The notes beneath the pieces are model-generated. The model had not been told where the DNA came from. It made no database searches and saw only the letters and a program-made list of their open reading frames with translations. This document shows positions 1 to 64,000 of a stretch of DNA of 64,000 nucleotides, one piece after another. Source of the DNA: Erwinia aphidicola (GTDB lineage Bacteria; Pseudomonadota; Gammaproteobacteria; Enterobacterales; Enterobacteriaceae); the NCBI RefSeq assembly GCF_024169515.1, contig NZ_JAMKCQ010000003.1, forward strand, positions 25,903-89,902. Direction: 5' to 3'. Position 1 is the first letter of the stretch, and each line of letters begins with the position of its first letter. The position numbers and the translations under genes are program-made.

Positions 1-87
1 CTCATTGCTGAAGGCGTCAATCCGTTTGCCCGCGCGGCGGCAGAAAAATTGCCGTATTCATACGCCCATATAAATGCAAGCAACTGA
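1..87 (+). CDS. C-terminal end of an unidentified protein (5' truncated)
   Basis: An open frame runs from the window edge to a TGA at 85-87 and gives 28 residues ending SYAHINASN. I do not recognise the family. It lies outside the resolvase end of the Tn3-family module and no left inverted repeat is seen between it and tnpR, so it may be a transposon passenger gene or an interrupted host gene. The fragment is short and could be a chance frame. Confidence 0.25.
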   Translation, partial: LIAEGVNPFARAAAEKLPYSYAHINASN

Positions 88-183
88 TTATAATTATCCA
101 TTATGTCCCGGGTTATTTATGTGAAGATGTTTAGAGCTTCCGAGGCAGGAACCTGAAAAATTTTCATTTGTAGCGTCTGACCA

Positions 184-741
184 TCAGGAACGGCGCTGAT
201 GACTTTTCAACCGAAAGTAAGTTGCCCGAGAAATGCCGGTTTTCTCCATCACCAGCTTAATGGGAGTATCAAGGTGAATAAGTTCCAGAGCCATTCCCGA
301 TCTTTGATGAGGTTTTCGCCCAAACTTAACTCCTGCCGCCATCGCGACCACTCTGCCCTCGTTGGTACGCTCTAATATTCGTTCGCGTTCCGCCTCTGCA
401 ACAGCGGCAAGGATCTGAATCACCATTTTCCCCATCGTGCCTTCAGTACTCAGTCCATTCTCCAAAAATCGAATGGCTATTCCCTTTTTATAGCAAGCAT
501 CAACAATGTGGATCATATCTGCGGTATTGCGGCCAAGCCGGTCCATTTTGGTACAAATGATGATGTCGTCTTTTTCCGCTCGGGCAAGTAGCCGTTGTAG
601 TCCTTCGCGTTCGTCCGTGGCTCCCGACATCATATCAGTAAAAATTCGATCATCTCTGACACCTACAGATTTCAGCTCTGTGATCTGCGCCGTCAGTTTC
701 TGATGGCTGGTTGATACTCTTGCATATCCCAGTAATGCCAT
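184..741 (-). CDS. tnpR: Tn3-family resolvase TnpR (serine recombinase)
   Basis: 185-residue serine recombinase that would resolve cointegrates made by the adjacent TnpA at the res site between the two genes. The N-terminal catalytic domain has GYARVST with the nucleophilic serine at residue 10. DRLGRN near residues 67-72 and the AEAERERILERTNEG helix follow, and a Hin-like helix-turn-helix ends the protein (ISRATYFRLK). The length matches Tn3-type TnpR, about 185 residues. It is divergent from tnpA, the Tn3 arrangement in which TnpR bound at res also represses both genes. It appears intact. The subgroup is not determined. Confidence 0.93.
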   Translation of the reverse strand: MALLGYARVSTSHQKLTAQITELKSVGVRDDRIFTDMMSGATDEREGLQRLLARAEKDDIIICTKMDRLGRNTADMIHIVDACYKKGIAIRFLENGLSTEGTMGKMVIQILAAVAEAERERILERTNEGRVVAMAAGVKFGRKPHQRSGMALELIHLDTPIKLVMEKTGISRATYFRLKSHQRRS

Positions 742-762
742 ATTGGTCTCACAAATCGATAT

Positions 763-837
763 TGATACTGCGTAGTATCATAAGGCATAAATCACGATTT
801 TTGATACTCATGTTTGAAGTCGTTTTGAGAGGTATCA
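763..837. promoter_or_regulatory. Candidate res site between tnpR and tnpA
   Basis: The divergent intergenic region has a palindrome TGATACT-GCGT-AGTATCA at 763-780, then TGATACT at 802-808 and GGTATCA at 831-837 as a second, more widely spaced inverted pair. Repeated inverted half-sites between tnpR and tnpA are what TnpR-bound res subsites look like, and they would overlap both promoters. Subsite limits are inferred by eye. Confidence 0.6.
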
Positions 838-900
838 AAACTTATAATATTTGAGATGGTAAAAAAAAGAACAGAACTCCCGTTTACGAAAGGATGCGCA

Positions 901-3900
901 ATGAGTGATGACTTTCTTACCAGCGAACAGACAGAAAACTACGGTCGCTATGTGGCAGACCCAAATGAGGTTCAGCTGGCTCGGTATTTTCATCTGGATG
1001 AGCGTGACCTTGCTTTTATTAATCAGCGACGGGGAAAACATAACCGGCTGGGGATTGCACTTCAGCTGACTACGGCGCGCTTTCTGGGAACGTTTCTTCC
1101 TGATCCCCTTCAAATTCCCTCATTCATCCGTTTTTACATTGCGGCACAGTTGAACATCAGCCGACCAGAGATCCTTTCCCGGTATGCAGAAAGAGAAAAT
1201 ACCCGCTGGGAGCATCAGGGGCTTATCAAGCTCTATTATGATTATCATGATTTTGGTGATTTCCCCTGGTCATTCAGACTGAAGCGTTTGCTCTATACTC
1301 GCGCCTGGCTCAGCAATGAGCGTCCAGGTCTGCTGTTTGATTTTGCTACCGCATGGTTGCTGCAAAATAAGATCCTGCTACCCGCAGCCTCGACTCTGAC
1401 AAGGCTGATTGGCGAAGTACGCGAACGGGCAAGTCGACGATTATGGCGAAGGCTGGCTTTGTTGCCTGACAGCTGGCAGAAAACACAACTGGACGGTTTA
1501 CTTGAAATACCTGAAGGGCAGCGTATATCGGTGCTGGAGGAGATGCGAAAAGGTCCTGTCACTATCAGTGGGCCGTCATTTACAGACGCCCTGGAGCGAT
1601 ATACCCGACTGCGTAGCATGGAGTTTTCCCGGCTGAATTTCTCCGGTCTGCCTGCCATCCAGCTGCGGAATTTGGCCCGTTATGCCGGAATGGCTTCGGT
1701 GAAATACATTTCAAGAATGCCTGACGAACGGCGACTGGCCGTGCTTACTGCGTTTGTGAAAGCACAGGAAATTTCGGCGCTTGACGAGGCCGTGGATGTG
1801 CTGGATATGCTTATTCTGGATATCACGCGTTCTGCAAAAAATATCGGGCAGAAAAAGCGGCTCAGAACCCTAAAAGATCTTGATCGTGCCGCGCTATTAC
1901 TGGCACGGGCATGCACGTTATTACTTGATGAGAACACCGATGAAGCAGCTCTGCGGCAGGCTATTTTTCGCCGCATACCAAAGGACAAACTGGCTGAATC
2001 CGTCGGCAAGGTAAATGAGCTGGCGCGCCCGCAAGATACTCATTTTCAGAATGAAATGGTGGAACAATATGGACGGGTGAAGCGCTTCCTGTCCGCGATG
2101 TTGCGTGACTTACACTTTCAGGCCGCCCCAGCCGGGGAGCACACGTTGTCAGCAATCCATTATCTGGCCGAACTGAGTGGCTCAAAAAAGCGAATTCTCG
2201 ACGATGCACCAGAGCAAATCATTTCCGGCCCCTGGAAACGTCTGGTCTACGACAGAGATGGTAGGATTCTACGAGCGGGTTACTCGTTGTGCCTTCTCGA
2301 GCGCCTTCAGGATTCTTTGCGCCGTCGTGATCTCTGGCTGGAGAACAGTGACCGGTGGGGGGACCCGCGTCAAAAATTGCTTCAGGGAGCTGAATGGCAG
2401 GCACAACGCATCCCGGTATGTCGGGCGCTGGGTCATCCATCAGACGGAACTAAAGCAGCAGAACAACTGGCTACGCGGCTTGATGACACATGGAAATCAG
2501 TGGCTTCACGTTTTGCCTGCAACGCAGCGGTCAGCATAAGCAATGAAGGTAAGCATCCCTCACTGACGATTAGCAATCTGGATAAACTGGATGAGCCACC
2601 GGCACTGATACAATTGAATCGTCGGGTAAGAGAACTGATCCCTCCGGTTGATCTGACTGAGCTGTTGCTTGAAATAGATGCCCGAACCGGTTTTACCCGC
2701 GAATTCAGCCACGTCAGTGAATCAGGTGCTCGGGCGCAGGATCTCCAGGTCAGTCTGTGCGCAACACTGCTGGCAGAAGCCTGCAATATAGGGCATGAAC
2801 CCCTGATAAAGCATAATATTCCCGCGCTTACTCGCCATCGTCTGAGCTGGGTTAAACAAAATTATCTCAGGGCAGAAACGCTGGTCAGCGCTAATGCACG
2901 GCTGGTTGATTTTCAGTCCACGCTGCCGCTCGCGGGGTACTGGGGAGGTGGTGAGGTTGCCTCCGCAGATGGTATGCGTTTTGTCACACCGGTTAAAACG
3001 GTTAATTCCGGACCAAATCGTAAATACTTTGGTTCAGGACGCGGTATCACCTGGTACAACTTCGTCTCCGATCAGTACTCCGGTTTCCATGGCATTGTGG
3101 TTCCCGGTACGCTTCGTGATTCCATCTTTGTACTGGAAGGGCTTCTGGAGCAGCAGACCGGGCTGAATCCGGTAGAAATTATGACGGACACGGCAGGATC
3201 CAGCGATATCATTTTTGGCCTGTTCTGGTTACTGGGCTACCAGTTTTCCCCTCGTCTGGCCGATGCAGGCGGGGCGATATTCTGGCGGGCAGATAAAACG
3301 GCACATTATGGTGCCCTGAATGAGCTGGCCCGGGGATGTGTTGAACTGTCAAAAATAGAATCCCAATGGGATGAAATGATGCGAATGGCGGGCTCACTGA
3401 AGCTTGGGACCATCCATGCATCAGAGCTTATTCGTTCACTGTTGAAAAGTAGCCGACCATCTGGTCTGGCTCAGGCGATTATGGAAGTGGGCCGGGTCAA
3501 CAAGACGTTGTATCTTCTCAACTATATCGATGATGAGGATTACCGGCGTCGGATCCTCACTCAGCTCAACCGGGGAGAAGGACGCCATGCAGTGGCTCGA
3601 GCCATTTGCTACGGACAACGTGGTGAAATTAGAAAACGCTACCGTGAAGGGCAGGAAGATCAACTCGGTGCTCTGGGTCTGGTGACCAATGCGGTTGTGC
3701 TGTGGAACACACTTTACATGCAGGAGGCGTTGTCACATCTTCGCAAATCGGGGGAAACACCTGAAGAGGAGCATCTGGCAAGATTATCGCCGCTGATACA
3801 TGGCCATATAAATATGCTGGGGCATTATACGTTTTCGTTACCGGAAGATATTCTGAAGGGCGAGTTAAGACCGTTAAATTTCAATACAAACAATGAATTA

Positions 3901-3909
3901 AACTCTTAG
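901..3909 (+). CDS. tnpA: Tn3-family transposase TnpA
   Basis: Replicative DDE transposase of about 1002 residues, the normal size for the family. The start at 901 gives the typical N-terminus MSDDFLTSEQ and has AAAGGA just upstream; the frame is open back to 856 but without family-like sequence. N-terminal DNA-binding part: residues about 1-300. The C-terminal DUF4158/DDE region holds conserved blocks SADGMRF, MTDTAGSSDIIFGLFW and EDQLGALGLVTNAVVLWNT, which carry the catalytic acidic residues in the family. The TAG stop lies inside the outer inverted repeat at 3905-3942, so the gene reaches the very end of the element. No frameshift is seen, so it may be active. Confidence 0.95.
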   Translation: MSDDFLTSEQTENYGRYVADPNEVQLARYFHLDERDLAFINQRRGKHNRLGIALQLTTARFLGTFLPDPLQIPSFIRFYIAAQLNISRPEILSRYAERENTRWEHQGLIKLYYDYHDFGDFPWSFRLKRLLYTRAWLSNERPGLLFDFATAWLLQNKILLPAASTLTRLIGEVRERASRRLWRRLALLPDSWQKTQLDGLLEIPEGQRISVLEEMRKGPVTISGPSFTDALERYTRLRSMEFSRLNFSGLPAIQLRNLARYAGMASVKYISRMPDERRLAVLTAFVKAQEISALDEAVDVLDMLILDITRSAKNIGQKKRLRTLKDLDRAALLLARACTLLLDENTDEAALRQAIFRRIPKDKLAESVGKVNELARPQDTHFQNEMVEQYGRVKRFLSAMLRDLHFQAAPAGEHTLSAIHYLAELSGSKKRILDDAPEQIISGPWKRLVYDRDGRILRAGYSLCLLERLQDSLRRRDLWLENSDRWGDPRQKLLQGAEWQAQRIPVCRALGHPSDGTKAAEQLATRLDDTWKSVASRFACNAAVSISNEGKHPSLTISNLDKLDEPPALIQLNRRVRELIPPVDLTELLLEIDARTGFTREFSHVSESGARAQDLQVSLCATLLAEACNIGHEPLIKHNIPALTRHRLSWVKQNYLRAETLVSANARLVDFQSTLPLAGYWGGGEVASADGMRFVTPVKTVNSGPNRKYFGSGRGITWYNFVSDQYSGFHGIVVPGTLRDSIFVLEGLLEQQTGLNPVEIMTDTAGSSDIIFGLFWLLGYQFSPRLADAGGAIFWRADKTAHYGALNELARGCVELSKIESQWDEMMRMAGSLKLGTIHASELIRSLLKSSRPSGLAQAIMEVGRVNKTLYLLNYIDDEDYRRRILTQLNRGEGRHAVARAICYGQRGEIRKRYREGQEDQLGALGLVTNAVVLWNTLYMQEALSHLRKSGETPEEEHLARLSPLIHGHINMLGHYTFSLPEDILKGELRPLNFNTNNELNS

Positions 3910-3942
3910 CGTGGTTTTTTACATCATTGGACCTCGAACCCC
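3905..3942. repeat. Right 38-bp terminal inverted repeat of the Tn3-family transposon
   Basis: Read inward on the minus strand the repeat begins GGGGTTCGAGG and ends CCACGCTAAG. These are the GGGG start and ACGCTAAG end of Tn3-family repeats, and the length is 38 bp. It overlaps the last codons of tnpA. The matching left repeat is not found between position 1 and tnpR, so the element extends beyond the window to the left. Confidence 0.85.
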
Positions 3943-3974
3943 TCAGCCGAGAAACCCTGGAAAAGGACGATAAA

Positions 3975-4019
3975 GCGGACATCTCAATATAGCCAGAGGC
4001 GGACATCTTAATTTAGCCA
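3975..4019. repeat. Two 21-bp direct repeats, possible insertion-sequence end
   Basis: GCGGACATCT followed by CAATATAGCCA (3975-3995) and by TAATTTAGCCA (3999-4019) form two copies with two mismatches at a 24-bp period, just outside the Tn3 repeat. Multiple short terminal repeats of this kind occur at ends of IS21-family elements, but no istAB genes are present, so at most it is a remnant. The rest of 4020-4175 is AT-rich and holds nothing recognisable. Confidence 0.4.
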
Positions 4020-4175
4020 CTACATAATTAGTACACATAATACATCTTATGTTAAATTACCCCCCCTCTGCACATCCAGCAACTTTGACCTCATTACTTA
4101 ACCCTTTTGATTCATACCCTTCGCAGTAAGCCATTAATAATCACTTTAAAAATTCGCATCCCGAAAGATAATATC

Positions 4176-4209
4176 CTAACCTTATATAATTAAGATTATA
4201 TAAGGCCAG
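4176..4209. other. lox-like recombination site of the Cre-type recombinase
   Basis: A 34-bp site with the exact loxP architecture: 13-bp left arm CTAACCTTATATA, 8-bp spacer ATTAAGAT, 13-bp right arm TATATAAGGCCAG. The arms are inverted repeats matching at 11 of 13 positions. The left arm matches the P1 loxP arm at 9 of 13 positions, including TATA next to the spacer. The asymmetric spacer would give directionality. It lies 192 bp upstream of the Cre-like gene, as loxP lies upstream of cre in P1. That it is the substrate is inference. Confidence 0.65.
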
Positions 4210-4311
4210 ACATGAGAAATGAATCCCTGTATCATGTGGATCTGGGCCAGATCCTGCTTAGAAGGCGGCTGGCGGAATGCCCGCTTTATAAATGATTAAA
4301 ATATCGGCATC

Positions 4312-4366
4312 GCTACGTAAAATTTTGAGAACGATACCCCTGCGAATTATTCAGATTTCACGTAGC
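4312..4366. repeat. Inverted repeat upstream of the Cre-like gene
   Basis: GCTACGTAAAATTT (4312-4325) and AGATTTCACGTAGC (4353-4366) are near-perfect inverted arms separated by 27 bp, ending 35 bp before the recombinase start. The arms are too far apart for a lox core. An operator or accessory-protein site controlling the recombinase promoter is possible; no protein can be assigned. Confidence 0.4.
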
Positions 4367-4401
4367 GTTGCCAATCTCTGGCTGGATGAATACTGACCAA
4401 T

Positions 4402-5439
4402 ATGACTCAGATTGCCGGCTTCAGCAGCCCCAACTTGCTGACATCAATGGATGAAGACATTTCGCAAAGACTCGCCTCCTTCGTTAACCAGCGAGAGGCA
4501 TTCTCGTCTAACACGTGGAAACAGCTCCTCAGCGTCATGCGGGTATGTTGGCGCTGGGCACAAGAAAACCATCGTTCATTCCTGCCGATGTTGGCGGAAG
4601 ATCTACAGGATTATCTGCTGCATCTGCAGAATGCTGGCCGGGCAGCATCTACGATTTCAACGCATGCAGCTCTAATTTCTATGTTACACCGTAACGCCGG
4701 CTTCATTCCCCCTAACGTCTCGCCCGTTGTGGTGCGTGCCAGGAAGAAAATTAACCGTAAGGCAGTATCATCCGGTGAACGTACTGGCCAGGCGGTACCC
4801 TTCTGCAGGGTAGACCTCAATCGGCTTGATAAAATATGGCAAGCTTCACCTCGCCTGCAGCTGAAACGTGATTTGGCATTTTTGCATGTGGCATATAGTA
4901 CACTTCTTCGAATGAGCGAGATGTCGCGCCTGCGAGTGAGAGATATTAACCGAACTGAGGACGGCCGAATCATCCTTGATGTCGGTTGGACTAAAACCAT
5001 TCTTCATTCTGGTGGCATTGTTAAAGCGCTGAGTGCTCGCTCATCTCAGCGTTTAACAGAATGGATTGACGCCGCCGGACTGAACGACGAACCTGATGCG
5101 GTGCTGTTCTGCCCTATCCACCGTTCTAATAAGATTGTCAATGTGACTACGGCCCCTATGAGTGCGCCGAGTCTTGAAGATATCTTTTGTCGCGCCCGAA
5201 AAGCGATCTGCGAAAAAGAGCATGTGAAAACCAACAAGGGACGTTACGCAGGCTGGAGCGGACACAGTGCGCGCGTGGGGGCCGCACAGGATATGGCCAG
5301 AAAGGGCGTTCCACTCGCCCAGATTATGCAGGAAGGCACCTGGACTCAAACCCAGACTGTGATGCGCTATATACGTATGGTTGAAGCGCATAAAGGCGCA
5401 ATGGTTGCACTGATGGAAGAAGATGACGGTGTAATTTAA
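4402..5439 (+). CDS. Cre-like tyrosine recombinase (plasmid multimer resolution)
   Basis: 345-residue tyrosine recombinase that aligns along nearly its whole length with phage P1 Cre (343 residues). Shared blocks include REAFSSNTWKQLLSV, HLQNAGRAASTI, LAFLHVAYSTLLRMSEMSRL and GHSARVGAAQDMARKGV. All catalytic residues can be placed: R170, K198, H288, R291, W314 and nucleophile Y323 (Cre R173, K201, H289, R292, W315, Y324). The ATG at 4402 gives a Cre-like N-terminus. The most likely role is resolving plasmid dimers to monomers through the lox-like site at 4176-4209. A role in integrating DNA is less likely, since no phage genes are near. Confidence 0.9.
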   Translation: MTQIAGFSSPNLLTSMDEDISQRLASFVNQREAFSSNTWKQLLSVMRVCWRWAQENHRSFLPMLAEDLQDYLLHLQNAGRAASTISTHAALISMLHRNAGFIPPNVSPVVVRARKKINRKAVSSGERTGQAVPFCRVDLNRLDKIWQASPRLQLKRDLAFLHVAYSTLLRMSEMSRLRVRDINRTEDGRIILDVGWTKTILHSGGIVKALSARSSQRLTEWIDAAGLNDEPDAVLFCPIHRSNKIVNVTTAPMSAPSLEDIFCRARKAICEKEHVKTNKGRYAGWSGHSARVGAAQDMARKGVPLAQIMQEGTWTQTQTVMRYIRMVEAHKGAMVALMEEDDGVI

Positions 5440-5740
5440 GTGATTATTTATATTTTAATATTAGGTATAACTCACACTTAAATGCGTTTGTCGTCAATTG
5501 TCAGCGGCTTAACTGCTTCTGCGGGATCAAGTTCCAGGTAATTATCTCTAGCCAGTATTCATCCAATTTCAATCCCTATGCAGCCGTGGATCCGGTAGAA
5601 ATCACTGGAAAATTGTAGCCTTAAAGTACTGTCCAGGAGCAGCCAAGCTGCACCCAGAAGTCGGCCATCATGCCTGCAATCCTGTGCAGTTCGTTCACCT
5701 CCGGGTGCGCAAACCGGCATGATGGGGGCGAAGATATCGG
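5440..5740. other. Intergenic region without a recognisable gene
   Basis: No convincing coding sequence. The only structure seen is a 10-bp inverted repeat, CCATCATGCC (5665-5674) and GGCATGATGG (5716-5725), located between the convergent recombinase and secreted-protein genes. It has no T-run, so it is a weak terminator candidate. Confidence 0.4.
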
Positions 5741-6067
5741 CTATTTAGCAGACATCTCGCAGCGGGTATTTACCGATGGAATAAACGTTGTTGGCGTATC
5801 AGCTGATATGAAACCCCTCTGGAAGGTTAGTACAGACCTGCCATCGGCGAGGGTTCTGATAAAGATATCTCTGGCGACCTGATAATTGGACGTTCCACCA
5901 CGAGGAAAAACACCCATTACAAGTTTTTCTCCTTCATAACAGTAAATGCGGAAATCCCTGTCGTGTGATCCGGGAACGGCTACCCAGTCACTTTGCTGCT
6001 CTGCTGCACTGGATACGCCTGTGAACGTGAGAAAAACCAAACCTGCCAAGAGTGTCTGTAATTTCAT
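5741..6067 (-). CDS. Small secreted protein of unknown function
   Basis: 108-residue protein with a clear Sec signal peptide (MKLQTLLAGLVFLTFTGVSSA, cleavage probably after SSA at about residue 22). The mature part is about 86 residues with two cysteines (in YCYEG and NTRCE) that could form a disulfide in the periplasm. AGAGGC upstream of the ATG at 6067 supports the start. I do not recognise the family. It stands alone, convergent with the recombinase gene. Confidence 0.6.
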   Translation of the reverse strand: MKLQTLLAGLVFLTFTGVSSAAEQQSDWVAVPGSHDRDFRIYCYEGEKLVMGVFPRGGTSNYQVARDIFIRTLADGRSVLTFQRGFISADTPTTFIPSVNTRCEMSAK

Positions 6068-6230
6068 AGATGCCTCTGATTATCAAGAATGATTTAACTA
6101 TCGGCACCTTCACGCAGGATTTTAGTCTTTTATGCGCGTTTGCGCATGAAGGCCACAGCTGGTGTAGCAAATAACTCATCGGGTAAGGGGCGTCGGGACG
6201 CGGCGCAGCCGCCATGCTCACAGCCCCACT

Positions 6231-6368
6231 GATATTTAGTTACAACACCCATTTTAGAGCCACACAGTTCCGGGGCTTTGCAGTGGGGAGCTGGAAGCTT
6301 ACCGTTTCTATGGAGCTGAGGTTTACACAGAAAACTGGAACAGTATCGTGTGTGTTGTAACTAATATC
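6231..6368. repeat. 138-bp element bounded by inverted repeats (MITE-like)
   Basis: GATATTTAGTTACAACAC at 6231 and its near-complement GTGTTGTAACTAATATC, ending at 6368, are inverted ends; an 11-bp core AGTTACAACAC is perfect (6238-6248 and 6352-6362). The interior has no coding frame. The layout resembles a miniature inverted-repeat element or a long hairpin downstream of the gtr operon. No target duplication could be established. The remainder of 6068-6476 shows no gene. Confidence 0.4.
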
Positions 6369-6476
6369 CCTGTTATCTATTACTCCGGATTATCTGGGAA
6401 GATATCGTTAATAGATTATCTCGTATAATTTATATGGCATATTCATCCTTTTCTTTGCACTGACATGCTATCCAGC

Positions 6477-7985
6477 CTACTGAGCATCAGCCTCCACCAC
6501 CCCACCTGACTTACGGAAATCAATCACCAGGGTACTGTTGACAACATAGGCGTCATACTCGGGCCCCTGAGTAAGATAGTTACGCGGCTTTTCCGCCCGA
6601 ATCAGCTCATTCGCTCTGATTGATTTTAACGGTAAGTCGGCATGGGCGATTAGCGCCTGCCAAATCCAGGGTTCTGACTCGCCCAGCATTTTCATGCGTA
6701 TGTTGTTAATCAGGGGGAGATTTTTGATATTAGTTCGCACCTCAGGCGCATCATCTAATTGACCGATAAATGCCATGCTATCAATGCTGCGTGCGGGCAG
6801 TCGGTAGAAGTCACTTTTAATTTGAGCCATCACGCTAAACTCGTAGCGCTGGCTGTTGACCACCGTGTTAAAGCAGGCCAGCATCACCACCAGATGGTAC
6901 AGCAGCAGAACCCCGCTCAGCCCAGCTAACCACCGCCTCAATGCAGGCCATACCTGAACGCTGATATAAAAGCAGAACAGCAAAGTCACTCCCCAGGCTG
7001 CCAGCATGCGCGGAACAAAAACCGGGCTGGCCAGCATAAGCGAGAGTCCGGCAACGGATGCAATGGCCACTGGTAGTGTTGTTGACAGCAGCAGCAGAGT
7101 GGAGACATTGAACCTTTGCTGCTGCTTTAACCGGATTCCAGTAATGCCAAGGCCGACGGCAGCAAACAGAACAGGCCCCCAAACAAACCCGGCTCGCCAC
7201 CCAGGGTAAGCGCTGAAAAACAGCGAGTAATAACGTCTGATGCTTTCAGTCAGAATATGCAGCGCGCCCGGCCCGGGAGTCAGCAGCTGATTATGCTGCA
7301 TGCTGTATATATCCGCTTTATCAATCAGGGGGCCGCTGATGCCGTATTTATAGATCAGCACAGCGATCAGCAGCGCGAATATCTTAACGCCAAGCCATTG
7401 CCAGACGGGTAGATGTTGAACAATGCGGCATACAACCAGTAACGCCACGCAGCCAATAAACAGGTTTAAGCCGGACTGATACAGTGTCAGAACCATCAGC
7501 AAAAGCAGCACGTCAAGAATGAGCTGCTGCAACCCGCCCGGCCTCAGCTTCAGGCTGGCCACCATCGCAATGGCGAAGGCAAGCAGGATGGTCAGACTGT
7601 CATAGGCGTAAAGCAGGCACTGCACCAGAAAAGGGTTAAGGATGATGAACAGGGGGGGTATCAGCGCCCAATAGCCGGTGAGTGGGATGCGCAGCTTCTC
7701 GATATAGATCACCGAGGCAATGCTCAGCGCCAGCAGACCGATAAACAAATTAAGCGGTGAGATATCACTAAGGTTGCTGCTGAACGATAGCATCGACTGC
7801 AGCAGCCAGGTCATTGGCCGGCCATTGGACAGCCACGCCGAGGTGCTGCCATTAAATATCCGGTACAGATCGTCACGGTAATAAAGTTTGCTGGTCCAGA
7901 CCGGCAGGGTCGCCAGCAGCGCTATCACGAAGGTAAAGACTATCTGCCGTAAACGGGAAACGGGCTGAATCTCACTGGCCGTCAT
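6477..7985 (-). CDS. gtrC: GtrC-like O-antigen glucosyltransferase (membrane)
   Basis: 502-residue integral membrane protein with about ten hydrophobic segments through residue 380 and a polar C-terminal tail. Early motifs KLYYRDDLYR and NGRPMTW fit the GtrII-type glucosyltransferase family (Glucos_trans_II), whose periplasmic acidic loop transfers glucose from undecaprenyl-phosphate-glucose onto O-antigen. It overlaps gtrB by 14 bp and is third in a gtrA-gtrB-gtrC operon, the position of the strain-specific transferase. The sugar linkage cannot be read from the sequence. The third gene varies widely between strains, so the family name is firmer than the substrate. Confidence 0.82.
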   Translation of the reverse strand: MTASEIQPVSRLRQIVFTFVIALLATLPVWTSKLYYRDDLYRIFNGSTSAWLSNGRPMTWLLQSMLSFSSNLSDISPLNLFIGLLALSIASVIYIEKLRIPLTGYWALIPPLFIILNPFLVQCLLYAYDSLTILLAFAIAMVASLKLRPGGLQQLILDVLLLLMVLTLYQSGLNLFIGCVALLVVCRIVQHLPVWQWLGVKIFALLIAVLIYKYGISGPLIDKADIYSMQHNQLLTPGPGALHILTESIRRYYSLFFSAYPGWRAGFVWGPVLFAAVGLGITGIRLKQQQRFNVSTLLLLSTTLPVAIASVAGLSLMLASPVFVPRMLAAWGVTLLFCFYISVQVWPALRRWLAGLSGVLLLYHLVVMLACFNTVVNSQRYEFSVMAQIKSDFYRLPARSIDSMAFIGQLDDAPEVRTNIKNLPLINNIRMKMLGESEPWIWQALIAHADLPLKSIRANELIRAEKPRNYLTQGPEYDAYVVNSTLVIDFRKSGGVVEADAQ

Positions 7986-8904
7986 TTTTCTTCCTCAGCA
8001 CGCTCTCAATAATATAACGCGGCCTGTTCTTACTCTCGGTATACATGCGACCGATATATTCACCGAGAATACCAATGCCAATCAGCTGCACACCGCCGAG
8101 GAACAGCATGACCGTCATCAGCGAAGAATAGCCGGCAACCGCATTACCCCAGATAAATTTTGATAGCACAATCCAGATACCATAAAGCAGAGAAATAACA
8201 GCGACGACGCCGCCTATATAGGTCCACACGCGGAGTGGCAGTGTGGAAAATGAGGTAATACCGTCAAGGGCGAAATTCCACAAGCTCCAGCCGTTGAATT
8301 TCGTTTTACCCACCACGCGCGGCATCCTGGCATAGTCCAGAATAGCGGTCTTGCCCCCCACCCACGGCATCATGCCTTTCATAAACACGGTGTGCTCGGG
8401 AAGTGAACAGATCGCATCAACCGTATTGCGCGATAACAGGCGAAAATCGCCAACGTTCTCTTCAATCTTCTCGCGCGCTAACACGTTATGCATTTTGTAA
8501 TACCAGCGCGAGGAGATACGTTTCAGGAAGGAATCAGCACTCCGATCGCTGCGCCGCGCCAGTACCATATCCACCCCCTTCTGCTGCCAGATGGTGACCA
8601 GCTCGGGAATAAGCTCTATGGGGTCCTGCATATCAACGTCCAGCGGAATAACGGCATCGCCAGTAGAATAATTAAATCCCGCCAGCAGAGCGGCTTCTTT
8701 GCCGAAATTACGACGCAAATTAACCAGCACCAGCCTCTCATCGTTGGCTATCAGTCGCTCAATCACCTCGGCGGTGCTGTCACTACTGCCGTCATTAACA
8801 AATATAAGTTCCAGCTGCAGATCGCCGAGGATATCCAGCGCGCGGTAAAAAACCGGTACGGCCTCATCCTCATTCCACACGGGCACCACCAGAGATATCA
8901 GCAT
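7972..8904 (-). CDS. gtrB: Bactoprenol glucosyltransferase GtrB
   Basis: 310-residue family 2 glycosyltransferase that charges undecaprenyl phosphate with glucose from UDP-glucose on the cytoplasmic face. Visible motifs are LISLVVPVWNEDE at the N-terminus, NDGSSDST, and the metal/nucleotide motif LDVDMQDP. Two C-terminal hydrophobic hairpins (residues about 225-300) are typical of GtrB. The start at 8904 (MLISLVV) is chosen because the longer upstream reading overlaps gtrA and has no family sequence. It lies 8 bp after gtrA and overlaps gtrC. Confidence 0.93.
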   Translation of the reverse strand: MLISLVVPVWNEDEAVPVFYRALDILGDLQLELIFVNDGSSDSTAEVIERLIANDERLVLVNLRRNFGKEAALLAGFNYSTGDAVIPLDVDMQDPIELIPELVTIWQQKGVDMVLARRSDRSADSFLKRISSRWYYKMHNVLAREKIEENVGDFRLLSRNTVDAICSLPEHTVFMKGMMPWVGGKTAILDYARMPRVVGKTKFNGWSLWNFALDGITSFSTLPLRVWTYIGGVVAVISLLYGIWIVLSKFIWGNAVAGYSSLMTVMLFLGGVQLIGIGILGEYIGRMYTESKNRPRYIIESVLRKKNDGQ

Positions 8905-8912
8905 TCCGATCC

Positions 8913-9305
8913 TCACCTGAAAACGAAACGGTTGGCAAAAAAGAAACCGATCACCAGACTTAACGCAGAAAAAATTATCAGCGTAAGGAAGGGATTGAGC
9001 ACCATTAAGTCCCCACACCAGCCGGTAAAGAGAGCGAAAAACGCCATAAAGCTGACCCACAATAGATAGCGCTTAAGCGACACAGGGCTACTGAACGTCC
9101 AGCGGGCGTTAATAAAAAAGCTCACCGTTACCGCGCAGGCAAAGGCGACTGCGTTGGCGCTGGCCTGATTAAAATGAAACAGGCTATAGCCGGTGAAAAA
9201 CACCAGCCAGTGCACCAGGGTATTAAGCCCCCCGGTTAAGCCATAGCGGATAAAGGTGATTGGAATACCGTAAACGGTACCTGCAGAAATGCCCTTATTA
9301 CCCAT
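8913..9305 (-). CDS. gtrA: GtrA-family bactoprenol-glucose flippase
   Basis: 130-residue GtrA/DPMS-type membrane protein with four hydrophobic segments. The signature RYGLTGGLNTLVHWLVF near residue 20 and FFINARWTFS near residue 65 are characteristic of the family. It would flip undecaprenyl-phosphate-glucose to the periplasm for GtrC. It is the first gene of the gtrABC operon, so the operon promoter should lie in the 184-bp gap 9306-9489 shared with the divergent DigH-like gene. gtr clusters are usually phage- or island-borne; here no phage genes flank it. Confidence 0.9.
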   Translation of the reverse strand: MGNKGISAGTVYGIPITFIRYGLTGGLNTLVHWLVFFTGYSLFHFNQASANAVAFACAVTVSFFINARWTFSSPVSLKRYLLWVSFMAFFALFTGWCGDLMVLNPFLTLIIFSALSLVIGFFFANRFVFR

Positions 9306-9507
9306 CGATATTCCTCAGGAACAGTCGCTGGCAAAACTGGTGATACACAAGCATAGCGGGGAATCTCATCATTCGCCGCGGAATATGTCTATAGCTAAAG
9401 CATTGACTTAATTTTGGATAATAAGAGAATGTTCGCTATCTCATCACCACCGTAATGAACCGGAGCACACCATCACCCGCCCTCGCCGCTTGCCATCGTT
9501 ATCCAGC

Positions 9508-10800
9508 ATGAAGACAGTTAGCACAGCCTGCGTAGCTCTCCTGCTGCTGGTCAGCTGCTCTTCGCAACCGCCAAAGTCGCTGGTTACTCCTTTCCCGGTG
9601 GTCACAAAGCCATTGCCGGTGGAACCGCAGCAGGGTCAGCCGCCGTTAAGAGGTGTCTGGTTGGCAACCGTTTCCCGCCTTGACTGGCCGCCGGTGGCCT
9701 CAGTCAATGCCAGCAGTGCCGCCGCGCGCATCAGCCAACAGCAGAAATCGCTGACCGATAAGCTGGATAAGATGAAAAGTCTCGGTGTCAACACCGTGTT
9801 TTTCCAGGTGAAACCGGACGGCACTGCGCTGTGGGCATCCAAAATACTGCCGTGGTCCGATATGCTGACGGGCGAGATTGGCAAGGATCCTGGCTACGAC
9901 CCGCTGCAGTTTATGCTGGATGAAGCTCACAAGCGCGGTATGAAAGTCCACGCCTGGCTCAACCCTTATCGCGTGGCGGTGAACACCAAAGCGTCCACCG
10001 TTGCTGAGTTAAACCGCACGCTGTCGCTGCATCCGGCCAGCGTTTACGTGCTGCATAAAGAGTGGATCCGCACCGCCGGTGACCGCTTTGTGCTGGACCC
10101 TGGCATCCCGGAGGCGCGTGACTGGATCACCAGCATCGTGGCCGAAGTGGTGGCGCGTTATCCCGTTGACGGCGTGCAGTTCGATGACTATTTCTATGCA
10201 GAATCCGCGGGTTCAATGCTCAACGACTCTCAGACCTTCCGGACCTATGGTCAGGGCTTTGCCAGCAAAGCGGACTGGCGGCGGCACAACACCCAGCAGC
10301 TGATCGAACAGGTATCACGCACCATCAAACAGCTGAAGCCTGACGTAGAGTTTGGCGTCAGTCCGGCGGGGGTATGGCGCAACCTTTCGCACGATGCGGC
10401 CGGCTCCGACACGCGCGGCGCGGCGGCATACGATGAAGCCTATGCCGATACTCGCCGCTGGGTGCAGCAGGGGCTGCTGGACTATATCGCCCCGCAGCTC
10501 TACTGGCCCTTTGCCCGCCAGGCGGCACGCTATGACGTGCTGGCAAAATGGTGGGCGGATGTGGTCAAGCCGACTCATACCCGCCTCTACATTGGCATCG
10601 CGCTGTATAAAGTGGGTGAGCCGTCAAAAAATGAACCTGACTGGATGATTGGCGGCGGCGTGCCCGAGCTAAAAAAACAGCTCGACCTGAACGAAGCTGT
10701 GCCGCAAATCAACGGCACCATCCTGTTCCGGGAAAACTACCTAAACCAGATGCAGACGCAGGAGGCGGTTAACTACCTCAGAGAACGCTGGGGCGAATAG
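9508..10800 (+). CDS. digH: DigH/YddW-like glycosyl hydrolase lipoprotein
   Basis: 430-residue lipoprotein of the GHL10 (former DUF187) family, which in E. coli cleaves denuded peptidoglycan strands at the septum. The ATG at 9508 is followed by a signal peptide with lipobox LLVSC; an in-frame TTG at 9490 is an alternative start. The catalytic barrel runs from GVWLATVSRLDWPP through PDGTALWASKILPWS, HAWLNPYR, DGVQFDDYFY and GVSPAGVWRN to APQLYWPF. Lipobox position and length agree with E. coli DigH (about 439 residues). It stands alone between gtrA and a cupin gene. Confidence 0.85.
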   Translation: MKTVSTACVALLLLVSCSSQPPKSLVTPFPVVTKPLPVEPQQGQPPLRGVWLATVSRLDWPPVASVNASSAAARISQQQKSLTDKLDKMKSLGVNTVFFQVKPDGTALWASKILPWSDMLTGEIGKDPGYDPLQFMLDEAHKRGMKVHAWLNPYRVAVNTKASTVAELNRTLSLHPASVYVLHKEWIRTAGDRFVLDPGIPEARDWITSIVAEVVARYPVDGVQFDDYFYAESAGSMLNDSQTFRTYGQGFASKADWRRHNTQQLIEQVSRTIKQLKPDVEFGVSPAGVWRNLSHDAAGSDTRGAAAYDEAYADTRRWVQQGLLDYIAPQLYWPFARQAARYDVLAKWWADVVKPTHTRLYIGIALYKVGEPSKNEPDWMIGGGVPELKKQLDLNEAVPQINGTILFRENYLNQMQTQEAVNYLRERWGE

Positions 10801-10990
10801 ATGGCAAAGTCAGGCCGCAAAAGTTTCTGCCAGAGGCACGCCGATTAACACACAAATGTGTTAACCGGCGGCTAATAATCCCGCCAATCTATTTGGTGCT
10901 TCTCTTATGCTGAGTAACCGTAGCAAGTAAAACCCTGAAATTTTTATCAGGTTACGCTCGCTGTATCACATTCACTAAAGGGAAAGTCCA

Positions 10991-11347
10991 ATGAAAGTAC
11001 AAAAGATTGAACAGCCAGCGGCTATAGAAGTGTTAGAACCCTGGGGTAGCGTTGACGGTCTGCCGGAAACGTCGCCAATTCAGCTGTCGGGTATTCAGAA
11101 AGTGATCCCGGGAAAAGAAGATATTGATACCGGTATTTTCGAGTGCAGCGCCGGCAGCTATCGCCGCTCGGTGAAGCAAGCCGAGATAATGCACTTTCTC
11201 GCCGGCAGCGGTTCCTTCACGCCGGACGGCGAAGAGACGTTGACCTTCAAAGCTGGCGATTCCTTTTTCTTCGAAGCGAACACCGCAGGTACCTGGGTGG
11301 TCGACACGCAGATGCGCAAACTCTACGTCATTTTTGATGCGAGCTAA
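10991..11347 (+). CDS. Cupin-domain protein
   Basis: 118-residue single-domain cupin resembling the DUF861/EutQ-type cupins. The barrel is seen in GIFECSAGSYRRS, EIMHFLAGSGSFTPDGEE and FKAGDSFFFEANTAGTW. The classic two-histidine metal motif is reduced: the histidine of EIMHF is present but the second is not, so binding of a small molecule without metal catalysis is possible. AAAGGGAAAG precedes the ATG. It sits 63 bp before the thioredoxin-like gene and may be cotranscribed. The substrate is unknown. Confidence 0.8.
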   Translation: MKVQKIEQPAAIEVLEPWGSVDGLPETSPIQLSGIQKVIPGKEDIDTGIFECSAGSYRRSVKQAEIMHFLAGSGSFTPDGEETLTFKAGDSFFFEANTAGTWVVDTQMRKLYVIFDAS

Positions 11348-11410
11348 TTTCTGCCCCCACTCCTGCTATTATTCGTGAATCATTTCGCAATACCGGATAG
11401 GAGAAATAGC

Positions 11411-11911
11411 GTGGCAGATTTCAACACCCTCATTGAGAACAGCGTTGGCTATGAAGAGTTCGTCAGCCAGGGGACAGCGCAGGAGATCGCGCAGCTGCGG
11501 ATTGAGCAGGAGAAAACCACTCGACCGGACTTTCTCAGTCAGGAAACCACCGCGGATATCGCGGCGCTCTCAGGAAAATTCGTGATCCTGGCGGCCGCAG
11601 AGATGTGGTGCCCGGACTGCCAGCGCAATATGCCGGCAATTAACGCGCTGTGCGAGCGCTATCCTGATGCTCAGCTGGCCGTGATCACCCGCGATCAGTC
11701 AGAGTCACTGTTCAAACAGCAGTTCAGTCTGGATAAAGTACGCATCCCGTTTGCCGCAGTGCTGGATGCACAGCTTTCCCCACTGGGTGCGTTTGTCGAG
11801 CGGCCAAAGTCGCTACAAAGCGGCGGTGAAGAGGCCCTGCTCGCCTACAGGCGCGGCGAGCGTCTGGCCGATACGCTTGAAGAGATTGTCAGCATTATGC
11901 GTCAAAACTAA
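11411..11911 (+). CDS. Thioredoxin-like protein with CPDC motif
   Basis: 166-residue thioredoxin-fold protein with the active-site-like motif EMWCPDCQRNMPAI near residue 73. No signal peptide is seen, so it is probably cytoplasmic. GGAGAAATAGC precedes a GTG at 11411; an in-frame GTG at 11375 lacks a ribosome site. The domain resembles the Thioredoxin_9 group rather than TrxA. Partner and substrate are unknown. Confidence 0.8.
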   Translation: MADFNTLIENSVGYEEFVSQGTAQEIAQLRIEQEKTTRPDFLSQETTADIAALSGKFVILAAAEMWCPDCQRNMPAINALCERYPDAQLAVITRDQSESLFKQQFSLDKVRIPFAAVLDAQLSPLGAFVERPKSLQSGGEEALLAYRRGERLADTLEEIVSIMRQN

Positions 11912-12066
11912 TCATTTCCTGTCCCGGCCCGTCCAACGCGGCGCCGGGTTTGCCTTCCCTTCAACCCGCTTCTTTTTCGCTGTAACTCCTCATAAGTCAC
12001 TGTAAATAGTGAAAAGTAATACTCTGCCACTCATGCTGACAAAAATTTTACAATGATAATCTTAAA

Positions 12067-12085
12067 GAAAATGATTATCATCTGC
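12067..12085. promoter_or_regulatory. Fur box upstream of fhuE
   Basis: GAAAATGATTATCATCTGC matches the 19-bp Fur consensus (GATAATGATAATCATTATC) at 14 positions, and a partial further ATGATAAT lies just upstream at 12053-12060. It is about 100 bp before fhuE, so iron repression of the fhuE-fhuD operon is expected. Confidence 0.75.
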
Positions 12086-12182
12086 ATTGCGATTTCCATG
12101 CTAGCGAGATTTAATGTCGCCAAAATGGGCACGCCGCCAATAAACGCCATACCAAAAAAATAATGCTTCCGCGTGGGGAACG

Positions 12183-14360
12183 ATGATGTCTTTTAATTTC
12201 AGGGAAAACAATGCACGGCGCATGCCGTACATGGCGACAACTTTTGCCGTCTCGCTGCTGGCACTGGCGATCAACTCATTGCTTCATCCGGCGCAGGCCG
12301 CCAGTGAGGAAACGGCTGTCGCCCAGCCCGATCTGGTGGTCGATGCCACAGTTGATAATGCCGCCGATGAGCAGCAGGACTACAGCGTTAAAACTACGCG
12401 CGCAGGCACCAAAATGCTGCTGACGCCGCGCGATGTGCCGCAGTCGGTCAGCGTCGTGACCGGGCAGCGCATGCAGGATCAAGATCTGCAATCAGTGGGT
12501 GACGTGCTGAATAATACTACCGGCGTCTCCGCCGAAATTATCGACAGTGAACGCTCGGCCTACTTCGCCCGTGGATTCCAGATAACCAACTACACATTCG
12601 ACGATATCCCGACTTCCGCCAGCGATAACTGGAACTATGGCGATGCCGGGGAAGATACGGCGATTTATGACCGCATCGAGATAGTGCGCGGTTCCACCGG
12701 GCTGATGACTGGCGCGGGTAGCCCGGCGGCGTCGGTCAATATGGTGCGCAAGCACGCCGACAGTAAAGAATTTACCGGCAACCTCAGCTCCAGCTACGGC
12801 AGCTGGAATAAGCAGCGTTACGTTGCGGACGTTTCCGGTCCGCTGAACGAGGCTGGCAGCGTGCGTGGACGCGTGATAGCGGGTTATCAGGATCAGGACA
12901 GCTCGCTGGACCGCTACCACAAAAGCAAAAAATTCCTTTATGGCGTAATCGATGCTGACGTAACCGATAACAGCACCGTATCGCTGGGCTACGATTATCA
13001 GCAGAGCAATACAGGCAATCCGACCTGGGGCGGGTTGCCAACCTGGTACAGCAACGGCTCACGCACTGGCTATGACCGCAGTACCAATCCGGCGGCCGAC
13101 TGGGCACGTTACAGCCTCGATTCACGTAAGGTGTTTGCAAACGTAACGCACGATTTCAATAACGGCTGGAATTTCCGCGTCAATGCCACGCACGCCGAAC
13201 AAACTTTCAACGACAAGCTGCTCTACGTGATGGATTTCCCGGACGTGGTCACCGGGCAAGGCACCTCGGGCTTTGGCAGCCTTGATCGCGGTAAGCGAAA
13301 GCTGGATTCAATCGATACTTACGCCAGCGGGCCATTCGAACTGTTCGGCCGCCAGCATCAGATGATGGCCGGGGTCAGCTACAGCCGCCAGCACAATGCC
13401 ACCTACAGTGCCGACGGCGCCCTCGACAGCAGCCAGATGGGCAGCTTCAACGATGCATGGAGCGGCAACGTGGCCGAACCTGAGTGGGGAGACTGGTATC
13501 AGAATGCTGACGACGTGGTGCGCCAGAAATCGGCTTATAGCGCCGCCCGTTTCTCACTGGCCGATCCCCTGTCGCTGATCCTCGGCGCGCGCTATACCCA
13601 GTGGAGCACTAACGGCAGCAGTGGTGACGTGACTAAAAACAACATCACTCCTTACGGTGGGCTGGTGTATGACATCAACGAAAGCTGGTCCGCCTACGCC
13701 AGCTACACCTCCATCTTCCAGCCGCAAACCTATCGCAACAGAGACGGTCGCTACCTCGACCCGGTTAACGGAAAAAGTTATGAAACCGGACTGAAATCCG
13801 CGTGGATGGATGGCCGCCTGACGGCAACGGTGGCGGTATTCCGCATTGAGCAGGAAAATGCTGCGCAAACCGACGGCAGCAACTTCGTTAACGGCAGCAG
13901 CGAACAGGCGTATATCAGCACGCGAGGGGCCGTAAGCAAAGGCGCAGAGTTTGAACTCAACGGCGCGTTAACCGATAACCTGCAGATGACCTTTGGCGCC
14001 ACGCGCTATGTGGCCAAAACAGAGAGCGGCCGTTACAACAGCAATATGCCGCAGACTTCGTTCAAGCTATTCAGCCGCTACCAGTTGCCGATGCTGCGCG
14101 ACCTGACAGTCGGTGGCGGCATCAACTGGCAGAACCGCACCTACCAGGATGCTACCGGGCCGGACGGGGAAACCCAGCGTGTCTATCAGAGCAGCTATCC
14201 GCTGGCTAACCTGTTTGCCCGCTATCAGGCAACGAAGCAGGTGGCAGTGCAGGCCAACATCAACAACCTGTTTGACCGCAGTTACTATGCCTGGGCCAGC
14301 GACTATACGCTGTACGGCGAACCGCGTAACTACTCTGTCAGCCTCACCTATGCTTTCTGA
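12183..14360 (+). CDS. fhuE: FhuE-like TonB-dependent receptor for ferric hydroxamates
   Basis: 725-residue outer-membrane receptor, same size as E. coli FhuE (729), which imports ferric coprogen and rhodotorulic acid. The signal peptide ends HPAQA. The plug domain shows TPRDVPQSVSVVTGQRM, YFARGFQI and DRIEIVRGSTGLMTGAG. The barrel shares long blocks with FhuE, including PTWGGLP, FELFGRQHQMM and SWSAYASYTSIFQPQ, and ends in the usual terminal phenylalanine (LTYAF). GGGGAA lies before tandem ATGs at 12183 and 12186. It overlaps fhuD by 11 bp, so receptor and binding protein are coupled. Confidence 0.92.
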   Translation: MMSFNFRENNARRMPYMATTFAVSLLALAINSLLHPAQAASEETAVAQPDLVVDATVDNAADEQQDYSVKTTRAGTKMLLTPRDVPQSVSVVTGQRMQDQDLQSVGDVLNNTTGVSAEIIDSERSAYFARGFQITNYTFDDIPTSASDNWNYGDAGEDTAIYDRIEIVRGSTGLMTGAGSPAASVNMVRKHADSKEFTGNLSSSYGSWNKQRYVADVSGPLNEAGSVRGRVIAGYQDQDSSLDRYHKSKKFLYGVIDADVTDNSTVSLGYDYQQSNTGNPTWGGLPTWYSNGSRTGYDRSTNPAADWARYSLDSRKVFANVTHDFNNGWNFRVNATHAEQTFNDKLLYVMDFPDVVTGQGTSGFGSLDRGKRKLDSIDTYASGPFELFGRQHQMMAGVSYSRQHNATYSADGALDSSQMGSFNDAWSGNVAEPEWGDWYQNADDVVRQKSAYSAARFSLADPLSLILGARYTQWSTNGSSGDVTKNNITPYGGLVYDINESWSAYASYTSIFQPQTYRNRDGRYLDPVNGKSYETGLKSAWMDGRLTATVAVFRIEQENAAQTDGSNFVNGSSEQAYISTRGAVSKGAEFELNGALTDNLQMTFGATRYVAKTESGRYNSNMPQTSFKLFSRYQLPMLRDLTVGGGINWQNRTYQDATGPDGETQRVYQSSYPLANLFARYQATKQVAVQANINNLFDRSYYAWASDYTLYGEPRNYSVSLTYAF

Positions 14361-15270
14361 TAAGCGCTTCCCCCGGTTCACTGCCGGGGAGATTGACCAT
14401 CGGCGGCGGCAGCTATTGATCGCGCTGGCGCTGGCCCCCTGGCTGACGGGATTACCCGCCCGCGCTGCGCTGCCAGAGCCGCGCATTATCGCCCTCGAAT
14501 GGCTGCCGTTGGAGATGCTGTTTGCCCTTGGCGTGCTGCCAATTGCCGCAGCGGATACCCACGAGTATCGCCTGTGGGTGAAGGAACCCGCCCTGCCCGC
14601 CAGCGTGCTCGACATCGGGCTGCGTTCAGAGCCTAACCTCGAATTTATGGCGCAGCTTAAACCGGACCTGATTGTTTATTCGCAGGGTTACGGGCCGCAC
14701 GCGCAGCAATTGCAGAAGATCGCCCCGACGATGGAGTTAGCTTTTATTGATGAGGAAGGCCAGCCCCTGGCTAAAGTGCGCAGCGGATTGCTGGGGCTGG
14801 CTGAGCGCTTAGGGAAAATGGCAGAAGCCAGAACACATCTGGCGTGGTTTGACCAACAGCTGGCGCAGGCCCGCGACCAGCTGGTAGCCTGGCGCCAACA
14901 GCCGCTGCTGGTTTTTACACTGCTCGATGAACGCCACGTGGTGATCCTCGGTAAACGCAGCCTGTTCGGCAACGTGATGCAGCAGCTGGGCATAGAGAAT
15001 GCCTGGCAGCAGCAGGACAGTTTCTGGGGAACGGCAACGGTGGGAATTGAGCATCTGGCAAAGCTGCCAGCACTGCGGGCGGTGTGTCTCGATCATGGAG
15101 ATGAAGGCTTGCGCAGCCGCGTCAGCGCTTCGCCGCTGTGGCAGGCTCTTCCTTTTGTGCGCCAGAGGTCGCTGCGAACGGTTCCGGCTATCTGGATATT
15201 TGGCTCAACCCTGGCGGCTCTGCGCTTCACTCATATGCTGCAACAGCTGGACAGAATCTGGCAAAACTAA
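14350..15270 (+). CDS. fhuD: FhuD-like hydroxamate siderophore-binding protein
   Basis: 306-residue periplasmic binding protein delivering ferric hydroxamates to an inner-membrane permease. It has an N-terminal RRRQLLIALALAPW that resembles a twin-arginine signal and matches the RRRLLTAMALSP of E. coli FhuD. Shared blocks include IIALEWLPLEMLFALGVLP, YRLWVKEPALP, LRSEPNLEF, SLFGNVMQQLGI and TPLWQAMPFVR-like SPLWQALPFVR. The ATG at 14350 overlaps the fhuE stop. No fhuB or fhuC is present here, so import must use a permease and ATPase encoded elsewhere. Confidence 0.92.
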   Translation: MLSDKRFPRFTAGEIDHRRRQLLIALALAPWLTGLPARAALPEPRIIALEWLPLEMLFALGVLPIAAADTHEYRLWVKEPALPASVLDIGLRSEPNLEFMAQLKPDLIVYSQGYGPHAQQLQKIAPTMELAFIDEEGQPLAKVRSGLLGLAERLGKMAEARTHLAWFDQQLAQARDQLVAWRQQPLLVFTLLDERHVVILGKRSLFGNVMQQLGIENAWQQQDSFWGTATVGIEHLAKLPALRAVCLDHGDEGLRSRVSASPLWQALPFVRQRSLRTVPAIWIFGSTLAALRFTHMLQQLDRIWQN

Positions 15271-15297
15271 CGCTATCCGGCAAAGACGGATAGCGTT
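15269..15297. terminator. Hairpin terminator after fhuD
   Basis: AACGCTATCCG and CGGATAGCGTT form an 11-bp perfect stem with loop GCAAAGA starting at the fhuD stop codon. It lies between the convergent fhuD and osmB-like genes and could serve both, though T-runs are short. Confidence 0.7.
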
Positions 15298-15302
15298 ATT
15301 GA

Positions 15303-15512
15303 TTAACGACTGACTTCGTGGCCGATAACGCCACCGATCGCCGCACCGCCCAGGGTTCCCCAGGTGCTACCGCCGGTCAGCACTGCGCCACCCACCGCAC
15401 CGACACCGGCGCCGATAGCGGTATTCCTGCCACGATGAGACATGCCACACGCCGTCAGTGAAAACGTGACCAGCAGAACAACGGCAACAGTACAGCTGCG
15501 TTTTAAAAGCAT
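15303..15512 (-). CDS. osmB: OsmB-like glycine-zipper lipoprotein
   Basis: 69-residue small lipoprotein. The signal peptide ends in lipobox LTAC, then RGRNTAIGAGVGAVGGAVL and LGGAAIGGVIGHEV follow, a glycine-zipper pattern almost the same as E. coli OsmB (72 residues), an osmotically and RpoS-induced envelope protein. GAGGT precedes the ATG at 15512. The 340-bp gap upstream (15513-15855) has no gene and should hold the promoters of this gene and of the divergent phosphodiesterase gene. Confidence 0.87.
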   Translation of the reverse strand: MLLKRSCTVAVVLLVTFSLTACGMSHRGRNTAIGAGVGAVGGAVLTGGSTWGTLGGAAIGGVIGHEVSR

Positions 15513-15855
15513 TCAAGACCTCATCACCATTAGAATTAATGGAAGGTAAAAGTGTTAATTATGATTTTTCTGGTGCCAGAAGACGGGGTCGTGCCCTCTC
15601 CCCGGCGCAGGAAATTTACTGCTTATCCCAGTTTTGCGACAGGTAAAAAATCCTATTTCAGTACCAGCTTTTGTTGGTTACCTGTTTAGCGATCGCCCGG
15701 CGTTAATTTTGTGATACTCCCGGCGTAAAGGGCGTGAAAAATTCGTTGATTAAATAATTTCATCAAGTTATCAATAAAGACTTTCCTTCGCTTGCCGATA
15801 CTCGATCTCATCTGGCTGCGCTTTGGGCCAACAACTCTTAATGTGAAGCGTAATC

Positions 15856-17637
15856 ATGAGCGGGACTTTTAGTAGCGACGATGCCAAACGTCTGGCTGCC
15901 CTGGAGATGTTGAAATCCGAGGATGTGGCGCGCGATGATATTTTAAAAAAATTCAGCCAGCTGGCCAGCGAACTGCTGGAAATCCCGGGCGGCTTCGTAT
16001 CGGTTCTGGACGATGAAAACCAGTACATTAAAGCGGCCTGCAACTTCGATCTGAAACAGACCTCGCTGCAGGATGCGTTCTGCCGCCACACGCTGGAGCT
16101 GGATGACGTGCTGGTTTGTGCTGATACGCATCTTGATCCACGCTTCAGCGCGCATCCTCTGACGCTTGGCGCGCCCTTTATCCGTTTCTATGCCGGCGCC
16201 CCGCTGCGCAACCGTGAAGGCATCATCATCGGCACGCTGTGCGTCACGGATACCCAGCCGCATGCCTTCAGCGCAGACAAAGCCGCGCTGCTGGCACTGC
16301 TAGCAGGCCTGGTGGTGGGCTACCTCGATGCCTGGTATATCACCGGCTATCAGGATGTCGTCACGCAGCTGCCTAACCGCCAGCGGCTGCTGAAGGATAT
16401 TGAACTGCTGCAGCAGGCGGGCAATAGCGAACCGCATAATCTGACGCTGATTGACTGCATTGATATGCCGCGCGCCTATGAGATCGCCCGTTCGGTAGGA
16501 ATGAATGCGGTGGAAACCCTGCTCAAAGAGATGGCAGCCACGCTGCGCACCCGCCTGCGTTTGGACAGTGATGATGTGCTGTACACCGTTGCACTGGGCC
16601 GCTTTGCCCTGCTGAGCGACAAGCCCGACGCACCCAGTGGACGTGAGCTCAGCCAGCGCCTCGGCGGCATTCGCGCACAGATTTTCGATAATATTACGGT
16701 TGATGCCAAACCGTATCTCGGGGAAGTCAGCTTTGTTCCGGTCGATTCGCAAGTTTCGGAAGTGTTGCGCCGCGCAGTCAGTGCACTGCATGAAGCCATC
16801 AGCCTGAAGCAGAACTATATGGCGTATAACGCCGATAGCGATGGGCGCAGAAATCAGAGCTTCCGCCTGCTAAACGACCTGGCCGCAGCGCTACGCGGCA
16901 CGCCGGGGCTTTATCTGGTCTATCAGCCACAAATCTCGCTGCGCAACGGCAAACCCGTCGGACTGGAAACGCTGCTGCGCTGGGATCATCCGCTTTACGG
17001 CAATATTCCGCCTGACGAATTTATCCCTCTGGCTGCACAAACCAACCTAATGGAGGAGCTGACCGACTGGGTGTTAGACCATACGCTGGCGCAGCTCAAA
17101 CTGTGGCGGAGTAAAGGGCTGAACCTACCGGCGTCGGTAAATCTGTGCGTCAGCGATTTTTCGCGCCCGGACTTCGCCAATAAGCTGGAAGAGAAGCTAC
17201 TGCGTGCAGGATTGCAGGCTGAAGATCTCAATCTTGAATGTCTGGAAACCGAGCAGGTGCTGGAGAGCGCCGAGGCGCGGCGCGGGCTGGATATGCTGAA
17301 GCTACGCGGCTTTCGCATCGCGCTGGATGATTTCGGATCCGGTTACAGCAACATCAACACGCTGCGCCGCATCCCGGTTGACGTTATCAAGCTCGACCGT
17401 TCGCTGATCCAGCAGCTGTCGCACGATCCGGCCAGCGAGGTGATAGCCCGCCACGTGATCACCATGCTGAAAGAGCTGGAGTATGTGGTGCTGGCCGAAG
17501 GGGTGGAGGATCTGCAAACCCTGGCATCACTGCAGCGATTAGGCTGCGATGAAATCCAGGGTTTTTATTACTCACGCCCGCTGATACCGGAAGGCCTGGA
17601 GAGCTGGCTCAGCCGCTATTACCCGCAGGCCAGCTAA
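15856..17637 (+). CDS. GAF-GGDEF(degenerate)-EAL cyclic-di-GMP phosphodiesterase
   Basis: 593-residue soluble signalling protein. Residues about 25-155 form a GAF sensor domain (ending RFYAGAPLRNREGIIIGTLCV). Residues about 165-320 are a GGDEF-like domain without the signature: the site reads LGRFALLSD, so it should not synthesise c-di-GMP. The EAL domain (about 335-590) has LETLLRW in the EAL position, VNLCV, LECLETEQV, LDDFGSGYSN, IKLDRSLI, LAEGVE and QGFYYSRP, retaining the metal and catalytic residues, so hydrolysis of c-di-GMP is likely. The ligand of the GAF domain is unknown. Monocistronic, convergent with sad. Confidence 0.88.
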   Translation: MSGTFSSDDAKRLAALEMLKSEDVARDDILKKFSQLASELLEIPGGFVSVLDDENQYIKAACNFDLKQTSLQDAFCRHTLELDDVLVCADTHLDPRFSAHPLTLGAPFIRFYAGAPLRNREGIIIGTLCVTDTQPHAFSADKAALLALLAGLVVGYLDAWYITGYQDVVTQLPNRQRLLKDIELLQQAGNSEPHNLTLIDCIDMPRAYEIARSVGMNAVETLLKEMAATLRTRLRLDSDDVLYTVALGRFALLSDKPDAPSGRELSQRLGGIRAQIFDNITVDAKPYLGEVSFVPVDSQVSEVLRRAVSALHEAISLKQNYMAYNADSDGRRNQSFRLLNDLAAALRGTPGLYLVYQPQISLRNGKPVGLETLLRWDHPLYGNIPPDEFIPLAAQTNLMEELTDWVLDHTLAQLKLWRSKGLNLPASVNLCVSDFSRPDFANKLEEKLLRAGLQAEDLNLECLETEQVLESAEARRGLDMLKLRGFRIALDDFGSGYSNINTLRRIPVDVIKLDRSLIQQLSHDPASEVIARHVITMLKELEYVVLAEGVEDLQTLASLQRLGCDEIQGFYYSRPLIPEGLESWLSRYYPQAS

Positions 17638-17639
17638 GA

Positions 17640-19025
17640 TCAGGACTCGATCCACACGGTCTGCGTGTTGGTGAACTCACGCAGGCCGAAGTGCGACAGT
17701 TCGCGACCAAAACCACTTTTCTTCACGCCGCCAATCGGCACGCGCGGGTCAGAGAAGCTCGGCGAGTTGATAAACACGCCGCCGGTTTCGATGCGTGATG
17801 CCAGCTGCTGAGCGCGGGACAAGTCCTTGCTCCACAGGCTGCCGCCAAGGCCGAACTCAGAGTCATTCGCCATCGCTACCGCATGATCGGCATCATCCGC
17901 CATAATCAGCGAGGCAACGGGACCAAACAGCTCCTGATCGAAGCTGGTCATACCCGGCTTCACGTTGCTCAGCACCGTGGGGGCATAGTAGTTACCTTCC
18001 CCCGGCAGTACATGGCCACCCAGCAGCAGCGTTGCGCCCTCTTTCAGCGTCGCCTGCACCTGTGAGTCAAGCTCGTCGCGCAGATCGTAGCGCGCCATCG
18101 GGCCAATCCATACGCCGGCTTCACGCGGGTCGCCGATTTTCATTGCTTTAACTGTAGTGACAAATTTCTCGCAGAACTGGTCGAAGACCGCCGCTTCCAC
18201 AATGATGCGCTTGGCCGAAATACACAGCTGGCCGTTGTTCATAAAGCGCCCGGCAATTGCTCCTTTAACTGCGGCATCAATGTCGGCATCGGCCAGCACG
18301 ATAAACGCATCGGAACCGCCCAGTTCCAGCACGCATTTTTTGATTGCCGCACCGGACAGCGCGGCAATTGCCGCACCGGCACGCACGCTCCCGGTCACTG
18401 TCACGGCAGCAATACGACGATCGTTAATCGCCTGCGCCACGCCGTCGTTGTCAGCGTTGACCACGGCAAACAGCCCTTCCGGCACGCCAGCATCCTGCAG
18501 GATCTGTTGCAGCAGCAGCGCACAGCCCATGACGTTCGGAGCCGGTTTCAGCAGGTAACTATTGCCTGCCAGCATAATTGGCACCGCTCCGCGTAACACC
18601 TGCCACACAGGAAAGTTCCACGGCATCACCGACAGCACCGGGCCGAGCGGCAAATAGTCAACAAAGGCCTTATTGCCTTCGACCAGCGTCGGTTCACGCT
18701 CAAGGTAGGCAGGGCCGTGTTCGCCATACCATTCACACAGCTTTGCGCTCTTTTCAACTTCGGCCAGCCCCTGGTCAATCGGTTTGCCCATTTCACTGGT
18801 CATCATCTCAGCCAGCGCGCGCGCCTGCTGACGCAGGCCGCCGGCAATTGCGTTGAGCAGCTGTACGCGGCTGATCATCGCGCTGCTGCGCCAGGCCTGA
18901 AAGGCGTTATTAGTCTGTGCCAGCGCGCTGTCAACGTCCTTCGCTGTGGCAAATGGATAGCGGGCAAAGACTTCACCGCTGGTTGGGTTACGAGAAATCG
19001 CTGCGTTTGAGGAAACCTGAGTCAT
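17640..19025 (-). CDS. sad: Succinate-semialdehyde dehydrogenase Sad (YneI)
   Basis: 461-residue NAD(P)-dependent aldehyde dehydrogenase that oxidises succinic semialdehyde to succinate. Long blocks match E. coli Sad (YneI): GPVLSVMPWNFPVWQVLRGA, NADNDGVAQ, AAVTVTGSVRAGAAI, KKCVLELGGSD (catalytic Glu) and NNGQLCISAKR (catalytic Cys), ending FGRELSHFGLREFTN. AAGGCGG precedes the ATG at 19025. It is divergent from the PtrR-like regulator exactly as yneI/yneJ in E. coli. Next to the hpa cluster it would consume the succinic semialdehyde made by HpaI. Confidence 0.92.
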   Translation of the reverse strand: MTQVSSNAAISRNPTSGEVFARYPFATAKDVDSALAQTNNAFQAWRSSAMISRVQLLNAIAGGLRQQARALAEMMTSEMGKPIDQGLAEVEKSAKLCEWYGEHGPAYLEREPTLVEGNKAFVDYLPLGPVLSVMPWNFPVWQVLRGAVPIMLAGNSYLLKPAPNVMGCALLLQQILQDAGVPEGLFAVVNADNDGVAQAINDRRIAAVTVTGSVRAGAAIAALSGAAIKKCVLELGGSDAFIVLADADIDAAVKGAIAGRFMNNGQLCISAKRIIVEAAVFDQFCEKFVTTVKAMKIGDPREAGVWIGPMARYDLRDELDSQVQATLKEGATLLLGGHVLPGEGNYYAPTVLSNVKPGMTSFDQELFGPVASLIMADDADHAVAMANDSEFGLGGSLWSKDLSRAQQLASRIETGGVFINSPSFSDPRVPIGGVKKSGFGRELSHFGLREFTNTQTVWIES

Positions 19026-19128
19026 GATTGCCGCCTTAAGTTGTTCACAATGGCATCAATCATAGAGTTGCCGTAGATTCTTTAAAAATGAATAATAAAG
19101 AAAGTTACTTACTCAAAAAGAGAATGAT

Positions 19129-19983
19129 ATGGATCTGACCCAGCTGGAAATCTTCCGCACTATCGCTGAAGAGGGCAGCGTTACGGCGGCGGCAGAGAAG
19201 CTGCATCGCGTGCCTTCCAATATCTCAACGCGCTTAAAGCAGCTGGAAGAGGAGCTGGAGTGTGAGCTGTTTCGCCGCGAAAAGCTGCGCCTGTACATCA
19301 CCGACAGCGGCAAAACCTTTCTCGACTATGCGCGGCGCATTCTGGCGCTGGCGACCGAAGCAAAGCACAGCGTTTCCGGCCAGCAGCCCGGCGGGATTTT
19401 TACCCTCGGCGCCATCGAGAGCTTTGCTGCCGTACGCCTGCCGCCGCTGATCGCCCGCTATCACCAGCGCTGGCCGCAGGTTGAGCTGGATCTCTCCACG
19501 GGACCGTCCGGCGATATGACCGACGGCGTGCTGGCCGGGAAGTATTCCGCCGCCTTTATCGACGGCCCGCCGAAGCACCCGCTGCTGGAAGGTGTCGCGG
19601 TGGTGGAAGAAGAGATGGTGCTGATTTCGGCGCTCAACCATCCCCCTGTACCGGATGCCACCAGTATCTCCGGGTCAACCATCTACGCCTTTCGCGCCAA
19701 CTGCTCTTACCGCCGCCTGTTTGAAAACTGGTTCTCACGCGAGAACGCCGCGCCGGGAAAAATTTTCGAAATGGAGTCGTATCACGGCATTCTGGCCTGC
19801 GTCAGCGCCGGAGCCGGTCTGGCGCTGATCCCGCGCAGCATGCTGGAGAATATGCCAGGGCGCGATAACGTGCATGCGTGGCCATTAAGTGAGGGGATGG
19901 GGCAGATTGCCATCTGGCTGGTATGGCGCAAAGATACGCGTTCCAATAATTTGCAGGCGATGACTCGCCTGCTGGAAAGTTAA
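19129..19983 (+). CDS. ptrR: PtrR (YneJ)-like LysR regulator of sad
   Basis: 284-residue LysR-type regulator. The N-terminal helix-turn-helix MDLTQLEIFRTIAEEGSVTAAAEKLHRVPSN-type segment (residues 1-60) and effector-domain blocks LSTGPSGDMTDGVL, FRANCSYRRLFENWF and MESYHGILACVSAGAGLALIPRSMLE match E. coli YneJ/PtrR, which regulates the divergent sad gene. The 103-bp divergent gap 19026-19128 should contain the operator. It ends 2 bp before the end of hpaC on the other strand, so this pair has been joined directly to the hpa cluster. Confidence 0.9.
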   Translation: MDLTQLEIFRTIAEEGSVTAAAEKLHRVPSNISTRLKQLEEELECELFRREKLRLYITDSGKTFLDYARRILALATEAKHSVSGQQPGGIFTLGAIESFAAVRLPPLIARYHQRWPQVELDLSTGPSGDMTDGVLAGKYSAAFIDGPPKHPLLEGVAVVEEEMVLISALNHPPVPDATSISGSTIYAFRANCSYRRLFENWFSRENAAPGKIFEMESYHGILACVSAGAGLALIPRSMLENMPGRDNVHAWPLSEGMGQIAIWLVWRKDTRSNNLQAMTRLLES

Positions 19984-19985
19984 CG

Positions 19986-20504
19986 CTAAACCTGCGTGCT
20001 GGCGCTGCCCGGCAGCGCATGGAAGCGGCGTTTAAAATAAATTAATCCTGCCTCACTGCTTTCCGTCAGCCGGATGTGACGGATTTCTACCAGGTACAGC
20101 TGGTGTGTGCCAAGCGCCCTGATCTGGCTGATAAAACCTTCAAGGCTGGCCAGCGCCTCAATAAGCACCGGCTGGCCTAATGTCCCCTCCTGCCAGCCGT
20201 CCAGCAGGAAGCGATCTTCCATCGTCATTGCAGTCATACCGGCAAAATGGCGCGCCATCTCCTCCTGCTGAGGATTAAGTACATTGATACACATACGCTG
20301 ATTTTTCAGGAACACCGGGTTCATCGCGCTGTTGAGATTAATACACACCAGCAGCGTTGGTGGCGTATCAGTCAGCGGACACACCGCCGTCGCAGTGATG
20401 CCACAGCGCCCTGCGGCCCCCTGCGTGGTGACGATATTAACCGCCGCGGGCAGATTTGCCATCGCATCACGAAAATGTAAGCGGTGTTGGTTTTCATTCT
20501 GCAT
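19986..20504 (-). CDS. hpaC: 4-hydroxyphenylacetate monooxygenase reductase HpaC
   Basis: 172-residue flavin reductase that supplies reduced FAD to HpaB. Family sequence starts at MQNENQHRLHFRDAMANLPA (start 20504) and includes VNIVTTQGAAGRCGITATAV, FLKNQRMCINVL and the C-terminal HALPG. The length equals E. coli HpaC (170). It overlaps the end of hpaB by 11 bp and is the last gene of the hpaBC unit. The final residues run to within 2 bp of the convergent ptrR stop. Confidence 0.94.
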   Translation of the reverse strand: MQNENQHRLHFRDAMANLPAAVNIVTTQGAAGRCGITATAVCPLTDTPPTLLVCINLNSAMNPVFLKNQRMCINVLNPQQEEMARHFAGMTAMTMEDRFLLDGWQEGTLGQPVLIEALASLEGFISQIRALGTHQLYLVEIRHIRLTESSEAGLIYFKRRFHALPGSASTQV

Positions 20505-22077
20505 AGTGCCCACCATCCCTGAGCAGACGATCAAGCTGGTTAATATCGCTGTTGCTGTGCAGGTGCGACTTTCTCCAGCCATCGCGGTCATAGTCAGCCA
20601 GGCAGCGATCGACCATCTCCATCATGCCATCCATCGCTCCCGAGCTGTGCGCATCGCGCAGACACTGCATGCGCACTTCATCCTGACTACCGGCGTAGTT
20701 GATCTCGTACAGCTCATGGCGGCCCGCGAACTCACTGCCAGTAGCGTCCCACATCAGCTTCAGTATTTTGATGCGCTGCTCATGCTCCATGCCGTTGGAG
20801 CCACGGACAAAGCGCGCAAGATACTGTTCAATCTCTGGATTTTGCAGGTCGCGCACGCTGGAGGGCAGATAGATTAACCCGCTGGCCACGTTACATTCGA
20901 TGATGTTTTTGATCTTCGCCCAGGCCATTGGCGCCATCACGCGGTAAGTGTTCATCGCCTGAGAATCTGGCAGCCAGGCGCCGTTAATCCAGGGTTTGGC
21001 TTCCGCCGCCATCGCATCACTCAGCGACCAGAACAGGTTGCGCCAGGCGACCACTTCCCCCAGCGCCGCCTGCACGCCGCGAAACTCGATAGTACCGGTA
21101 CATTCGAGGCTTTTTTGCAGTAGTGCGGTAATAAAATCAAGCTTCACCGCCAGCCGTACACAGGCCTGCATTGGATACAGCCGCACAAATCCGCCCTCGG
21201 CATACCAGCGGCGACAGCGATCGAAATCGCGATAGACCAGCACGTTCTCCCAGGGGATCAGCACCTTATCCATCACCAGAATCGCGTCGTTTTCGTCAAA
21301 ACGGCTGGAGAGCGGATAATCAAACGGTGAGCCGGTAACGCCGGAAGTGAGCTCGTAGGAGGCACGTGAAATCAGCTTCACGCCGTCTGCATCCATCGGG
21401 GCAATAAACATCATGGCAAAATCGGGGTTATCCCCCATCACCTGCGCAGAACCAAAGCCGATAAAGTTAAAGTTGGTTAGCGCCGAGTTGGTCGCGACCA
21501 CTTTGGCTCCGCTGACGATAATCCCCGCATCGGTCTCTTTTTCGACTTTGACATAAACATCTTTCACTTCATCAACCGGCTTATTGCGGTCAATCGGCGG
21601 GTTGACGATGGCATGATTAAAGTAAAGGCCTGCCTCCTGAATGCGCTTGTACCAGCGGCGCGCGTTGTCGGCATAAGGGCCGTAAAAGTCAGGATTGGCG
21701 CCGAGCGCGCTGGCAAAAGCCGCTTTATAATCCGGGGTACGTCCCATCCAGCCATAGCTAAGGCGTGACCAGTCGGCAATCGCATCACGCTGCTGACGGA
21801 TCTCCTGCGCTGACCGCGCATAGCGGAAGAAACAATGGGTGTAGCCGCCGTTACCGCTGTCGGTGCTCCAGCACAGCTTGTCATGGCTCTCCGGCGCGTG
21901 GAGTGCATCGTAGAGTATGGCAATCGACCCGGCAGCATTACGAAAAGCCGGATGGTGGGTAACATCTTTCACTTTCTGGCCATAGATAAAAATTTCGCGC
22001 CCGTCCTGCAGGCTTTTCAAATACTCGCTGCCGGTGAACGGACGATTGATGGCAGAACGATGATCTTCGGGTTTCAT
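20494..22077 (-). CDS. hpaB: 4-hydroxyphenylacetate 3-monooxygenase HpaB
   Basis: 527-residue FADH2-dependent hydroxylase converting 4-hydroxyphenylacetate to homoprotocatechuate, the first catabolic step. Start: MKPEDHRSAINRPFTGSEYL, with GAGAGGCAATGT before the ATG at 22077. Family blocks include CFFRYARSAQEIRQQRDAIADWSRLSYGWMGR-type sequence, SALTNFNFIGFGSAQV, SSRFDENDAILVMDKVLIPWENVLVYRD and ASGLIYLPSS. Length agrees with E. coli HpaB (520). It lies 41 bp downstream of hpaA, whose product activates the hpaBC promoter in E. coli. Confidence 0.95.
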   Translation of the reverse strand: MKPEDHRSAINRPFTGSEYLKSLQDGREIFIYGQKVKDVTHHPAFRNAAGSIAILYDALHAPESHDKLCWSTDSGNGGYTHCFFRYARSAQEIRQQRDAIADWSRLSYGWMGRTPDYKAAFASALGANPDFYGPYADNARRWYKRIQEAGLYFNHAIVNPPIDRNKPVDEVKDVYVKVEKETDAGIIVSGAKVVATNSALTNFNFIGFGSAQVMGDNPDFAMMFIAPMDADGVKLISRASYELTSGVTGSPFDYPLSSRFDENDAILVMDKVLIPWENVLVYRDFDRCRRWYAEGGFVRLYPMQACVRLAVKLDFITALLQKSLECTGTIEFRGVQAALGEVVAWRNLFWSLSDAMAAEAKPWINGAWLPDSQAMNTYRVMAPMAWAKIKNIIECNVASGLIYLPSSVRDLQNPEIEQYLARFVRGSNGMEHEQRIKILKLMWDATGSEFAGRHELYEINYAGSQDEVRMQCLRDAHSSGAMDGMMEMVDRCLADYDRDGWRKSHLHSNSDINQLDRLLRDGGHYAE

Positions 22078-22118
22078 ACATTGCCTCTCGGGTTAAGAGT
22101 GGATAACTGCACCTAAGC

Positions 22119-22997
22119 TCAGTGCCGCAACAGGTTCCAGCGGCGACGGAATTCGCTGGGTGAAAAACCAGCCAGACGATGAAAAAAACGGGCGAAATAG
22201 GCCGGGTCTTTATAACCCAGCGCCAAGGAAATCTGATGGACACTACTGTCGCTGAACAGTAAGAGACGTTTTGCTTCACGTAGTAAGCGTTCGTGAATCA
22301 GTCGTTTGGGCGATTGGTTTGCCAGGCGCCGACACAGCTCGTTTAGTCGCGATTCACTAATTTCTAGCTCGCGGGCATAATCCGGCACGGTCAAATGCTG
22401 CGGGTATTTCTCGTTAACCCTATGGATGAAACGCCGCAACAGTTTCATTTCACCCCGCACGCTGATATTAGCCCCTTCGCCTCGTTCCATCTCCCGCAGC
22501 AGCATCATGAACACGCTTTGTGCCAGCAGGCGCAGTTGAGTATCACGGCCGTTTTGCTGATGGCCAAACTCACTTGCCAGCAGCGGCCAAAGAGCCTCTA
22601 GCGCTCGCTGAGTTTCTGAGCCTGGGCCCAGCGGCAGGCAGAACCCCGGGATCTCCAGCGCTTCACGGCTGCCGGGCCACAAAGTCTGCATCAGCGGCCA
22701 GATAAGTTCTTGATGAACGGTAAGAACATGTCCGTCACTCTCCTTTTCGCTGATAAATGCGTGGGGGACGGTGGGAGGCGTGAGGATAAACAGTGGGGCC
22801 TGCAGTGAATAGTGGCGATCGTCCAGCTGCAGCTCAATTTCACCGCTGGTCAGATGATGCAGCTGGAAACAACAGCTGTGCCAGTATGAGGGCATATTAC
22901 GAACAAAAAACCCCGCCAGGCGTGCAAAAGCCGCATAGTGAACATCTTCGTTATACTGCCGGTGGTCGTACTGCTGGCTGATAGTGATGTTTTCCAT
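22119..22997 (-). CDS. hpaA: HpaA, AraC-family activator of hpaBC
   Basis: 292-residue regulator with an N-terminal cupin-type effector domain (HHLTSGEIELQLDDRHYSLQ, TPPTVPHAF) and a C-terminal double helix-turn-helix (residues about 195-290: YARELEISESRLNELCRR and HQISLALGYKDPAYFARFFHRLAGFSPSEFRRR). Position between hpaX and hpaB is the same as in E. coli W, where HpaA activates hpaBC in response to 4-hydroxyphenylacetate. Confidence 0.92.
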   Translation of the reverse strand: MENITISQQYDHRQYNEDVHYAAFARLAGFFVRNMPSYWHSCCFQLHHLTSGEIELQLDDRHYSLQAPLFILTPPTVPHAFISEKESDGHVLTVHQELIWPLMQTLWPGSREALEIPGFCLPLGPGSETQRALEALWPLLASEFGHQQNGRDTQLRLLAQSVFMMLLREMERGEGANISVRGEMKLLRRFIHRVNEKYPQHLTVPDYARELEISESRLNELCRRLANQSPKRLIHERLLREAKRLLLFSDSSVHQISLALGYKDPAYFARFFHRLAGFSPSEFRRRWNLLRH

Positions 22998-23025
22998 AAC
23001 ATGCTGTCCGTAAGTTATTTACATC

Positions 23026-24366
23026 TCAGCGCTGTGGGGCTGAGTCTCCCGCCGCACGCGATTCATGGCGTAATGGAATGCGCCCGATCACCGCAGCCCC
23101 AATAACCAGCAGACCCGCAACCAACCACAACCCGCTGCTAAAGCTACCTGTTCTGTCACGCAGGAAGCCGATACAAAGCGGGCTGACGGCTGAACCCATG
23201 TTGCCAAAGGCGTTAATCACCGCGATTGCCAACGCCCTTACCTGAAGGCTCATGGCGCTGTCGGGGGTAGTCCAGAAGATCGCCATCGCACTAAACGAGC
23301 CCATTGAGGCCATGACAATACCGCTCAGTTGAAACAGAGGATGGCTGGTCGCCGATGCTAACAACCATCCCGCTGCGGCAAACAGATATGGCAGCAGCGT
23401 ATGCCAGCGGCGCTCCTGCAAACGGTCGGAGCGGCGGCTCCAAAAGACCATGGCTAAAATAGTGCATAGCTGGGGGATAGCGGCCAGCACGCCGATAACC
23501 GTATTGCTGCTGTGCTGGTTAAAGCTTTGCAGGATTTGCGGCGTCCATATGTTGATAGCGCTGAGGGTATTGGTAAGGCAAAAGTATGCCAGGGTATACA
23601 TCAGCACCACTGGCGTCAGGACCTGGCGCCATAGAGACTGGGTGATTACCCCCACACTCGATTGACGATCCCGCCGCAGCATCTCTTCCAGCGCCAGCTT
23701 CTCTTGCACACTCAGCCAGCGCGCCTGTGCCGGGGTATCATCGAGAAAAAACCAGGTGATGCTCCCGAGAAAAACAGCCGGAAGCCCCTCCAGCAGAAAC
23801 ATCCACTGCCAGCCGTGCAGGTTCAGCCTGCCATCCAGCGCCAGGATAGAACCGGAAAGCAGAGAGCCCAGCATCATGGTTACAGGCATGGCAATCATAA
23901 ACAGCGCATTGGCACGCGCCCGGTAGTGAAGCGGAAACCAGTGGGTGAGATACACCAGAATGCCGGGCAAAAAGCCTGCCTCGGTAATGCCGACCACCAT
24001 ACGCAGCAGATAAAGCGAATAGGCCCCGCTGGCAAACAGCGTGCAGGTTGAGGCAACACCCCAGAGCACCATAATGCTGGCGATCCAGCGCCGCGCACCA
24101 ATAAGACCCAGCATCAGGTTGGCAGGAACCGCGCAGATCGCATAGGTAACATAAAATAGCGTGGCCGCCAGCCCGAACATGGTAGCGCTCAGACCGAGGT
24201 CTTTCCCCATGGTCAATCCGGCGAAGCCAATATTGATCCGGTCGAGGAACGAGAACACAAACAGCAGAAACAGAAACACAATCAGACGACGGAACAGTTT
24301 ACGGACAGCCCGCTGTTCAGGTACGGACTGTGCCGCGCCGCTTTGTGGCTGGATAATCGCTGCCAT
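23026..24366 (-). CDS. hpaX: 4-hydroxyphenylacetate permease HpaX
   Basis: 446-residue MFS transporter of the anion:cation symporter family, about 12 membrane segments. Motif FLDRINIGFAGLTMGKDLGLS after the first helix and the GARRWIASIMVLWG loop are typical. Start at 24366 (MAAIIQPQ) is supported by AGGGAGGGG; the longer frame overlaps hpaI. Located between hpaI and hpaA, as in the E. coli cluster, and would import 4-hydroxyphenylacetate. Confidence 0.93.
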   Translation of the reverse strand: MAAIIQPQSGAAQSVPEQRAVRKLFRRLIVFLFLLFVFSFLDRINIGFAGLTMGKDLGLSATMFGLAATLFYVTYAICAVPANLMLGLIGARRWIASIMVLWGVASTCTLFASGAYSLYLLRMVVGITEAGFLPGILVYLTHWFPLHYRARANALFMIAMPVTMMLGSLLSGSILALDGRLNLHGWQWMFLLEGLPAVFLGSITWFFLDDTPAQARWLSVQEKLALEEMLRRDRQSSVGVITQSLWRQVLTPVVLMYTLAYFCLTNTLSAINIWTPQILQSFNQHSSNTVIGVLAAIPQLCTILAMVFWSRRSDRLQERRWHTLLPYLFAAAGWLLASATSHPLFQLSGIVMASMGSFSAMAIFWTTPDSAMSLQVRALAIAVINAFGNMGSAVSPLCIGFLRDRTGSFSSGLWLVAGLLVIGAAVIGRIPLRHESRAAGDSAPQR

Positions 24367-24382
24367 CGCCCCTCCCTGGAGA

Positions 24383-25180
24383 TTAATAACCGCCGTCAGG
24401 CGCGCTGATAACCGGCGCAGCCGGCGAGGTAAAGCGTGCGGCGAGCGCCTCTGCCGCACGAGCCAACAGCGTGGTATCGACGCCGACAGCCACGAACAGT
24501 GCGCCAAGCTCAAGGTAACGCTTAGCCATTATTTCATCAGCCGTCAGAATTCCCGGTGCTTTACCCGCCGCGCGGATTAGAACAATGGCTTTTTCAATCA
24601 CTGCCTGCACTTCCGGGTGGCGCGGATTACCGGCAAAACCCATATCGGCACTGAGATCGGCCGGGCCGATAAACACACCATCAACGCCGTCCACGGCGAG
24701 GATCTGTGCCAGATTTTCCACGCCCTGGCGGGTTTCAATCTGAACCAGCAGGCAGATCTGCTCCCCGGCACGCTGGAGATAATCCCCAATACGGTTCCAG
24801 CGCGAGGCACGTGCCAGCGCACTGCCCACGCCGCGAATCCCCTGCGGTGGATAGTGGCACGCACGCACGGCGCTCTGGGCTTCCTGCGCGCTCTGGATCA
24901 TCGGAATCAGCAAGGTCTGCGCGCCAATATCCAGCAGCTGCTTGATCAGCACCGCGTCATTCCACGCTGGCCGCACGACGGGATGGCTGCGATAGGGGGC
25001 AATGGCCTGTAACTGCCCGAGCACCGAGCGCAGATCGTTTGGCGCATGTTCGCCGTCAATCAGCAGCCAGTCGAAACCCGCGCCAGCCAACAGTTCGGCG
25101 CTGTAGCTGTTGGCCAGCCCCAGCCACAGCCCTGCCTGCGGCGTCTGCTGGATGAGTGCCTGTTTAAAGAGGTTGTTCAT
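24383..25180 (-). CDS. hpaI: 4-hydroxy-2-oxoheptanedioate aldolase HpaI
   Basis: 265-residue class II aldolase splitting 4-hydroxy-2-oxoheptane-1,7-dioate into pyruvate and succinic semialdehyde. Strongly conserved blocks: [78 protein letters not shown] and [15 protein letters not shown]. Start: second of two adjacent ATGs, better spaced from GAGGAG; 25183 is the alternative. The succinic semialdehyde product links this gene to the neighbouring sad. Confidence 0.95.
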
Positions 25181-25189
25181 CATGACTCC

Positions 25190-25993
25190 TCAGATAAAGC
25201 GGCAACCGATGGCGCCGAGAGCCGCGTAATCAACATGAAAGGTATCCCCTCTGCGGGCGGCTACCGGACGGGTAAAGGAGCCACTGAGGATCACCTGCCC
25301 CACCTCCAGCTGCACATTGTGGTGAGAAAGTTTGTTCGCCAGCCATGCGACGCCGTTAGCGGGATGGTTAAGCACTGCGGCTGCCACACCGGACTCTTCA
25401 ATCACGCCATTGCGGTACATCAGGGCGCTCACCCAGCGCAGATCGAGCGCATCTATTTTTACCGGGCGGCCGCCTATTACCACCCCCGCACTGGCGGCGT
25501 TATCGGAGATGGTGTCGAACACTTTGCGTGGCCGCTGCGTGTCCGGGTCGATGTTGTGGCAGCGGGCATCGATAATTTCCAGGGCCGGGATGACATAATC
25601 AGTAGCATTCAGCACATCAAACAGCGTGCAGTGTGGCCCGTGCAGCGGTTGCCCCAGCACAAAGGCCAGCTCCACCTCAACCCGCGGTACAATAAAACGG
25701 TCGAAGGGAATATCACTGCCCTCGGCGAAAAACATATCGTCAAGCAGTGCGCCATAATCCGGCTCATCGATTTGCGAGCTGGCCTGCATCGCCTTCGAAG
25801 TCAGACCAATTTTATGGCCTTTTAATCTCCGTCCGGCGGCGATTTTATGGCCGATCCAGCGCTGCTGAATGGCATAGGCATCATCCAGCGTGATTTCCGG
25901 GTAGGCCAGCGAGGGCTGGCGGATCTGCTGGCGATCTTTTTCTGCCCTGTCCAGTTCAGCCGCCAGCCGGTTAACGGCGCTTTGGTCTAACAT
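25190..25993 (-). CDS. hpaH: 2-oxo-hept-4-ene-1,7-dioate hydratase HpaH
   Basis: 267-residue fumarylacetoacetase-fold hydratase acting just before the aldolase. Family blocks seen: [37 protein letters not shown] segment, [29 protein letters not shown] (metal-binding acidic residues), NPANG-like [14 protein letters not shown] and [16 protein letters not shown]. Length as in E. coli (267). It sits 9 bp before hpaI within the operon. Confidence 0.94.
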
Positions 25994-26006
25994 ACGAGAC
26001 TCCTTC

Positions 26007-26393
26007 TCACTGCGGGTCGAACAATGTATGGACGTTATTCAGCTTAAAATTGAGCGTGGCGGGCAGCTCTTCCACCGCCAGCGACAGCGCCAGGTAGCGC
26101 TGCGCCATTAGCGGTGAAAAATGCTGTTTGATCTGCTCAAACAGCGCACTCATCACCGGCAGCAGTTGTTCAGCCGTGCGACCGTGACCAATTTTCAGCG
26201 TCATGTGCACAAAGGCGTAATCATGTTTGCCATCGGCCATTTGCCAGCAGTCCACCCAGTGCGCACGGCTGCGAATACCCGCCAGCGGGAACAGTCCGCT
26301 GGCGGCCAGATAGCGGTTTACCTGGATGAACAGCTGCGGCAATTCGGCCTGCTGGCGAATGTTGTCACTACACTCCACGATAAAATGTGGCAT
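26007..26393 (-). CDS. hpaF: 5-carboxymethyl-2-hydroxymuconate isomerase HpaF
   Basis: 128-residue CHMI-type isomerase. Begins [16 protein letters not shown] with the catalytic N-terminal proline exposed after methionine removal, and contains [28 protein letters not shown] sequence typical of the family. E. coli HpaF has 126 residues. Lies 13 bp before hpaH in the operon. Catalyses the isomerisation of 5-carboxymethyl-2-hydroxymuconate before the decarboxylation step by HpaG. Confidence 0.94.
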
Positions 26394-26408
26394 CTCACTC
26401 TCCCTGAA

Positions 26409-27260
26409 TCAGGCCGTTAGCGGAAAAATGGCGTTAACCTGCCCGGTGCCGGAACTGGGAAACAGATCGGTGATAATTTCTGCCTTTTTCTGGTAGTGGT
26501 CCCAGCCCAGCAGCCCCATCAACATGACCGTGTCATGCATATTGCCCTCGCCGTAGCAGTAGTCAGCGTACTCCGGCAGCATGCGGCAGAACTCGGCAAA
26601 TCGCCCTTCGCGCCACAGTTTCATCACCCGCTTATCCATCTGTTCATCAAACTCACGCGTCCAGGCGTTCATGCCCTCTTCCGCACGCCGATCGTCGATA
26701 AAACGGTGCGACAGCGAACCGCTGGCAAGCACTGCAACCGTGCCATCATATTTTTCCACCGCCCGCCGTACCGCCTCACCCAGACGGCGACTGTCGGCAA
26801 AGTCATGTACCGTGCAGAAAGCAGAGATCGACACCACCCTGAATTTGCGGTCGCTGTTCATATAACGCATCGGTACCAGCGTGCCGTACTCCAGCGTCAG
26901 GCTCTCAATGGCATGCGCCTGAGCGCGCACTCCCTGCTGCTTCGCTTCCTCAGCGATCATGTAGCCCAGCTCGGGATTGCCTTGATATTCGTAGGCCATA
27001 TCCCGGATAAAGTGCGGGAGTTCGTGGCTGGTATAGACCCCTTCAAAGTGAGCGTTGCAATTGATGTGGTAGGCACTGTTAACCAGCCAGTGAGAATCAA
27101 ACACCACCATCGTGTCGACCCCCAGCTCGCGGCAGCGGCGGCTGATTTCGTGATGGCCATTAATCGCCGCCTGACGGCAGCCGTGGTGTTTACCCGGCAT
27201 CTCGGAGAGATACATTGACGGCACGTGGGTGATTTTGGCCGCCAGCGCAAGTTTTCCCAT
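26409..27260 (-). CDS. hpaD: Homoprotocatechuate 2,3-dioxygenase HpaD
   Basis: 283-residue class III (LigB-type) extradiol dioxygenase that opens the ring of 3,4-dihydroxyphenylacetate. Iron-ligand region KITHVPSMYLSEMPGKHHGC at the N-terminus, VVFDSHWLVNSAYHINCN, and GSLSHRFIDDRRAEEGMN later. The start at 27260 (MGKLALAAKI) gives exactly the E. coli length; the longer frame overlaps hpaE. Confidence 0.95.
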   Translation of the reverse strand: MGKLALAAKITHVPSMYLSEMPGKHHGCRQAAINGHHEISRRCRELGVDTMVVFDSHWLVNSAYHINCNAHFEGVYTSHELPHFIRDMAYEYQGNPELGYMIAEEAKQQGVRAQAHAIESLTLEYGTLVPMRYMNSDRKFRVVSISAFCTVHDFADSRRLGEAVRRAVEKYDGTVAVLASGSLSHRFIDDRRAEEGMNAWTREFDEQMDKRVMKLWREGRFAEFCRMLPEYADYCYGEGNMHDTVMLMGLLGWDHYQKKAEIITDLFPSSGTGQVNAIFPLTA

Positions 27261-27270
27261 AATGAACTCC

Positions 27271-28725
27271 TTACACGCCCCATTTCGGGATCGGATGATC
27301 GCCAAATGAGATACAAACATTTTTCATTTCGGCGAACACTTCAAAGCTGTACTCACCCCCTTCCCTTCCGGTGCCTGAAGCCTTAATGCCGCCAAACGGC
27401 TGGCGCAGATCGCGCACGTTCTGGGTATTCACAAACACCATTCCGGCTTCAATGCCCCGTGCCAGCCGCATCACTTTGCTGATGTCCTGAGTCCAGATAT
27501 AGGAAGCCAGGCCATATTCCACGTCATTCGCCAGACGCAGCCCTTCCGCCTCATCTTTGAATGGCAAAAGACAAGCGACCGGACCAAAAATCTCTTCCTG
27601 CGCCACGCGCATACGATTGTCTACGTCGGCCAGCACCGTTGGCCGCAGGAAATTTCCGCGTTTCAGGCCTGCGGGTCTATCCGGCCCACCTGCCAGCAGC
27701 TGCGCCCCCTCTTCAATTCCTAAGCGGATATAGCCGGAAACCTTTTCCCAGTGCTGCGGGCTGATCAGAGAACCAACCTGGGTTTGAGGGTCACCAGGAT
27801 CGCCAACGCGCAGCCGGTTAGCGCGCTCAGCGAAACGCCGAACAAATTCGGGATAGATACTTTGCTGGATAAAAATGCGCGAACCGGCGGTACAGCGTTC
27901 GCCGTTAAGCGAGAAGATGGTGAACAGCGCCGCATCCATTGCACGCTCGATGTCAGCATCTTCGAAGATTAACACCGGCGATTTCCCTCCCAGCTCCATC
28001 GAATATTTCTTCAATCCGGCATTTTTCATTATGTTGCGCCCGGTGGCGGTGCCACCGGTGAATGAGACGGCGCGCACATCGTGATGGCGCACCAGCGCAT
28101 CCCCGGCCGTAGCACCATAGCCCTGTACGACGTTTAGTACTCCGGCCGGAATACCGGCCTCCAGCGCCAGCTCGCCAAGCCGATCGGCACTGAGCGGTGA
28201 CAGCTCGGACATTTTCAGGATGGCGGTATTGCCCAGCGCCAGGCAGGGTGCCACTTTCCAGGTAGCCGTCATAAACGGCACGTTCCACGGCGACACCAGC
28301 GCGCAGACTCCCACTGGCTGCACCAGGGTATAGTTCAGCATTTTGTCGTCCACCGGATAGCTGCGTCCGTTCATCTGCTGGCAGATTTCCGCAAAAAATT
28401 CAAAATTGTGTGAGGCCCGCGGGATCAGTACGTTGCGCGTCTGGTGGATCGGTAAACCGGTATCGGCAGTTTCCAGTTCAGCAATCTGCGGCACGTTGCG
28501 GTCAATCAGTTCTCCCAGACGGCGCATCAGCCGCGCCCGCTCTTTCATAGGCGTACCTGCCCATTTCGGAAAAGCGATTTTTGCTGCTGCAACGGCCTGT
28601 TCAATCTCCTGTTCGCCGCCGGAGGCAACCTCGGCCAGCACCTCACCGGTCGCCGGGTTGCAGGTGGTAAAGTAATCGTCGCTGGCGACATTTTTGCCGT
28701 TAATCCAGTGGTTAACTTTTTTCAT
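27271..28725 (-). CDS. hpaE: 5-carboxymethyl-2-hydroxymuconate semialdehyde dehydrogenase HpaE
   Basis: 484-residue NAD-dependent aldehyde dehydrogenase oxidising the ring-cleavage product. Motifs: SPWNVPFMTATWKVAP, SFTGGTATGRNIM, YSMELGGKSPVLIFED (catalytic Glu) and FSLNGERCTAGSRIF (catalytic Cys). Start MKKVNHWINGKNV at 28725, which overlaps the 3' end of hpaG by 14 bp, so translation is probably coupled. E. coli HpaE has 488 residues. Confidence 0.95.
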   Translation of the reverse strand: MKKVNHWINGKNVASDDYFTTCNPATGEVLAEVASGGEQEIEQAVAAAKIAFPKWAGTPMKERARLMRRLGELIDRNVPQIAELETADTGLPIHQTRNVLIPRASHNFEFFAEICQQMNGRSYPVDDKMLNYTLVQPVGVCALVSPWNVPFMTATWKVAPCLALGNTAILKMSELSPLSADRLGELALEAGIPAGVLNVVQGYGATAGDALVRHHDVRAVSFTGGTATGRNIMKNAGLKKYSMELGGKSPVLIFEDADIERAMDAALFTIFSLNGERCTAGSRIFIQQSIYPEFVRRFAERANRLRVGDPGDPQTQVGSLISPQHWEKVSGYIRLGIEEGAQLLAGGPDRPAGLKRGNFLRPTVLADVDNRMRVAQEEIFGPVACLLPFKDEAEGLRLANDVEYGLASYIWTQDISKVMRLARGIEAGMVFVNTQNVRDLRQPFGGIKASGTGREGGEYSFEVFAEMKNVCISFGDHPIPKWGV

Positions 28726-30001
28726 GCAGGCTGTCCTCAAACTGTTTTTCACTGATAATCCGGTTGGTTAAACGCCCGACACCTTCGATTTCTACCACCA
28801 CTTCATCGCCGGGTTTCACGTCTGACAGACCTTTGGGCGTACCCGTGGCGATCATGTCGCCCGCCTGTAACGTCATAAACTCGCTGAGCCAGCAGATCAG
28901 AAACGGGATATCAAACACCATATTGCGGGTATTACCGCTCTGGCGCAGCTCGCCGTTAACGGAGGTTTTCAGCCGTAAATCATGGGGATTGTGCAGGGAA
29001 GACGAGGGGGTAATTACTGCCCGCAGCGGGGTCAGCGCATCGCGGCTTTTTACCCGCAGGTTCGGGCGATAGTAGTTTTCCAGAAAGTCGCGTATCGCAT
29101 AGTCGTTACACAGCGTATAGCCAGCGACATACTCCATTGCACTTTCACGGCTGACCTGCCGGGCCGTTTTGCCAATCACCACCACCAGTTCAGCTTCATA
29201 ATGCATGTAGCCAACGTTATCTGGCCGCACCGACACGCTGTGGTCGCCGGTCAGCGTATTCGCTGCCTTGATAAAAACCAGCGGCTCCTGCGGCGCGTTA
29301 AAATCCAGTTCACTGGCATGGTCGGCATAATTCAGCCCGAGAGCGAAAAGGGTGGGCGAGGCTTCGGGCTGCAGGATGGGTTCTGCATCCTCGACATACG
29401 CGTTACTCAGCGTGGGTAAACCCGCCGCTTTCACCGTTACCACATCGCCTGGCTGAATAGCCACCCGCTGTTGTGGCGTACCCAGCAGGATGACATCACC
29501 CGGTTGCAGGGTGGCGAACTCACTGAGCGCAGCGATCAACTCTTCAGCACTACGCAGCAGGTCGGCGGTATTCCAGCAATCCTTCACCTCGCCGTTAATT
29601 TCCGTCAGGATTTCCAATGCACCGATATTGCGCACCTGCGCTATCTCACCAATCGGGCAAAAACCATCCCGGCATTTGGCGCGGATCGCCGGGCGGTAAA
29701 AACTCTCCTCCGCCAGGCTGAGCTCGTTGGCGAGCGCGTAGCCTGCAATGTAGTCTGGCGCCTGCTCTGCACTGACTTTGCGCGCGGTTTTACCGACGAT
29801 CGCCGCCACGGTAGCCCCGCTGTATACCGTTTCCTGAGCGAGCCCGATCGCATCGCCATTCACCCGCCATGTGTTACGCGGCTTAATAAACCAGACAGGG
29901 GTTTGAGGTGGGGTTTGATAAGGCGGCAGACGAAAGCATTCTTCCCAGTCTGTGGTCTGCGACTGATGATTCAGCGCCACCGCAAAAACAGTTCTTTTCA
30001 T
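28712..30001 (-). CDS. hpaG: HpaG, bifunctional isomerase/decarboxylase
   Basis: 429-residue protein made of two tandem fumarylacetoacetase-like domains (about 10-200 and 215-415). It decarboxylates 5-oxo-pent-3-ene-1,2,5-tricarboxylate and isomerises the product. The C-half has the metal motif HYEAELVVVIGKTAR and GDMIATGTPKGLSDV; the N-half has SGATVAAIVGKTARK without the acidic pair, as in the E. coli enzyme. The ATG at 30001 is preceded by GAGGGAG; an in-frame GTG at 30007 is an alternative. First gene of hpaGEDFHI. Confidence 0.94.
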   Translation of the reverse strand: MKRTVFAVALNHQSQTTDWEECFRLPPYQTPPQTPVWFIKPRNTWRVNGDAIGLAQETVYSGATVAAIVGKTARKVSAEQAPDYIAGYALANELSLAEESFYRPAIRAKCRDGFCPIGEIAQVRNIGALEILTEINGEVKDCWNTADLLRSAEELIAALSEFATLQPGDVILLGTPQQRVAIQPGDVVTVKAAGLPTLSNAYVEDAEPILQPEASPTLFALGLNYADHASELDFNAPQEPLVFIKAANTLTGDHSVSVRPDNVGYMHYEAELVVVIGKTARQVSRESAMEYVAGYTLCNDYAIRDFLENYYRPNLRVKSRDALTPLRAVITPSSSLHNPHDLRLKTSVNGELRQSGNTRNMVFDIPFLICWLSEFMTLQAGDMIATGTPKGLSDVKPGDEVVVEIEGVGRLTNRIISEKQFEDSLHEKS

Positions 30002-30024
30002 CTTCACTCCCTCAAACAGAACAG

Positions 30025-30044
30025 TTCATTAACATGTTAATGAA
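30025..30044. promoter_or_regulatory. Perfect 20-bp palindrome, probable HpaR operator
   Basis: TTCATTAACATGTTAATGAA is a perfect palindrome 23 bp upstream of hpaG. A half-site, ATTAATGAA, recurs at 30223-30231 close to the hpaR start. In E. coli W, HpaR represses hpaG and hpaR from two operators in this same intergenic region, so these positions fit that model. Confidence 0.75.
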
Positions 30045-30255
30045 ATCATAGTTACGCGCTAATTTTACGGGAATCAACCCTGTTTATTTGAGTTGTGACA
30101 TGACTAACAAAAAACCATTTTATGTATAAATAACTTATTTATCATTATTTTGATTAGTACATCGAGTTAAATGAAAAGTACCCAATTGCCGTAATATCCC
30201 TCTGCATGTAAACAGTGTTAGTATTAATGAAATACCCAAAAAGCTTGTGAAAAAT

Positions 30256-30699
30256 ATGCATGAATCATTGACTATTGCCCTGCTTCAGGCACGGGAAAAG
30301 GCGATGGGATACTTCCGCCCGATACTTCATCGTTATGGCCTTACCGAGCCACAATGGCGGGTTGTGCGTATCCTTGCAGAGGTCCATATGCTGGATTTTC
30401 ATCAGCTGGCGCAGCAGGCCTGCATCCTGCGACCCAGTCTGACCGGTATCCTCACCCGCCTTGAACGCGACGGAATGGTATCGCGCCTGAAGCCAGTGAA
30501 CGACCAGCGCAAACTGGTGGCAGCATTAACCCCGGCAGGCCTGAGCCTGTATCATCAGGCGCGCCGCGAGATCGACGCCGGATATAGCCAGATTGAGCAA
30601 CAGTTCAACAGCGAGAAACTGGCGCAGTTACAGCGTCTGCTGGAGGAGTTTAATCAGTTATCCCCGCCATCAGCTGAGGCAGTAACGGAAACAGGCTAA
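30256..30699 (+). CDS. hpaR: HpaR, MarR-family repressor of homoprotocatechuate genes
   Basis: 147-residue MarR-type repressor. Starts MHESLTIALLQAREKAMGYFRP and contains QWRVVRILAE, ACILRPSLTGILTRLERDGMVSRLKPVNDQRK and LQRLLEEF, closely like E. coli HpaR. The ATG at 30256 is preferred to an in-frame GTG at 30247. Divergent from hpaG, with the palindromic operator in the 254-bp gap. Expected to be relieved by homoprotocatechuate-pathway ligands. Confidence 0.93.
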   Translation: MHESLTIALLQAREKAMGYFRPILHRYGLTEPQWRVVRILAEVHMLDFHQLAQQACILRPSLTGILTRLERDGMVSRLKPVNDQRKLVAALTPAGLSLYHQARREIDAGYSQIEQQFNSEKLAQLQRLLEEFNQLSPPSAEAVTETG

Positions 30700-30793
30700 G
30701 CAGCGGACCCGGCGTTTCACCTGCGGGCTTTCCGCTCGGGCAAGAGAGGTAGCGTTCAAATCAGGAAGATCGAACGAGATTTTGAAGGGTAAA

Positions 30794-30825
30794 AAAAACG
30801 CCGCTGACTGAGCAGCGGCGTTTTT
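30794..30825. terminator. Bidirectional rho-independent terminator
   Basis: AAAAACGCCGCTG and CAGCGGCGTTTTT form a 13-bp perfect stem with a 6-base loop, with T-runs on both strands. It separates hpaR from the convergent BhsA-like gene. Confidence 0.9.
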
Positions 30826-30837
30826 GAATTGCACAAC

Positions 30838-31095
30838 TTAATGATAGCTAATCGTGGTGCCATACAGGCTGTTCGCGCCAGAGGCCGAAGCGGTACGCAA
30901 GGCTCTGGTTACGGGTGCGGCCTGCTTTCCCGACAGCTGCACATCCAGCGACACCAGCGTGGTACTGCCGGTCACATAGCTGCTGGTTGTCAGCGGCTGA
31001 ACGGTAATGACTCTACCCTCAGAAAGTGCTGCCAGGCTGGCACCCGATATCGTGCTCAGGATGACGGCAACAAGGGCTAATTTACGGCCTTTCAT
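30838..31095 (-). CDS. BhsA-like DUF1471 periplasmic protein
   Basis: 85-residue protein with a Sec signal peptide (MKGRKLALVAVILSTISGASLAA) and a small DUF1471 fold ending in RTASASGANSLYGTTISYH. GGGGGGA precedes the ATG at 31095. The family (BhsA, McbA, YhcN) is linked in E. coli to stress and biofilm responses. It lies downstream of a second, more typical member and is likely to be cotranscribed with it. Confidence 0.82.
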   Translation of the reverse strand: MKGRKLALVAVILSTISGASLAALSEGRVITVQPLTTSSYVTGSTTLVSLDVQLSGKQAAPVTRALRTASASGANSLYGTTISYH

Positions 31096-31130
31096 AATCC
31101 CCCCTTGATGCTCATTCAACGTTTTCATTG

Positions 31131-31388
31131 TTACTGGTAGATCACCGCAGTACCGTTCAATTTGTTATCACCTGATGCTGAGGTGATACGGAATGATTTG
31201 GCACCGGCCTGATCCGCTTTAGCGGAAAGCTGAGCTTCTAGTGAAGAAAGATTGGTTGCGCCGCTGGCAGAAATCACGCCAACCTGCTGCTGTTGAACCG
31301 GCTCGTTGTTGACCAGGTCAGCAGCGAAACCAGCGAAAGATACGGAAGTCAGAGCGATAGCGGCCAGAGCCATTTTGATGTTTTTCAT
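31131..31388 (-). CDS. BhsA-like DUF1471 periplasmic stress protein
   Basis: 85 residues, the exact size of E. coli BhsA. Signal peptide MKNIKMALAAIALTSVSFAGFAA is followed by QVGVISASGATNLSSLEAQL and SFRITSASGDNKLNGTAVIYQ, the DUF1471 signature. Start 31388 is chosen by signal-peptide position and AAGAGAAA upstream. The 280-bp gap to the divergent TetR gene (31389-31669) is very AT-rich and has repeated GATCGATA words at 31446 and 31503 that may be binding sites. Confidence 0.87.
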   Translation of the reverse strand: MKNIKMALAAIALTSVSFAGFAADLVNNEPVQQQQVGVISASGATNLSSLEAQLSAKADQAGAKSFRITSASGDNKLNGTAVIYQ

Positions 31389-31672
31389 GATGATTTCTCT
31401 TAAGTAATTTAGGTTGTCTGATGTTGCCGTCGTCAATTAGTTAACGATCGATAGGTAAATACTAAGCGCCTTGTTGACCTGCGTCAAAGACAATTTATTA
31501 ATGATCGATAATTTAATAGTTAACACATTGAATTTATTTATTTTAAAGTTAGGATTTCCTCTTAGGAACATCCCTATAAACCAGACAACAATCTCGCTCG
31601 ACAAGCGCGATCATTATTTTTATACTGATTGATAATTTATTCGATAATGCGGTATTGCGTAAGTGAGGAATG

Positions 31673-32317
31673 ATGACTACTGAGCAGGACGCAGGGACAC
31701 GTAAAAGCCGGGGACGGCCAAAGACTTTCAATCGCGAAGCCGCGCTGGACAAAGCGCTTGAGCTGTTCTGGCGTCACGGTTATGAAGGCACTTCTCTCGC
31801 GGATTTAGTCGAGGCAACGGGAGCCAAAGCGCCCACGCTGTATGCAGAATTTACCAACAAAGAGGGTATGTTCCGCGCGGCTGTGGACCGTTATACAGAG
31901 AAATTCGCCCGACAGAATGAAGCAGCGCTCGCCTGCCCGGAAAGCTGCGTCGCCAGCGGCATTGAGAACTACTTCCGCTCAACCGCTTCCTGCTTTACCG
32001 ATGGCAAGAAACCGGGCGGCTGCTTCTTTATCTGCACCTCCAGCGGGCTGTCGGCAGACTCCAGCGAAGTGGCCGAGATGCTGCGCCACCGTCATAATAA
32101 TCAGGAAAGTAATCTGCTGGAGTTTCTGCAGCTACGCCAAAAGGCAGGTGAACTGGATGAGCGCACCAACATTCGTGCGCTGGCGGCTTTTCTTGGCTGT
32201 CTGCTGCAGGGCATGTCGGTACGCGCCCGCGAAGGCGCGACCAGGGCGGAGCTGGACGAGCTGATTGATACGCTGATGAAGCAGTGGCCGGCGCTGAGCA
32301 AGCTGGGCTGCTGCTGA
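31673..32317 (+). CDS. TetR/AcrR-family regulator
   Basis: 214-residue repressor with an N-terminal helix-turn-helix (about residues 20-65: AALDKALELFWRHGYEGTSLADLVEATGAKAPTLYAEF in sequence order, best matching the TetR_N domain) and a cysteine-rich ligand domain (GGCFFICTSSG). GAGGA stands before two adjacent ATGs; the second at 31673 has better spacing, 31670 is the alternative. Divergent from the BhsA-like genes, which are the obvious candidate targets. The ligand is unknown. Confidence 0.87.
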   Translation: MTTEQDAGTRKSRGRPKTFNREAALDKALELFWRHGYEGTSLADLVEATGAKAPTLYAEFTNKEGMFRAAVDRYTEKFARQNEAALACPESCVASGIENYFRSTASCFTDGKKPGGCFFICTSSGLSADSSEVAEMLRHRHNNQESNLLEFLQLRQKAGELDERTNIRALAAFLGCLLQGMSVRAREGATRAELDELIDTLMKQWPALSKLGCC

Positions 32318-32320
32318 GAG

Positions 32321-32349
32321 CGGAAGGTGAATACCTTCCGTTTTTTTTT
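32321..32349 (+). terminator. Rho-independent terminator after the TetR gene
   Basis: CGGAAGGT-GAAT-ACCTTCCG gives an 8-bp stem and 4-base loop followed by nine T residues, 3 bp after the TetR stop codon. Confidence 0.92.
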
Positions 32350-32519
32350 ATCAGATGCGCCGTGAAACCCCGCCCTTCTGGAGTGCTCCCACCCCGCTAA
32401 CCGATATCATCGTTACTCCGGTTAAAGTTGCGCTACCGGAGAGTGTATCGTTGCAGCAAAGAGGTGACGAATGCTTAAAAAAGATAAGGTTAGAAGATAT
32501 ACGGGGAAGTGACGGGCGG

Positions 32520-32903
32520 TTACTTTTCTGACGCGAATTCAACAATCAGCGTGCCGCAATCAAGCATTCCGAACTGCTCCTTGTCTGGATAGCGATTATC
32601 GTAGAACGGGACGAACCAGGAGTCCTCTCCCTTATGCAAATCCCAATCAACAAAGCCAATACCGGCTTCATTAGCCGCCCGTTGCGCTGACGGCCAGTCA
32701 CTCCAATTATTCTCTTTATGCAGCACAGCCTGAAGCACGCGCATTTTCGCCTGCTCGGGTGTATAGGCAACGCATTCAGCAAGGTTTTCATCACTGTATG
32801 CATAGGCCCCTGTGCGTATATAAATAAATAAAAGAACAACCGACACCATCATCGTCAGAATGATAAGTATTACTATGAGTAAACGGTAATAAAACTTAAC
32901 CAT
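32520..32903 (-). CDS. Probable colicin M-type immunity protein (Cmi-like)
   Basis: 127-residue protein with one N-terminal membrane anchor (MVKFYYRLLIVILIILTMMV) and a periplasmic domain. The domain has two cysteines (AECVAYTPEQAKMRV and GMLDCGTLIVEFA) and DSWFVPFYDN in between. Colicin M immunity Cmi has the same layout: anchor, a Cys followed by a T/SDEQA-like helix, a VPF block and a final GMYHCEEGYVEYA-type strand. AAGGTGG precedes the ATG at 32903. Divergent from the bacteriocin at 33112 rather than convergent as in the colicin M plasmids. It should protect the producer from the bacteriocin in the periplasm. Confidence 0.72.
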   Translation of the reverse strand: MVKFYYRLLIVILIILTMMVSVVLLFIYIRTGAYAYSDENLAECVAYTPEQAKMRVLQAVLHKENNWSDWPSAQRAANEAGIGFVDWDLHKGEDSWFVPFYDNRYPDKEQFGMLDCGTLIVEFASEK

Positions 32904-33111
32904 AAGCCACCTTGATATTTTTAAAATCACTCATTGGAATAAAGTTTTACATATGAATACAACTGACAAACAATTTTATTAAAAATAAAAATATTATTCA
33001 TCATAAAGATCCAGACGCCCCCACAATTCGCCCTAAAGTTATACGATTTTCTCTATAAGGTAAATGAAAAATATTACACAGGATATTACCCTGTAATAAT
33101 GGAGGTACATA

Positions 33112-33906
33112 ATGAGTGAAGGAACAATGGTAGTTACCGCTCCTGTGGTTTCTGCGGGCGGTACTGGAGGCTATGGCGGTTTTAACCCTGGCGGTACGAC
33201 CTCCGTTCCACCGGGACAAGCTCAGGCTATGGCTATTATGCAGATTTCCAACGGTGGGGCTTTTGATCCATTGCGCGGTAAGGAACTGGCTAAAAAGGGA
33301 GATTTGAAAGGGCTTCTGGCCTGGTGTCGGGAAATGATATTTTTTGACCAAGGCTATCCAGGTCCAAACTCTGCAATGGCCTATATGGGGCAGACTGCAG
33401 ACTGGAAAAATTTTCAGATCAGTGACATGAATGACAGGTTAAGCGGTGGACCATACAGCGTGGTATCCGCTTTAGCCAATTTTCTATGGGGGAATGGTCG
33501 AACGATGGATACCGAAATTGGAAGCCTGGGCCTCAATTTAACACCGGATAGAATAAAGGATTTCGACAATGAAATAATGGCAATGAGTGCTCCTGGAGTG
33601 TACAACTTTAATTATAAATTCTCTTATGACACTGGTCTCGACAACATTTCAGCAGGTCTTTATCTTGGTTACATAAATTTGAGAATGGAAGGAAAATTTA
33701 CTCGCAAGGAATCTGGTGAGTGGTTATTTGTTGGTAATATTCGGAGTTTTCAAGATACTTACGATTTTAATCCCAGCACCCATCGGTCACGCATTGGTGA
33801 AGCATTGACTACCATTGGCAACTTTTTGGGAAAAACGTTCAATGGGAAGGATTACAAAATCAATATAAATGGCCAACTTACGAATATAAAATTATCTGGT
33901 CACTGA
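33112..33906 (+). CDS. Colicin M-type bacteriocin (lipid II hydrolase)
   Basis: 264-residue protein homologous to colicin M (271 residues), which is imported by TonB-dependent receptors and cleaves lipid II in the periplasm. The full catalytic signature D-x-Y-D-x5-H-R is present as DTYDFNPSTHR: D215, Y217, D218, H224, R225 (colicin M D226, Y228, D229, H235, R236). Other shared blocks are ANFLWGNG, AGLYLGYINL and GEALTTIGNFLGKTFNGKDYKI. The N-terminus TMVVTAP resembles a TonB box. GGAGGT precedes the ATG. No lysis gene is adjacent. The coding region is visibly AT-richer than its neighbours, suggesting recent transfer. Confidence 0.9.
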   Translation: MSEGTMVVTAPVVSAGGTGGYGGFNPGGTTSVPPGQAQAMAIMQISNGGAFDPLRGKELAKKGDLKGLLAWCREMIFFDQGYPGPNSAMAYMGQTADWKNFQISDMNDRLSGGPYSVVSALANFLWGNGRTMDTEIGSLGLNLTPDRIKDFDNEIMAMSAPGVYNFNYKFSYDTGLDNISAGLYLGYINLRMEGKFTRKESGEWLFVGNIRSFQDTYDFNPSTHRSRIGEALTTIGNFLGKTFNGKDYKININGQLTNIKLSGH

Positions 33907-33914
33907 CCAATACT

Positions 33915-33940
33915 AAAAAGGGCTCCATAAAAGAAGCCCT
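33915..33940 (-). terminator. Terminator of the metNIQ-like operon
   Basis: Read on the minus strand, AGGGCT and AGCCCT form a 6-bp stem followed by TTTTT, 28 bp after the metQ-like stop. The same hairpin may weakly end bacteriocin transcription from the other side. Confidence 0.6.
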
Positions 33941-33967
33941 ATGATCCGAATAATAATAATCTTTAAA

Positions 33968-34780
33968 TCAGTTATTAACCGGGATCACCGCGCCTTTGTA
34001 CTTGGTGCGGATCCAGTCCTGAATCGCTTTAGAGTGCAGCACGTTAACCAGCGCCACGATATCCGGCTTCTTCTCGTCTCCGCGATGCACGGTAATGATA
34101 TTGGCGTAAGGATTGTTCTCACCACTCTCCACCGCAATCGGGCCTTTCACCGGATCGAGTCCGGCATCAATTGCGTAGTTCGCGTTAATCACCACCGCAT
34201 CGCCTTCGTCGTTGTTGTACATCTGCGGCAGCAGCGCGCCTTCAACGTTGGCGAGGAACTTCAGGTGTTTCGGGTTCTCAACGATATCGCTGATGCGCGC
34301 ATCAACCTTACTGACGCCCGGCTTGAGTTTGATCACGCCCGCTTTCTCGAAGATGGAAAGAATTCGCCCCTCTTCCGCCACCGCATCACGCATGATCACT
34401 TTGCCATTTTCAGGCAGATCCTTCAGCGATTTGTATTTCTTCGAGTAAATACCAATCGGCTCGATATGGATTGCCCCGGCGCTGACAAAATCATAGCTCT
34501 TATCATCAGCATGGTCTTTCAGCACGCTGTTCAGATAGGGAATGTGCTGGAAGTAGTTGGCGTCGATATCACGACTCGCCAGCGCGGTGTTTGGCAGGAT
34601 GTAATCCTGGAACGGTTTGATTTCCAGATCGATGCCCTGCTTCGCCAGAATCGGCTTGGCCTGCTCCAGAATTTCAGCGTGCGGCACGTTAGAGGCGCCA
34701 ACGATCAGCGTATCCGCCCATGCACTCAAACTCAGCGCACCCAGAGTTGCTGCAGCCAGCAGCGTCAGTGTTTTTTTCAT
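33968..34780 (-). CDS. metQ: MetQ/NlpA-family substrate-binding protein
   Basis: 270-residue methionine-type binding protein. Family blocks: IVGASNVPHAEILEQAKPIL, QDYILPNTALASRDIDANYFQHIPYL, IHIEPIGIYSKKYKSL and VVINANYAIDAGLDP. The signal peptide ends LSAWA and lacks a lipobox cysteine, so unlike E. coli MetQ it should be a soluble periplasmic protein rather than a lipoprotein. Third gene of metN-metI-metQ. The substrate could be methionine, methionine sulfoxide or a related sulfur compound. Confidence 0.88.
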   Translation of the reverse strand: MKKTLTLLAAATLGALSLSAWADTLIVGASNVPHAEILEQAKPILAKQGIDLEIKPFQDYILPNTALASRDIDANYFQHIPYLNSVLKDHADDKSYDFVSAGAIHIEPIGIYSKKYKSLKDLPENGKVIMRDAVAEEGRILSIFEKAGVIKLKPGVSKVDARISDIVENPKHLKFLANVEGALLPQMYNNDEGDAVVINANYAIDAGLDPVKGPIAVESGENNPYANIITVHRGDEKKPDIVALVNVLHSKAIQDWIRTKYKGAVIPVNN

Positions 34781-34797
34781 TTTGTTTTCCTAAAAAG

Positions 34798-35466
34798 TTA
34801 TCGTTTATCGAGCCGTGTTGTAATGACATCACCTAAGAACTGGATGATAAAAACGATCACCAGAATCATGAGCGTCGCCACAAGCGTGACATCACTGTGG
34901 TTGCGCTGAAAACCTTCCAGATACGCGAGATTGCCAAGGCCACCCGCGCCGATCACGCCCGCCATCGCGCTGTAGCTCACCAGCGCAATCAGCGTCACCG
35001 TAATTCCTGACACCAGCGCCGGGGAGGACTCCGCCAGCAGAACGCGGAAAATCAGAGTGCTGAGGCGCGCGCCCATCGAACGGGAAGCCTCGATCACGCC
35101 CTTGTCTACCTCACGCAACCCAATCTCGACCAGGCGGGCGTAAAATGGGGCAGCACCGACAATCAGCGCCGGAAGTGCCGCATCGGCACCCAGAATGGTG
35201 CCAATCAGCGTTTTGGTGAACGGGATTAGCAGCACAATCAGGATGATGAACGGGATAGAGCGGAAGACATTAACCAGCAGGGAGATCGTCGAGTAAACCG
35301 CACGGTTCTGGAACAGCCCGCCGCGCGCGGTAAGGAACAGCGCCAGCCCGAGCAAAATCCCCAGCACAAAAGTTGCCACGCCGGACAGCGCGGTCATATA
35401 CAGCGTTTCAACGGTGGCGGACCACAGTGCGTCCAGCTTCAGATGAGGAAACAGGGTCTCAAACAT
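34798..35466 (-). CDS. metI: MetI-like ABC transporter permease
   Basis: 222-residue inner-membrane permease with about five or six hydrophobic segments. The EAA-type cytoplasmic loop reads EASRSMGARLSTLIFRVLLAES, and FRSIPFIILIVLLIPFT and VIGAGGLGNLAY are typical MetI sequence. It overlaps metN by 8 bp and lies 17 bp before metQ. Confidence 0.9.
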   Translation of the reverse strand: MFETLFPHLKLDALWSATVETLYMTALSGVATFVLGILLGLALFLTARGGLFQNRAVYSTISLLVNVFRSIPFIILIVLLIPFTKTLIGTILGADAALPALIVGAAPFYARLVEIGLREVDKGVIEASRSMGARLSTLIFRVLLAESSPALVSGITVTLIALVSYSAMAGVIGAGGLGNLAYLEGFQRNHSDVTLVATLMILVIVFIIQFLGDVITTRLDKR

Positions 35467-36484
35467 TTTTTACCACCTCGGTCGTGATTGCGTGGGCGTG
35501 CAGGTCCGCCAGGATATTTTCCAGCTGGGTGCTGCTGGCCGGGACCTGCAACCACAGTTCGCCAAAGGTTCCGTTGGTGGTTTGCGTCATTTTTCCATGC
35601 AGAATATTGAAAGGTAGTGCGTATTTCAGCGTCAGTTCACCGACGATCGGCTGCTGCGTGCTCAGCCCGACAAAGGTCAGCTTCAGCACTTCACCTTCGG
35701 TGGGATTGACCAGCGCCAGGTTAAAGGGTGTGTTCGCACTGCTGTATTCAGTGGTCTGCTTAACGAACTGGCGGGTGATTGGCTGCTGCGGGCGGGTAAA
35801 TACCGACAGCACCTCGCCCTCTTCCACGATGCGCCCGGCTTCCATCACCGCCACGCGATGGCAGATTTTGCGGACGACATGCATTTCGTGAGTGATCAGC
35901 ACGATGGTGAGCCTCAGCTGACGGTTGATATCCAGCAGCAGCTCAAGAATGGCGTCGGTGGTCTGTGGATCGAGAGCCGACGTTGCCTCGTCACACAGCA
36001 AAACATCCGGGCTGTTAGCCAGCGCGCGAGCAATTCCGACGCGCTGTTTCTGCCCGCCGCTCAGCTGGGACGGATACGCGTGTTCTTTGCCGCTCAGCCC
36101 GACCAGGGCTATCAGTTCCTGCACCCGTCGCTGGATCGCTGCTTTCGGCGCACCGGCAATCTGCAGTGAGAAAGCGATGTTTTCACTGACGGTACGCGAC
36201 CACAGCAGATTGAAATGCTGGAAGATCATGCTGATTTTTAAGCGTGCCTGACGCAGCGTTTCACCACTGGCCTCGGCAATATCCTGCCCGGCGACGGTCA
36301 CGCTACCGGAGGTTGGCTTCTCAAGACCATTCAGCAGGCGGATCAGGGTGCTTTTCCCTGCCCCGCTGTAACCGATAATGCCGTAAATCTGCCCCTGCTC
36401 AACCTGCAGGCTGACATCATCAACGGCGGTTACCGGGCCGGACCGGGCGTTAAATATTTTAGTAACGTTGCGCAAAACTATCAT
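35459..36484 (-). CDS. metN: MetN-like ABC transporter ATPase
   Basis: 341-residue ATPase: Walker A GYSGAGKST, signature LSGGQKQRVGIARAL, Walker B VLLCDEATSALD, H-loop ITHEMHV. Residues about 265-341 form a NIL regulatory domain, which in MetN binds methionine and causes trans-inhibition. First gene of the operon. The upstream region 36485-36738 has no MetJ-type AGACGTCT repeats that I can see; an inverted repeat ATCAGCA/TGCTGAT lies at 36509-36527 and might bind another regulator. Confidence 0.9.
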   Translation of the reverse strand: MIVLRNVTKIFNARSGPVTAVDDVSLQVEQGQIYGIIGYSGAGKSTLIRLLNGLEKPTSGSVTVAGQDIAEASGETLRQARLKISMIFQHFNLLWSRTVSENIAFSLQIAGAPKAAIQRRVQELIALVGLSGKEHAYPSQLSGGQKQRVGIARALANSPDVLLCDEATSALDPQTTDAILELLLDINRQLRLTIVLITHEMHVVRKICHRVAVMEAGRIVEEGEVLSVFTRPQQPITRQFVKQTTEYSSANTPFNLALVNPTEGEVLKLTFVGLSTQQPIVGELTLKYALPFNILHGKMTQTTNGTFGELWLQVPASSTQLENILADLHAHAITTEVVKNV

Positions 36485-36738
36485 CTGATGCCTGTTTTCT
36501 GCCGTTTTATCAGCAAAATATGCTGATTAATTAAACTGATTATTTTTAATGCATTATTGGTAGCACTAATTGCCAAGTGATATTAATCAGGCCAGGATTT
36601 ATTGGAAACGACCGAAAAAACATGGCTTATAACCAAAAGAAATATCTGAGGAACAATCTAAAGCTTGTCGGGAGGGGTTTCAGGCCAGCAGCGTCTACAG
36701 TTAAACCTCTATATCAACGTTAACTAAGCCCTGAACCC

Positions 36739-37398
36739 ATGCGTATTTCATTGCAACATTATTTGCACGCCCGCCTGCGGCTGATCGTATCCATCACCGC
36801 CGGTCTGCTATGTTTCTTCCTTCTTCCTGCTCAGCTGGGTTTGCTTCAGCGGCTGCTGATCGGCTGGAACGTGCTGGCGTGGCTGTATCTGTTTTTCTTG
36901 TGGTTACGCATGCTGCGTACGCCGAATAAAGATATTCCGCATATCGCGAAAATTGAGGATGAGAGCGCCACGCTGGTGTTGAGCATGGTGACGCTCACCT
37001 GCCTGGTCAGTATTGTGGCGATTCTGCTGGAGCTGACCACGCTAAAAGCACTGCATGGCACCCCGCGCGTGCTGCACCTGCTGCTGACCGCCGCCACGCT
37101 GGTCGTGTCATGGGCGCTGCTGCCCACCTCTTTTGCCATGCATTACGCCCATCATCACTACTTACATCGAACGGCCAAGGTCACGCCGATGATTTTTCCT
37201 GAAAAGCCCGCCGAGCCGGGATACTGGGATTTTATCTACTTCTCCTTCACCATCGCCGTGGCGGCACAAACCGCCGACGTGGCAACTGGCACCACCGATA
37301 TGCGACAGATCGCGCTGCTGCAGTCGGTGATTTCATTTGTGTTTAATCTGGCAATTCTGGGGCTGTCGGTGAACGTCGGGGCGGGGTTGCTGAGTTAG
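36739..37398 (+). CDS. DUF1345 inner-membrane protein
   Basis: 219-residue membrane protein with about five hydrophobic segments. HYAHHHYL near residue 137 and GYWDFIYFSFTIAVAAQTADV near residue 160 are the conserved core of DUF1345 proteins, whose function is not known. It stands alone between two ABC transporter operons read on the other strand. Confidence 0.85.
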   Translation: MRISLQHYLHARLRLIVSITAGLLCFFLLPAQLGLLQRLLIGWNVLAWLYLFFLWLRMLRTPNKDIPHIAKIEDESATLVLSMVTLTCLVSIVAILLELTTLKALHGTPRVLHLLLTAATLVVSWALLPTSFAMHYAHHHYLHRTAKVTPMIFPEKPAEPGYWDFIYFSFTIAVAAQTADVATGTTDMRQIALLQSVISFVFNLAILGLSVNVGAGLLS

Positions 37399-37444
37399 GG
37401 GTAATAAAATCATCTGCCTCAACGGGGAGGCAGACTTTAACAAG

Positions 37445-38206
37445 TTACAACACGCTGGCGAGAAATTCGCGCAGGCGCGGATGTTGCGGATTGTCCAGTA
37501 ATGTGCGCGCATCGCCGCTTTCCACTACTGTTCCGTTATCCATAAACACGATGTTATCCGCCACTTCGCGGGCGAACCCAATTTCGTGGGTGACCACCAC
37601 CATGGTGATACCGGAATGTGCCAGCTGCTTCATCACCTGCAGTACTTCACCCACCAGTTCAGGGTCCAGCGCCGAGGTCGGCTCATCGAACAGCATCACT
37701 TCCGGCTCCATTGCCAGCGCCCGGGCAATCGCCACGCGTTGCTGCTGGCCGCCGGACAGTTCGCGCGGCCACGCCTGCGCCCGGTGCGCCAGCCCGACCT
37801 GCTCCAGTAATTTCAGCGCGCGGGCTTCCACCACGGCACGCTTCTCACCACGAATGCGCAGCGGCGCATCGCTGATATTCTGCAGCACGGTACGGTGCGG
37901 AAACAGATTGAACTGCTGGAACACCATGCCGATGCGCTGACGCTGCGCGGCAACGCGTTTCTCCGGCAGCTCCACTAAATGCTGCCCCTTGCGGCGGTAG
38001 CCAATCATCGATTGCCCCACGAGGATGGTGCCGGCATCAAGTTTTTCCAGGTGGTTAATACAGCGCAGCAGCGTTGATTTCCCGGAGCCGGAAGGCCCGA
38101 GGATTACCGTCACCGAACCGGCGGCAATATCCATACTGATATCGCGCAGTACCGTTTTGCCGGAAAATTGTTTATGAATGCCGCGCAGGCTGATCGATTC
38201 ACTCAT
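37445..38206 (-). CDS. Amino-acid-type ABC transporter ATPase
   Basis: 253-residue GlnQ/TcyC-type ATPase. Walker A GPSGSGKST, signature LSGGQQQRVAIARAL, Walker B VMLFDEPTSALD and VTHEIGFAREV are all intact. It overlaps the permease gene by 4 bp (ATGA) and is the last gene of the five-gene operon starting at 42676. Polar amino acid or a sulfur-containing amino acid derivative is the likely substrate class. Confidence 0.9.
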   Translation of the reverse strand: MSESISLRGIHKQFSGKTVLRDISMDIAAGSVTVILGPSGSGKSTLLRCINHLEKLDAGTILVGQSMIGYRRKGQHLVELPEKRVAAQRQRIGMVFQQFNLFPHRTVLQNISDAPLRIRGEKRAVVEARALKLLEQVGLAHRAQAWPRELSGGQQQRVAIARALAMEPEVMLFDEPTSALDPELVGEVLQVMKQLAHSGITMVVVTHEIGFAREVADNIVFMDNGTVVESGDARTLLDNPQHPRLREFLASVL

Positions 38207-39105
38207 GATTCCTGCTCCTGTTGCTGCGGCAGGCGGCGAAACCAGCTGCGTTTCGCCGGGCTGTTACCGCGGCTGAACCACGCTTCAACATAATGCTGGC
38301 CAATGGACAGTACTGAGGTCATCAGCAAATACCAGGCGGTGGCAACCAGCAGCAGCGGGATCACCTCGTAGGTACGCTGATAGATAATCTGTGCCGAATA
38401 GAGCACGTCCTGCAGCGCAATCACCGAAACCACAGCGGTGGTTTTCAGCTGACCGATCACTTCATTACCTGCCGGGGGCAGAATGGTGCGCATCGCCTGC
38501 GGCAGCACGGTCTGGCGGAAAATCTGGCCGGGACGATAGCCTAACGCTTTCGCCGCCTCCAGCTGGCCCGGATTAACGCTCTGTATCCCGGCACGGATAA
38601 TCTCCGCCGCATAGGCCGACTGGTGCATCACCAGCGCAATCACCGCCGCGCTGAACGGGCTGATAATCTCGTTGGTGGTGGCATGCCAGACCTCGCCGAT
38701 AAACGGCAGCGACAGGGTTAACTTCGGATAGAGCGCAGCGATGTTGTACCAGAGGAACAGCTGGACCAGCATCGGCACCGCACGGAAGAACCAGGTATAG
38801 GCCCAGCTCACCCCGACCAGCACTGGATTGGCCGACAGGCGCATCAGCGCCAGCAGCGTTCCCCCGGCAAAGCCGAACAGCACGGAGATCGCCGTCAGCT
38901 TGATGGTCATTATCACGCCGTTGAGGATCGAGGCTTCCGTCAGATTCTGCGCCACCACGTCCCACTCGAAGCGCGGATTGCTGACCACCGATGACCCCAT
39001 CAGCACCACCAACAGCAGCACGATCAGCGCGCTAAACCAGCGCCCGTAATGGCGGTGACCGACAATGCGCAGCCCGGCGCCTGAGTCGTCAGGCCGCACA
39101 CTCAT
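38203..39105 (-). CDS. Amino-acid-type ABC transporter permease
   Basis: 300-residue HisM/TcyL-type permease with a long N-terminal cytoplasmic extension before the first helix. Family blocks: TIKLTAISVLFGFAGGTLLALMRL, FFRAVPMLVQLFLWYN, QSAYAAEIIRAGIQSVNPGQLEAAKALGY-type EAA loop and LPPAGNEVIGQLKTTAVVSVI. Overlaps its neighbours by 4 bp on both sides, so the three transporter genes are translationally coupled. Confidence 0.9.
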   Translation of the reverse strand: MSVRPDDSGAGLRIVGHRHYGRWFSALIVLLLVVLMGSSVVSNPRFEWDVVAQNLTEASILNGVIMTIKLTAISVLFGFAGGTLLALMRLSANPVLVGVSWAYTWFFRAVPMLVQLFLWYNIAALYPKLTLSLPFIGEVWHATTNEIISPFSAAVIALVMHQSAYAAEIIRAGIQSVNPGQLEAAKALGYRPGQIFRQTVLPQAMRTILPPAGNEVIGQLKTTAVVSVIALQDVLYSAQIIYQRTYEVIPLLLVATAWYLLMTSVLSIGQHYVEAWFSRGNSPAKRSWFRRLPQQQEQES

Positions 39106-39998
39106 TTGGCAATCTCTTCATTCAGGCCCGCTGTTTTCACCGCGCCGAAGCCAATTTCCCATTTATCGAGGATCTGCTGATAGGTACCATCTTTGATAAG
39201 TGAGTTCAATGCGGCCTGAATCGGCTTCTCCAGCGGCGACTGTTTTGGCAGAGCGATAGAGACGATGGTGTCCTCAATGGTGATTTCACCCGCTAATGCC
39301 AGCGGCTTAACGTGGCTGGCCTGGTAGCGCAGGCCTTCATACGGACCAAAAAACATCGGCACGCGACCGCTGATTACTGCCTGCACGCCCGCCGGACGAT
39401 CCGGGAATACCGGGATAGTTATCGCTGGTTTTTTATCGGCAATACAGGCTTCGCTGGCGGTTTGCAGGCGGGTGATCTGCGACGTACCTGCTCCCGCGCC
39501 CACGGTCTTGCCACACAGCTCGGCGAAGGTGTTGACTGGCCCCAGCTCCGCATCTTTACGGGCGACCAGCGCCAGTTTAGATGCGTTGTAGTAGCCAACA
39601 AAATCAACCTGCTGCAGACGCTTCTTATTGGCATCGATATTAGACGCGGCCAGATCGTAACGACCAGATTTCAGACCAGGGATAATGTTGTCAAAGCCCC
39701 CGGTATCACGCCAGTGCACGGCCACACCGAGGCGGTCAGCAACCGCGCTGACAATATCAATCTCGCGCCCGGCCAGGGTTTTATTATCCGCCTGGTAAAA
39801 AGTAGTAGGCGGCGTGTTGGGGTTGGTTCCCGCCACAATATAGCCCCTCTTCAGAATATCTTCCGGCAGCGTAGCGTGCAGCGCCGCATCGGCCTTCGGC
39901 TTCACGCTGCTGGCAAAGGCAACATCCTGATCGGCGGCCAGGACGGCGGTGATTGGAGTCAGCGCCATTACGGCGGCAGTCAGTGCAATGTGTTTCAT
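39102..39998 (-). CDS. Periplasmic amino-acid-type binding protein
   Basis: 298-residue family 3 solute-binding protein. Signal peptide ends TAVLAA; the mature domain has GYIVAGTNPNTPPTTFYQADNKTLAGREIDIV, DNIIPGLKSGRYDLAASNI, GKTVGAGAGTSQ and a C-terminal LIKDGTYQQILDKWEIG. Paired with the permease and ATPase below it and lying 3 bp after the FMN monooxygenase gene, it probably binds the compound on which that enzyme acts. Confidence 0.9.
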   Translation of the reverse strand: MKHIALTAAVMALTPITAVLAADQDVAFASSVKPKADAALHATLPEDILKRGYIVAGTNPNTPPTTFYQADNKTLAGREIDIVSAVADRLGVAVHWRDTGGFDNIIPGLKSGRYDLAASNIDANKKRLQQVDFVGYYNASKLALVARKDAELGPVNTFAELCGKTVGAGAGTSQITRLQTASEACIADKKPAITIPVFPDRPAGVQAVISGRVPMFFGPYEGLRYQASHVKPLALAGEITIEDTIVSIALPKQSPLEKPIQAALNSLIKDGTYQQILDKWEIGFGAVKTAGLNEEIAK

Positions 39999-40001
39999 CA
40001 G

Positions 40002-41348
40002 TTACCCCTCAGTTGCCAGTGCAGGCACGGCAGCAAAATTTTCATCGATGGACGGCAGCCCCAGGTTTTCACGCAGAGTGCTGTAATGATATTCGCTGCG
40101 GAACAGGCCACGGCGCTGCAGCTCAGGCACCACCAGTTCGACAAACAGCTCCAGCTGATTTGGCAGCACCGCTGGCATGATGTTGAAACCGTCCGCCCCG
40201 TCCTGTTCCAGCCACTGCTGGAAGTCATCGGCGATATCTTCGGCGGTGCCCACAATCACCCGGTGACCGCGGGAACCGGCCGCCACGGCTGCCAGCTGGC
40301 GCAGGGTGAGGTTTTCACGCGCGGCGAGGTCGGTCAGCAGCTTGACGCGGCTCTGCCCGCCTTCCGTACCGCCAATCTCCGGCACCGGCCCATCCAGCGG
40401 ATAAGCGGTCATATCCACGCCAAAGCGCGCGGACAGCTGTTCAATACCGTTATCGATATCCACCAGTTCATTCAGCTGGTTCCAGGTTTCCTGCGCCTCC
40501 GCACGCGTGCGCCCGACAATCGGCATCACGCCCGGCAGGATCAGCAAATGATCCGGCTGGCGACCAGCATCGCGCACAAACTGTTTCTGGCTGCGGTAGA
40601 ACGCCTGCCCCTCTTCCAGTGAGGCCGCTGCGGTAAACACCACTTCAGCAGTTTCCGCCGCCAGTTTCTGACCGGCCGGGGAAGATCCGGCTTCAATAAT
40701 CACCGGACGCCCCTGCGGGGAACGGGCGATGTTCAGCGGTCCCTGCACCTGGAAATATTTACCTTTGTGGTTGGCAGCGTGAATCTTCCCTTCGTCAGAG
40801 TAACGACCGCTCTCTTTTTCGCGCACGATTGCGCCCTCTTCCCAACCGTTCCACAGTTTAAAGGTCACATCGAGGAACTCGCGCGCCACATCGTAGCGTT
40901 CGGCGTGGGAAGGCAGATCTTCACGGCTGAAATTGCGCGCGGCATCAGCAGAGAATGAGGTCACCACGTTCCACGCACCGCGGCCACGGCTGATATGGTC
41001 GACCGATGACAGCGCGCGCGCCAGGTGGAACGGCTGATCGAAAGTGGTAGAGGCCGTCGCCGCCAGACCAATATATTTAGTCTGCACCGCCAACGCGGAA
41101 AGCAGCGTCAGAGGCTCCAGGCGTGACATAGTGGAAGGGAGGCGGTGAACGCTCGTTGCCAGCGCATCGCCAACGAAGAACATATCAAACAGGCCTTCTT
41201 CGCCTTTTTTGGCGATCCAGGTAAACCATTCGACATCGGTCGGAGAGCCTTTCGCCCCCTCAGCACGCCAGCCGCCCACGTGGTGGCCCAGCGCCTGAAC
41301 AAACAGGCCGAGACGCAGCTGGCGCGGTGAGGTTTTCTGCACAGACAT
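40002..41348 (-). CDS. NtaA/SnaA/DszA-family FMN-dependent monooxygenase
   Basis: 448-residue luciferase-like (class C) flavin monooxygenase. Blocks seen: FFVGDALATS, RLEPLTLLSALA, TKYIGLAATASTTFDQPFHLARAL, DHISRGRGAWNVVTSF and GRPVIIEAGSSPAGQKLAAETAEVVF, all family hallmarks. It needs reduced FMN from a separate reductase, which is not seen nearby. Such enzymes attack nitrilotriacetate, organosulfur heterocycles or sulfones. Context with an amino-acid transporter and a metNIQ-like system suggests sulfur or nitrogen scavenging. Confidence 0.9.
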   Translation of the reverse strand: MSVQKTSPRQLRLGLFVQALGHHVGGWRAEGAKGSPTDVEWFTWIAKKGEEGLFDMFFVGDALATSVHRLPSTMSRLEPLTLLSALAVQTKYIGLAATASTTFDQPFHLARALSSVDHISRGRGAWNVVTSFSADAARNFSREDLPSHAERYDVAREFLDVTFKLWNGWEEGAIVREKESGRYSDEGKIHAANHKGKYFQVQGPLNIARSPQGRPVIIEAGSSPAGQKLAAETAEVVFTAAASLEEGQAFYRSQKQFVRDAGRQPDHLLILPGVMPIVGRTRAEAQETWNQLNELVDIDNGIEQLSARFGVDMTAYPLDGPVPEIGGTEGGQSRVKLLTDLAARENLTLRQLAAVAAGSRGHRVIVGTAEDIADDFQQWLEQDGADGFNIMPAVLPNQLELFVELVVPELQRRGLFRSEYHYSTLRENLGLPSIDENFAAVPALATEG

Positions 41349-41362
41349 GGGAGATCCTTTCG

Positions 41363-42676
41363 TTATTGGCTAATCAGGAAAATAAGACGCTGCAGCGCGG
41401 CGCTATCCGCCAGGCATGCATCGTTGAAAATGGTTTGTGCCTGAGCGGCAGGCAGAGCTGCCAGACTGTTGCGCAGCTTGGCCTCGACGTCAGTGAGCGC
41501 TGCGGCGGTTTCACGGCGCGTAACACAGTGGCTGAGCGAGCTGCCGTTGCGCAGATAAAGCGTGACGCGATGGAAACGACGATCGGGATCGAGCTCATCC
41601 GCAGGCGCACTCGGGTCGGGATGGCGGCTGACGCGCGCGGCGAGTTCAGCAATCACGTCGTCAACCGGCGCTTCACTGTAATTTTCCAGCGCAACGCTGC
41701 CGTTCAGCAGCGCATCGGCAATCACGTATTCGAGGCTGAAACGCGCTTCAACGCCGTTACGCGGCGCGGTGATATTCGGTGCGGTATCGGCGCCTGGTGG
41801 AAAGCTGACTTCAATCCGTTCAACGTCAGACAATTTCGCGTTCGTCAGCAACTGCTCACGCAGGATGAATGCGGCTTCGGCCGCGCTGTGGGTGCCACCA
41901 CAGGTCGGGTAGCGTTTAAACTCCAGGCCCGGTGAAACAATGCGCCACGGGGATCCCCACTCATGTAGCAAGTCAGCCGGCTGTCCGGCACCAAAGCCCA
42001 GCGCCTGCAGGAAGCTCTCCAAAACACCGCTGCTCTGCCCGGCGAAACCCGCCTGAGCCAGCTGTACGCTGTTGACCGCGCTGCGGGCGGCCAGCCCGGC
42101 ATGCAGAGGTTTAGCCGCTGAACCAAACTGGCTGCGTAAACCGGAGGCCTGAGTCGCCGCCAGCCCGATGGCCACCTGCGTTTCGGCGTTACTGAGCTGC
42201 AATAACCGGCAGGCTGCGCCAGTGGCAGCAAGGGTTCCAAGCGTGGCAGTGCTGTGGAATCCGGCCGAATAGTGGCGCGTGCCGATGGCTTTCCCTAACC
42301 GGCCTGCCAGTTCTACCCCGACAACATAAGCATCGAGGAAATCCTCCACGCTTTGCGCTTTACGCGTAGTACTCAGCGCCAGCAGTGAGGAGAGCACCAC
42401 AGTAGTGGGGTGGCCGCGGAAATTAGCGTGATAATCATCGAAATCCAGAGAATGACTGAGATAGCCGAGCTGCAGCGCCAGGTTTTCCAGCGAATGTTCA
42501 GCCGGGAATACGCGAAATATTGCGTCCAGGCCGCTTTCCAGTACGCTTCCGTGCAGTACAGGAAACAGACAGGCGAAGTAATCCATGACGCCAGCACGGG
42601 CATTATGCCGCTCAGTCGCGCCAGGATTGATGCTGGATAGCGTTTCTGCCAGCCGTGCAGTGAGAGAAATGTTCAA
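41363..42676 (-). CDS. MmgE/PrpD-family protein
   Basis: About 437 residues; MmgE/PrpD proteins include 2-methylcitrate dehydratase and several isomerase/lyase activities. Blocks: LDFDDYHANFRGHPTTVVLSSLLAL, GFHSTATLGTLAATGAACRL, GSAAKPLHAGLAARSAV and FKRYPTCGGTHSAAEAA. I chose a TTG start at 42676 because AAAAAGGTG lies at the right distance; an ATG at 42706 is in frame but has no ribosome site. First gene of the monooxygenase/ABC operon, 14 bp before the monooxygenase. The substrate is not predictable. Confidence 0.87.
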   Translation of the reverse strand: MNISLTARLAETLSSINPGATERHNARAGVMDYFACLFPVLHGSVLESGLDAIFRVFPAEHSLENLALQLGYLSHSLDFDDYHANFRGHPTTVVLSSLLALSTTRKAQSVEDFLDAYVVGVELAGRLGKAIGTRHYSAGFHSTATLGTLAATGAACRLLQLSNAETQVAIGLAATQASGLRSQFGSAAKPLHAGLAARSAVNSVQLAQAGFAGQSSGVLESFLQALGFGAGQPADLLHEWGSPWRIVSPGLEFKRYPTCGGTHSAAEAAFILREQLLTNAKLSDVERIEVSFPPGADTAPNITAPRNGVEARFSLEYVIADALLNGSVALENYSEAPVDDVIAELAARVSRHPDPSAPADELDPDRRFHRVTLYLRNGSSLSHCVTRRETAAALTDVEAKLRNSLAALPAAQAQTIFNDACLADSAALQRLIFLISQ

Positions 42677-42803
42677 AAGACACCTTTTTTGATAAGGTAT
42701 TGACATAAATCAATACGTTATAAATTACGGTTATTTTCTTTTGTTCGCAGTTGAGGGGCCAATATCCAACGGTTATAGGCCATTCCGAAATAAACTAAGC
42801 AGA

Positions 42804-42944
42804 ATGATAATTCGCACTATCTTTTCTCAGGAAAACGGTATCTGCCACATTGAGACGCTGCTGCGCGCCTGCGCTGCGCTGGAGCTAAAGTTGGATATCA
42901 GCCCGCTGGAAAACACTCGCAAGCAGGATGAGGGAACCTGGTAA
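42804..42944 (+). pseudogene. hipB: hipB remnant (antitoxin C-terminal part)
   Basis: A 46-residue frame from an ATG at 42804 contains TIFSQENGICHIETLLRACAALELKLDIS, which matches the end of an XRE helix-turn-helix as in HipB (recognition helix and the following LLRxLxALEL helix), followed by a short polar tail. The first half of the antitoxin fold is missing. The stop overlaps the hipA-like ATG (TAATG), the normal hipBA junction. It is a decayed toxin-antitoxin gene. Confidence 0.6.
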
Positions 42945-43210
42945 TGACCGATCAGCGGCTTTACTGCTTTATGAACGATCTTCCGCTTGGCGAACTGACG
43001 CGAAACAATGGCAGGCTGTCGTTCCAGTACGATCCCCGCTGGCTCCAGTCGCCTCGAGGACAGGCCCTGTCCGCCAGCCTGCCGCCGCAAAGCCTGACCA
43101 ACGCACTGACTCTAACCCCGCCAGAGTTTGATCGTCAGGTTGGGGAAGTTATCCAGCGCGGCACGCACGAAGCGCTGGCAAAATATCAGCGGCTGGCGGG
43201 TAAAGGCTAA
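42944..43210 (+). pseudogene. hipA: hipA remnant with internal deletion
   Basis: 88 residues. The N-terminal part, FMNDLPLGELTRNNGRLSFQYDP followed by WLQSPRGQALSASLPPQ, is the HipA N-terminal (Couple_hipA) domain of the serine/threonine kinase toxin. The last 30 residues (FDRQVGEVIQRGTHEALAKYQRL) look like a HipA C-terminal helix. The kinase core of about 330 residues is absent, so it cannot be active. It looks like an in-frame internal deletion of hipA following the hipB remnant. Confidence 0.65.
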
Positions 43211-43296
43211 AAACGCATTGACCTGCCGTTGCAAAAAGCTAAGGTTAATCCCATATCAATAGCCAATATGCAGGAAAACCCCTGAAGGAGTTAAAC

Positions 43297-43833
43297 ATGG
43301 CGACAGAATACGCAACTATTGGCGGAGGCTGCTTCTGGTGCACTGAAGCAGTCTTCAAACAGATTGACGGCGTGGAATCGGTCGAGAGCGGCTACATCGG
43401 CGGCCACACCGAAAACCCAACCTACAAGCAGGTTTGCAATGGGGACACCGGCCACGCTGAAGCTATCCGTATTGGCTTCAACCCTGACAAAGTCAGCTAT
43501 GGCGACCTGCTGGATATCAGCTTTGCCACTCACGATCCCACCCAGCTGAACCGCCAGGGTAATGATATCGGGACGCAGTACCGCTCAGCGCTGTTCCCGG
43601 CAGATGCTGCACAGCTTGCTGAAGCGAAAGCGGCGATTGCGCGCGCGCAGACTGAACACGCCGATCCGGTTGTGACCACCATCGAAACCGATGCGAAATG
43701 GTGGCCGGCAGAAGATTACCACCAGGATTACTGGGCGGGTGAAGGTCAGGAAAACCGTTACTGCCTGGCAGTGATCCCACCGAAGCTGCAGAAGCTACGC
43801 AAAAAGTTTGCGGCGAAAACCATCAGCGGCTAA
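43297..43833 (+). CDS. msrA: Peptide methionine sulfoxide reductase MsrA
   Basis: 178-residue MsrA that reduces methionine-S-sulfoxide. The active-site motif GGCFWC lies at residues 10-15 with nucleophile C12; ESGYIGGHTENPTYKQVCNGDTGHAEAI follows and HQDYWAGEGQENRYC carries further conserved residues. AGGAG precedes the ATG at 43297. It overlaps the convergent MFS gene by 4 bp. A second MsrA on a plasmid with metNIQ-like genes fits a methionine/sulfoxide theme, though this is only an inference. Confidence 0.93.
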   Translation: MATEYATIGGGCFWCTEAVFKQIDGVESVESGYIGGHTENPTYKQVCNGDTGHAEAIRIGFNPDKVSYGDLLDISFATHDPTQLNRQGNDIGTQYRSALFPADAAQLAEAKAAIARAQTEHADPVVTTIETDAKWWPAEDYHQDYWAGEGQENRYCLAVIPPKLQKLRKKFAAKTISG

Positions 43834-45137
43834 TCATCGCTCTGCGCCAGCCGATGTGTGCTGGCGCGCTTTGCCGCCCTAAGTGCCACCACTACGGCAA
43901 GCAACGATCCCGCGGCCAGTCCTATCATAACCCGCTGAAAACCGCCTTCGGCACCGCCTGCCTGATAGATTTGTGCAGCAATGGCCAACCCAAGTGCGCC
44001 GCCGAGATTATGCAGCGTCCAGGAAATCCCAATCCCCTGCGCATGCATTGACGCAGGCAAAGCGCCAAGCGCCGCATTAACCGAAGGCCCGAGGATCGCA
44101 CCCCATCCGGCCCCCATCAGTATAAATGCAGCGAAAACAGTAGTTATAGGAATATTGCCAAAGCTCTGTAGCATCGCTGACAGTGACAGCGCGATGAATC
44201 CTGCCGCCATCACAGGCCAGGGAGTGAAGCGGTCGGCAGCGTGGCCTGCAATCGGTGAAACCACCGCCATCACCAGCGTCACCGGCAGCAGCATCAGGCC
44301 GATCCGGGCATCACTGGGTTGAAAGACTGCAACCAGCTTGAGTGGGATCAGCATGAATGCGCTGCAATAAAATATCGCCAGCAGCACCGATAACATGCAG
44401 GCAGCCGCAAAGTCCTTATTGCGCAGCATACGCAAATCAATTAGCGGCTGGATCGTGCGCTTTTCTAAGGTGAGGAAAACCCGCAGAAACAGCAGCGGTA
44501 TCAGCCCGGCATTCATCATTAACCAGCCTGAAATATCGAGTCGAACCTGCACATTCCTTGAGGACGTCGGGATGGCGCCCATGCAGTATATAAAACTGAC
44601 CAGCATTAGCGGCACATTGATCAAAAAAACCGATCGCCAGCCTAACCAGCTGACCAGAATACCTCCGGCTATCGGCCCCAGAGCCAATCCTAAACCATTA
44701 GCAGCAAACAGCATGCCCAGCGCCCTGCCCCGCCCTGCAGACGGCATAACACTGACCAGTATGCTCGCGCTGACGGTATACAGCACTGCACACCCTGTTC
44801 CCTGTAACAAACGGCAGAAGTTCATCACTGTCAGATTGACCGCCAGCCCCGCTCCCAACGAGGCGACGCCAAACAGCAACATACCGCCGAACAGTACATG
44901 CTTAGCGCCAAAGCGCTCAGCCAGACGGGCTGACATTACCATGCAGCAGCACAGCGCCATCACAAATAGCGTCATCGACCACTGCATGGCAACCACGTCG
45001 CGACTGAAGTAGCGCTGCAGCGCTGGCAACGCGGTATTCACGATGGTGAAATCCAGGCAGCCAAGGAAGCTGGCCAGGCATATCCCGCTTTGCAGCCTGA
45101 TTAACTGAGTGCGGGAAAGAGTGAAAGAAGTTGTCAT
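43830..45137 (-). CDS. MFS drug-type exporter
   Basis: 435-residue major-facilitator exporter of the DHA2-like type. Motif LDFTIVNTALPALQRYF in helix 1 is the family signature, followed by ARLAERFGAKHVLFGG (motif A) and LGLALGPIAGGILVSWLGWRSVFLINVP (motif C region). The start at 45137 (MTTSFTLSRTQ) has AGGAATG upstream. Divergent from a LysR gene that probably controls it. The substrate is unknown. The length is at the short end for a 14-helix DHA2 protein. Confidence 0.87.
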   Translation of the reverse strand: MTTSFTLSRTQLIRLQSGICLASFLGCLDFTIVNTALPALQRYFSRDVVAMQWSMTLFVMALCCCMVMSARLAERFGAKHVLFGGMLLFGVASLGAGLAVNLTVMNFCRLLQGTGCAVLYTVSASILVSVMPSAGRGRALGMLFAANGLGLALGPIAGGILVSWLGWRSVFLINVPLMLVSFIYCMGAIPTSSRNVQVRLDISGWLMMNAGLIPLLFLRVFLTLEKRTIQPLIDLRMLRNKDFAAACMLSVLLAIFYCSAFMLIPLKLVAVFQPSDARIGLMLLPVTLVMAVVSPIAGHAADRFTPWPVMAAGFIALSLSAMLQSFGNIPITTVFAAFILMGAGWGAILGPSVNAALGALPASMHAQGIGISWTLHNLGGALGLAIAAQIYQAGGAEGGFQRVMIGLAAGSLLAVVVALRAAKRASTHRLAQSDD

Positions 45138-45247
45138 GCAGCATTCCTGAAGGGAAAACATTAGCCTGCCACGATATTTATTCTTCAGTTACGCTCATTT
45201 TTCACCATACTGAAGAATCCAAATCGCCAATCTAAGAGTTGTTTTTC

Positions 45248-46156
45248 ATGATTAATGCTGACCGGCTTAACAGCATCCGCGCTTTTGTACAGGCCGCTCA
45301 GGCGGGAGGGTTCAGCCAGGCAGCTTACCAACTGGGTCTATCCCGTTCGACGGTTGGGAAAGCCGTTGCCCGTCTGGAAGCTCGTCTGCAGGTAAAATTG
45401 TTTCAGCGCACCACCCGCTCTCTTTCGCTCACCCGTGAAGGTGAAGTGTTTTATCAGGACTGTCTGCAGATACTCGCCAGCCTCGATGCCGCAGAAAACC
45501 GTCTGATGGCACATGTCAGCGCCCCCTCAGGTCAGCTACGAATTGCAGCCCCTCCCCTGCTGGGTGAAAAATGGGTATTGCCGGTTATACTGCCGTTGAC
45601 GCGACGCTGGCAGGGGCTTGGTCTGGACCTGAGGCTGTCCACACAGCGAGTAGACCTGGCCGCCGATGGTATCGATCTGGCCATCCGTATCGGCGCTCCG
45701 GGGCACCATGTCGATCTCACCGCTCATCTGCTAGGGCATCAGGCGCTACTGCTTTGTGCCTCCCCTGCTTTGCTATCTGAAGGCGATGTTCTTCATCGTC
45801 CTGATGATCTCACCGACTTTCCTCACCTCACGCTGCTGGAGCAGGGCCGCTCTCAACCTTGGTTGATTAAAAATGCGCAGGAAGAAATGATTTACTGGCA
45901 GCCGAATGGACGACTGCGCTTTAGCACGATGAGTGCCGTCTACGCGTCAACGCTGGAGGGTTATGGTATTGCGCAACTGCCACGCTGGCTGGTGAACCAG
46001 GACATTGAACGTGGAAGGCTGGTTGAAGTTTTACCGGGGACACGCTGCAGCAGTTTGCCCATTTATGCCGTGTGGCTGAGAACGTCTGTCATGCCTCGGC
46101 GGATACGTTGTGCTATCGATGCGCTCAAAGCGGCGTTTACTACCACTCCTTTATAA
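45248..46156 (+). CDS. LysR-family regulator
   Basis: 302-residue LysR regulator: N-terminal winged helix (residues 1-62, FVQAAQAGGFSQAAYQLGLSRSTVGKAVARLE in order) and effector domain with GQLRIAAPPLLGEKWVLPVI and GIDLAIRIG, resembling the DhcR/CrgA-like group. The ATG at 45248 is preferred to an in-frame TTG at 45239. It is 110 bp from the divergent MFS exporter gene, its likely target. Confidence 0.87.
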   Translation: MINADRLNSIRAFVQAAQAGGFSQAAYQLGLSRSTVGKAVARLEARLQVKLFQRTTRSLSLTREGEVFYQDCLQILASLDAAENRLMAHVSAPSGQLRIAAPPLLGEKWVLPVILPLTRRWQGLGLDLRLSTQRVDLAADGIDLAIRIGAPGHHVDLTAHLLGHQALLLCASPALLSEGDVLHRPDDLTDFPHLTLLEQGRSQPWLIKNAQEEMIYWQPNGRLRFSTMSAVYASTLEGYGIAQLPRWLVNQDIERGRLVEVLPGTRCSSLPIYAVWLRTSVMPRRIRCAIDALKAAFTTTPL

Positions 46157-46256
46157 AGCCGATTCCCAGTCTGCGAGAATGGAAAACATAATATCATCGT
46201 TAAACGGCCGACTGGAGCAATGATACCGTTGGTTATCCCAGCAACCGCAGATAATC

Positions 46257-46361
46257 ATGACTCCTATATCTATTTCCCGACCGATAGCTGTTGTCATTGG
46301 CGGTACAGGCGAAATCGGTCTGGCTATGGTTGAAAGACTTGCGGCCAGTCATCAGGTCTAG
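46257..46361 (+). pseudogene. Truncated short-chain dehydrogenase (N-terminal stub)
   Basis: A 34-residue frame from ATG 46257 reads AVVIGGTGEIGLAMVERLA after a short leader, the NAD(P)-binding GxxGxxG beta-alpha unit of short-chain dehydrogenases. It stops at TAG 46359-46361, just before the GATT repeat array. The remainder of the enzyme is missing, as if the repeat region replaced it. Confidence 0.55.
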
Positions 46362-46392
46362 TCATTTGGCAGGACGGCTAATACTCAGGCAG

Positions 46393-46516
46393 GATTACAG
46401 GATTGCAGGATTGCAGGATTGCAGGATTGCAGGATTGCAGGATTGCAGGATTGCAGGATTGCAGGATTGCAGGATTGCAGGATTGCAGGATTGCAGGATT
46501 GCAGGATTGCAGGATT
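46393..46516. repeat. 8-bp tandem array 1 (GATTGCAG), 16 GATT boxes
   Basis: One GATTACAG, then 14 perfect copies of GATTGCAG (46401-46512), then GATTATTT. Each GATT is exactly 8 bp from the next. The array creates a repetitive open frame that is not a gene. It is probably part of the partition centromere (see the array directly upstream of parF). Confidence 0.85.
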
Positions 46517-46614
46517 ATTTTTGCTTAATGTTGTTGTGACTGCAACCCTCTAAGCATTTCAAGATGCTAGACTCTCCTGGTCGTTGCAACATTTGAAAGG
46601 ATTTTCATACCGAC

Positions 46615-46674
46615 GATTATGGGATTATGGGATTATGGGATTATGGGATTATGGGATTATGGGATTATGGGATT
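46615..46674. repeat. 8-bp tandem array 2 (GATTATGG), 8 GATT boxes
   Basis: Seven perfect copies of GATTATGG from 46615 and a last GATTATTT. It has the same GATT tetramer and 8-bp period as array 1 but a different 4-bp spacer (ATGG instead of GCAG), and the same TATTTT exit. Confidence 0.85.
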
Positions 46675-46719
46675 ATTTTCTCAGATCCCTGCTACGGTTT
46701 CCAACTCATAATTACGGTG

Positions 46720-47070
46720 TCAAATCAGATCAATTCCTGAACGACGAAGTAAAAGCGCATATCCCCAAAATATCACCACGGTCATCACGCATGAAGCCAG
46801 TAGCGCAATCCAGAAACCCCATCGTTGAAACATAAGCGGAAAGCAGAGAAACATTGGGAGGGTAGGGACCACATACCAAAATGTGTACCACGCATGACTG
46901 GCAATTTTTTCCTGTGTTTGCCCCTCCAGCTTCATCCATACAAGCACCAGAACGGTCACCAGCGGTAGGGCAGCCAGCAGCGCGCCAAATCGATCGCTTC
47001 GCTTTGCCACCTCTGAAACAAGCACAACAACTCCGGCAGTTACCATATACTTCACAATCAACCAGACCAT
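46720..47070 (-). CDS. DUF3147 membrane protein
   Basis: 116-residue protein with four hydrophobic segments; LLAALPLVTVLVLVWMK and HAWYTFWYVVPTLPMFLCFPLM are the DUF3147 core. Function unknown. GAGGTG precedes the ATG at 47070. It lies between the GATT arrays, transcribed away from parF. Confidence 0.8.
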   Translation of the reverse strand: MVWLIVKYMVTAGVVVLVSEVAKRSDRFGALLAALPLVTVLVLVWMKLEGQTQEKIASHAWYTFWYVVPTLPMFLCFPLMFQRWGFWIALLASCVMTVVIFWGYALLLRRSGIDLI

Positions 47071-47260
47071 TGGACACCTCTTCTCAAAATGACTCGCATT
47101 TAATCGGGTTTCATCAGGCCACAAATCCGTTATAGCCCGCCAACGTTACCGCTAACATAGGCAGTAAATCCCCGCATCTGATACAGACTATATAAATTAG
47201 CGCTAAGAAACCTGAAGTACAAAGGCTGAGCATGTCGCCTTTGAAATTACGATTACCAAT

Positions 47261-47296
47261 AATTCTGTGATTCTGTGATTCTGTGATTCTGTGATT
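47261..47296. repeat. 8-bp tandem array 3 (GATTCTGT)
   Basis: AATTCTGT followed by three GATTCTGT copies (47269, 47277, 47285) and GATTGTTG at 47293. Same GATT period as arrays 1 and 2, with spacer CTGT. Its phase differs by 3 bp from array 4, so it is a separate block. Confidence 0.8.
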
Positions 47297-47327
47297 GTTG
47301 CAGGGTATCTTATTGTTCCTGAAGAGG

Positions 47328-47403
47328 GATTACTATATCCTGTAATCATATAATCCCGTGATTTAAAAATCCCATAATCCTGGGATTACGTAATCCTGTG
47401 ATT
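47328..47403. other. parH: Centromere-like array 4 upstream of parF (GATT/AATC every 8 bp)
   Basis: Ten tetramers in strict 8-bp phase: GATT at 47328, TATC at 47336, AATC at 47344 and 47352, GATT at 47360, AATC at 47368 and 47376, GATT at 47384, AATC at 47392 and GATT at 47400. AATC is the complement of GATT, so boxes occur in both orientations. Spacers are 4 bp and variable. The parFGH system of TP228 has ACTC tetramers with 4-bp spacers bound by ParG upstream of parF; this array ends 29 bp before parF and should be the equivalent centromere and operator. The symbol is by analogy. Confidence 0.75.
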
Positions 47404-47432
47404 CACCAGAGATAAACTTTAGGGGGCGTCTG

Positions 47433-48059
47433 ATGACAACCAAAATTATCTCCTTCCTGAACGGGAAGGGCGGGGTAGGGAAAACGACGACCTCCATCAA
47501 TATCGCAACATGCCTGGCTCGCAAGGGCTTCAAGGTTGTGATGGTGGATACGGATCCTCAGGGTAGCATCAGCAATTGGTACGACGAAACCAAGTGCAAA
47601 TTTGATTTGGCTGAAGCGGCATCCGAAAAAGAAGTTTATACCGTGCGTAAACAGCTGAAGGACTATGACTACGTGGTCATTGATGGCGCTGCGGCCATAA
47701 CGGCGATATCTTCAGCAGCCGTTATGGTCAGCGATTTGGTGCTTATTCCGGTGACGCCTTCACCTCTCGATTTTGCTGCTTGTGGCGCGATTCTGGCGGT
47801 GGTCGAAGCGCGCGAAAACTTGCAGCCGGTGATTGCGCGATTCCTGATTACCAAAAAAGTTGCCTCTACGCGCATGCTTGAGGTCCTAAAAGAGTCAATC
47901 GAGGATACCGGTGTTCCGGCGCTTAAAACCGCGACGACTCAGCGACAGGTGTACATACGCACAATGCTGGATGGTGGAACCGTATTTGACACGACAGACG
48001 GCAGTGCAAAAGGGGAGATCGATGTGATGACAAACGAAATTCTGGAGCTGCTTGCATGA
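47433..48059 (+). CDS. parF: ParF-like partition ATPase (small ParA)
   Basis: 208-residue ParA-type ATPase of the short class without an N-terminal DNA-binding domain, the size of TP228 ParF (206). Deviant Walker A NGKGGVGKTTTSIN at residues 10-23, then DTDPQGSISNW and VIDGAAAITAI. It would move plasmid copies using ATP. AGGGGG precedes the ATG. It overlaps parG by 4 bp (ATGA). Confidence 0.92.
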   Translation: MTTKIISFLNGKGGVGKTTTSINIATCLARKGFKVVMVDTDPQGSISNWYDETKCKFDLAEAASEKEVYTVRKQLKDYDYVVIDGAAAITAISSAAVMVSDLVLIPVTPSPLDFAACGAILAVVEARENLQPVIARFLITKKVASTRMLEVLKESIEDTGVPALKTATTQRQVYIRTMLDGGTVFDTTDGSAKGEIDVMTNEILELLA

Positions 48060-48268
48060 AAATGAAACTAGGACAACATCGGCAGTTAGCACCGGCGCTG
48101 GATGCAGTGAGTAAGCCACCTGCCGGGACTGTAAAAAAATTGCAGACTAATATCGACGAAGATCTGCACCGCAGGTTTAAGACGGCCTGTTTTATGCAGG
48201 GTCGTGAGATGAAGGATGTGCTGACAGAACTGATTGAGCACTGGCTTCCAGAGAATGAATCCCGCTAA
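48056..48268 (+). CDS. parG: ParG-like ribbon-helix-helix centromere-binding protein
   Basis: 70-residue protein with a flexible basic N-terminus (residues 1-28) and a ribbon-helix-helix domain: KLQTNIDEDLHRRFKTACF then MKDVLTELIEHWL. TP228 ParG (76 residues) shares NVNFDEEKHTRFKAACARKG and VVNQLVDNWLKENE at the same places. It should bind the GATT tetramers, repress parFG and link DNA to ParF. Confidence 0.88.
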   Translation: MKMKLGQHRQLAPALDAVSKPPAGTVKKLQTNIDEDLHRRFKTACFMQGREMKDVLTELIEHWLPENESR

Positions 48269-48454
48269 CAAGGATCCTCTTAGACTGGTCCCGCGGCATC
48301 TCTTTTTTTGAGGGATGTCCTTGCTTGAAGGATAGGTTTTTAGAGGATCTACTCAAAAAAAAGATCCTATAACGTTTGTTCTTTTCTTTATAGTTTAGAT
48401 CTTTATAGTTTAAGGGGGTGTTTTTCTGAGATAAATCATATGATTACAGATGTT

Positions 48455-49390
48455 TATGTGGATGTTTTTCCTGTCTGAAGTGGAGTGATTTTCTGTTATA
48501 TGTGGAGTTTTTTCCTGCTATACGTAGAGTTTTTTCCTGTTGATAACTTTCTGATCTGGCGAAATATTTTATGTGGAGTTATTTTCTGTGGATAACTTCT
48601 TCTCACCGTTGCCTCCTGATATTCATGCACGTTCCTGCCTTTCCTGATGAAAATCGAAGTTGTCACATCTTAAGAAATAGTCACGTTACATTGTCACATA
48701 AGTCAGTCTGAGTTAATCATTATCATAAAATTAAATCGTTATAACAATAAGTTACTACATTTCTGTATTTCTTATGTGGAGTGATTTTAGGTTGTACCTG
48801 TTTGACTAAGACATACGTGGAATTTTTTTATGTATGAGTCGCGTAACAGGAAAGGCTAAAGGTGGAAAAATTTTCTGTACTAAATTTTGATTGTGACCAT
48901 GTCACTTTTCTGTTCCATATGTGGATGGATTTTATGTTTGGCATGCTGCCCAGTTCTCGAGTCGTACTCAAAGGTGGATAAATTTTCTGTTTGCCTGCGC
49001 AAAAGCGCCTGGCGGCACCCCTGTTGAATAGTTTTTCGCTAAAATGTGGAAAGATTTTCTAAGGAAATTTATTTTATCTTTTTGATAAACAATGAAATAG
49101 TGGTGTTTGTGAAATTACATATAGCCCCCTTCCCATGGACAGAGGGAGCCTCAGAGATAAGCCTGGCCAAAGGTGGAGTAATTTTCTGTAGTGTGTCCGA
49201 AGGTATGTGGAATGATTTTCTGATGGCCTGTTTCAGGCTGCCGGGCATATGTGGAAGAATTTCCGGTTAAGTTGCGCTGAGTTCTGGTATGAATATGTGG
49301 AGTGTTTTCCTGTTGCCATCTCGCACTTTCAGGATCGAACTACGACTAAATTGGATCCTGTGCTGCCTGAATGTGGAGGAATTTCATGCT
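48455..49390. other. Replication origin with direct iterons
   Basis: About sixteen degenerate direct repeats near the pattern TGTGGA-N4-TTTTCTGT, for example at 48455, 48478, 48501, 48521, 48571, 48773, 48813, 48861, 48918, 48972, 49042, 49171, 49204, 49249, 49293 and 49371. They have irregular spacing. A perfect DnaA box is at 48587-48595 and AT-rich stretches at 48660-48780 could melt. Located upstream of repA, this is an iteron origin of the RepA/Rep_3 class. The stretch 48269-48454 upstream is AT-rich and has no gene. Confidence 0.82.
48587..48595 (-). promoter_or_regulatory. DnaA box
   Basis: TGTGGATAA, the exact complement of the DnaA consensus TTATCCACA, lies among the iterons, at the 3' edge of the iteron beginning at 48571. 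Confidence 0.8.
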
Positions 49391-49470
49391 AACACAAACT
49401 GCGTTACTTCTTAAATTATTGATTTTAAATAACTAATAATGATGTTATTTTACTTTACCTGAATATTTTT

Positions 49471-49502
49471 TGTGTGGAATACTCTGCTGTACATTCCACA
49501 CA
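49471..49502. promoter_or_regulatory. Inverted iteron operator in front of repA
   Basis: TGTGTGGAAT (49471-49480) and ATTCCACACA (49493-49502) are perfect 10-bp inverted arms 12 bp apart, ending 13 bp before the repA ATG. Rep_3 initiators repress their own genes as dimers bound to inverted half-iterons, so this is the expected autorepression site. Confidence 0.75.
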
Positions 49503-49515
49503 GGGATCCTGCTAA

Positions 49516-50493
49516 ATGGAGCTAAACAAACTGACGGTCGTACAAGGTAACGATCTCCTTGAAGGGGCCTACAGTGTCACGCTGGATGAGATGCGGTTGC
49601 TGAACCTGGCACTTGCTCAAATCGACAGCAGGAAACCCCAGCCTGACGCGCTGTATCGCTTATTTCCCCATGATTATCAGCGTATTTATGGGTTAAATCC
49701 AACCAGTAGCCATCGGCAGCTGCGTGAAGCTGCCGAAAGCTTGATGAAAAAACCCGTTACCATCTATCAGCCCGATCGCAAAACCGGCAAAATGCGTACC
49801 GTCCAGCTTTCCTGGTTTTCCCGTCTTGAATACGTCAGCAGTGATGAGCAGAGTGCGGTGGTACTGCGCTTTGGTCAGGATGTTGCCCCCTATCTTTATG
49901 AACTAAAAGAGTCGTTTACCAAGCTTAATTTTATCAATATTGCCAAGCTTGATACGGCTTTCTCTGTGCGGCTTTACGGTTGGTTAATCAAAGCCAAAAA
50001 CCTTTACGGACGTAAGAGCAGTAAGGCGATTGAAGTGACGCTGGCTCTGGACTGGATGCGTGAAAAAGCCGGGCTGCAGGGCAAATATGAAGATTATCGT
50101 GACTTCCGCCAGAAACTGCTGGAGCCTACGCTGGCGCGCATTAATGCTAATACGGATATCTCAGTTATTTGGGAACCTATTAAAAAAGGGCGCACCGTAG
50201 TGTCGATTAAGTTCTCATACGTGGACGAATCTTCTCATGAAGCCAGTAAGCCGCTGCGCCCTAAATTTCCCCGCAGGCCGCGGGCGACGGTGGGTTCAGA
50301 CCTGGAAGGAGAGTGGGCACGCCGCTGTATACATATCATGGAGCAGTATCGGGAACGCCTGGCTACTTACGATCGGAACGAGAAAGTCCCGTTGACGGAC
50401 GTCAGAAAACTGGCAGCCTGGTATAAGACAATCGGTGATAAAAGCAGCCATAAGCGTGTAATGACGGAAGTCAGCGAGCGTGCAAAAAAATAG
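49516..50493 (+). CDS. repA: RepA replication initiator (Rep_3 family)
   Basis: 325-residue initiator with two winged-helix domains. Visible family sequence: TLDEMRLLNLALAQID, FPHDYQRIYGL, REAAESLMKKPV, DVAPYLYELKESFTKLNFINIAKLDTAFSVRLYGWLIKAK in sequence order, and DWMREKAGLQGKYEDYRDFRQKLLEPTLARIN. The basic region PLRPKFPRRPRA follows the second domain. Monomers should bind the direct iterons upstream; dimers should bind inverted repeats. It is the replication gene of the plasmid. Iterons lie on both sides, the usual copy-control arrangement. Confidence 0.93.
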   Translation: MELNKLTVVQGNDLLEGAYSVTLDEMRLLNLALAQIDSRKPQPDALYRLFPHDYQRIYGLNPTSSHRQLREAAESLMKKPVTIYQPDRKTGKMRTVQLSWFSRLEYVSSDEQSAVVLRFGQDVAPYLYELKESFTKLNFINIAKLDTAFSVRLYGWLIKAKNLYGRKSSKAIEVTLALDWMREKAGLQGKYEDYRDFRQKLLEPTLARINANTDISVIWEPIKKGRTVVSIKFSYVDESSHEASKPLRPKFPRRPRATVGSDLEGEWARRCIHIMEQYRERLATYDRNEKVPLTDVRKLAAWYKTIGDKSSHKRVMTEVSERAKK

Positions 50494-50577
50494 GTGACTA
50501 ATCATATTGATAAGCCGCTTATTAACATTTTTTAGTACGGGCTTACCTGAGTTACACACCAGATTATCCCCCGTTTC

Positions 50578-50586
50578 TGTGGATAA
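50578..50586 (-). promoter_or_regulatory. DnaA box downstream of repA
   Basis: TGTGGATAA matches the DnaA consensus complement exactly, 85 bp after the repA stop. Confidence 0.65.
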
Positions 50587-50650
50587 ATATGGCAAGCTTG
50601 CTACATAGCGATTATCGCAGTCTCAACAGCATCTGAATCCGTTACGGGTT

Positions 50651-50710
50651 TGCATAAAATTCTTCCACATTAGGTTGCGAGTCGGCTCACAGGTGGAAGA
50701 ATTTTATGTA
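50651..50710. repeat. Inverted pair of iterons downstream of repA
   Basis: TGCATAAAATTCTTCCACAT (50651-50670) and AGGTGGAAGAATTTTATGTA (50691-50710) are inverted 20-bp arms, 18 of 20 matching, 20 bp apart. Each resembles an upstream iteron. Iterons beyond the rep gene often act in incompatibility and copy control. Confidence 0.75.
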
Positions 50711-50761
50711 AGAATTACCGCCTTACCAGCCCGAATCGATGGTTGCGGTATCCTGCAGAAA

Positions 50762-51325
50762 TCACGGCGACGGTTCTTTATAGAAGGACGTCACCGTTAG
50801 CGAAGCGATGACTTTACTGTGGTCATAGTTATTAATGACTTCTGATACCGGCAGGCGCTGTGCTTTATGCCCAAGGCCGTAGGTATCAAAGTTCTTCGCC
50901 AACGCGTTAGCATCCAGCGGCGTACCGCCAGAGATCGTCACGCCGGGACAGAGTTTAAAGGTGTATTCGGTGTTATCGGCGTTGCGCGTCCAGCTTTCGG
51001 CAATTCATGGCTCCACCTGTAAGGTCGCGGGATTCTGCCACGTTAATGTGTCGGTAATCTGATTGAGGGTGCCGCCGTTGGGATAAGAATCCCCAGCGGG
51101 AGGGTAACGGTTGGTATGCGCCTGCTGTTCCAGATAGATCAGCGTGCCGCTCTGAATCTGCTGTTCCCCGGCAGCGTTAGCCATTCCACTAATTAATGCC
51201 ATTGCCCCGGCAATCGCCGTCAGGCGCCAAGTCACGTGCAGGATGAATGCCTTTATTGTCAGTTGAGTCGTCGCTGACGATAAATATGAAGCCTGACAAG
51301 GGGTAGGGTGAATCAGGAAATTCAT
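50762..51325 (-). pseudogene. Truncated peptide-type ABC solute-binding protein
   Basis: The frame begins with a signal region ending GMANA and reads GTLIYLEQQAHTNRYPPAGDSYPN, typical of a family 5 binding protein. At 51005-51007 a TGA occurs where the family has tryptophan (EPWIAESW); the same frame continues IAESWTRNADNTEYTFKLCPG through ANALAKNFDTYGLG to a TGA at 50762. The protein ends after about 185 of some 540 residues. So it has one nonsense change and a 3' truncation. It lies against the repA downstream iterons. Confidence 0.7.
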
Positions 51326-51340
51326 CTAGCTGCATAATGA

Positions 51341-51787
51341 TTAAGTAATTTTTTTAACGTGCGTTGAGTCAGCCGAAATCTCTTCTCCCTGCTGATTCAG
51401 CACGCGCAATGCCGCCAGCGGCTGCCCGGTGGCACTTTCCAGCAGCTGCGAATGGGCTTCACCTGGGGAAAATAACTCACTCTCACCAAATTGACGCAGG
51501 GCGACAATGAGCGGAAAAAGCGCATAACCACGCTCGGTCAGCACATATTCCTGCCAGGCGGATCCGTCGGAGGCGGGTTGGATCGTTAACAGTCCGCCGT
51601 CAACCAGGCGGCGTAAGCGGTCAGACAAAATATTGCGCGCCATACCCAGTCCGCGCTGAAACTCGCTAAAACGACGGCTGCCGTCAAACGCATCGCGCAG
51701 GATCAGCAGCAGCCAGCGATCGCCGATCAGATCGACGCTGCGCGCAACCGGGCACGGGGCCTGGCTTAAAGAGAGACGGTCCGCCAT
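51341..51787 (-). CDS. HxlR-family transcriptional regulator
   Basis: 148-residue HxlR regulator: CPVARSVDLIGDRWLLLILRDA at the N-terminus, RRFSEFQRGLGMARNILSDRLRRLVDGGLL (winged helix) and YVLTERGYALFPLIVALRQFGE. AAGGAAG precedes the ATG at 51787. Divergent from an MFS exporter; the 90-bp gap holds two inverted repeats that are probably its operators. Confidence 0.88.
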   Translation of the reverse strand: MADRLSLSQAPCPVARSVDLIGDRWLLLILRDAFDGSRRFSEFQRGLGMARNILSDRLRRLVDGGLLTIQPASDGSAWQEYVLTERGYALFPLIVALRQFGESELFSPGEAHSQLLESATGQPLAALRVLNQQGEEISADSTHVKKIT

Positions 51788-51805
51788 GTTTTCTTCCTTC
51801 GCTGA

Positions 51806-51867
51806 ATTTGGTTGCATTTTAAAACCACTTCCGTCAGGCTGCAAATGGTTTTAATTCGAAACCAAAT
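51806..51867. promoter_or_regulatory. Two inverted-repeat operator candidates between hxlR and the MFS gene
   Basis: TTTGGTT (51807-51813) pairs with AAACCACTT (51822-51830 region), and AAATGGTTT (51843-51851) pairs with GAAACCAAAT (51858-51867). Both share the TGGTT/AACCA core and sit between the divergent genes, so a common regulator such as the HxlR protein is likely. Confidence 0.5.
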
Positions 51868-51877
51868 GGAGCGCAGT

Positions 51878-53080
51878 ATGGTCAGTACGCCAGAGAACCC
51901 CCCTTTGTTGCCCGAATTGTCGTCGTGGCAACTGGCTCTGTTTGCCTGCAGCAGCGGCTTAAGTGTGGCCAACGTCTACTATGCCCAGCCACTGCTGGAT
52001 GCGCTGGCGCTAACGTTCGCTATAACGCCAGCCAGTGCTGGCAGCATGATTTTTGCCACGCAGGTGGGCTGTATCGCCGCGTTGCTGGTGCTGGTCCCTT
52101 TAGGCGATGCAGGCGATCGCCGTAACCTGATGCGCTGGCAGCTTTTGGGGCTGATCGCGGCACTGTTATTAACGGCAGTCGCCAGTTCACCGCTGATGCT
52201 GCTTCTGGCGATGATGCTGACGGGCCTGCTGGGTACCGCAATGACGCAGGGGATGATTGCTTATGCCGCTTCAGCGGCCAGCGAGAGCAACCGTGGGCGG
52301 GTCGTCGGGATAGTTTCTGGTGGCGTAATGGTAGGGTTATTGCTGGCCCGCACATTTGCCGGGCTGGTCGCCGATGTGAGCAGCTGGCGTGGCGTATACC
52401 TCGTTTCGGCGCTGATGATGACGCTGCTGGCGGCGTTCATCTGGCGTAACCTGCCACAATTACCGCGCAGTGATTCAGGCAACGGTTGGCAGATGATGCA
52501 ATCGCTGTGGCAAACGCTGTTGTGCAACCCCGTACTGCAGCTGCGCGGCATGCTGGCGCTGTTGATGTTCGCCAGCTTCAATATTTTCTGGAATGCACTG
52601 GTGCTGCTGTTACGCGATCCTCCGTGGCAGCTGAGTCATGGTCAGATAGGAGCGCTAGGACTGGCTGGCGTCATCGGTGTGCTGACTGCCAGCCGCGCCG
52701 GACGCTGGGCCGATCGCGGGCTGGCTCAGCGAACCAGCGGTGTTGCCCTGAGCCTGCTGCTGCTCAGCTGGTTGCCGCTGTGGTTAGGTGCGGGTTCTTT
52801 ATGGTGGTTAATCAGCGGGATTCTCCTGCTTGATGCCGCCGGACAGGCGCTGCACGTCACCAGCCAGCAGCTGATTTTCGCCAGCCAGCCTGATGCCGGT
52901 GGGCGCCTGATTGCTGGTTATATGCTGTTTTATTCGGTAGGCAGCGGACTGGGTGCGCTGCTTTCCACTCAAGCCTATGTTCTCGGTGGGTGGTCGGCGG
53001 TGTGCCTATGTGGCGCGGCGGTTAGCCTACTGGCGCTGGTTATCTGGAGCTATTACGTGATGAAAAGGGGTCAACAATGA
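51878..53080 (+). CDS. MFS transporter
   Basis: 400-residue 12-helix transporter of the sugar-efflux/YdeE-like type: SSGLSVANVYYAQPLLDALA in helix 1, VPLGDAGDRRNLMRWQ (motif A) and SAASESNRGRVVGIVSGGVMVGLLLARTFAG. The start at 51878 has GGAG 6 bp upstream; longer readings overlap the operator region. It overlaps the PLP decarboxylase gene by 4 bp, so it probably exports the product of that enzyme. Confidence 0.88.
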   Translation: MVSTPENPPLLPELSSWQLALFACSSGLSVANVYYAQPLLDALALTFAITPASAGSMIFATQVGCIAALLVLVPLGDAGDRRNLMRWQLLGLIAALLLTAVASSPLMLLLAMMLTGLLGTAMTQGMIAYAASAASESNRGRVVGIVSGGVMVGLLLARTFAGLVADVSSWRGVYLVSALMMTLLAAFIWRNLPQLPRSDSGNGWQMMQSLWQTLLCNPVLQLRGMLALLMFASFNIFWNALVLLLRDPPWQLSHGQIGALGLAGVIGVLTASRAGRWADRGLAQRTSGVALSLLLLSWLPLWLGAGSLWWLISGILLLDAAGQALHVTSQQLIFASQPDAGGRLIAGYMLFYSVGSGLGALLSTQAYVLGGWSAVCLCGAAVSLLALVIWSYYVMKRGQQ

Positions 53081-54435
53081 ATGATCTGGAACTGCTGGCT
53101 GCAGCGGATGTGCGCGCCATGAATTATACGGCTTCTCTCCCGACGCGGCGGGTATTCCCCGACAGTGGTGCACTGGCCGGGTTGACGCGTTTTGATGAAC
53201 CGCTGCCGCCGCAGGGGCTGCCGCCAGAGCAGACGCTGGCGCTGCTGGACGATGTTGGCTCCCCTGCCACGACTGCGTCTAACGGGCCCGATTACTTTGG
53301 TTTTGTCATCGGAGCTTCTCTGCCAGTGGCGACGGCAGCTGAGCGCCTGATGATTGCCTGGGATCAGTGTGCATCCAGCTGGGATAATTCGCCGGTGTCA
53401 GCCACTCTGGAGCTCCTTGCCGGAAAATGGCTGCTGGAGATACTCGATCTGCCCAGAGAAAGCGCGGTGGGATTCGGTACCAGCGCGACAGCGTGCACGC
53501 TCAGCTGCCTGGCGACAGCGCGGCGCGAACTGCTACAGCGTCACGGCTGGGACTTTGATCGGGATGGATTAGCTGGCGCACCAGAAATACGCGTCGTAAT
53601 CTCTGAACTGACGCATATCACGGTAAAAAAAGCGTTGCGCATACTCGGGTTCGGCCTGCGCCATTTGATCGTCGCGCCGGTGAATGGCCGAGGGCAGATT
53701 GACCTATTACACCTGCCGGAGCTGGATGATCGCACCATTATCTGTCTGCAGGCTGGCGAGGTGAATAGTGGGGAATTTGATGACTTCGCTGCGCTGATGC
53801 CGCTGGCCAGAGCGGCAGGGGCCTGGGTACATATTGATGGCGCATTTGGTCTCTGGGCGCGGGCGTCAAAATTTAAAGCCTTCACGCAGGGAATTGAACA
53901 GGCAGATAGCTGGACCACGGATGGTCATAAGTGGCTCAATACCCCTTATGACTGCGCTATGGCGATATGCCGTCATTCCGCCGCGCTTTCGAGCGCAATG
54001 AATGCCGATGCGGGCTATTCTGCCGCCTCCCAGGATGCGCAAAAAAATCTGACGCTGGAGTTTTCCCGCCGTCCACGCGGTATTCCTGTGTGGGCTTCGT
54101 TGCGCACATTAGGGCGAGATGGCGTCGCGGCGATGATAGAGCGACATTGTTTGCTGGCGCAGCAGATAGGCGAGGGGTTAAGTGAGGCCGGGTTTGAAGT
54201 CATTAACCGGGTCGTCATCAATCAGGTTCTGTTTCGGGCATCCAGCGAGGCGCTTACGCTGAGAGTACGCGAAGCATTACAGACGTCGGGTGAGGCGTGG
54301 TTTGCCGGGACATTCTGGCAGGGTAAAGCGGCGCTGAGAGTCAGCGTGAGTTCGTGGCGCACGGAGGAAATCCATGTACAGAAATTTATCGTACTGATGG
54401 CAAGAATTTATCGGGAAATATTAGCAGAAGGGTAA
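53077..54435 (+). CDS. PLP-dependent group II amino acid decarboxylase
   Basis: 452-residue decarboxylase-like protein. The PLP lysine is K285 in TTDGHKWLNTPYDCA. Other blocks are SPVSATLELLAGKWLLEILDLP, GFGTSATACTLSCLATARRELL (phosphate binding) and HIDGAFGLWARAS (aspartate facing the pyridine nitrogen). Substrate amino acid not determined; aromatic or other bulky substrates are possible. Coupled by a 4-bp overlap to the MFS exporter under the HxlR regulator. Confidence 0.88.
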   Translation: MNDLELLAAADVRAMNYTASLPTRRVFPDSGALAGLTRFDEPLPPQGLPPEQTLALLDDVGSPATTASNGPDYFGFVIGASLPVATAAERLMIAWDQCASSWDNSPVSATLELLAGKWLLEILDLPRESAVGFGTSATACTLSCLATARRELLQRHGWDFDRDGLAGAPEIRVVISELTHITVKKALRILGFGLRHLIVAPVNGRGQIDLLHLPELDDRTIICLQAGEVNSGEFDDFAALMPLARAAGAWVHIDGAFGLWARASKFKAFTQGIEQADSWTTDGHKWLNTPYDCAMAICRHSAALSSAMNADAGYSAASQDAQKNLTLEFSRRPRGIPVWASLRTLGRDGVAAMIERHCLLAQQIGEGLSEAGFEVINRVVINQVLFRASSEALTLRVREALQTSGEAWFAGTFWQGKAALRVSVSSWRTEEIHVQKFIVLMARIYREILAEG

Positions 54436-54474
54436 TTGCATCCGGCCGCACGGTGAGATGCGGCCGGTCAGCAT

Positions 54475-54879
54475 TTACTTGATCAGGAAATCTTCAAGTT
54501 TCTTGCCAGCATCCAGTGCCTGCTTAATAACGGCCGGGGTACGGCCCTGGCCAGTCCATGATTTTGCTTCGCCGTTCTCATCAGTATATTGATACTTAGC
54601 AGGACGTGGAGCACGCTTGGCACGTGTTTTGCCAGCGGTATTATCAGCTGCAGTCAGTTCGCTTAAATCGATACCATCTTCCAGCAACATCTGGCGATAT
54701 TTAGCCAGTTTTTCTTCTTTTTCTTTAATCTCAGAAGCGATGGCCGCATCTGCTTCACGACGTTCGTTCACTACCGCTTCGAGTTTTTCCAGCATCTCTT
54801 CCAGTTCAGATAAAGACACTTCACGAGCCTGGGCACGAAGGGTGCGAATGTTATTTAATACTTTCAGCGTTTCGCTCAT
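54475..54879 (-). CDS. hns: H-NS-like nucleoid protein
   Basis: 134-residue H-NS paralogue. Oligomerisation domain [42 protein letters not shown] in order, a linker, and the DNA-binding domain [38 protein letters not shown] with the QGR AT-hook. The start at 54879 gives the exact chromosomal H-NS length; 54891 is an alternative. Plasmid H-NS proteins silence AT-rich plasmid genes and limit the load on the host's own H-NS. Confidence 0.93.
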
Positions 54880-55435
54880 AACGGAATCCATAACCTGTGA
54901 GTTGGTTTAAATTTGTTCACTATTGTAACGGAGACCAGTGTACAGACAATTCGAGGACGAAAAAACATTAAATTAAAAAAATGTTTCTTTAAATGTTACC
55001 TGGATACCGTTTCTCTTAAGCGGAAAACAAGGGGGGGCATAGGTATATTTACAACTTATGGGATAAATCTTAACAATCTTTAAGGTTAAAAGAGCCATCT
55101 GAAAAGTTCTTAGCATATTAATCACTTCTTTTATGACTATGCCATTTTAAGATTAGCCCCGTGAAGTCAGGCATTTTGAAGCTAACTCCTTTAAATCCTT
55201 ACGCCATGCATTGGAGGGATAAGCGGATCAGGTGACGCTGTCACCTGCATGGATTCAACCCTGCGGATACTGTTCGAACTTTTATTCTCAGACAGGTCGC
55301 GTTGATTAGTGAAACTTTAAAGAATGGCAATGAGAAACGTAGCCTGATTGCTGTACAGTCGTTTTTTGAGGTGTAGTGCCGCCCGTTTCACCGGTTATTA
55401 TCACTGAATGTCGGCCTGAAAAATTGGAGGTGGTG
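54880..55435. other. AT-rich intergenic region upstream of hns
   Basis: About 550 bp without a convincing gene. The first 250 bp are AT-rich and contain poly-A and poly-T tracts that suit hns autoregulation. No terminator, repeat or RNA gene is recognised. Confidence 0.4.
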
Positions 55436-55711
55436 ATGCGGTTCACAGGATTCTTAGGGGCTAACCATCCAAAGGGGCAGAGGGATGTTTATCAGCTGAA
55501 TGTTTTTGACGCGTTAACCCCATTCCTGCAGAAGCACCCTTATATCCTAAGTAGCAACCCGGCGGCGTCTCGCATTTATCCATACAGGGTGAAACCAAGT
55601 CTCGTTTTCGGATGCCATCATTCCACCGCCGGTTTTATACTTGCAAGAGGTCTCACCTTAAACATGATAGCCGGCGGCGGTTTACTGCTGGTTACGACAG
55701 GTGGACGATAA
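55436..55711 (+). CDS. Possible small protein of unknown function
   Basis: A 91-residue frame starts MRFTGFLGANHPKG after a strong GGAGGTGGTG ribosome site. It contains VFDALTPFLQKHPYI and a hydrophobic C-terminus FILARGLTLNMIAGGGLLLV. No family is recognised and an upstream GTG (55376) would extend it. The region otherwise looks decayed, so it may be a gene fragment. Confidence 0.3.
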   Translation: MRFTGFLGANHPKGQRDVYQLNVFDALTPFLQKHPYILSSNPAASRIYPYRVKPSLVFGCHHSTAGFILARGLTLNMIAGGGLLLVTTGGR

Positions 55712-55930
55712 GCCTGTTTATGCTTTTTATGCTGTTAGTCTCTTCAGTACAGGTGAAAAACGGAGAGGGATTGATACCTCCTGTGATTTCGTCCGTATTA
55801 AATTATGTCATTGAGATATGGCAGTCAGACTAGACATATTGGTCCGCGATAGCGGGACACAGGTTAAGTCTGGAGTCCTTTCCGCTGTCAGGTTAAGGTA
55901 TTTGCGGCTTACCCAATTTAGTAACCCGAG

Positions 55931-55936
55931 TTGACA
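55931..55936 (+). promoter_or_regulatory. Consensus -35 element at the edge of array 5
   Basis: TTGACA lies 2 bp before the first GATT box. No good -10 occurs at 17 bp other than GATTAC-type array sequence (55954-55959), so any promoter for the qnr-like gene would be embedded in the array. Confidence 0.35.
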
Positions 55937-55937
55937 G

Positions 55938-56037
55938 GATTCTATAATCCTGTGATTACATAATCCTGAGATTACGAGATTACGAGATTACGAGATTACG
56001 AGATTACGAGATTACGAGATTACGAGATGGCAGGATG
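55938..56037. repeat. Centromere-like array 5 (GATT/AATC every 8 bp) upstream of the qnr-like gene
   Basis: Boxes in strict 8-bp phase: GATT 55938, AATC 55946, GATT 55954, AATC 55962, then GATT at 55970, 55978, 55986, 55994, 56002, 56010 and 56018 (unit GATTACGA), and degenerate GATG at 56026 and 56034. Same box, period and mixed orientation as the array before parF, 8.5 kb away. It ends 25 bp before the qnr-like ATG. Confidence 0.82.
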
Positions 56038-56062
56038 CTGCCGCTTTTTATGGAACCCCAAC

Positions 56063-56713
56063 ATGTCAACGACCAGGCAATACCGCAATGAGAAGTTCAG
56101 CTGCTCCCAGTTCACGGGCAGTATCGTTGAGCACTGCCAGTTTATTAATTGCGACTTTTCCTCGACAGACTTGACTGATACCCGCTTTCTCCACTGCCAA
56201 TTCTACGATCGTGAAAGCGAGATCGGCTGTAACTTCAGCCGGGCAATCCTGAAAGATGCCAGCTTCAAGCTGTGCGACTTAACCATGAATAATTTCGGCT
56301 ATGCCGAAGCGCTGGGCATTGAGATCGCCGAATGCCGCGTGCAGGGTGCGGATTTCCGTGGCGCCAGCTTTATGAATATGATCACGGCAAAAACCTGGTT
56401 TTGCAGCGCCTATATCACCAAAAGCAATCTGAGCTACGCCAACTTTTCTAAGGTGGTGTTGGAAAAGTGCGAACTGTGGGAAAACCGCTGGGTCGGCACT
56501 AACGTGCTGGGCGCCTCTTTTAGCGGGTCCGACCTCTCCGGCGGCGAATTCAGCTCGTTTGACTGGCGATCGGCGAATTTCACCCACTGTGATTTAACCC
56601 AATCTGTGATTAGCGAGCTGGATATCCGTACAACGGATCTTGAAGGCGTCAAGCTGAACAGCACGCAGCTTGCTATTCTGGCGGAACGCCTGGGAATTAT
56701 GCTGGTCGACTAA
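56063..56713 (+). CDS. qnr: Qnr-family pentapeptide repeat protein
   Basis: 216-residue right-handed beta-helix of pentapeptide repeats closely matching QnrB (214 residues). Shared blocks include FYDRES then GCNFSRAILKDASFK, QGADFRGASFMNMIT, TWFCSAYITKSNLSYANFSK, VLEKCELWENRW and FSGSDLSGGEFSSFDWR. Qnr proteins bind and protect DNA gyrase and topoisomerase IV from quinolones. The ATG at 56063 is chosen by family start and GGAA spacing; 56027 is in frame inside the repeat array. No LexA box of the qnrB type is seen upstream. Activity against drugs cannot be judged from sequence. Confidence 0.88.
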   Translation: MSTTRQYRNEKFSCSQFTGSIVEHCQFINCDFSSTDLTDTRFLHCQFYDRESEIGCNFSRAILKDASFKLCDLTMNNFGYAEALGIEIAECRVQGADFRGASFMNMITAKTWFCSAYITKSNLSYANFSKVVLEKCELWENRWVGTNVLGASFSGSDLSGGEFSSFDWRSANFTHCDLTQSVISELDIRTTDLEGVKLNSTQLAILAERLGIMLVD

Positions 56714-56803
56714 GACTGACGGGTGCGACGCCTTAGCGGGTTGGGCAGCCAGCGGCATTTTTATGATAAATTACGCTACTTTTTCGGCATGCAATGAGGC
56801 GAG

Positions 56804-57811
56804 ATGAATATTCCGGTAACCCATACCACCCGTGAAATGAAGAAGAATAATATTGCGCTGGTGACCACGACTCTCAAGGCGTTGGGTACTGCGACCAAGG
56901 GCGATCTTGCGCTGCAGACCGGCCTGAGCAGTGCTACCTGCGGTGCAATACTTAATGAGCTGAGTCTGACGGGTGAGCTGCTGGCGCTGGAGCTGGAAGC
57001 CTCGCGCGGCGGGCGACCTGCTCAGCGTTACGCCTGCAATCCTGAATTTTTCTCGTTGCTCAGCCTGTATGCCGCAGGCAGCGATGAGGATGCGCAGCTG
57101 GTCTGGTCCCTCAGCTCTGCCGTAGGCGACACGCTCGCAGGCGGTGAGATGCCGTTTCATCCCCTCACGCCTGAAACCTTCCATCAGCTGATTGATACAT
57201 TGCTGCGGCGCTGGCCCAACATCGCGGCTATCGGTATCGGTTTGCCGGGCGTGGTTGTTGATGGGGTGGTCACCTCGTGTGATATTTCACTCTTTAGCGG
57301 TCTGGCGATAGTGAAAGACGTGGCGATGCGCACGGGCCGCTTTGTCGAAGCGGGCAACGATATCAATTTTACCGTCTGGGGTTTTTATCGCAGCGACTGT
57401 GCGGGTGTCAGTGCCCCGGTTGCTTATATCTATAAGCCGGATGTTCCCTGTACCGGCTGTGGAATGGTGATCAACGGGCAGGTGTTGCACGGTGCCAATG
57501 ATTTCGCCGGGGAAGTGTCCCGACTGCCGTTTCAAACCGATGCCGGGTTACCGCTTATTGATGAGATGGCGAAAATTGTCATTTCGCTGGCCGCGCTGAT
57601 TAACCCGGTCAAGGTGGCACTCGGCGGTACACGTCTAAAAGCTTCTCATTTGCCTGAAATACGCGAGCGCTGTCTGGCCAATATTCCTGCACAGCACCTG
57701 CCAAAATTGGTTTATCGTGAAGAAATTCGCCAAGATTATCTGCAGGGTATCAGTGAACTGACGCTGAAAAACTTCCTGCACTACCGTCTGTTTACCTCGC
57801 CCACGACCTGA
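56804..57811 (+). CDS. ROK-family transcriptional regulator
   Basis: 335-residue repressor: N-terminal helix-turn-helix (about residues 15-75, KGDLALQTGLSSATCGAILNEL) followed by a ROK sugar-kinase-like domain (AAIGIGLPGVVVDGVV, GTGC-like CTGCGMVINGQVLHGANDFAGEVSRL with the zinc-type cysteines). GAGGCGAG precedes the ATG. The next gene is an MFS transporter with a 25-bp palindrome at its promoter, the probable target. Effector probably a sugar or sugar phosphate. Confidence 0.85.
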   Translation: MNIPVTHTTREMKKNNIALVTTTLKALGTATKGDLALQTGLSSATCGAILNELSLTGELLALELEASRGGRPAQRYACNPEFFSLLSLYAAGSDEDAQLVWSLSSAVGDTLAGGEMPFHPLTPETFHQLIDTLLRRWPNIAAIGIGLPGVVVDGVVTSCDISLFSGLAIVKDVAMRTGRFVEAGNDINFTVWGFYRSDCAGVSAPVAYIYKPDVPCTGCGMVINGQVLHGANDFAGEVSRLPFQTDAGLPLIDEMAKIVISLAALINPVKVALGGTRLKASHLPEIRERCLANIPAQHLPKLVYREEIRQDYLQGISELTLKNFLHYRLFTSPTT

Positions 57812-57830
57812 TTATTATCCGGCGAACGTA

Positions 57831-57887
57831 TTGACTTCGTCGACTCTGCCAATATACTGCCTACTTATTAAAAGTCTTTTAATAAGT
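57831..57887 (+). promoter_or_regulatory. Promoter and palindromic operator of the MFS gene
   Basis: TTGACT (57831-57836) and TATACT (57853-57858) are 16 bp apart. Immediately after, ACTTATTAAAAG-T-CTTTTAATAAGT (57863-57887) is a perfect 12-bp-arm palindrome at the transcription start. The TTATT...AATAA arms resemble NagC/Mlc-type ROK operators, so the adjacent ROK protein is the likely ligand. Confidence 0.75.
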
Positions 57888-57911
57888 AACTTTCAATGAG
57901 GAGCGCTGCCT

Positions 57912-59069
57912 TTGTCACTTCAAGATACCGTAACTTTTGACGCCAGTCCGGCCAGGCGCTTTGGCACGCGGGCGATATTTTTTGTCACCGGTATGGCGAT
58001 GGGATTATGGGCCGCGCTGGTGCCATACGCCCAGCAGCGCACGCACGCGGACCCCGGCGATCTTGGATTGCTTCTGCTGTGCCTTGGGGCCGGGTCGCTT
58101 ATCGCTATGCTGGGTTCCGGGCGCGTTATTGGTGCGCTGGGTTGCCGTAAGGTGATTAGTGGATCGGTAGTATTGTATTGCCTGATGCTGCCTCTGCTGG
58201 CAACGCTCGGCGACATTCGCCTGCTGGCGCTGAGCCTGTTTATCTTTGGCATGGGCATCGGACTGGCTGACGTTGCCGTCAACGTTCAGGGGACGTTGGT
58301 GGAACAGGCGGCGGGCAAGCCTTTAATGTCCGGTTTTCACTGTTTATGGAGTGTCGGAGGGATAGCTGGCGCCGGTGGCGGTGCGCTGATGCTCGATGCA
58401 GGAATGTCGCCGCTGTTCAGTAGCTGGGGCGCGATAATGCTGATCGCACTGGTCTTCACGTTTGCCTTTCGCGGATTGCTGACCTCATCGGGTAATGAAC
58501 AGCAGCCGCAGGAAGGTGGAGCGGGGCGGCCCAACCTGCGCTTGATGCTAATGGCCGTCATGGCAATGATCTGCTTTATGGCTGAGGGCGCTATTCTTGA
58601 CTGGGGTGGAATTTTTATTACTCAGGATCGGGGTATGGCACTGCAGCATGCCGGATGGGGATTCGCCGCCTTTGCCATTGCTATGTCCCTGATGCGCATG
58701 CTGGGTGACGCCGTGGTGAGCGTGCTGGGGCGCAAGAGAATATTAATTATCGGTGGCGGCCTGGGGATTGCAGGGTATCTGATCGCCGTACTGCTGCCGG
58801 GCTGGCCGATGACGCTGTTAGGCTTTGCACTCGTGGGGGTTGGCGCGGCAAACATTGTCCCGGTATTGATAACTCTGGCCGGGCAGGAGAAAAGCATGCC
58901 GGTCAACCGCTCGGTGGCGATGGTGGCGACGCTGGGCTATTTCGGCGTGCTTGGCGGCCCGGCACTGATCGGCTGGATTGCGCATCTTGCCGATCTTTAT
59001 GTGGCATTTATGGTGGTTGCCGCGGCTTTTCTGCTTATCGTAATCGGCGCTTTTCGCCTGAAATATTAG
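57912..59069 (+). CDS. YbjJ-like MFS transporter
   Basis: 385-residue 12-helix transporter. FVTGMAMGLWAALVPYAQQRTHADPGDLGLLLLCLGAGSL in order, IGALGCRKVISGS, and VNVQGTLVEQAAGKPLMSGFHCLWSVGG place it in the YbjJ/FucP-like group. No ATG is available, so the start is TTG 57912 with GAGGAG 9 bp before. Controlled by the operator just upstream. Substrate unknown, perhaps a sugar. Confidence 0.85.
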   Translation: MSLQDTVTFDASPARRFGTRAIFFVTGMAMGLWAALVPYAQQRTHADPGDLGLLLLCLGAGSLIAMLGSGRVIGALGCRKVISGSVVLYCLMLPLLATLGDIRLLALSLFIFGMGIGLADVAVNVQGTLVEQAAGKPLMSGFHCLWSVGGIAGAGGGALMLDAGMSPLFSSWGAIMLIALVFTFAFRGLLTSSGNEQQPQEGGAGRPNLRLMLMAVMAMICFMAEGAILDWGGIFITQDRGMALQHAGWGFAAFAIAMSLMRMLGDAVVSVLGRKRILIIGGGLGIAGYLIAVLLPGWPMTLLGFALVGVGAANIVPVLITLAGQEKSMPVNRSVAMVATLGYFGVLGGPALIGWIAHLADLYVAFMVVAAAFLLIVIGAFRLKY

Positions 59070-59232
59070 GCGGTGGCAGTGATATGGGGGCACACGCCCC
59101 CATCAACTTGGTGGTCCGTTGATTTGCTGAGCGCTTCCCTAAGAGCAATCTACTGGCTCAGCATGTCGATTTTTGCCGCACCAGGCTCAGGCATCGCTGT
59201 TTGTGTCATCGCCCTGATAGCTGACTGGCTGT

Positions 59233-59793
59233 TTATGCCGTCAGCGAGTTTTCAATAAAGTCGTGTACATACTCTTTGATTTTGGCTTGCTGGTAGCGCC
59301 GCTGATCGAGCACGCGCGTCAGATAGACCAGTTCAACGCCCAGTGGATTGATGGCGCGGTGGAAAGGCTGATAGCCACGGCGTAGATAGAGTTGAGTCAG
59401 CCACGGGTGCTTAATCGCCGTTGCCAGATAGACGGCGGGCGATTTCAGAGTGTCGCGCAGTAAGCTCTCTTCGACATAGCGAATAATCCGGCTGCCGTAA
59501 CCCTGCCCTTTGTAATCAGGTTCGACGGCGAACCAGTGCAGAAAAGGCCACGGTGCCAGCTGCGTATTATCCTGCGTCCAGGGAAAGCGCACGGTCAGCG
59601 TGGCGACTCGCTGGCCATCGCGCTCCAACACAAAGGTTGATTCACTGGCGATCACGGCAGCCACGTCGGCGACCGTGCTGCGGGATACGGTGAAGTTGAT
59701 CCCCTGCGCAACCAGCGGAGTATAAGCACGCTGTAACAGCCCGTGCAGCCACTCTGCCTCTTCCGGCTTAGCTAAACGAATACGCTCGGTCAT
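59233..59793 (-). CDS. GNAT-family N-acetyltransferase
   Basis: 186-residue acetyltransferase. The acetyl-CoA motif A is WFAVEPDYKGQGYGSRIIRYVEE, followed by VYLATAIKHPWLTQLYLRRGYQPF (motif B). The start MTERIRLAKPEEAEW at 59793 has GGGGGG upstream. Substrate unknown. The 160-bp stretch before the convergent MFS stop (59070-59232) shows no further gene. Confidence 0.85.
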   Translation of the reverse strand: MTERIRLAKPEEAEWLHGLLQRAYTPLVAQGINFTVSRSTVADVAAVIASESTFVLERDGQRVATLTVRFPWTQDNTQLAPWPFLHWFAVEPDYKGQGYGSRIIRYVEESLLRDTLKSPAVYLATAIKHPWLTQLYLRRGYQPFHRAINPLGVELVYLTRVLDQRRYQQAKIKEYVHDFIENSLTA

Positions 59794-59914
59794 GATCGTC
59801 CCCCCTGAATACGTTAAGGTGGGACAATTATTAACAGCATGCGCGATCGCTTGGAAAGATGAAGATCTGATAACCATACGCGGTGAGCATCTTTATCCCT
59901 CGCGCTGCTGCCGA

Positions 59915-60871
59915 TCAGCGGGCGAGCTGCGTGGTGTAATTTGCCGCGACCCATCGGTAACCACTGCCGTCGCTTTTAACATGGCCAAAGCCCGGGAACG
60001 CGATATGCGCCGCCGCCACCCAGTAACCCTCCTGTGCCGCCTGTTTTAACACCCGCTCACGGGTTTTTATCGCCTGCTGCTGATCAACGTCGAAGTGGAT
60101 TGCTACATGTGGGTCCGGCATCTGCACCGCTTTGGCGTGAATGATATCGCCCCATAACACCAGCGTCTGTCCTTCACTCTCCACCCGATACATCACGCTG
60201 CCCGGCGTATGGCCAGCCGTTGAGGTGGCCTTAATCCCGGCAAATACCGTTGCCGGTGCGGTAAAGGGCTTCAGTCGTCCTGCCTTGATAACCGGGCGAA
60301 TGGTCTGCTCAGATTCAGCGAAGGTGTGCTTCTGGCTGGCTTCTACCTTCTCGGCATTCGCCGGGTTGAGCCAGAAATCGACATCTTTCTGCTCGACGAA
60401 CACCTGAGCGTTGGGGAAGGCGGGTTTGCCCTGGCGGGAGATACCGCCGGAGTGGTCGGCATGAATATGCGTCAACAGCACCGCATCGATGGTTTCCGCC
60501 GGATAGCCCGCGGCAGCCAGATTATCCAGCAGGTGCCCGCCGTTGTGGCCAAACAGATCGCCCGCACCGGCATCAACCAGCACCCGCTGCTGGCCGTTAT
60601 CAATCACAAAGGCATTGATTGAGGTTTCAGCCTGCGGCGTCATGGCATCGTTCGCCAGCTGTTGGCGCAGCTTATCGGTGGAAATGTGGGTCAGCAGCTT
60701 ATCCAGCGGGATCGTCACCGTGCCGTCGGAGACGGCAGTGATGCGCAGCTTGCCCAGCATCATGCGGTAATAGCCCGGTGCTTGCGCATCCAGTGGGGTT
60801 AACGGTGCAGCAGCTGCCAGCGAGTTTGCGGAGATGGCCAGGGTGGTCAGCAGAGTTAACAAAAGTTTCAT
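59915..60871 (-). CDS. Secreted metallo-beta-lactamase-fold hydrolase
   Basis: 318-residue periplasmic MBL-fold protein. Signal peptide ends NSLAAA. Zinc motif THIHADHSGG (HxHxDH), then STAGHTPGSVMYRV, VLWGDIIHA and AHIAFPGFGHV supply the remaining ligands. Similar to AttM/quorum-quenching lactonase-like and general MBL hydrolases; no reason to call it an antibiotic-resistance enzyme. Divergent from a LysR gene that may regulate it. Confidence 0.87.
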   Translation of the reverse strand: MKLLLTLLTTLAISANSLAAAAPLTPLDAQAPGYYRMMLGKLRITAVSDGTVTIPLDKLLTHISTDKLRQQLANDAMTPQAETSINAFVIDNGQQRVLVDAGAGDLFGHNGGHLLDNLAAAGYPAETIDAVLLTHIHADHSGGISRQGKPAFPNAQVFVEQKDVDFWLNPANAEKVEASQKHTFAESEQTIRPVIKAGRLKPFTAPATVFAGIKATSTAGHTPGSVMYRVESEGQTLVLWGDIIHAKAVQMPDPHVAIHFDVDQQQAIKTRERVLKQAAQEGYWVAAAHIAFPGFGHVKSDGSGYRWVAANYTTQLAR

Positions 60872-60952
60872 TAAATCCTCGATAAGTTCTGTTATTTCAG
60901 TGAAGGCAACAGTATCCTGCGGCTATAAACATCATTCAAATTGATTAAAATA

Positions 60953-61873
60953 ATGAGCACTATCAGGGAAAATGATTTAAATCGGGTCGACCTGAACCTC
61001 TTGACCGTGCTGCTGGTACTGCATCGCGAGGGAAGTGTTTCACGCGCCGCCAGCAAGTTACACCTCGGCCAGCCCGCGGTCAGCGGAGCGCTGGCAAGGT
61101 TGCGCGAGATGTTTGACGACCCGCTGTTTGTGCGCACGGCAAGGGGAATGGCGCCGACGCCGCGCGCGCAAGCGCTGGTGACTGCGTTACTGCCGATGAT
61201 GGAGCAGATGCAGCAGGTGATATTTCAGGTGCCGGGCTTTTCTCCCGCTGAAGATCGGCATACCTTTCGTCTGGGGATGAGTGACTGGGTAGAGCGTTGG
61301 TTGATGCCGGGGATGATGGCGGATATCGCCCAAACGGCACCCGGTATCCGCCTGCAGGTCACGGCAACCGATCCGTTCCAGGATGGCGAACAGGTGCAGC
61401 AGGATAAGGTCGATGTGGCGATCTCGGTCGCTGAACGGGCCCCCGCTGGCGTGGTACACGAAAGGGTGACGCAGATGGGATTTTGCACGCTGTGGAATCC
61501 GCTCCAGTTAGCACTCACTTCGCCGATAAGCCTTGATCAATATAGTGCTAATGACCATCTTCTCGTCTCCTATCGTGGCGCCAGCAGTAGCCCGGTAGAC
61601 CAGCTTTTGGCGGACTGCGGGCGCAAAAGAAGAGTGCGCTACGTCACGCCGAACTTCTCGTCTTTACCGCTGTTGCTGAAGCAGATGCCGGCACTGGCTA
61701 CGGTACCGCAGGGGCTGGCAGCCGGATGGGTAGCGGATTACGGGCTGCTATGTGCTGACGTCCCCCTCAAGGTTCCGGCCTTCACACTCTCTTTGCTGTG
61801 GAACAAACGGCGCGACAACGATGAGGCGCTGCGCTGGCTGCTGAAGAAACTGCGCGCTTGCATGCTGGGCTGA
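60953..61873 (+). CDS. LysR-family regulator
   Basis: 306-residue LysR protein of the LeuO/NodD/YbeF-like group: NDLNRVDLNLLTVLLVLHREGSVSRAASKLHLGQPAVSGALARLREMFDDPLFVRTARGM in order over the first 65 residues. The ATG at 60953 is preferred; an in-frame TTG lies at 60941. It is 81 bp from the divergent MBL gene, its probable target. Confidence 0.87.
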   Translation: MSTIRENDLNRVDLNLLTVLLVLHREGSVSRAASKLHLGQPAVSGALARLREMFDDPLFVRTARGMAPTPRAQALVTALLPMMEQMQQVIFQVPGFSPAEDRHTFRLGMSDWVERWLMPGMMADIAQTAPGIRLQVTATDPFQDGEQVQQDKVDVAISVAERAPAGVVHERVTQMGFCTLWNPLQLALTSPISLDQYSANDHLLVSYRGASSSPVDQLLADCGRKRRVRYVTPNFSSLPLLLKQMPALATVPQGLAAGWVADYGLLCADVPLKVPAFTLSLLWNKRRDNDEALRWLLKKLRACMLG

Positions 61874-61875
61874 GG

Positions 61876-62463
61876 TTAGCCCCACTGCAGCATGCCCAGT
61901 TTGTCCTGCAGCTCCGTTAAGTCCTGGCAGCCGAGTTTGAGCATAATGCTGTCACTGCCCGGCACTACGGCGCGTTGGCTGTTCTTCTCACAAGCCAGGT
62001 TTTCCAGCAGCCGGAACTCTTCCGGCGTTAAGGTTCTGCCATCAGCGGAGAGATATTCCCAGATCATCGCCTGCGAAGAGCTGTTGAATTTATTACCGCT
62101 GTCGCTGGCGAAGATGCAGGATGCCAGCTGTGTGAAGCTGTCACTTTTCAGCACCAGATTGCAGTGGGGAACGTGACGTACCACAAAACGCATCAGTACC
62201 GGGTCGGTAAAATGGGTGAAGAGGATCAGGCGCACATCCGGCCAGCGGCAGGTCAGATGCGTCAGATAGTCAATGCAGCTGAAAAGCGTGTCATCCACGG
62301 TCGCCAGCTCGGCAATCACTACGTGGACAGGTTGACCTTGCAGCGTGCTTTCCAGTTCTGCCAAATTAGAACAGGAAAAGGTGCGGATATCCCGGGTACT
62401 AAAGTAATCCGTGACACCTTTGCAGCTGAAGGTATCGCTGTCGAGAATGGCAATATTAAACAT
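61876..62463 (-). CDS. Response-regulator-like protein with degenerate output domain
   Basis: 195 residues. The N-terminal 120 residues resemble a receiver domain (MFNIAILDSD, HVVIAELAT, WPDVRLILFTHF) but the phosphorylated aspartate position reads ELA, so phosphorylation is unlikely. The C-terminus LTPEEFRLLENLAC then MLKLGCQDLTELQDKLGML resembles a LuxR-type helix-turn-helix. It is reminiscent of RcsA/BglJ-type unorthodox regulators. Ends 2 bp from the convergent LysR stop. Confidence 0.65.
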   Translation of the reverse strand: MFNIAILDSDTFSCKGVTDYFSTRDIRTFSCSNLAELESTLQGQPVHVVIAELATVDDTLFSCIDYLTHLTCRWPDVRLILFTHFTDPVLMRFVVRHVPHCNLVLKSDSFTQLASCIFASDSGNKFNSSSQAMIWEYLSADGRTLTPEEFRLLENLACEKNSQRAVVPGSDSIMLKLGCQDLTELQDKLGMLQWG

Positions 62464-62559
62464 GGCAATGGCTCCCTGACTGCTCTCTCCTTATTAAAGC
62501 CCGAAGCCATGCGGGGAAACATCATCCCTTACTGATATTGTTGTAAGAAGTCTCTTACG

Positions 62560-62706
62560 TTATCTCATGGCCTGCTGCAAAACGTGAAAAACACGCTCAT
62601 CGCTGAGGTGTGCCACGTTAAAACGCAGAAAATCTCCAGCCGTTTGAGAAATGCTGAACACATTGCCGGGTGCCAGCACGACGCCCTGCAGGCGACAGCG
62701 CCGGGC
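62560..62706 (-). pseudogene. 3' fragment of a PLP aminotransferase-like (MocR-type) gene
   Basis: A minus-strand frame ending at TAA 62560-62562 reads CRLQGVVLAPGNVFSISQ followed by FLRFNVAHLSDERVF, the C-terminal piece of MocR/aminotransferase class I proteins. There is no start and no upstream domain, so it is a gene remnant between the regulator and betT. The remaining 62464-62559 shows no gene. Confidence 0.5.
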
Positions 62707-62726
62707 GCGAAGCGGTGACAGAATGA

Positions 62727-62750
62727 AAAAACCAGGCCGAAGCCTGGTTT
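62727..62750. terminator. Rho-independent terminator of betT
   Basis: ACCAGGC-CGAA-GCCTGGT (62731-62748) with flanking A-run and T-run gives a strong hairpin 20 bp after the betT stop on the minus strand. It can act in both directions. Confidence 0.88.
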
Positions 62751-62769
62751 TGATGGGTGCCTGAGGGAG

Positions 62770-64000
62770 TTATGCCTCCGGGAACGGCATGGTGTTGCCC
62801 GGCGCTTCACGGTGAATGTGCAGGAAGGTCATATGACGCTCGTACTGGTCGAGAATGTCATTGATGATCTGCTCACGGGTGTAGTCCATCAGGTCATTGC
62901 CCTGGGTGCCCTCCAGCAGGAAGGTTTCGAGGCGGAAGTAATCGGACTTGCCGCTGCGGGCGCGATAAGTAAACGCCGGAACCGAGTAACGCTGCGGCCA
63001 GATCTGATACAGGAAGCTCTGCTCCTCACCCAGATTCACCAGCAGCTCCAGGTGATTCAGGCGTTCATCTTCCAGCGGCGGCATCTCGGTGACCTGCACT
63101 TTCGCGCCCCGGCGTTCCAGCTCGCGCCCCACTTCTTCCATCGCCGGGCGACAGACTTCGTCCAGCATCTTGCGGGTATGCGTGGTGCCCGGATAGTTCA
63201 TCACGCGTGAAATACGCTGCTTCCAGTTCAGACGATCATCGCGCGAGACCGGCACCGGCGGCGTATTTACCGTGGCGCTGGCGCGGCGGTGATCCTCCAC
63301 GCGCAGGGATTTATATAGCCCGGCCATCACAAAGAAGATCACAAAGCTGAACGGCAGGCCCATGATAACCGTGGTTTTTTGCAGCGCGGTCACGCCATTA
63401 ACCATCAGCATACCCAGCGTAAGTACCCCGATCGCCAGCGACCAGAAGATGCGCAGCCAGTTTGGCGCATCATTATTGATGTCTGCCAGGCGAGAGGTGA
63501 AGTTACCCAGCACCAGCGAGCCGGAGTCCGCTGAGGTGACGTAGAACAGCAGGCCGGTGATGGTGGCGACAGAGGCGCTGAAGGTAAAGGCCGGGTACTG
63601 CGCCAGCAGGCTGTAGAAGCCGCGCTCCGGGTGCGCCATCGTTTCCTGGGCGAACGCCAGATTGCCGTGAATGATCTCATACAGTGCGCTGTTGCCAAAA
63701 ATTGACAGCCACAGCAGGGTGAAGATAAACGGAATGGTCAGCGTCCCCAGCACGAACTGGCGAATGGTACGGCCGCGGGAAATACGCGCAAGGAACAGGC
63801 CGACGAACGGTGACCAGGCAACCCACCACGCCCAGAAGAACAGCGTCCAGTTATTCATCCACTCGGTCGGGCGATCGAAGGCAAAGCTGTTCAGCGTCAT
63901 GCCCATAAAACGGTTGATGTAGTCACCAACGTTCAGCACCAGCGCATTCAGCAGGAAGCTGGTATCGCCAACAAACAGCACAAACAGGATCAGGCCAAAG
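62770..64000 (-). CDS. betT: Choline transporter BetT (BCCT family), 5' end outside the window
   Basis: The last 409 or so residues of a BCCT-family transporter. The core NWTLFFWAWWVAWSPFVGLFLARISRGRTIR is the family signature; FAFDRPTEWMNN precedes it, and LFYVTSADSGSLVLGNF follows. A long hydrophilic C-terminal tail ending REAPGNTMPFPEA is typical of BetT, where it senses osmolarity. BetT imports choline for glycine betaine synthesis. The betIBA genes are not in the window. The frame runs through the window edge. Confidence 0.92.
   Translation of the reverse strand, partial: FGLILFVLFVGDTSFLLNALVLNVGDYINRFMGMTLNSFAFDRPTEWMNNWTLFFWAWWVAWSPFVGLFLARISRGRTIRQFVLGTLTIPFIFTLLWLSIFGNSALYEIIHGNLAFAQETMAHPERGFYSLLAQYPAFTFSASVATITGLLFYVTSADSGSLVLGNFTSRLADINNDAPNWLRIFWSLAIGVLTLGMLMVNGVTALQKTTVIMGLPFSFVIFFVMAGLYKSLRVEDHRRASATVNTPPVPVSRDDRLNWKQRISRVMNYPGTTHTRKMLDEVCRPAMEEVGRELERRGAKVQVTEMPPLEDERLNHLELLVNLGEEQSFLYQIWPQRYSVPAFTYRARSGKSDYFRLETFLLEGTQGNDLMDYTREQIINDILDQYERHMTFLHIHREAPGNTMPFPEA

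Follow-up and report, generated by a model that had tools for sequence, protein, structure and literature searches.

GATT/AATC boxes in 8-bp phase before parFG on an Erwinia aphidicola plasmid, a probable variant of the TP228-type partition site

The closest described counterpart of the locus studied here is parFGH of plasmid TP228 (entries 4dzz for ParF and 1p94 for ParG), with which it shares the gene order, a ParF of about 206–208 aa, and a ribbon-helix-helix (RHH) ParG. Also shared are tetramer boxes in 8-bp phase that immediately precede parF and occur in either orientation, as seen in two TP228-type loci (L020 and L021), of which L020 encodes a ParG identical to that of TP228 and supplied the TP228 box word. 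In RHH proteins, DNA specificity reportedly resides in the ribbons, which can be transferred from one scaffold to another, as in the artificial factors of Zampini and Hayes in 2012. The omega/parS unit of plasmid pSM19035 is a heptad of 7 bp. A review describes several dispersed short-unit arrays there, direct and inverted, which an RHH dimer reads alike and which serve as operators and centromere, with omega genes that are separately transcribed in an arrangement unrelated to parFG (PMC5016525). In parFG of the Klebsiella plasmid pMET1, repeats lie upstream of parF, and the authors call them unrelated to the TP228 repeats (PMC2262945). For the Erwinia plasmid pEA29, a review mentions 8-bp repeats that were tentatively tied to a partial parA (PMC4551865). 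In the ParMRC plasmids of Clostridium, the binding specificity of ParR is reported to go with the phylogenetic family and to bear on incompatibility (PMC9426499).

The window, that is, the whole 64-kb stretch of DNA analyzed, covers positions 25903–89902 of an 89,902-bp plasmid contig in a 4.9-Mb, three-contig genome of Erwinia aphidicola. New here are a putative ParFG partition system with another box word, a spacer rule, and a tandem satellite expansion. Among the papers listed by a search of the open literature, with four TP228 papers lying outside it, none dealt with a GATT centromere or a ParG ribbon-word code.

The parFG genes and the arrays on the plasmid

The parF and parG genes overlap by 4 nt (ATGA). 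ParF has the deviant Walker motif NGKGGVGKTT, lacks an N-terminal HTH, and is identical to that of E. aphidicola JCM 21238 (L036). The source genome held one ParG match, which scored 54.3 bits against PF09274 (cut-off 21.4) and E 8e-12 against 1p94. Together with the ParF match to 4dzz (E 9e-77), these scores bear out the sequence-only reading, which had placed a ParF-size ATPase and a ParG-like RHH protein downstream of the boxes. In a structure model of ParG, helices were predicted at residues 35–47 and 52–67, and residues 1–20 had block pLDDT values of 50 and 53. The Foldseek neighbours of the model included Arc, CopG, AmrZ, and MatP, none of them at E 0.001, and 1p94 was not among them. 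ParG R9 aligns with R19 of TP228 ParG, which we take to be the arginine finger; several relatives have Lys there.

Table 1. Features of the plasmid locus and of one related repeat locus. Positions are those of the window unless a locus is named.
Feature	Position	Strand	Details
Tandem array, spacer GCAG (one ACAG)	46393..46516	+	16 GATT boxes; 18 boxes in L147
Tandem array, spacer ATGG	46615..46674	+	8 GATT boxes; 21 boxes in plasmid p3_B10_7 (L147)
Tandem array, spacer CTGT	47261..47296	+	5 boxes (AATT, then four GATT)
parF-proximal mixed-orientation array, probably a partition site bound by ParG and the operator of parFG	47328..47403	.	ten slots, nine GATT/AATC and one TATC
parF, 208 aa, ParA-type ATPase without N-terminal HTH	47433..48059	+	NF041546 183.2 bits, cut-off 180; TP228 ParF 4dzz E 9e-77
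parG, 70 aa, RHH centromere-binding protein by homology	48056..48268	+	Pfam PF09274; 1p94
ParG ribbon codons KKLQTNI	48134..48154	+	K28, Q30, N32 align with TP228 R36, N38, N40
Distal array	55938..56021	.	11 boxes; first mixed GATT/AATC, followed by tandem GATT (spacer ACGA)
ATTACAGA arrays upstream of interrupted GATT-type parG	L176:1351-1519	reverse	

The proximal array comprises ten successive 8-bp slots, which read, at 47328, 47336 and so on to 47400, GATT, TATC, AATC, AATC, GATT, AATC, AATC, GATT, AATC, and GATT. The flanking slots hold no box (TGAA at 47320, AGAG at 47408), and parF starts 29 bp past the end of the array. In 3000 dinucleotide shuffles of 47297–47432, the maximum ten-slot count was 4, compared to 9 observed, and it was also 4 in 400 shuffles where all 136 word classes and all periods between 5 and 13 were admitted. 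Runs of four RATY boxes at 8-bp steps gave 33 overlapping matches in the window and none in 100 shuffles. These shuffles rule out pure chance as the origin of the array, and the ten strictly phased boxes proposed from the letters alone were confirmed slot by slot. The array is kept in two further E. aphidicola loci, L036 and L170, which may be the same strain; they differ from the window at a single spacer base.

Runs of at least four exact GATT/AATC boxes occur five times on the plasmid contig at period 8, and at none of the periods 5–7 or 9–15. Beyond the proximal array, the 1.1 kb preceding parF contain three GATT arrays, and a fourth lies 8.5 kb downstream of the gene. Each tandem array has a spacer of its own, the only common features being word and phase. 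A similarity search with the proximal array, which arrays with other spacers could escape, found four places, all on this contig. The copy number of the CTGT array differs within E. aphidicola: the window has 4 GATT boxes and L036/L170 have 14, the total being 15 boxes in L036 (AATT and 14 GATT) and 14 GATT in L170.

Several other features of the plasmid and its relatives were recorded. Between parG and the Rep3 initiator gene (49516–50493), ten GTGGA...TTTTC motifs occur at 48458–49309 (48001–49600 searched); they are probably replication iterons. An H-NS-family gene lies at 54475–54891 (−), with 191 bits, below the cut-off of 211. A Qnr pentapeptide family gene at 56063–56713 (+) scored 312 bits against NF033086 (cut-off 240) but stayed short of the cut-offs for QnrB and QnrE. 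The gene probably starts at 56063, 41 bp past the distal GATT array, and might therefore be influenced by ParG. The E. aphidicola plasmid p3_B10_7 (L147:9244–9645) keeps the two upstream GATT arrays with GCAG and ATGG spacers, with a transposase gene just beyond, and the 18.7 kb fetched of this plasmid contain no annotated parFG.

Box words and ParG ribbons among relatives

To compare box words across relatives, we collected 28 annotated plasmid-record stretches (25 first-round parFG loci and three more), the best 80 of 171 genome-contig loci, 31 viral-contig loci, and smaller sets. ParG was assigned by a profile made from 17 annotated ParG sequences, which was run on 139 loci. A ParG match below E 1e-5 was found in 121 of these, and 92 non-redundant loci remained after those with less than 200 bp upstream or an identical ParF core were left out. 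Words were searched de novo in up to 500 bp (minimum 200) ahead of parF, over 136 four-letter word classes and periods 5–13. Each distinct box-spacer-box was counted once, so that tandem copies added nothing, and ties for the top word were judged among the three best words stored per locus. Residues 36, 38, and 40 follow the numbering of TP228 ParG. With the source genome included, PF09274 matches occurred in 12 of 37 genomes of the genus, 7 of 394 of the order, 2 of 369 of the class, and 10 of 398 of the phylum. Weak matches from outside the family, at L158–L165, weigh neither for nor against the reading given below.

The box word followed the ParG ribbon. In the de novo search, GATT at period 8 ranked first or tied for first at 24 of 29 Gln38-Asn40 loci, the exceptions being L010, L060, L118, L119, and L124. 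GAGT (the complement of ACTC) at period 8 was top or tied in 20 of 28 Arg36-Asn38-Asn40 loci, leaving eight of the 28 Asn38-Asn40 loci where it was not. Not one of the 52 Asn38 loci, the 28 Asn38-Asn40 loci included, had GATT as top word, and not one of the 29 Gln38-Asn40 loci had GAGT. With the shuffle level set at 0.05 (60 shuffles), the tally was GATT in 22 of 26 for the Gln38-Asn40 class and GAGT in 10 of 13 for the Asn38-Asn40 class; the remaining words in both classes were AT-rich or shifted. Box-to-box distances, examined from 4 to 32, peaked at 8, 16, 24, and 32.

Relatives with the same type of ParG did not lack phased GATT boxes: 28 of the 29 Gln-Asn ribbon loci had at least two GATT/AATC boxes in phase within 500 bp before parF. 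The sequence-only reading had held that this plasmid uses the TP228 grammar with a different word, GATT. The relatives support both grammar and word, but GATT is a one-base change of GAGT and belongs to a whole clade, not to this plasmid alone. Its premise that the TP228 type has ACTC boxes in the same place also stood, as TP228-type relatives carry ACTC/GAGT in 8-bp phase.

A third word was found in four Proteus/Providencia loci (L027, L028, L061, and L064; KRINVDL ribbon), which have ACAC/GTGT at 8 bp. Two of the four reached the 0.05 shuffle level with this word, and the pooled loci agreed. Their ParG keeps Asn38 and is yet paired with ACAC/GTGT. In alphaproteobacterial Asn38 loci (KRLNA ribbon), GAGT at period 8 was the sole top word in 4 of 18, three of them at the 0.05 shuffle level, and 12 of 18 had at least two phased GAGT boxes. 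A rule by which an acidic residue 40 would give ACAC was rejected: the alphaproteobacterial Asn38-Glu40 loci have GAGT where a word was seen, and the Proteus-type Asn38-Asp40 loci have ACAC.

Some loci combine words. In L009, a five-copy GAGT tandem array (L009:4848-4883) lies just past parG, although this ParG is Gln-type; after it come an apparent incomplete duplicate of the end of parG and a further GATT array. One strain of Chimaeribacter coloradensis carries a GATT-type parFG (L046) and an Asn38 ParG with ACTC/GAGT boxes seen by eye (L071), a locus whose top de novo word was AT-rich. Mixta mediterraneensis has two GAGT-type systems (L070 and L074), and co-resident words were for this reason rejected as proof of compatibility.

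We then tallied the third box base wherever three or more phased GA[C/G/T]N boxes formed a chain, with tandem copies taken once and third base A excluded. It was T in 331 of 346 boxes of the Gln38-Asn40 class, G in 126 of 134 boxes of the Asn38-Asn40 class, and G in 36 of 46 alphaproteobacterial boxes; no GA[C/G/T]N chains were found in the Proteus-type loci. Five loci made up a second Gln38 group, in which residue 40 is Ile, Val, or Glu; L084, L120, L123, and L156 contributed 44 boxes (T 19, C 13, G 12), and L083 had no chain. Scans of viral contigs for this group returned only contigs already in the set and one distant locus (L154). The words of the second Gln38 group were GACA, GATT, and GATG with some GAGN, which rules out the simple rule that Gln38 means GATT. 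Per-locus scoring covered 85 loci with Gln or Asn at residue 38 (without L034 and L035, and with L156 and L157 added), 20 of which gave no score. The third base was a pyrimidine in all 32 scored Gln38 loci and G in 30 of 33 scored Asn38 loci; the three contrary Asn38 loci (L088, L093, and L099) had a pyrimidine.

Residues 36, 37, 39, and 41 often co-vary with residue 38. On a ParF tree of 93 loci (L156 absent), residue 38 needs three changes. The second Gln38 group sits on the Asn38 side of this tree, with L083, L084, and L120 together and L123 apart on a long branch, and the residue-38 shift therefore seems to have happened more than once. Independent contrasts numbered one on well-supported branches and three on all branches, so that phylogenetic significance is out of reach and the evolutionary statistics are weak. 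The Fisher value computed alongside takes no account of kinship and was set aside.

The spacers of the proximal array had been described as varying, but across the clade they are not free. The central step of the spacer was pyrimidine-purine in 158 of 212 GATT-class spacers (distinct within each locus; 25% expected), compared to 28 and 27 of 212 for the other two steps, and it formed the majority in 24 of 28 GATT-class loci. In the GAGT class, the central step was pyrimidine-purine in 17 of 90 spacers. The AT content of spacers was 61% in the GATT class and 93% in the GAGT class. Pyrimidine-purine steps are flexible, and we suggest that they may for this reason stand in for the AT-rich spacers of TP228.

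Much of the array DNA is a tandem 8-bp satellite with variable copy number. The 303 kb surrounding the 29 Gln38-Asn40 loci, of which 64 kb is the window, contained 57 perfect tandem arrays with periods between 4 and 30, and 54 of the 57 had period 8. These 54 arrays contained 33 with GATT, 15 with GATG, 2 with GATA, 1 with AATT, and 3 with none of these. GATT thus occurred in 33 of 54 units, compared to 6% of random units, the arrays of related plasmids not being independent. In 396 kb around the 52 Asn38 loci, period 8 occurred in 13 of 18 tandem arrays. GATG arrays were present in L002–L005, L041–L044, and L046–L049, among others, and may represent weaker or decayed boxes.

A probable ParG-bound partition site and its alternatives

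Taken as a whole, the arrays very probably are ParG-binding partition sites of a ParFG (type Ib) system whose word differs from that of TP228 most likely through ribbon residue 38, a reading drawn from sequence comparison. Each 8-bp unit, made of a 4-bp box and a 4-bp spacer, would take one ParG dimer, with neighbouring dimers side by side. Because the ParG dimer is two-fold symmetric, it could read a box in either orientation, and ParF would move the plasmid coated with ParG. Standing directly before parF, the proximal mixed array would probably be the parFG operator too. Residues 36, 38, and 40 presumably face the DNA, judging by the alternating pattern of the ribbon and by Arc and its kin. 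Gln in place of Asn at residue 38 would then be the most likely determinant of the third box base and hence of the clade word GATT, as opposed to GAGT/ACTC in TP228.

The strongest alternative, which we consider improbable, is that the proximal array acts only as a transcriptional operator of parFG, the centromere being the upstream tandem arrays alone or another site. The array stands immediately before parF, where, according to a review (PMC5016525), the TP228 operator region lies between centromere and genes, and it is the least variable array within E. aphidicola. However, word and phase recur 0.1–1.0 kb upstream and 8.5 kb downstream, beyond what an operator needs, and the repeats of the TP228 operator region also act in partition, as the same review states (PMC5016525). 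Moreover, a strict sigma-70 scan of 47150–48450 gave no promoter, which leaves the operator reading itself unproven.

Binding of the arrays by another protein, for example the Rep3-type initiator or the H-NS-like protein, both encoded on the same plasmid, is very unlikely, since the likely iterons of the initiator have a different motif and the box word tracks the ParG ribbon across relatives. Neutral slippage microsatellites without a protein partner are the least credible reading: perfect tandem units and strain-variable copy numbers, such as those of the CTGT array, would fit them, but they are countered by a word and 8-bp phase that are held across different spacers and orientations, non-tandem mixed arrays included, by the excess of GATT and of period 8 among the tandem arrays, and by a word that differs with the ParG ribbon.

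Beyond partition by ParG itself, we put forward tentatively, and as a possibility more likely wrong than right, that residue 38 forms a natural code in which it picks the third base (Asn for GAGT, Gln for GATT), so that centromere groups are mutually blind. The arrays would evolve like satellite DNA, with word and phase held by ParG and with spacers and copy number turning over fast as in eukaryotic centromeres, possibly via competition between plasmids for the segregation machinery. If this were true, relatives with a one-base word difference and few ribbon differences would bring the word choice of an RHH protein within reach of a short binding experiment, and the origin of new partition specificities would be approachable in the same way. 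In the satellite-like arrays, bacteria would have their own parallel to the quickly evolving repeats of centromeres, and such arrays would probably account for the 8-bp repeats described from an Erwinia plasmid.

Comparison with known partition systems

Compared to TP228, the word is GATT/AATC instead of ACTC/GAGT, and the site is therefore a variant and not parH itself. The ribbon is KKLQTN here and KRVNVN in TP228, and the spacers, AT-rich in the TP228 type, have a pyrimidine-purine centre in the GATT class. A 51-nt gap separates parF and parG in TP228, whereas the two genes overlap here, and the extra tandem satellite-like arrays are a further difference.

The several dispersed short-unit arrays in both orientations resemble pSM19035 omega/parS, a likeness by description. 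Two loci, L026 and L032, have pMET1-like gene lengths and order around parFG, which suggests that they are relatives of pMET1. Their top word was ACTC/GAGT at period 8 (score 3; shuffle levels 0.05 and 0.08), which is the TP228 word and not GATT.

Repeats that may be those reported for pEA29 were found in an Erwinia congener. On its contig G1087:C2, the unit ATTACAGA, with AATT boxes and spacer ACAG, occurs in two blocks 0.8–1.0 kb upstream of an interrupted GATT-type parG, and an open TP228-type parFG (L166) with ACTC/GAGT boxes lies about 9.5 kb away. Among the hits of a protein search was a ParG fragment of 56 aa (P0020), named Erwinia amylovora, whose ribbon reads KKIQIN. Presumably, ATTACAGA is the pEA29 repeat, G1087 is E. 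amylovora, and the contig is its plasmid. The contig is a probable plasmid with a decayed GATT-type locus. The ATTACAGA repeats thus look like the relic of a GATT-type system, and this decayed locus may explain the 8-bp repeats of pEA29.

The ribbon grafting ascribed to Zampini and Hayes used engineered proteins, whereas the variation seen here is natural and tied to centromere arrays; the reported role of the ribbons fits the ribbon-word association seen here. For the idea that box words bear on plasmid compatibility, the ParMRC plasmids of Clostridium offer a precedent, but in a different partition system.
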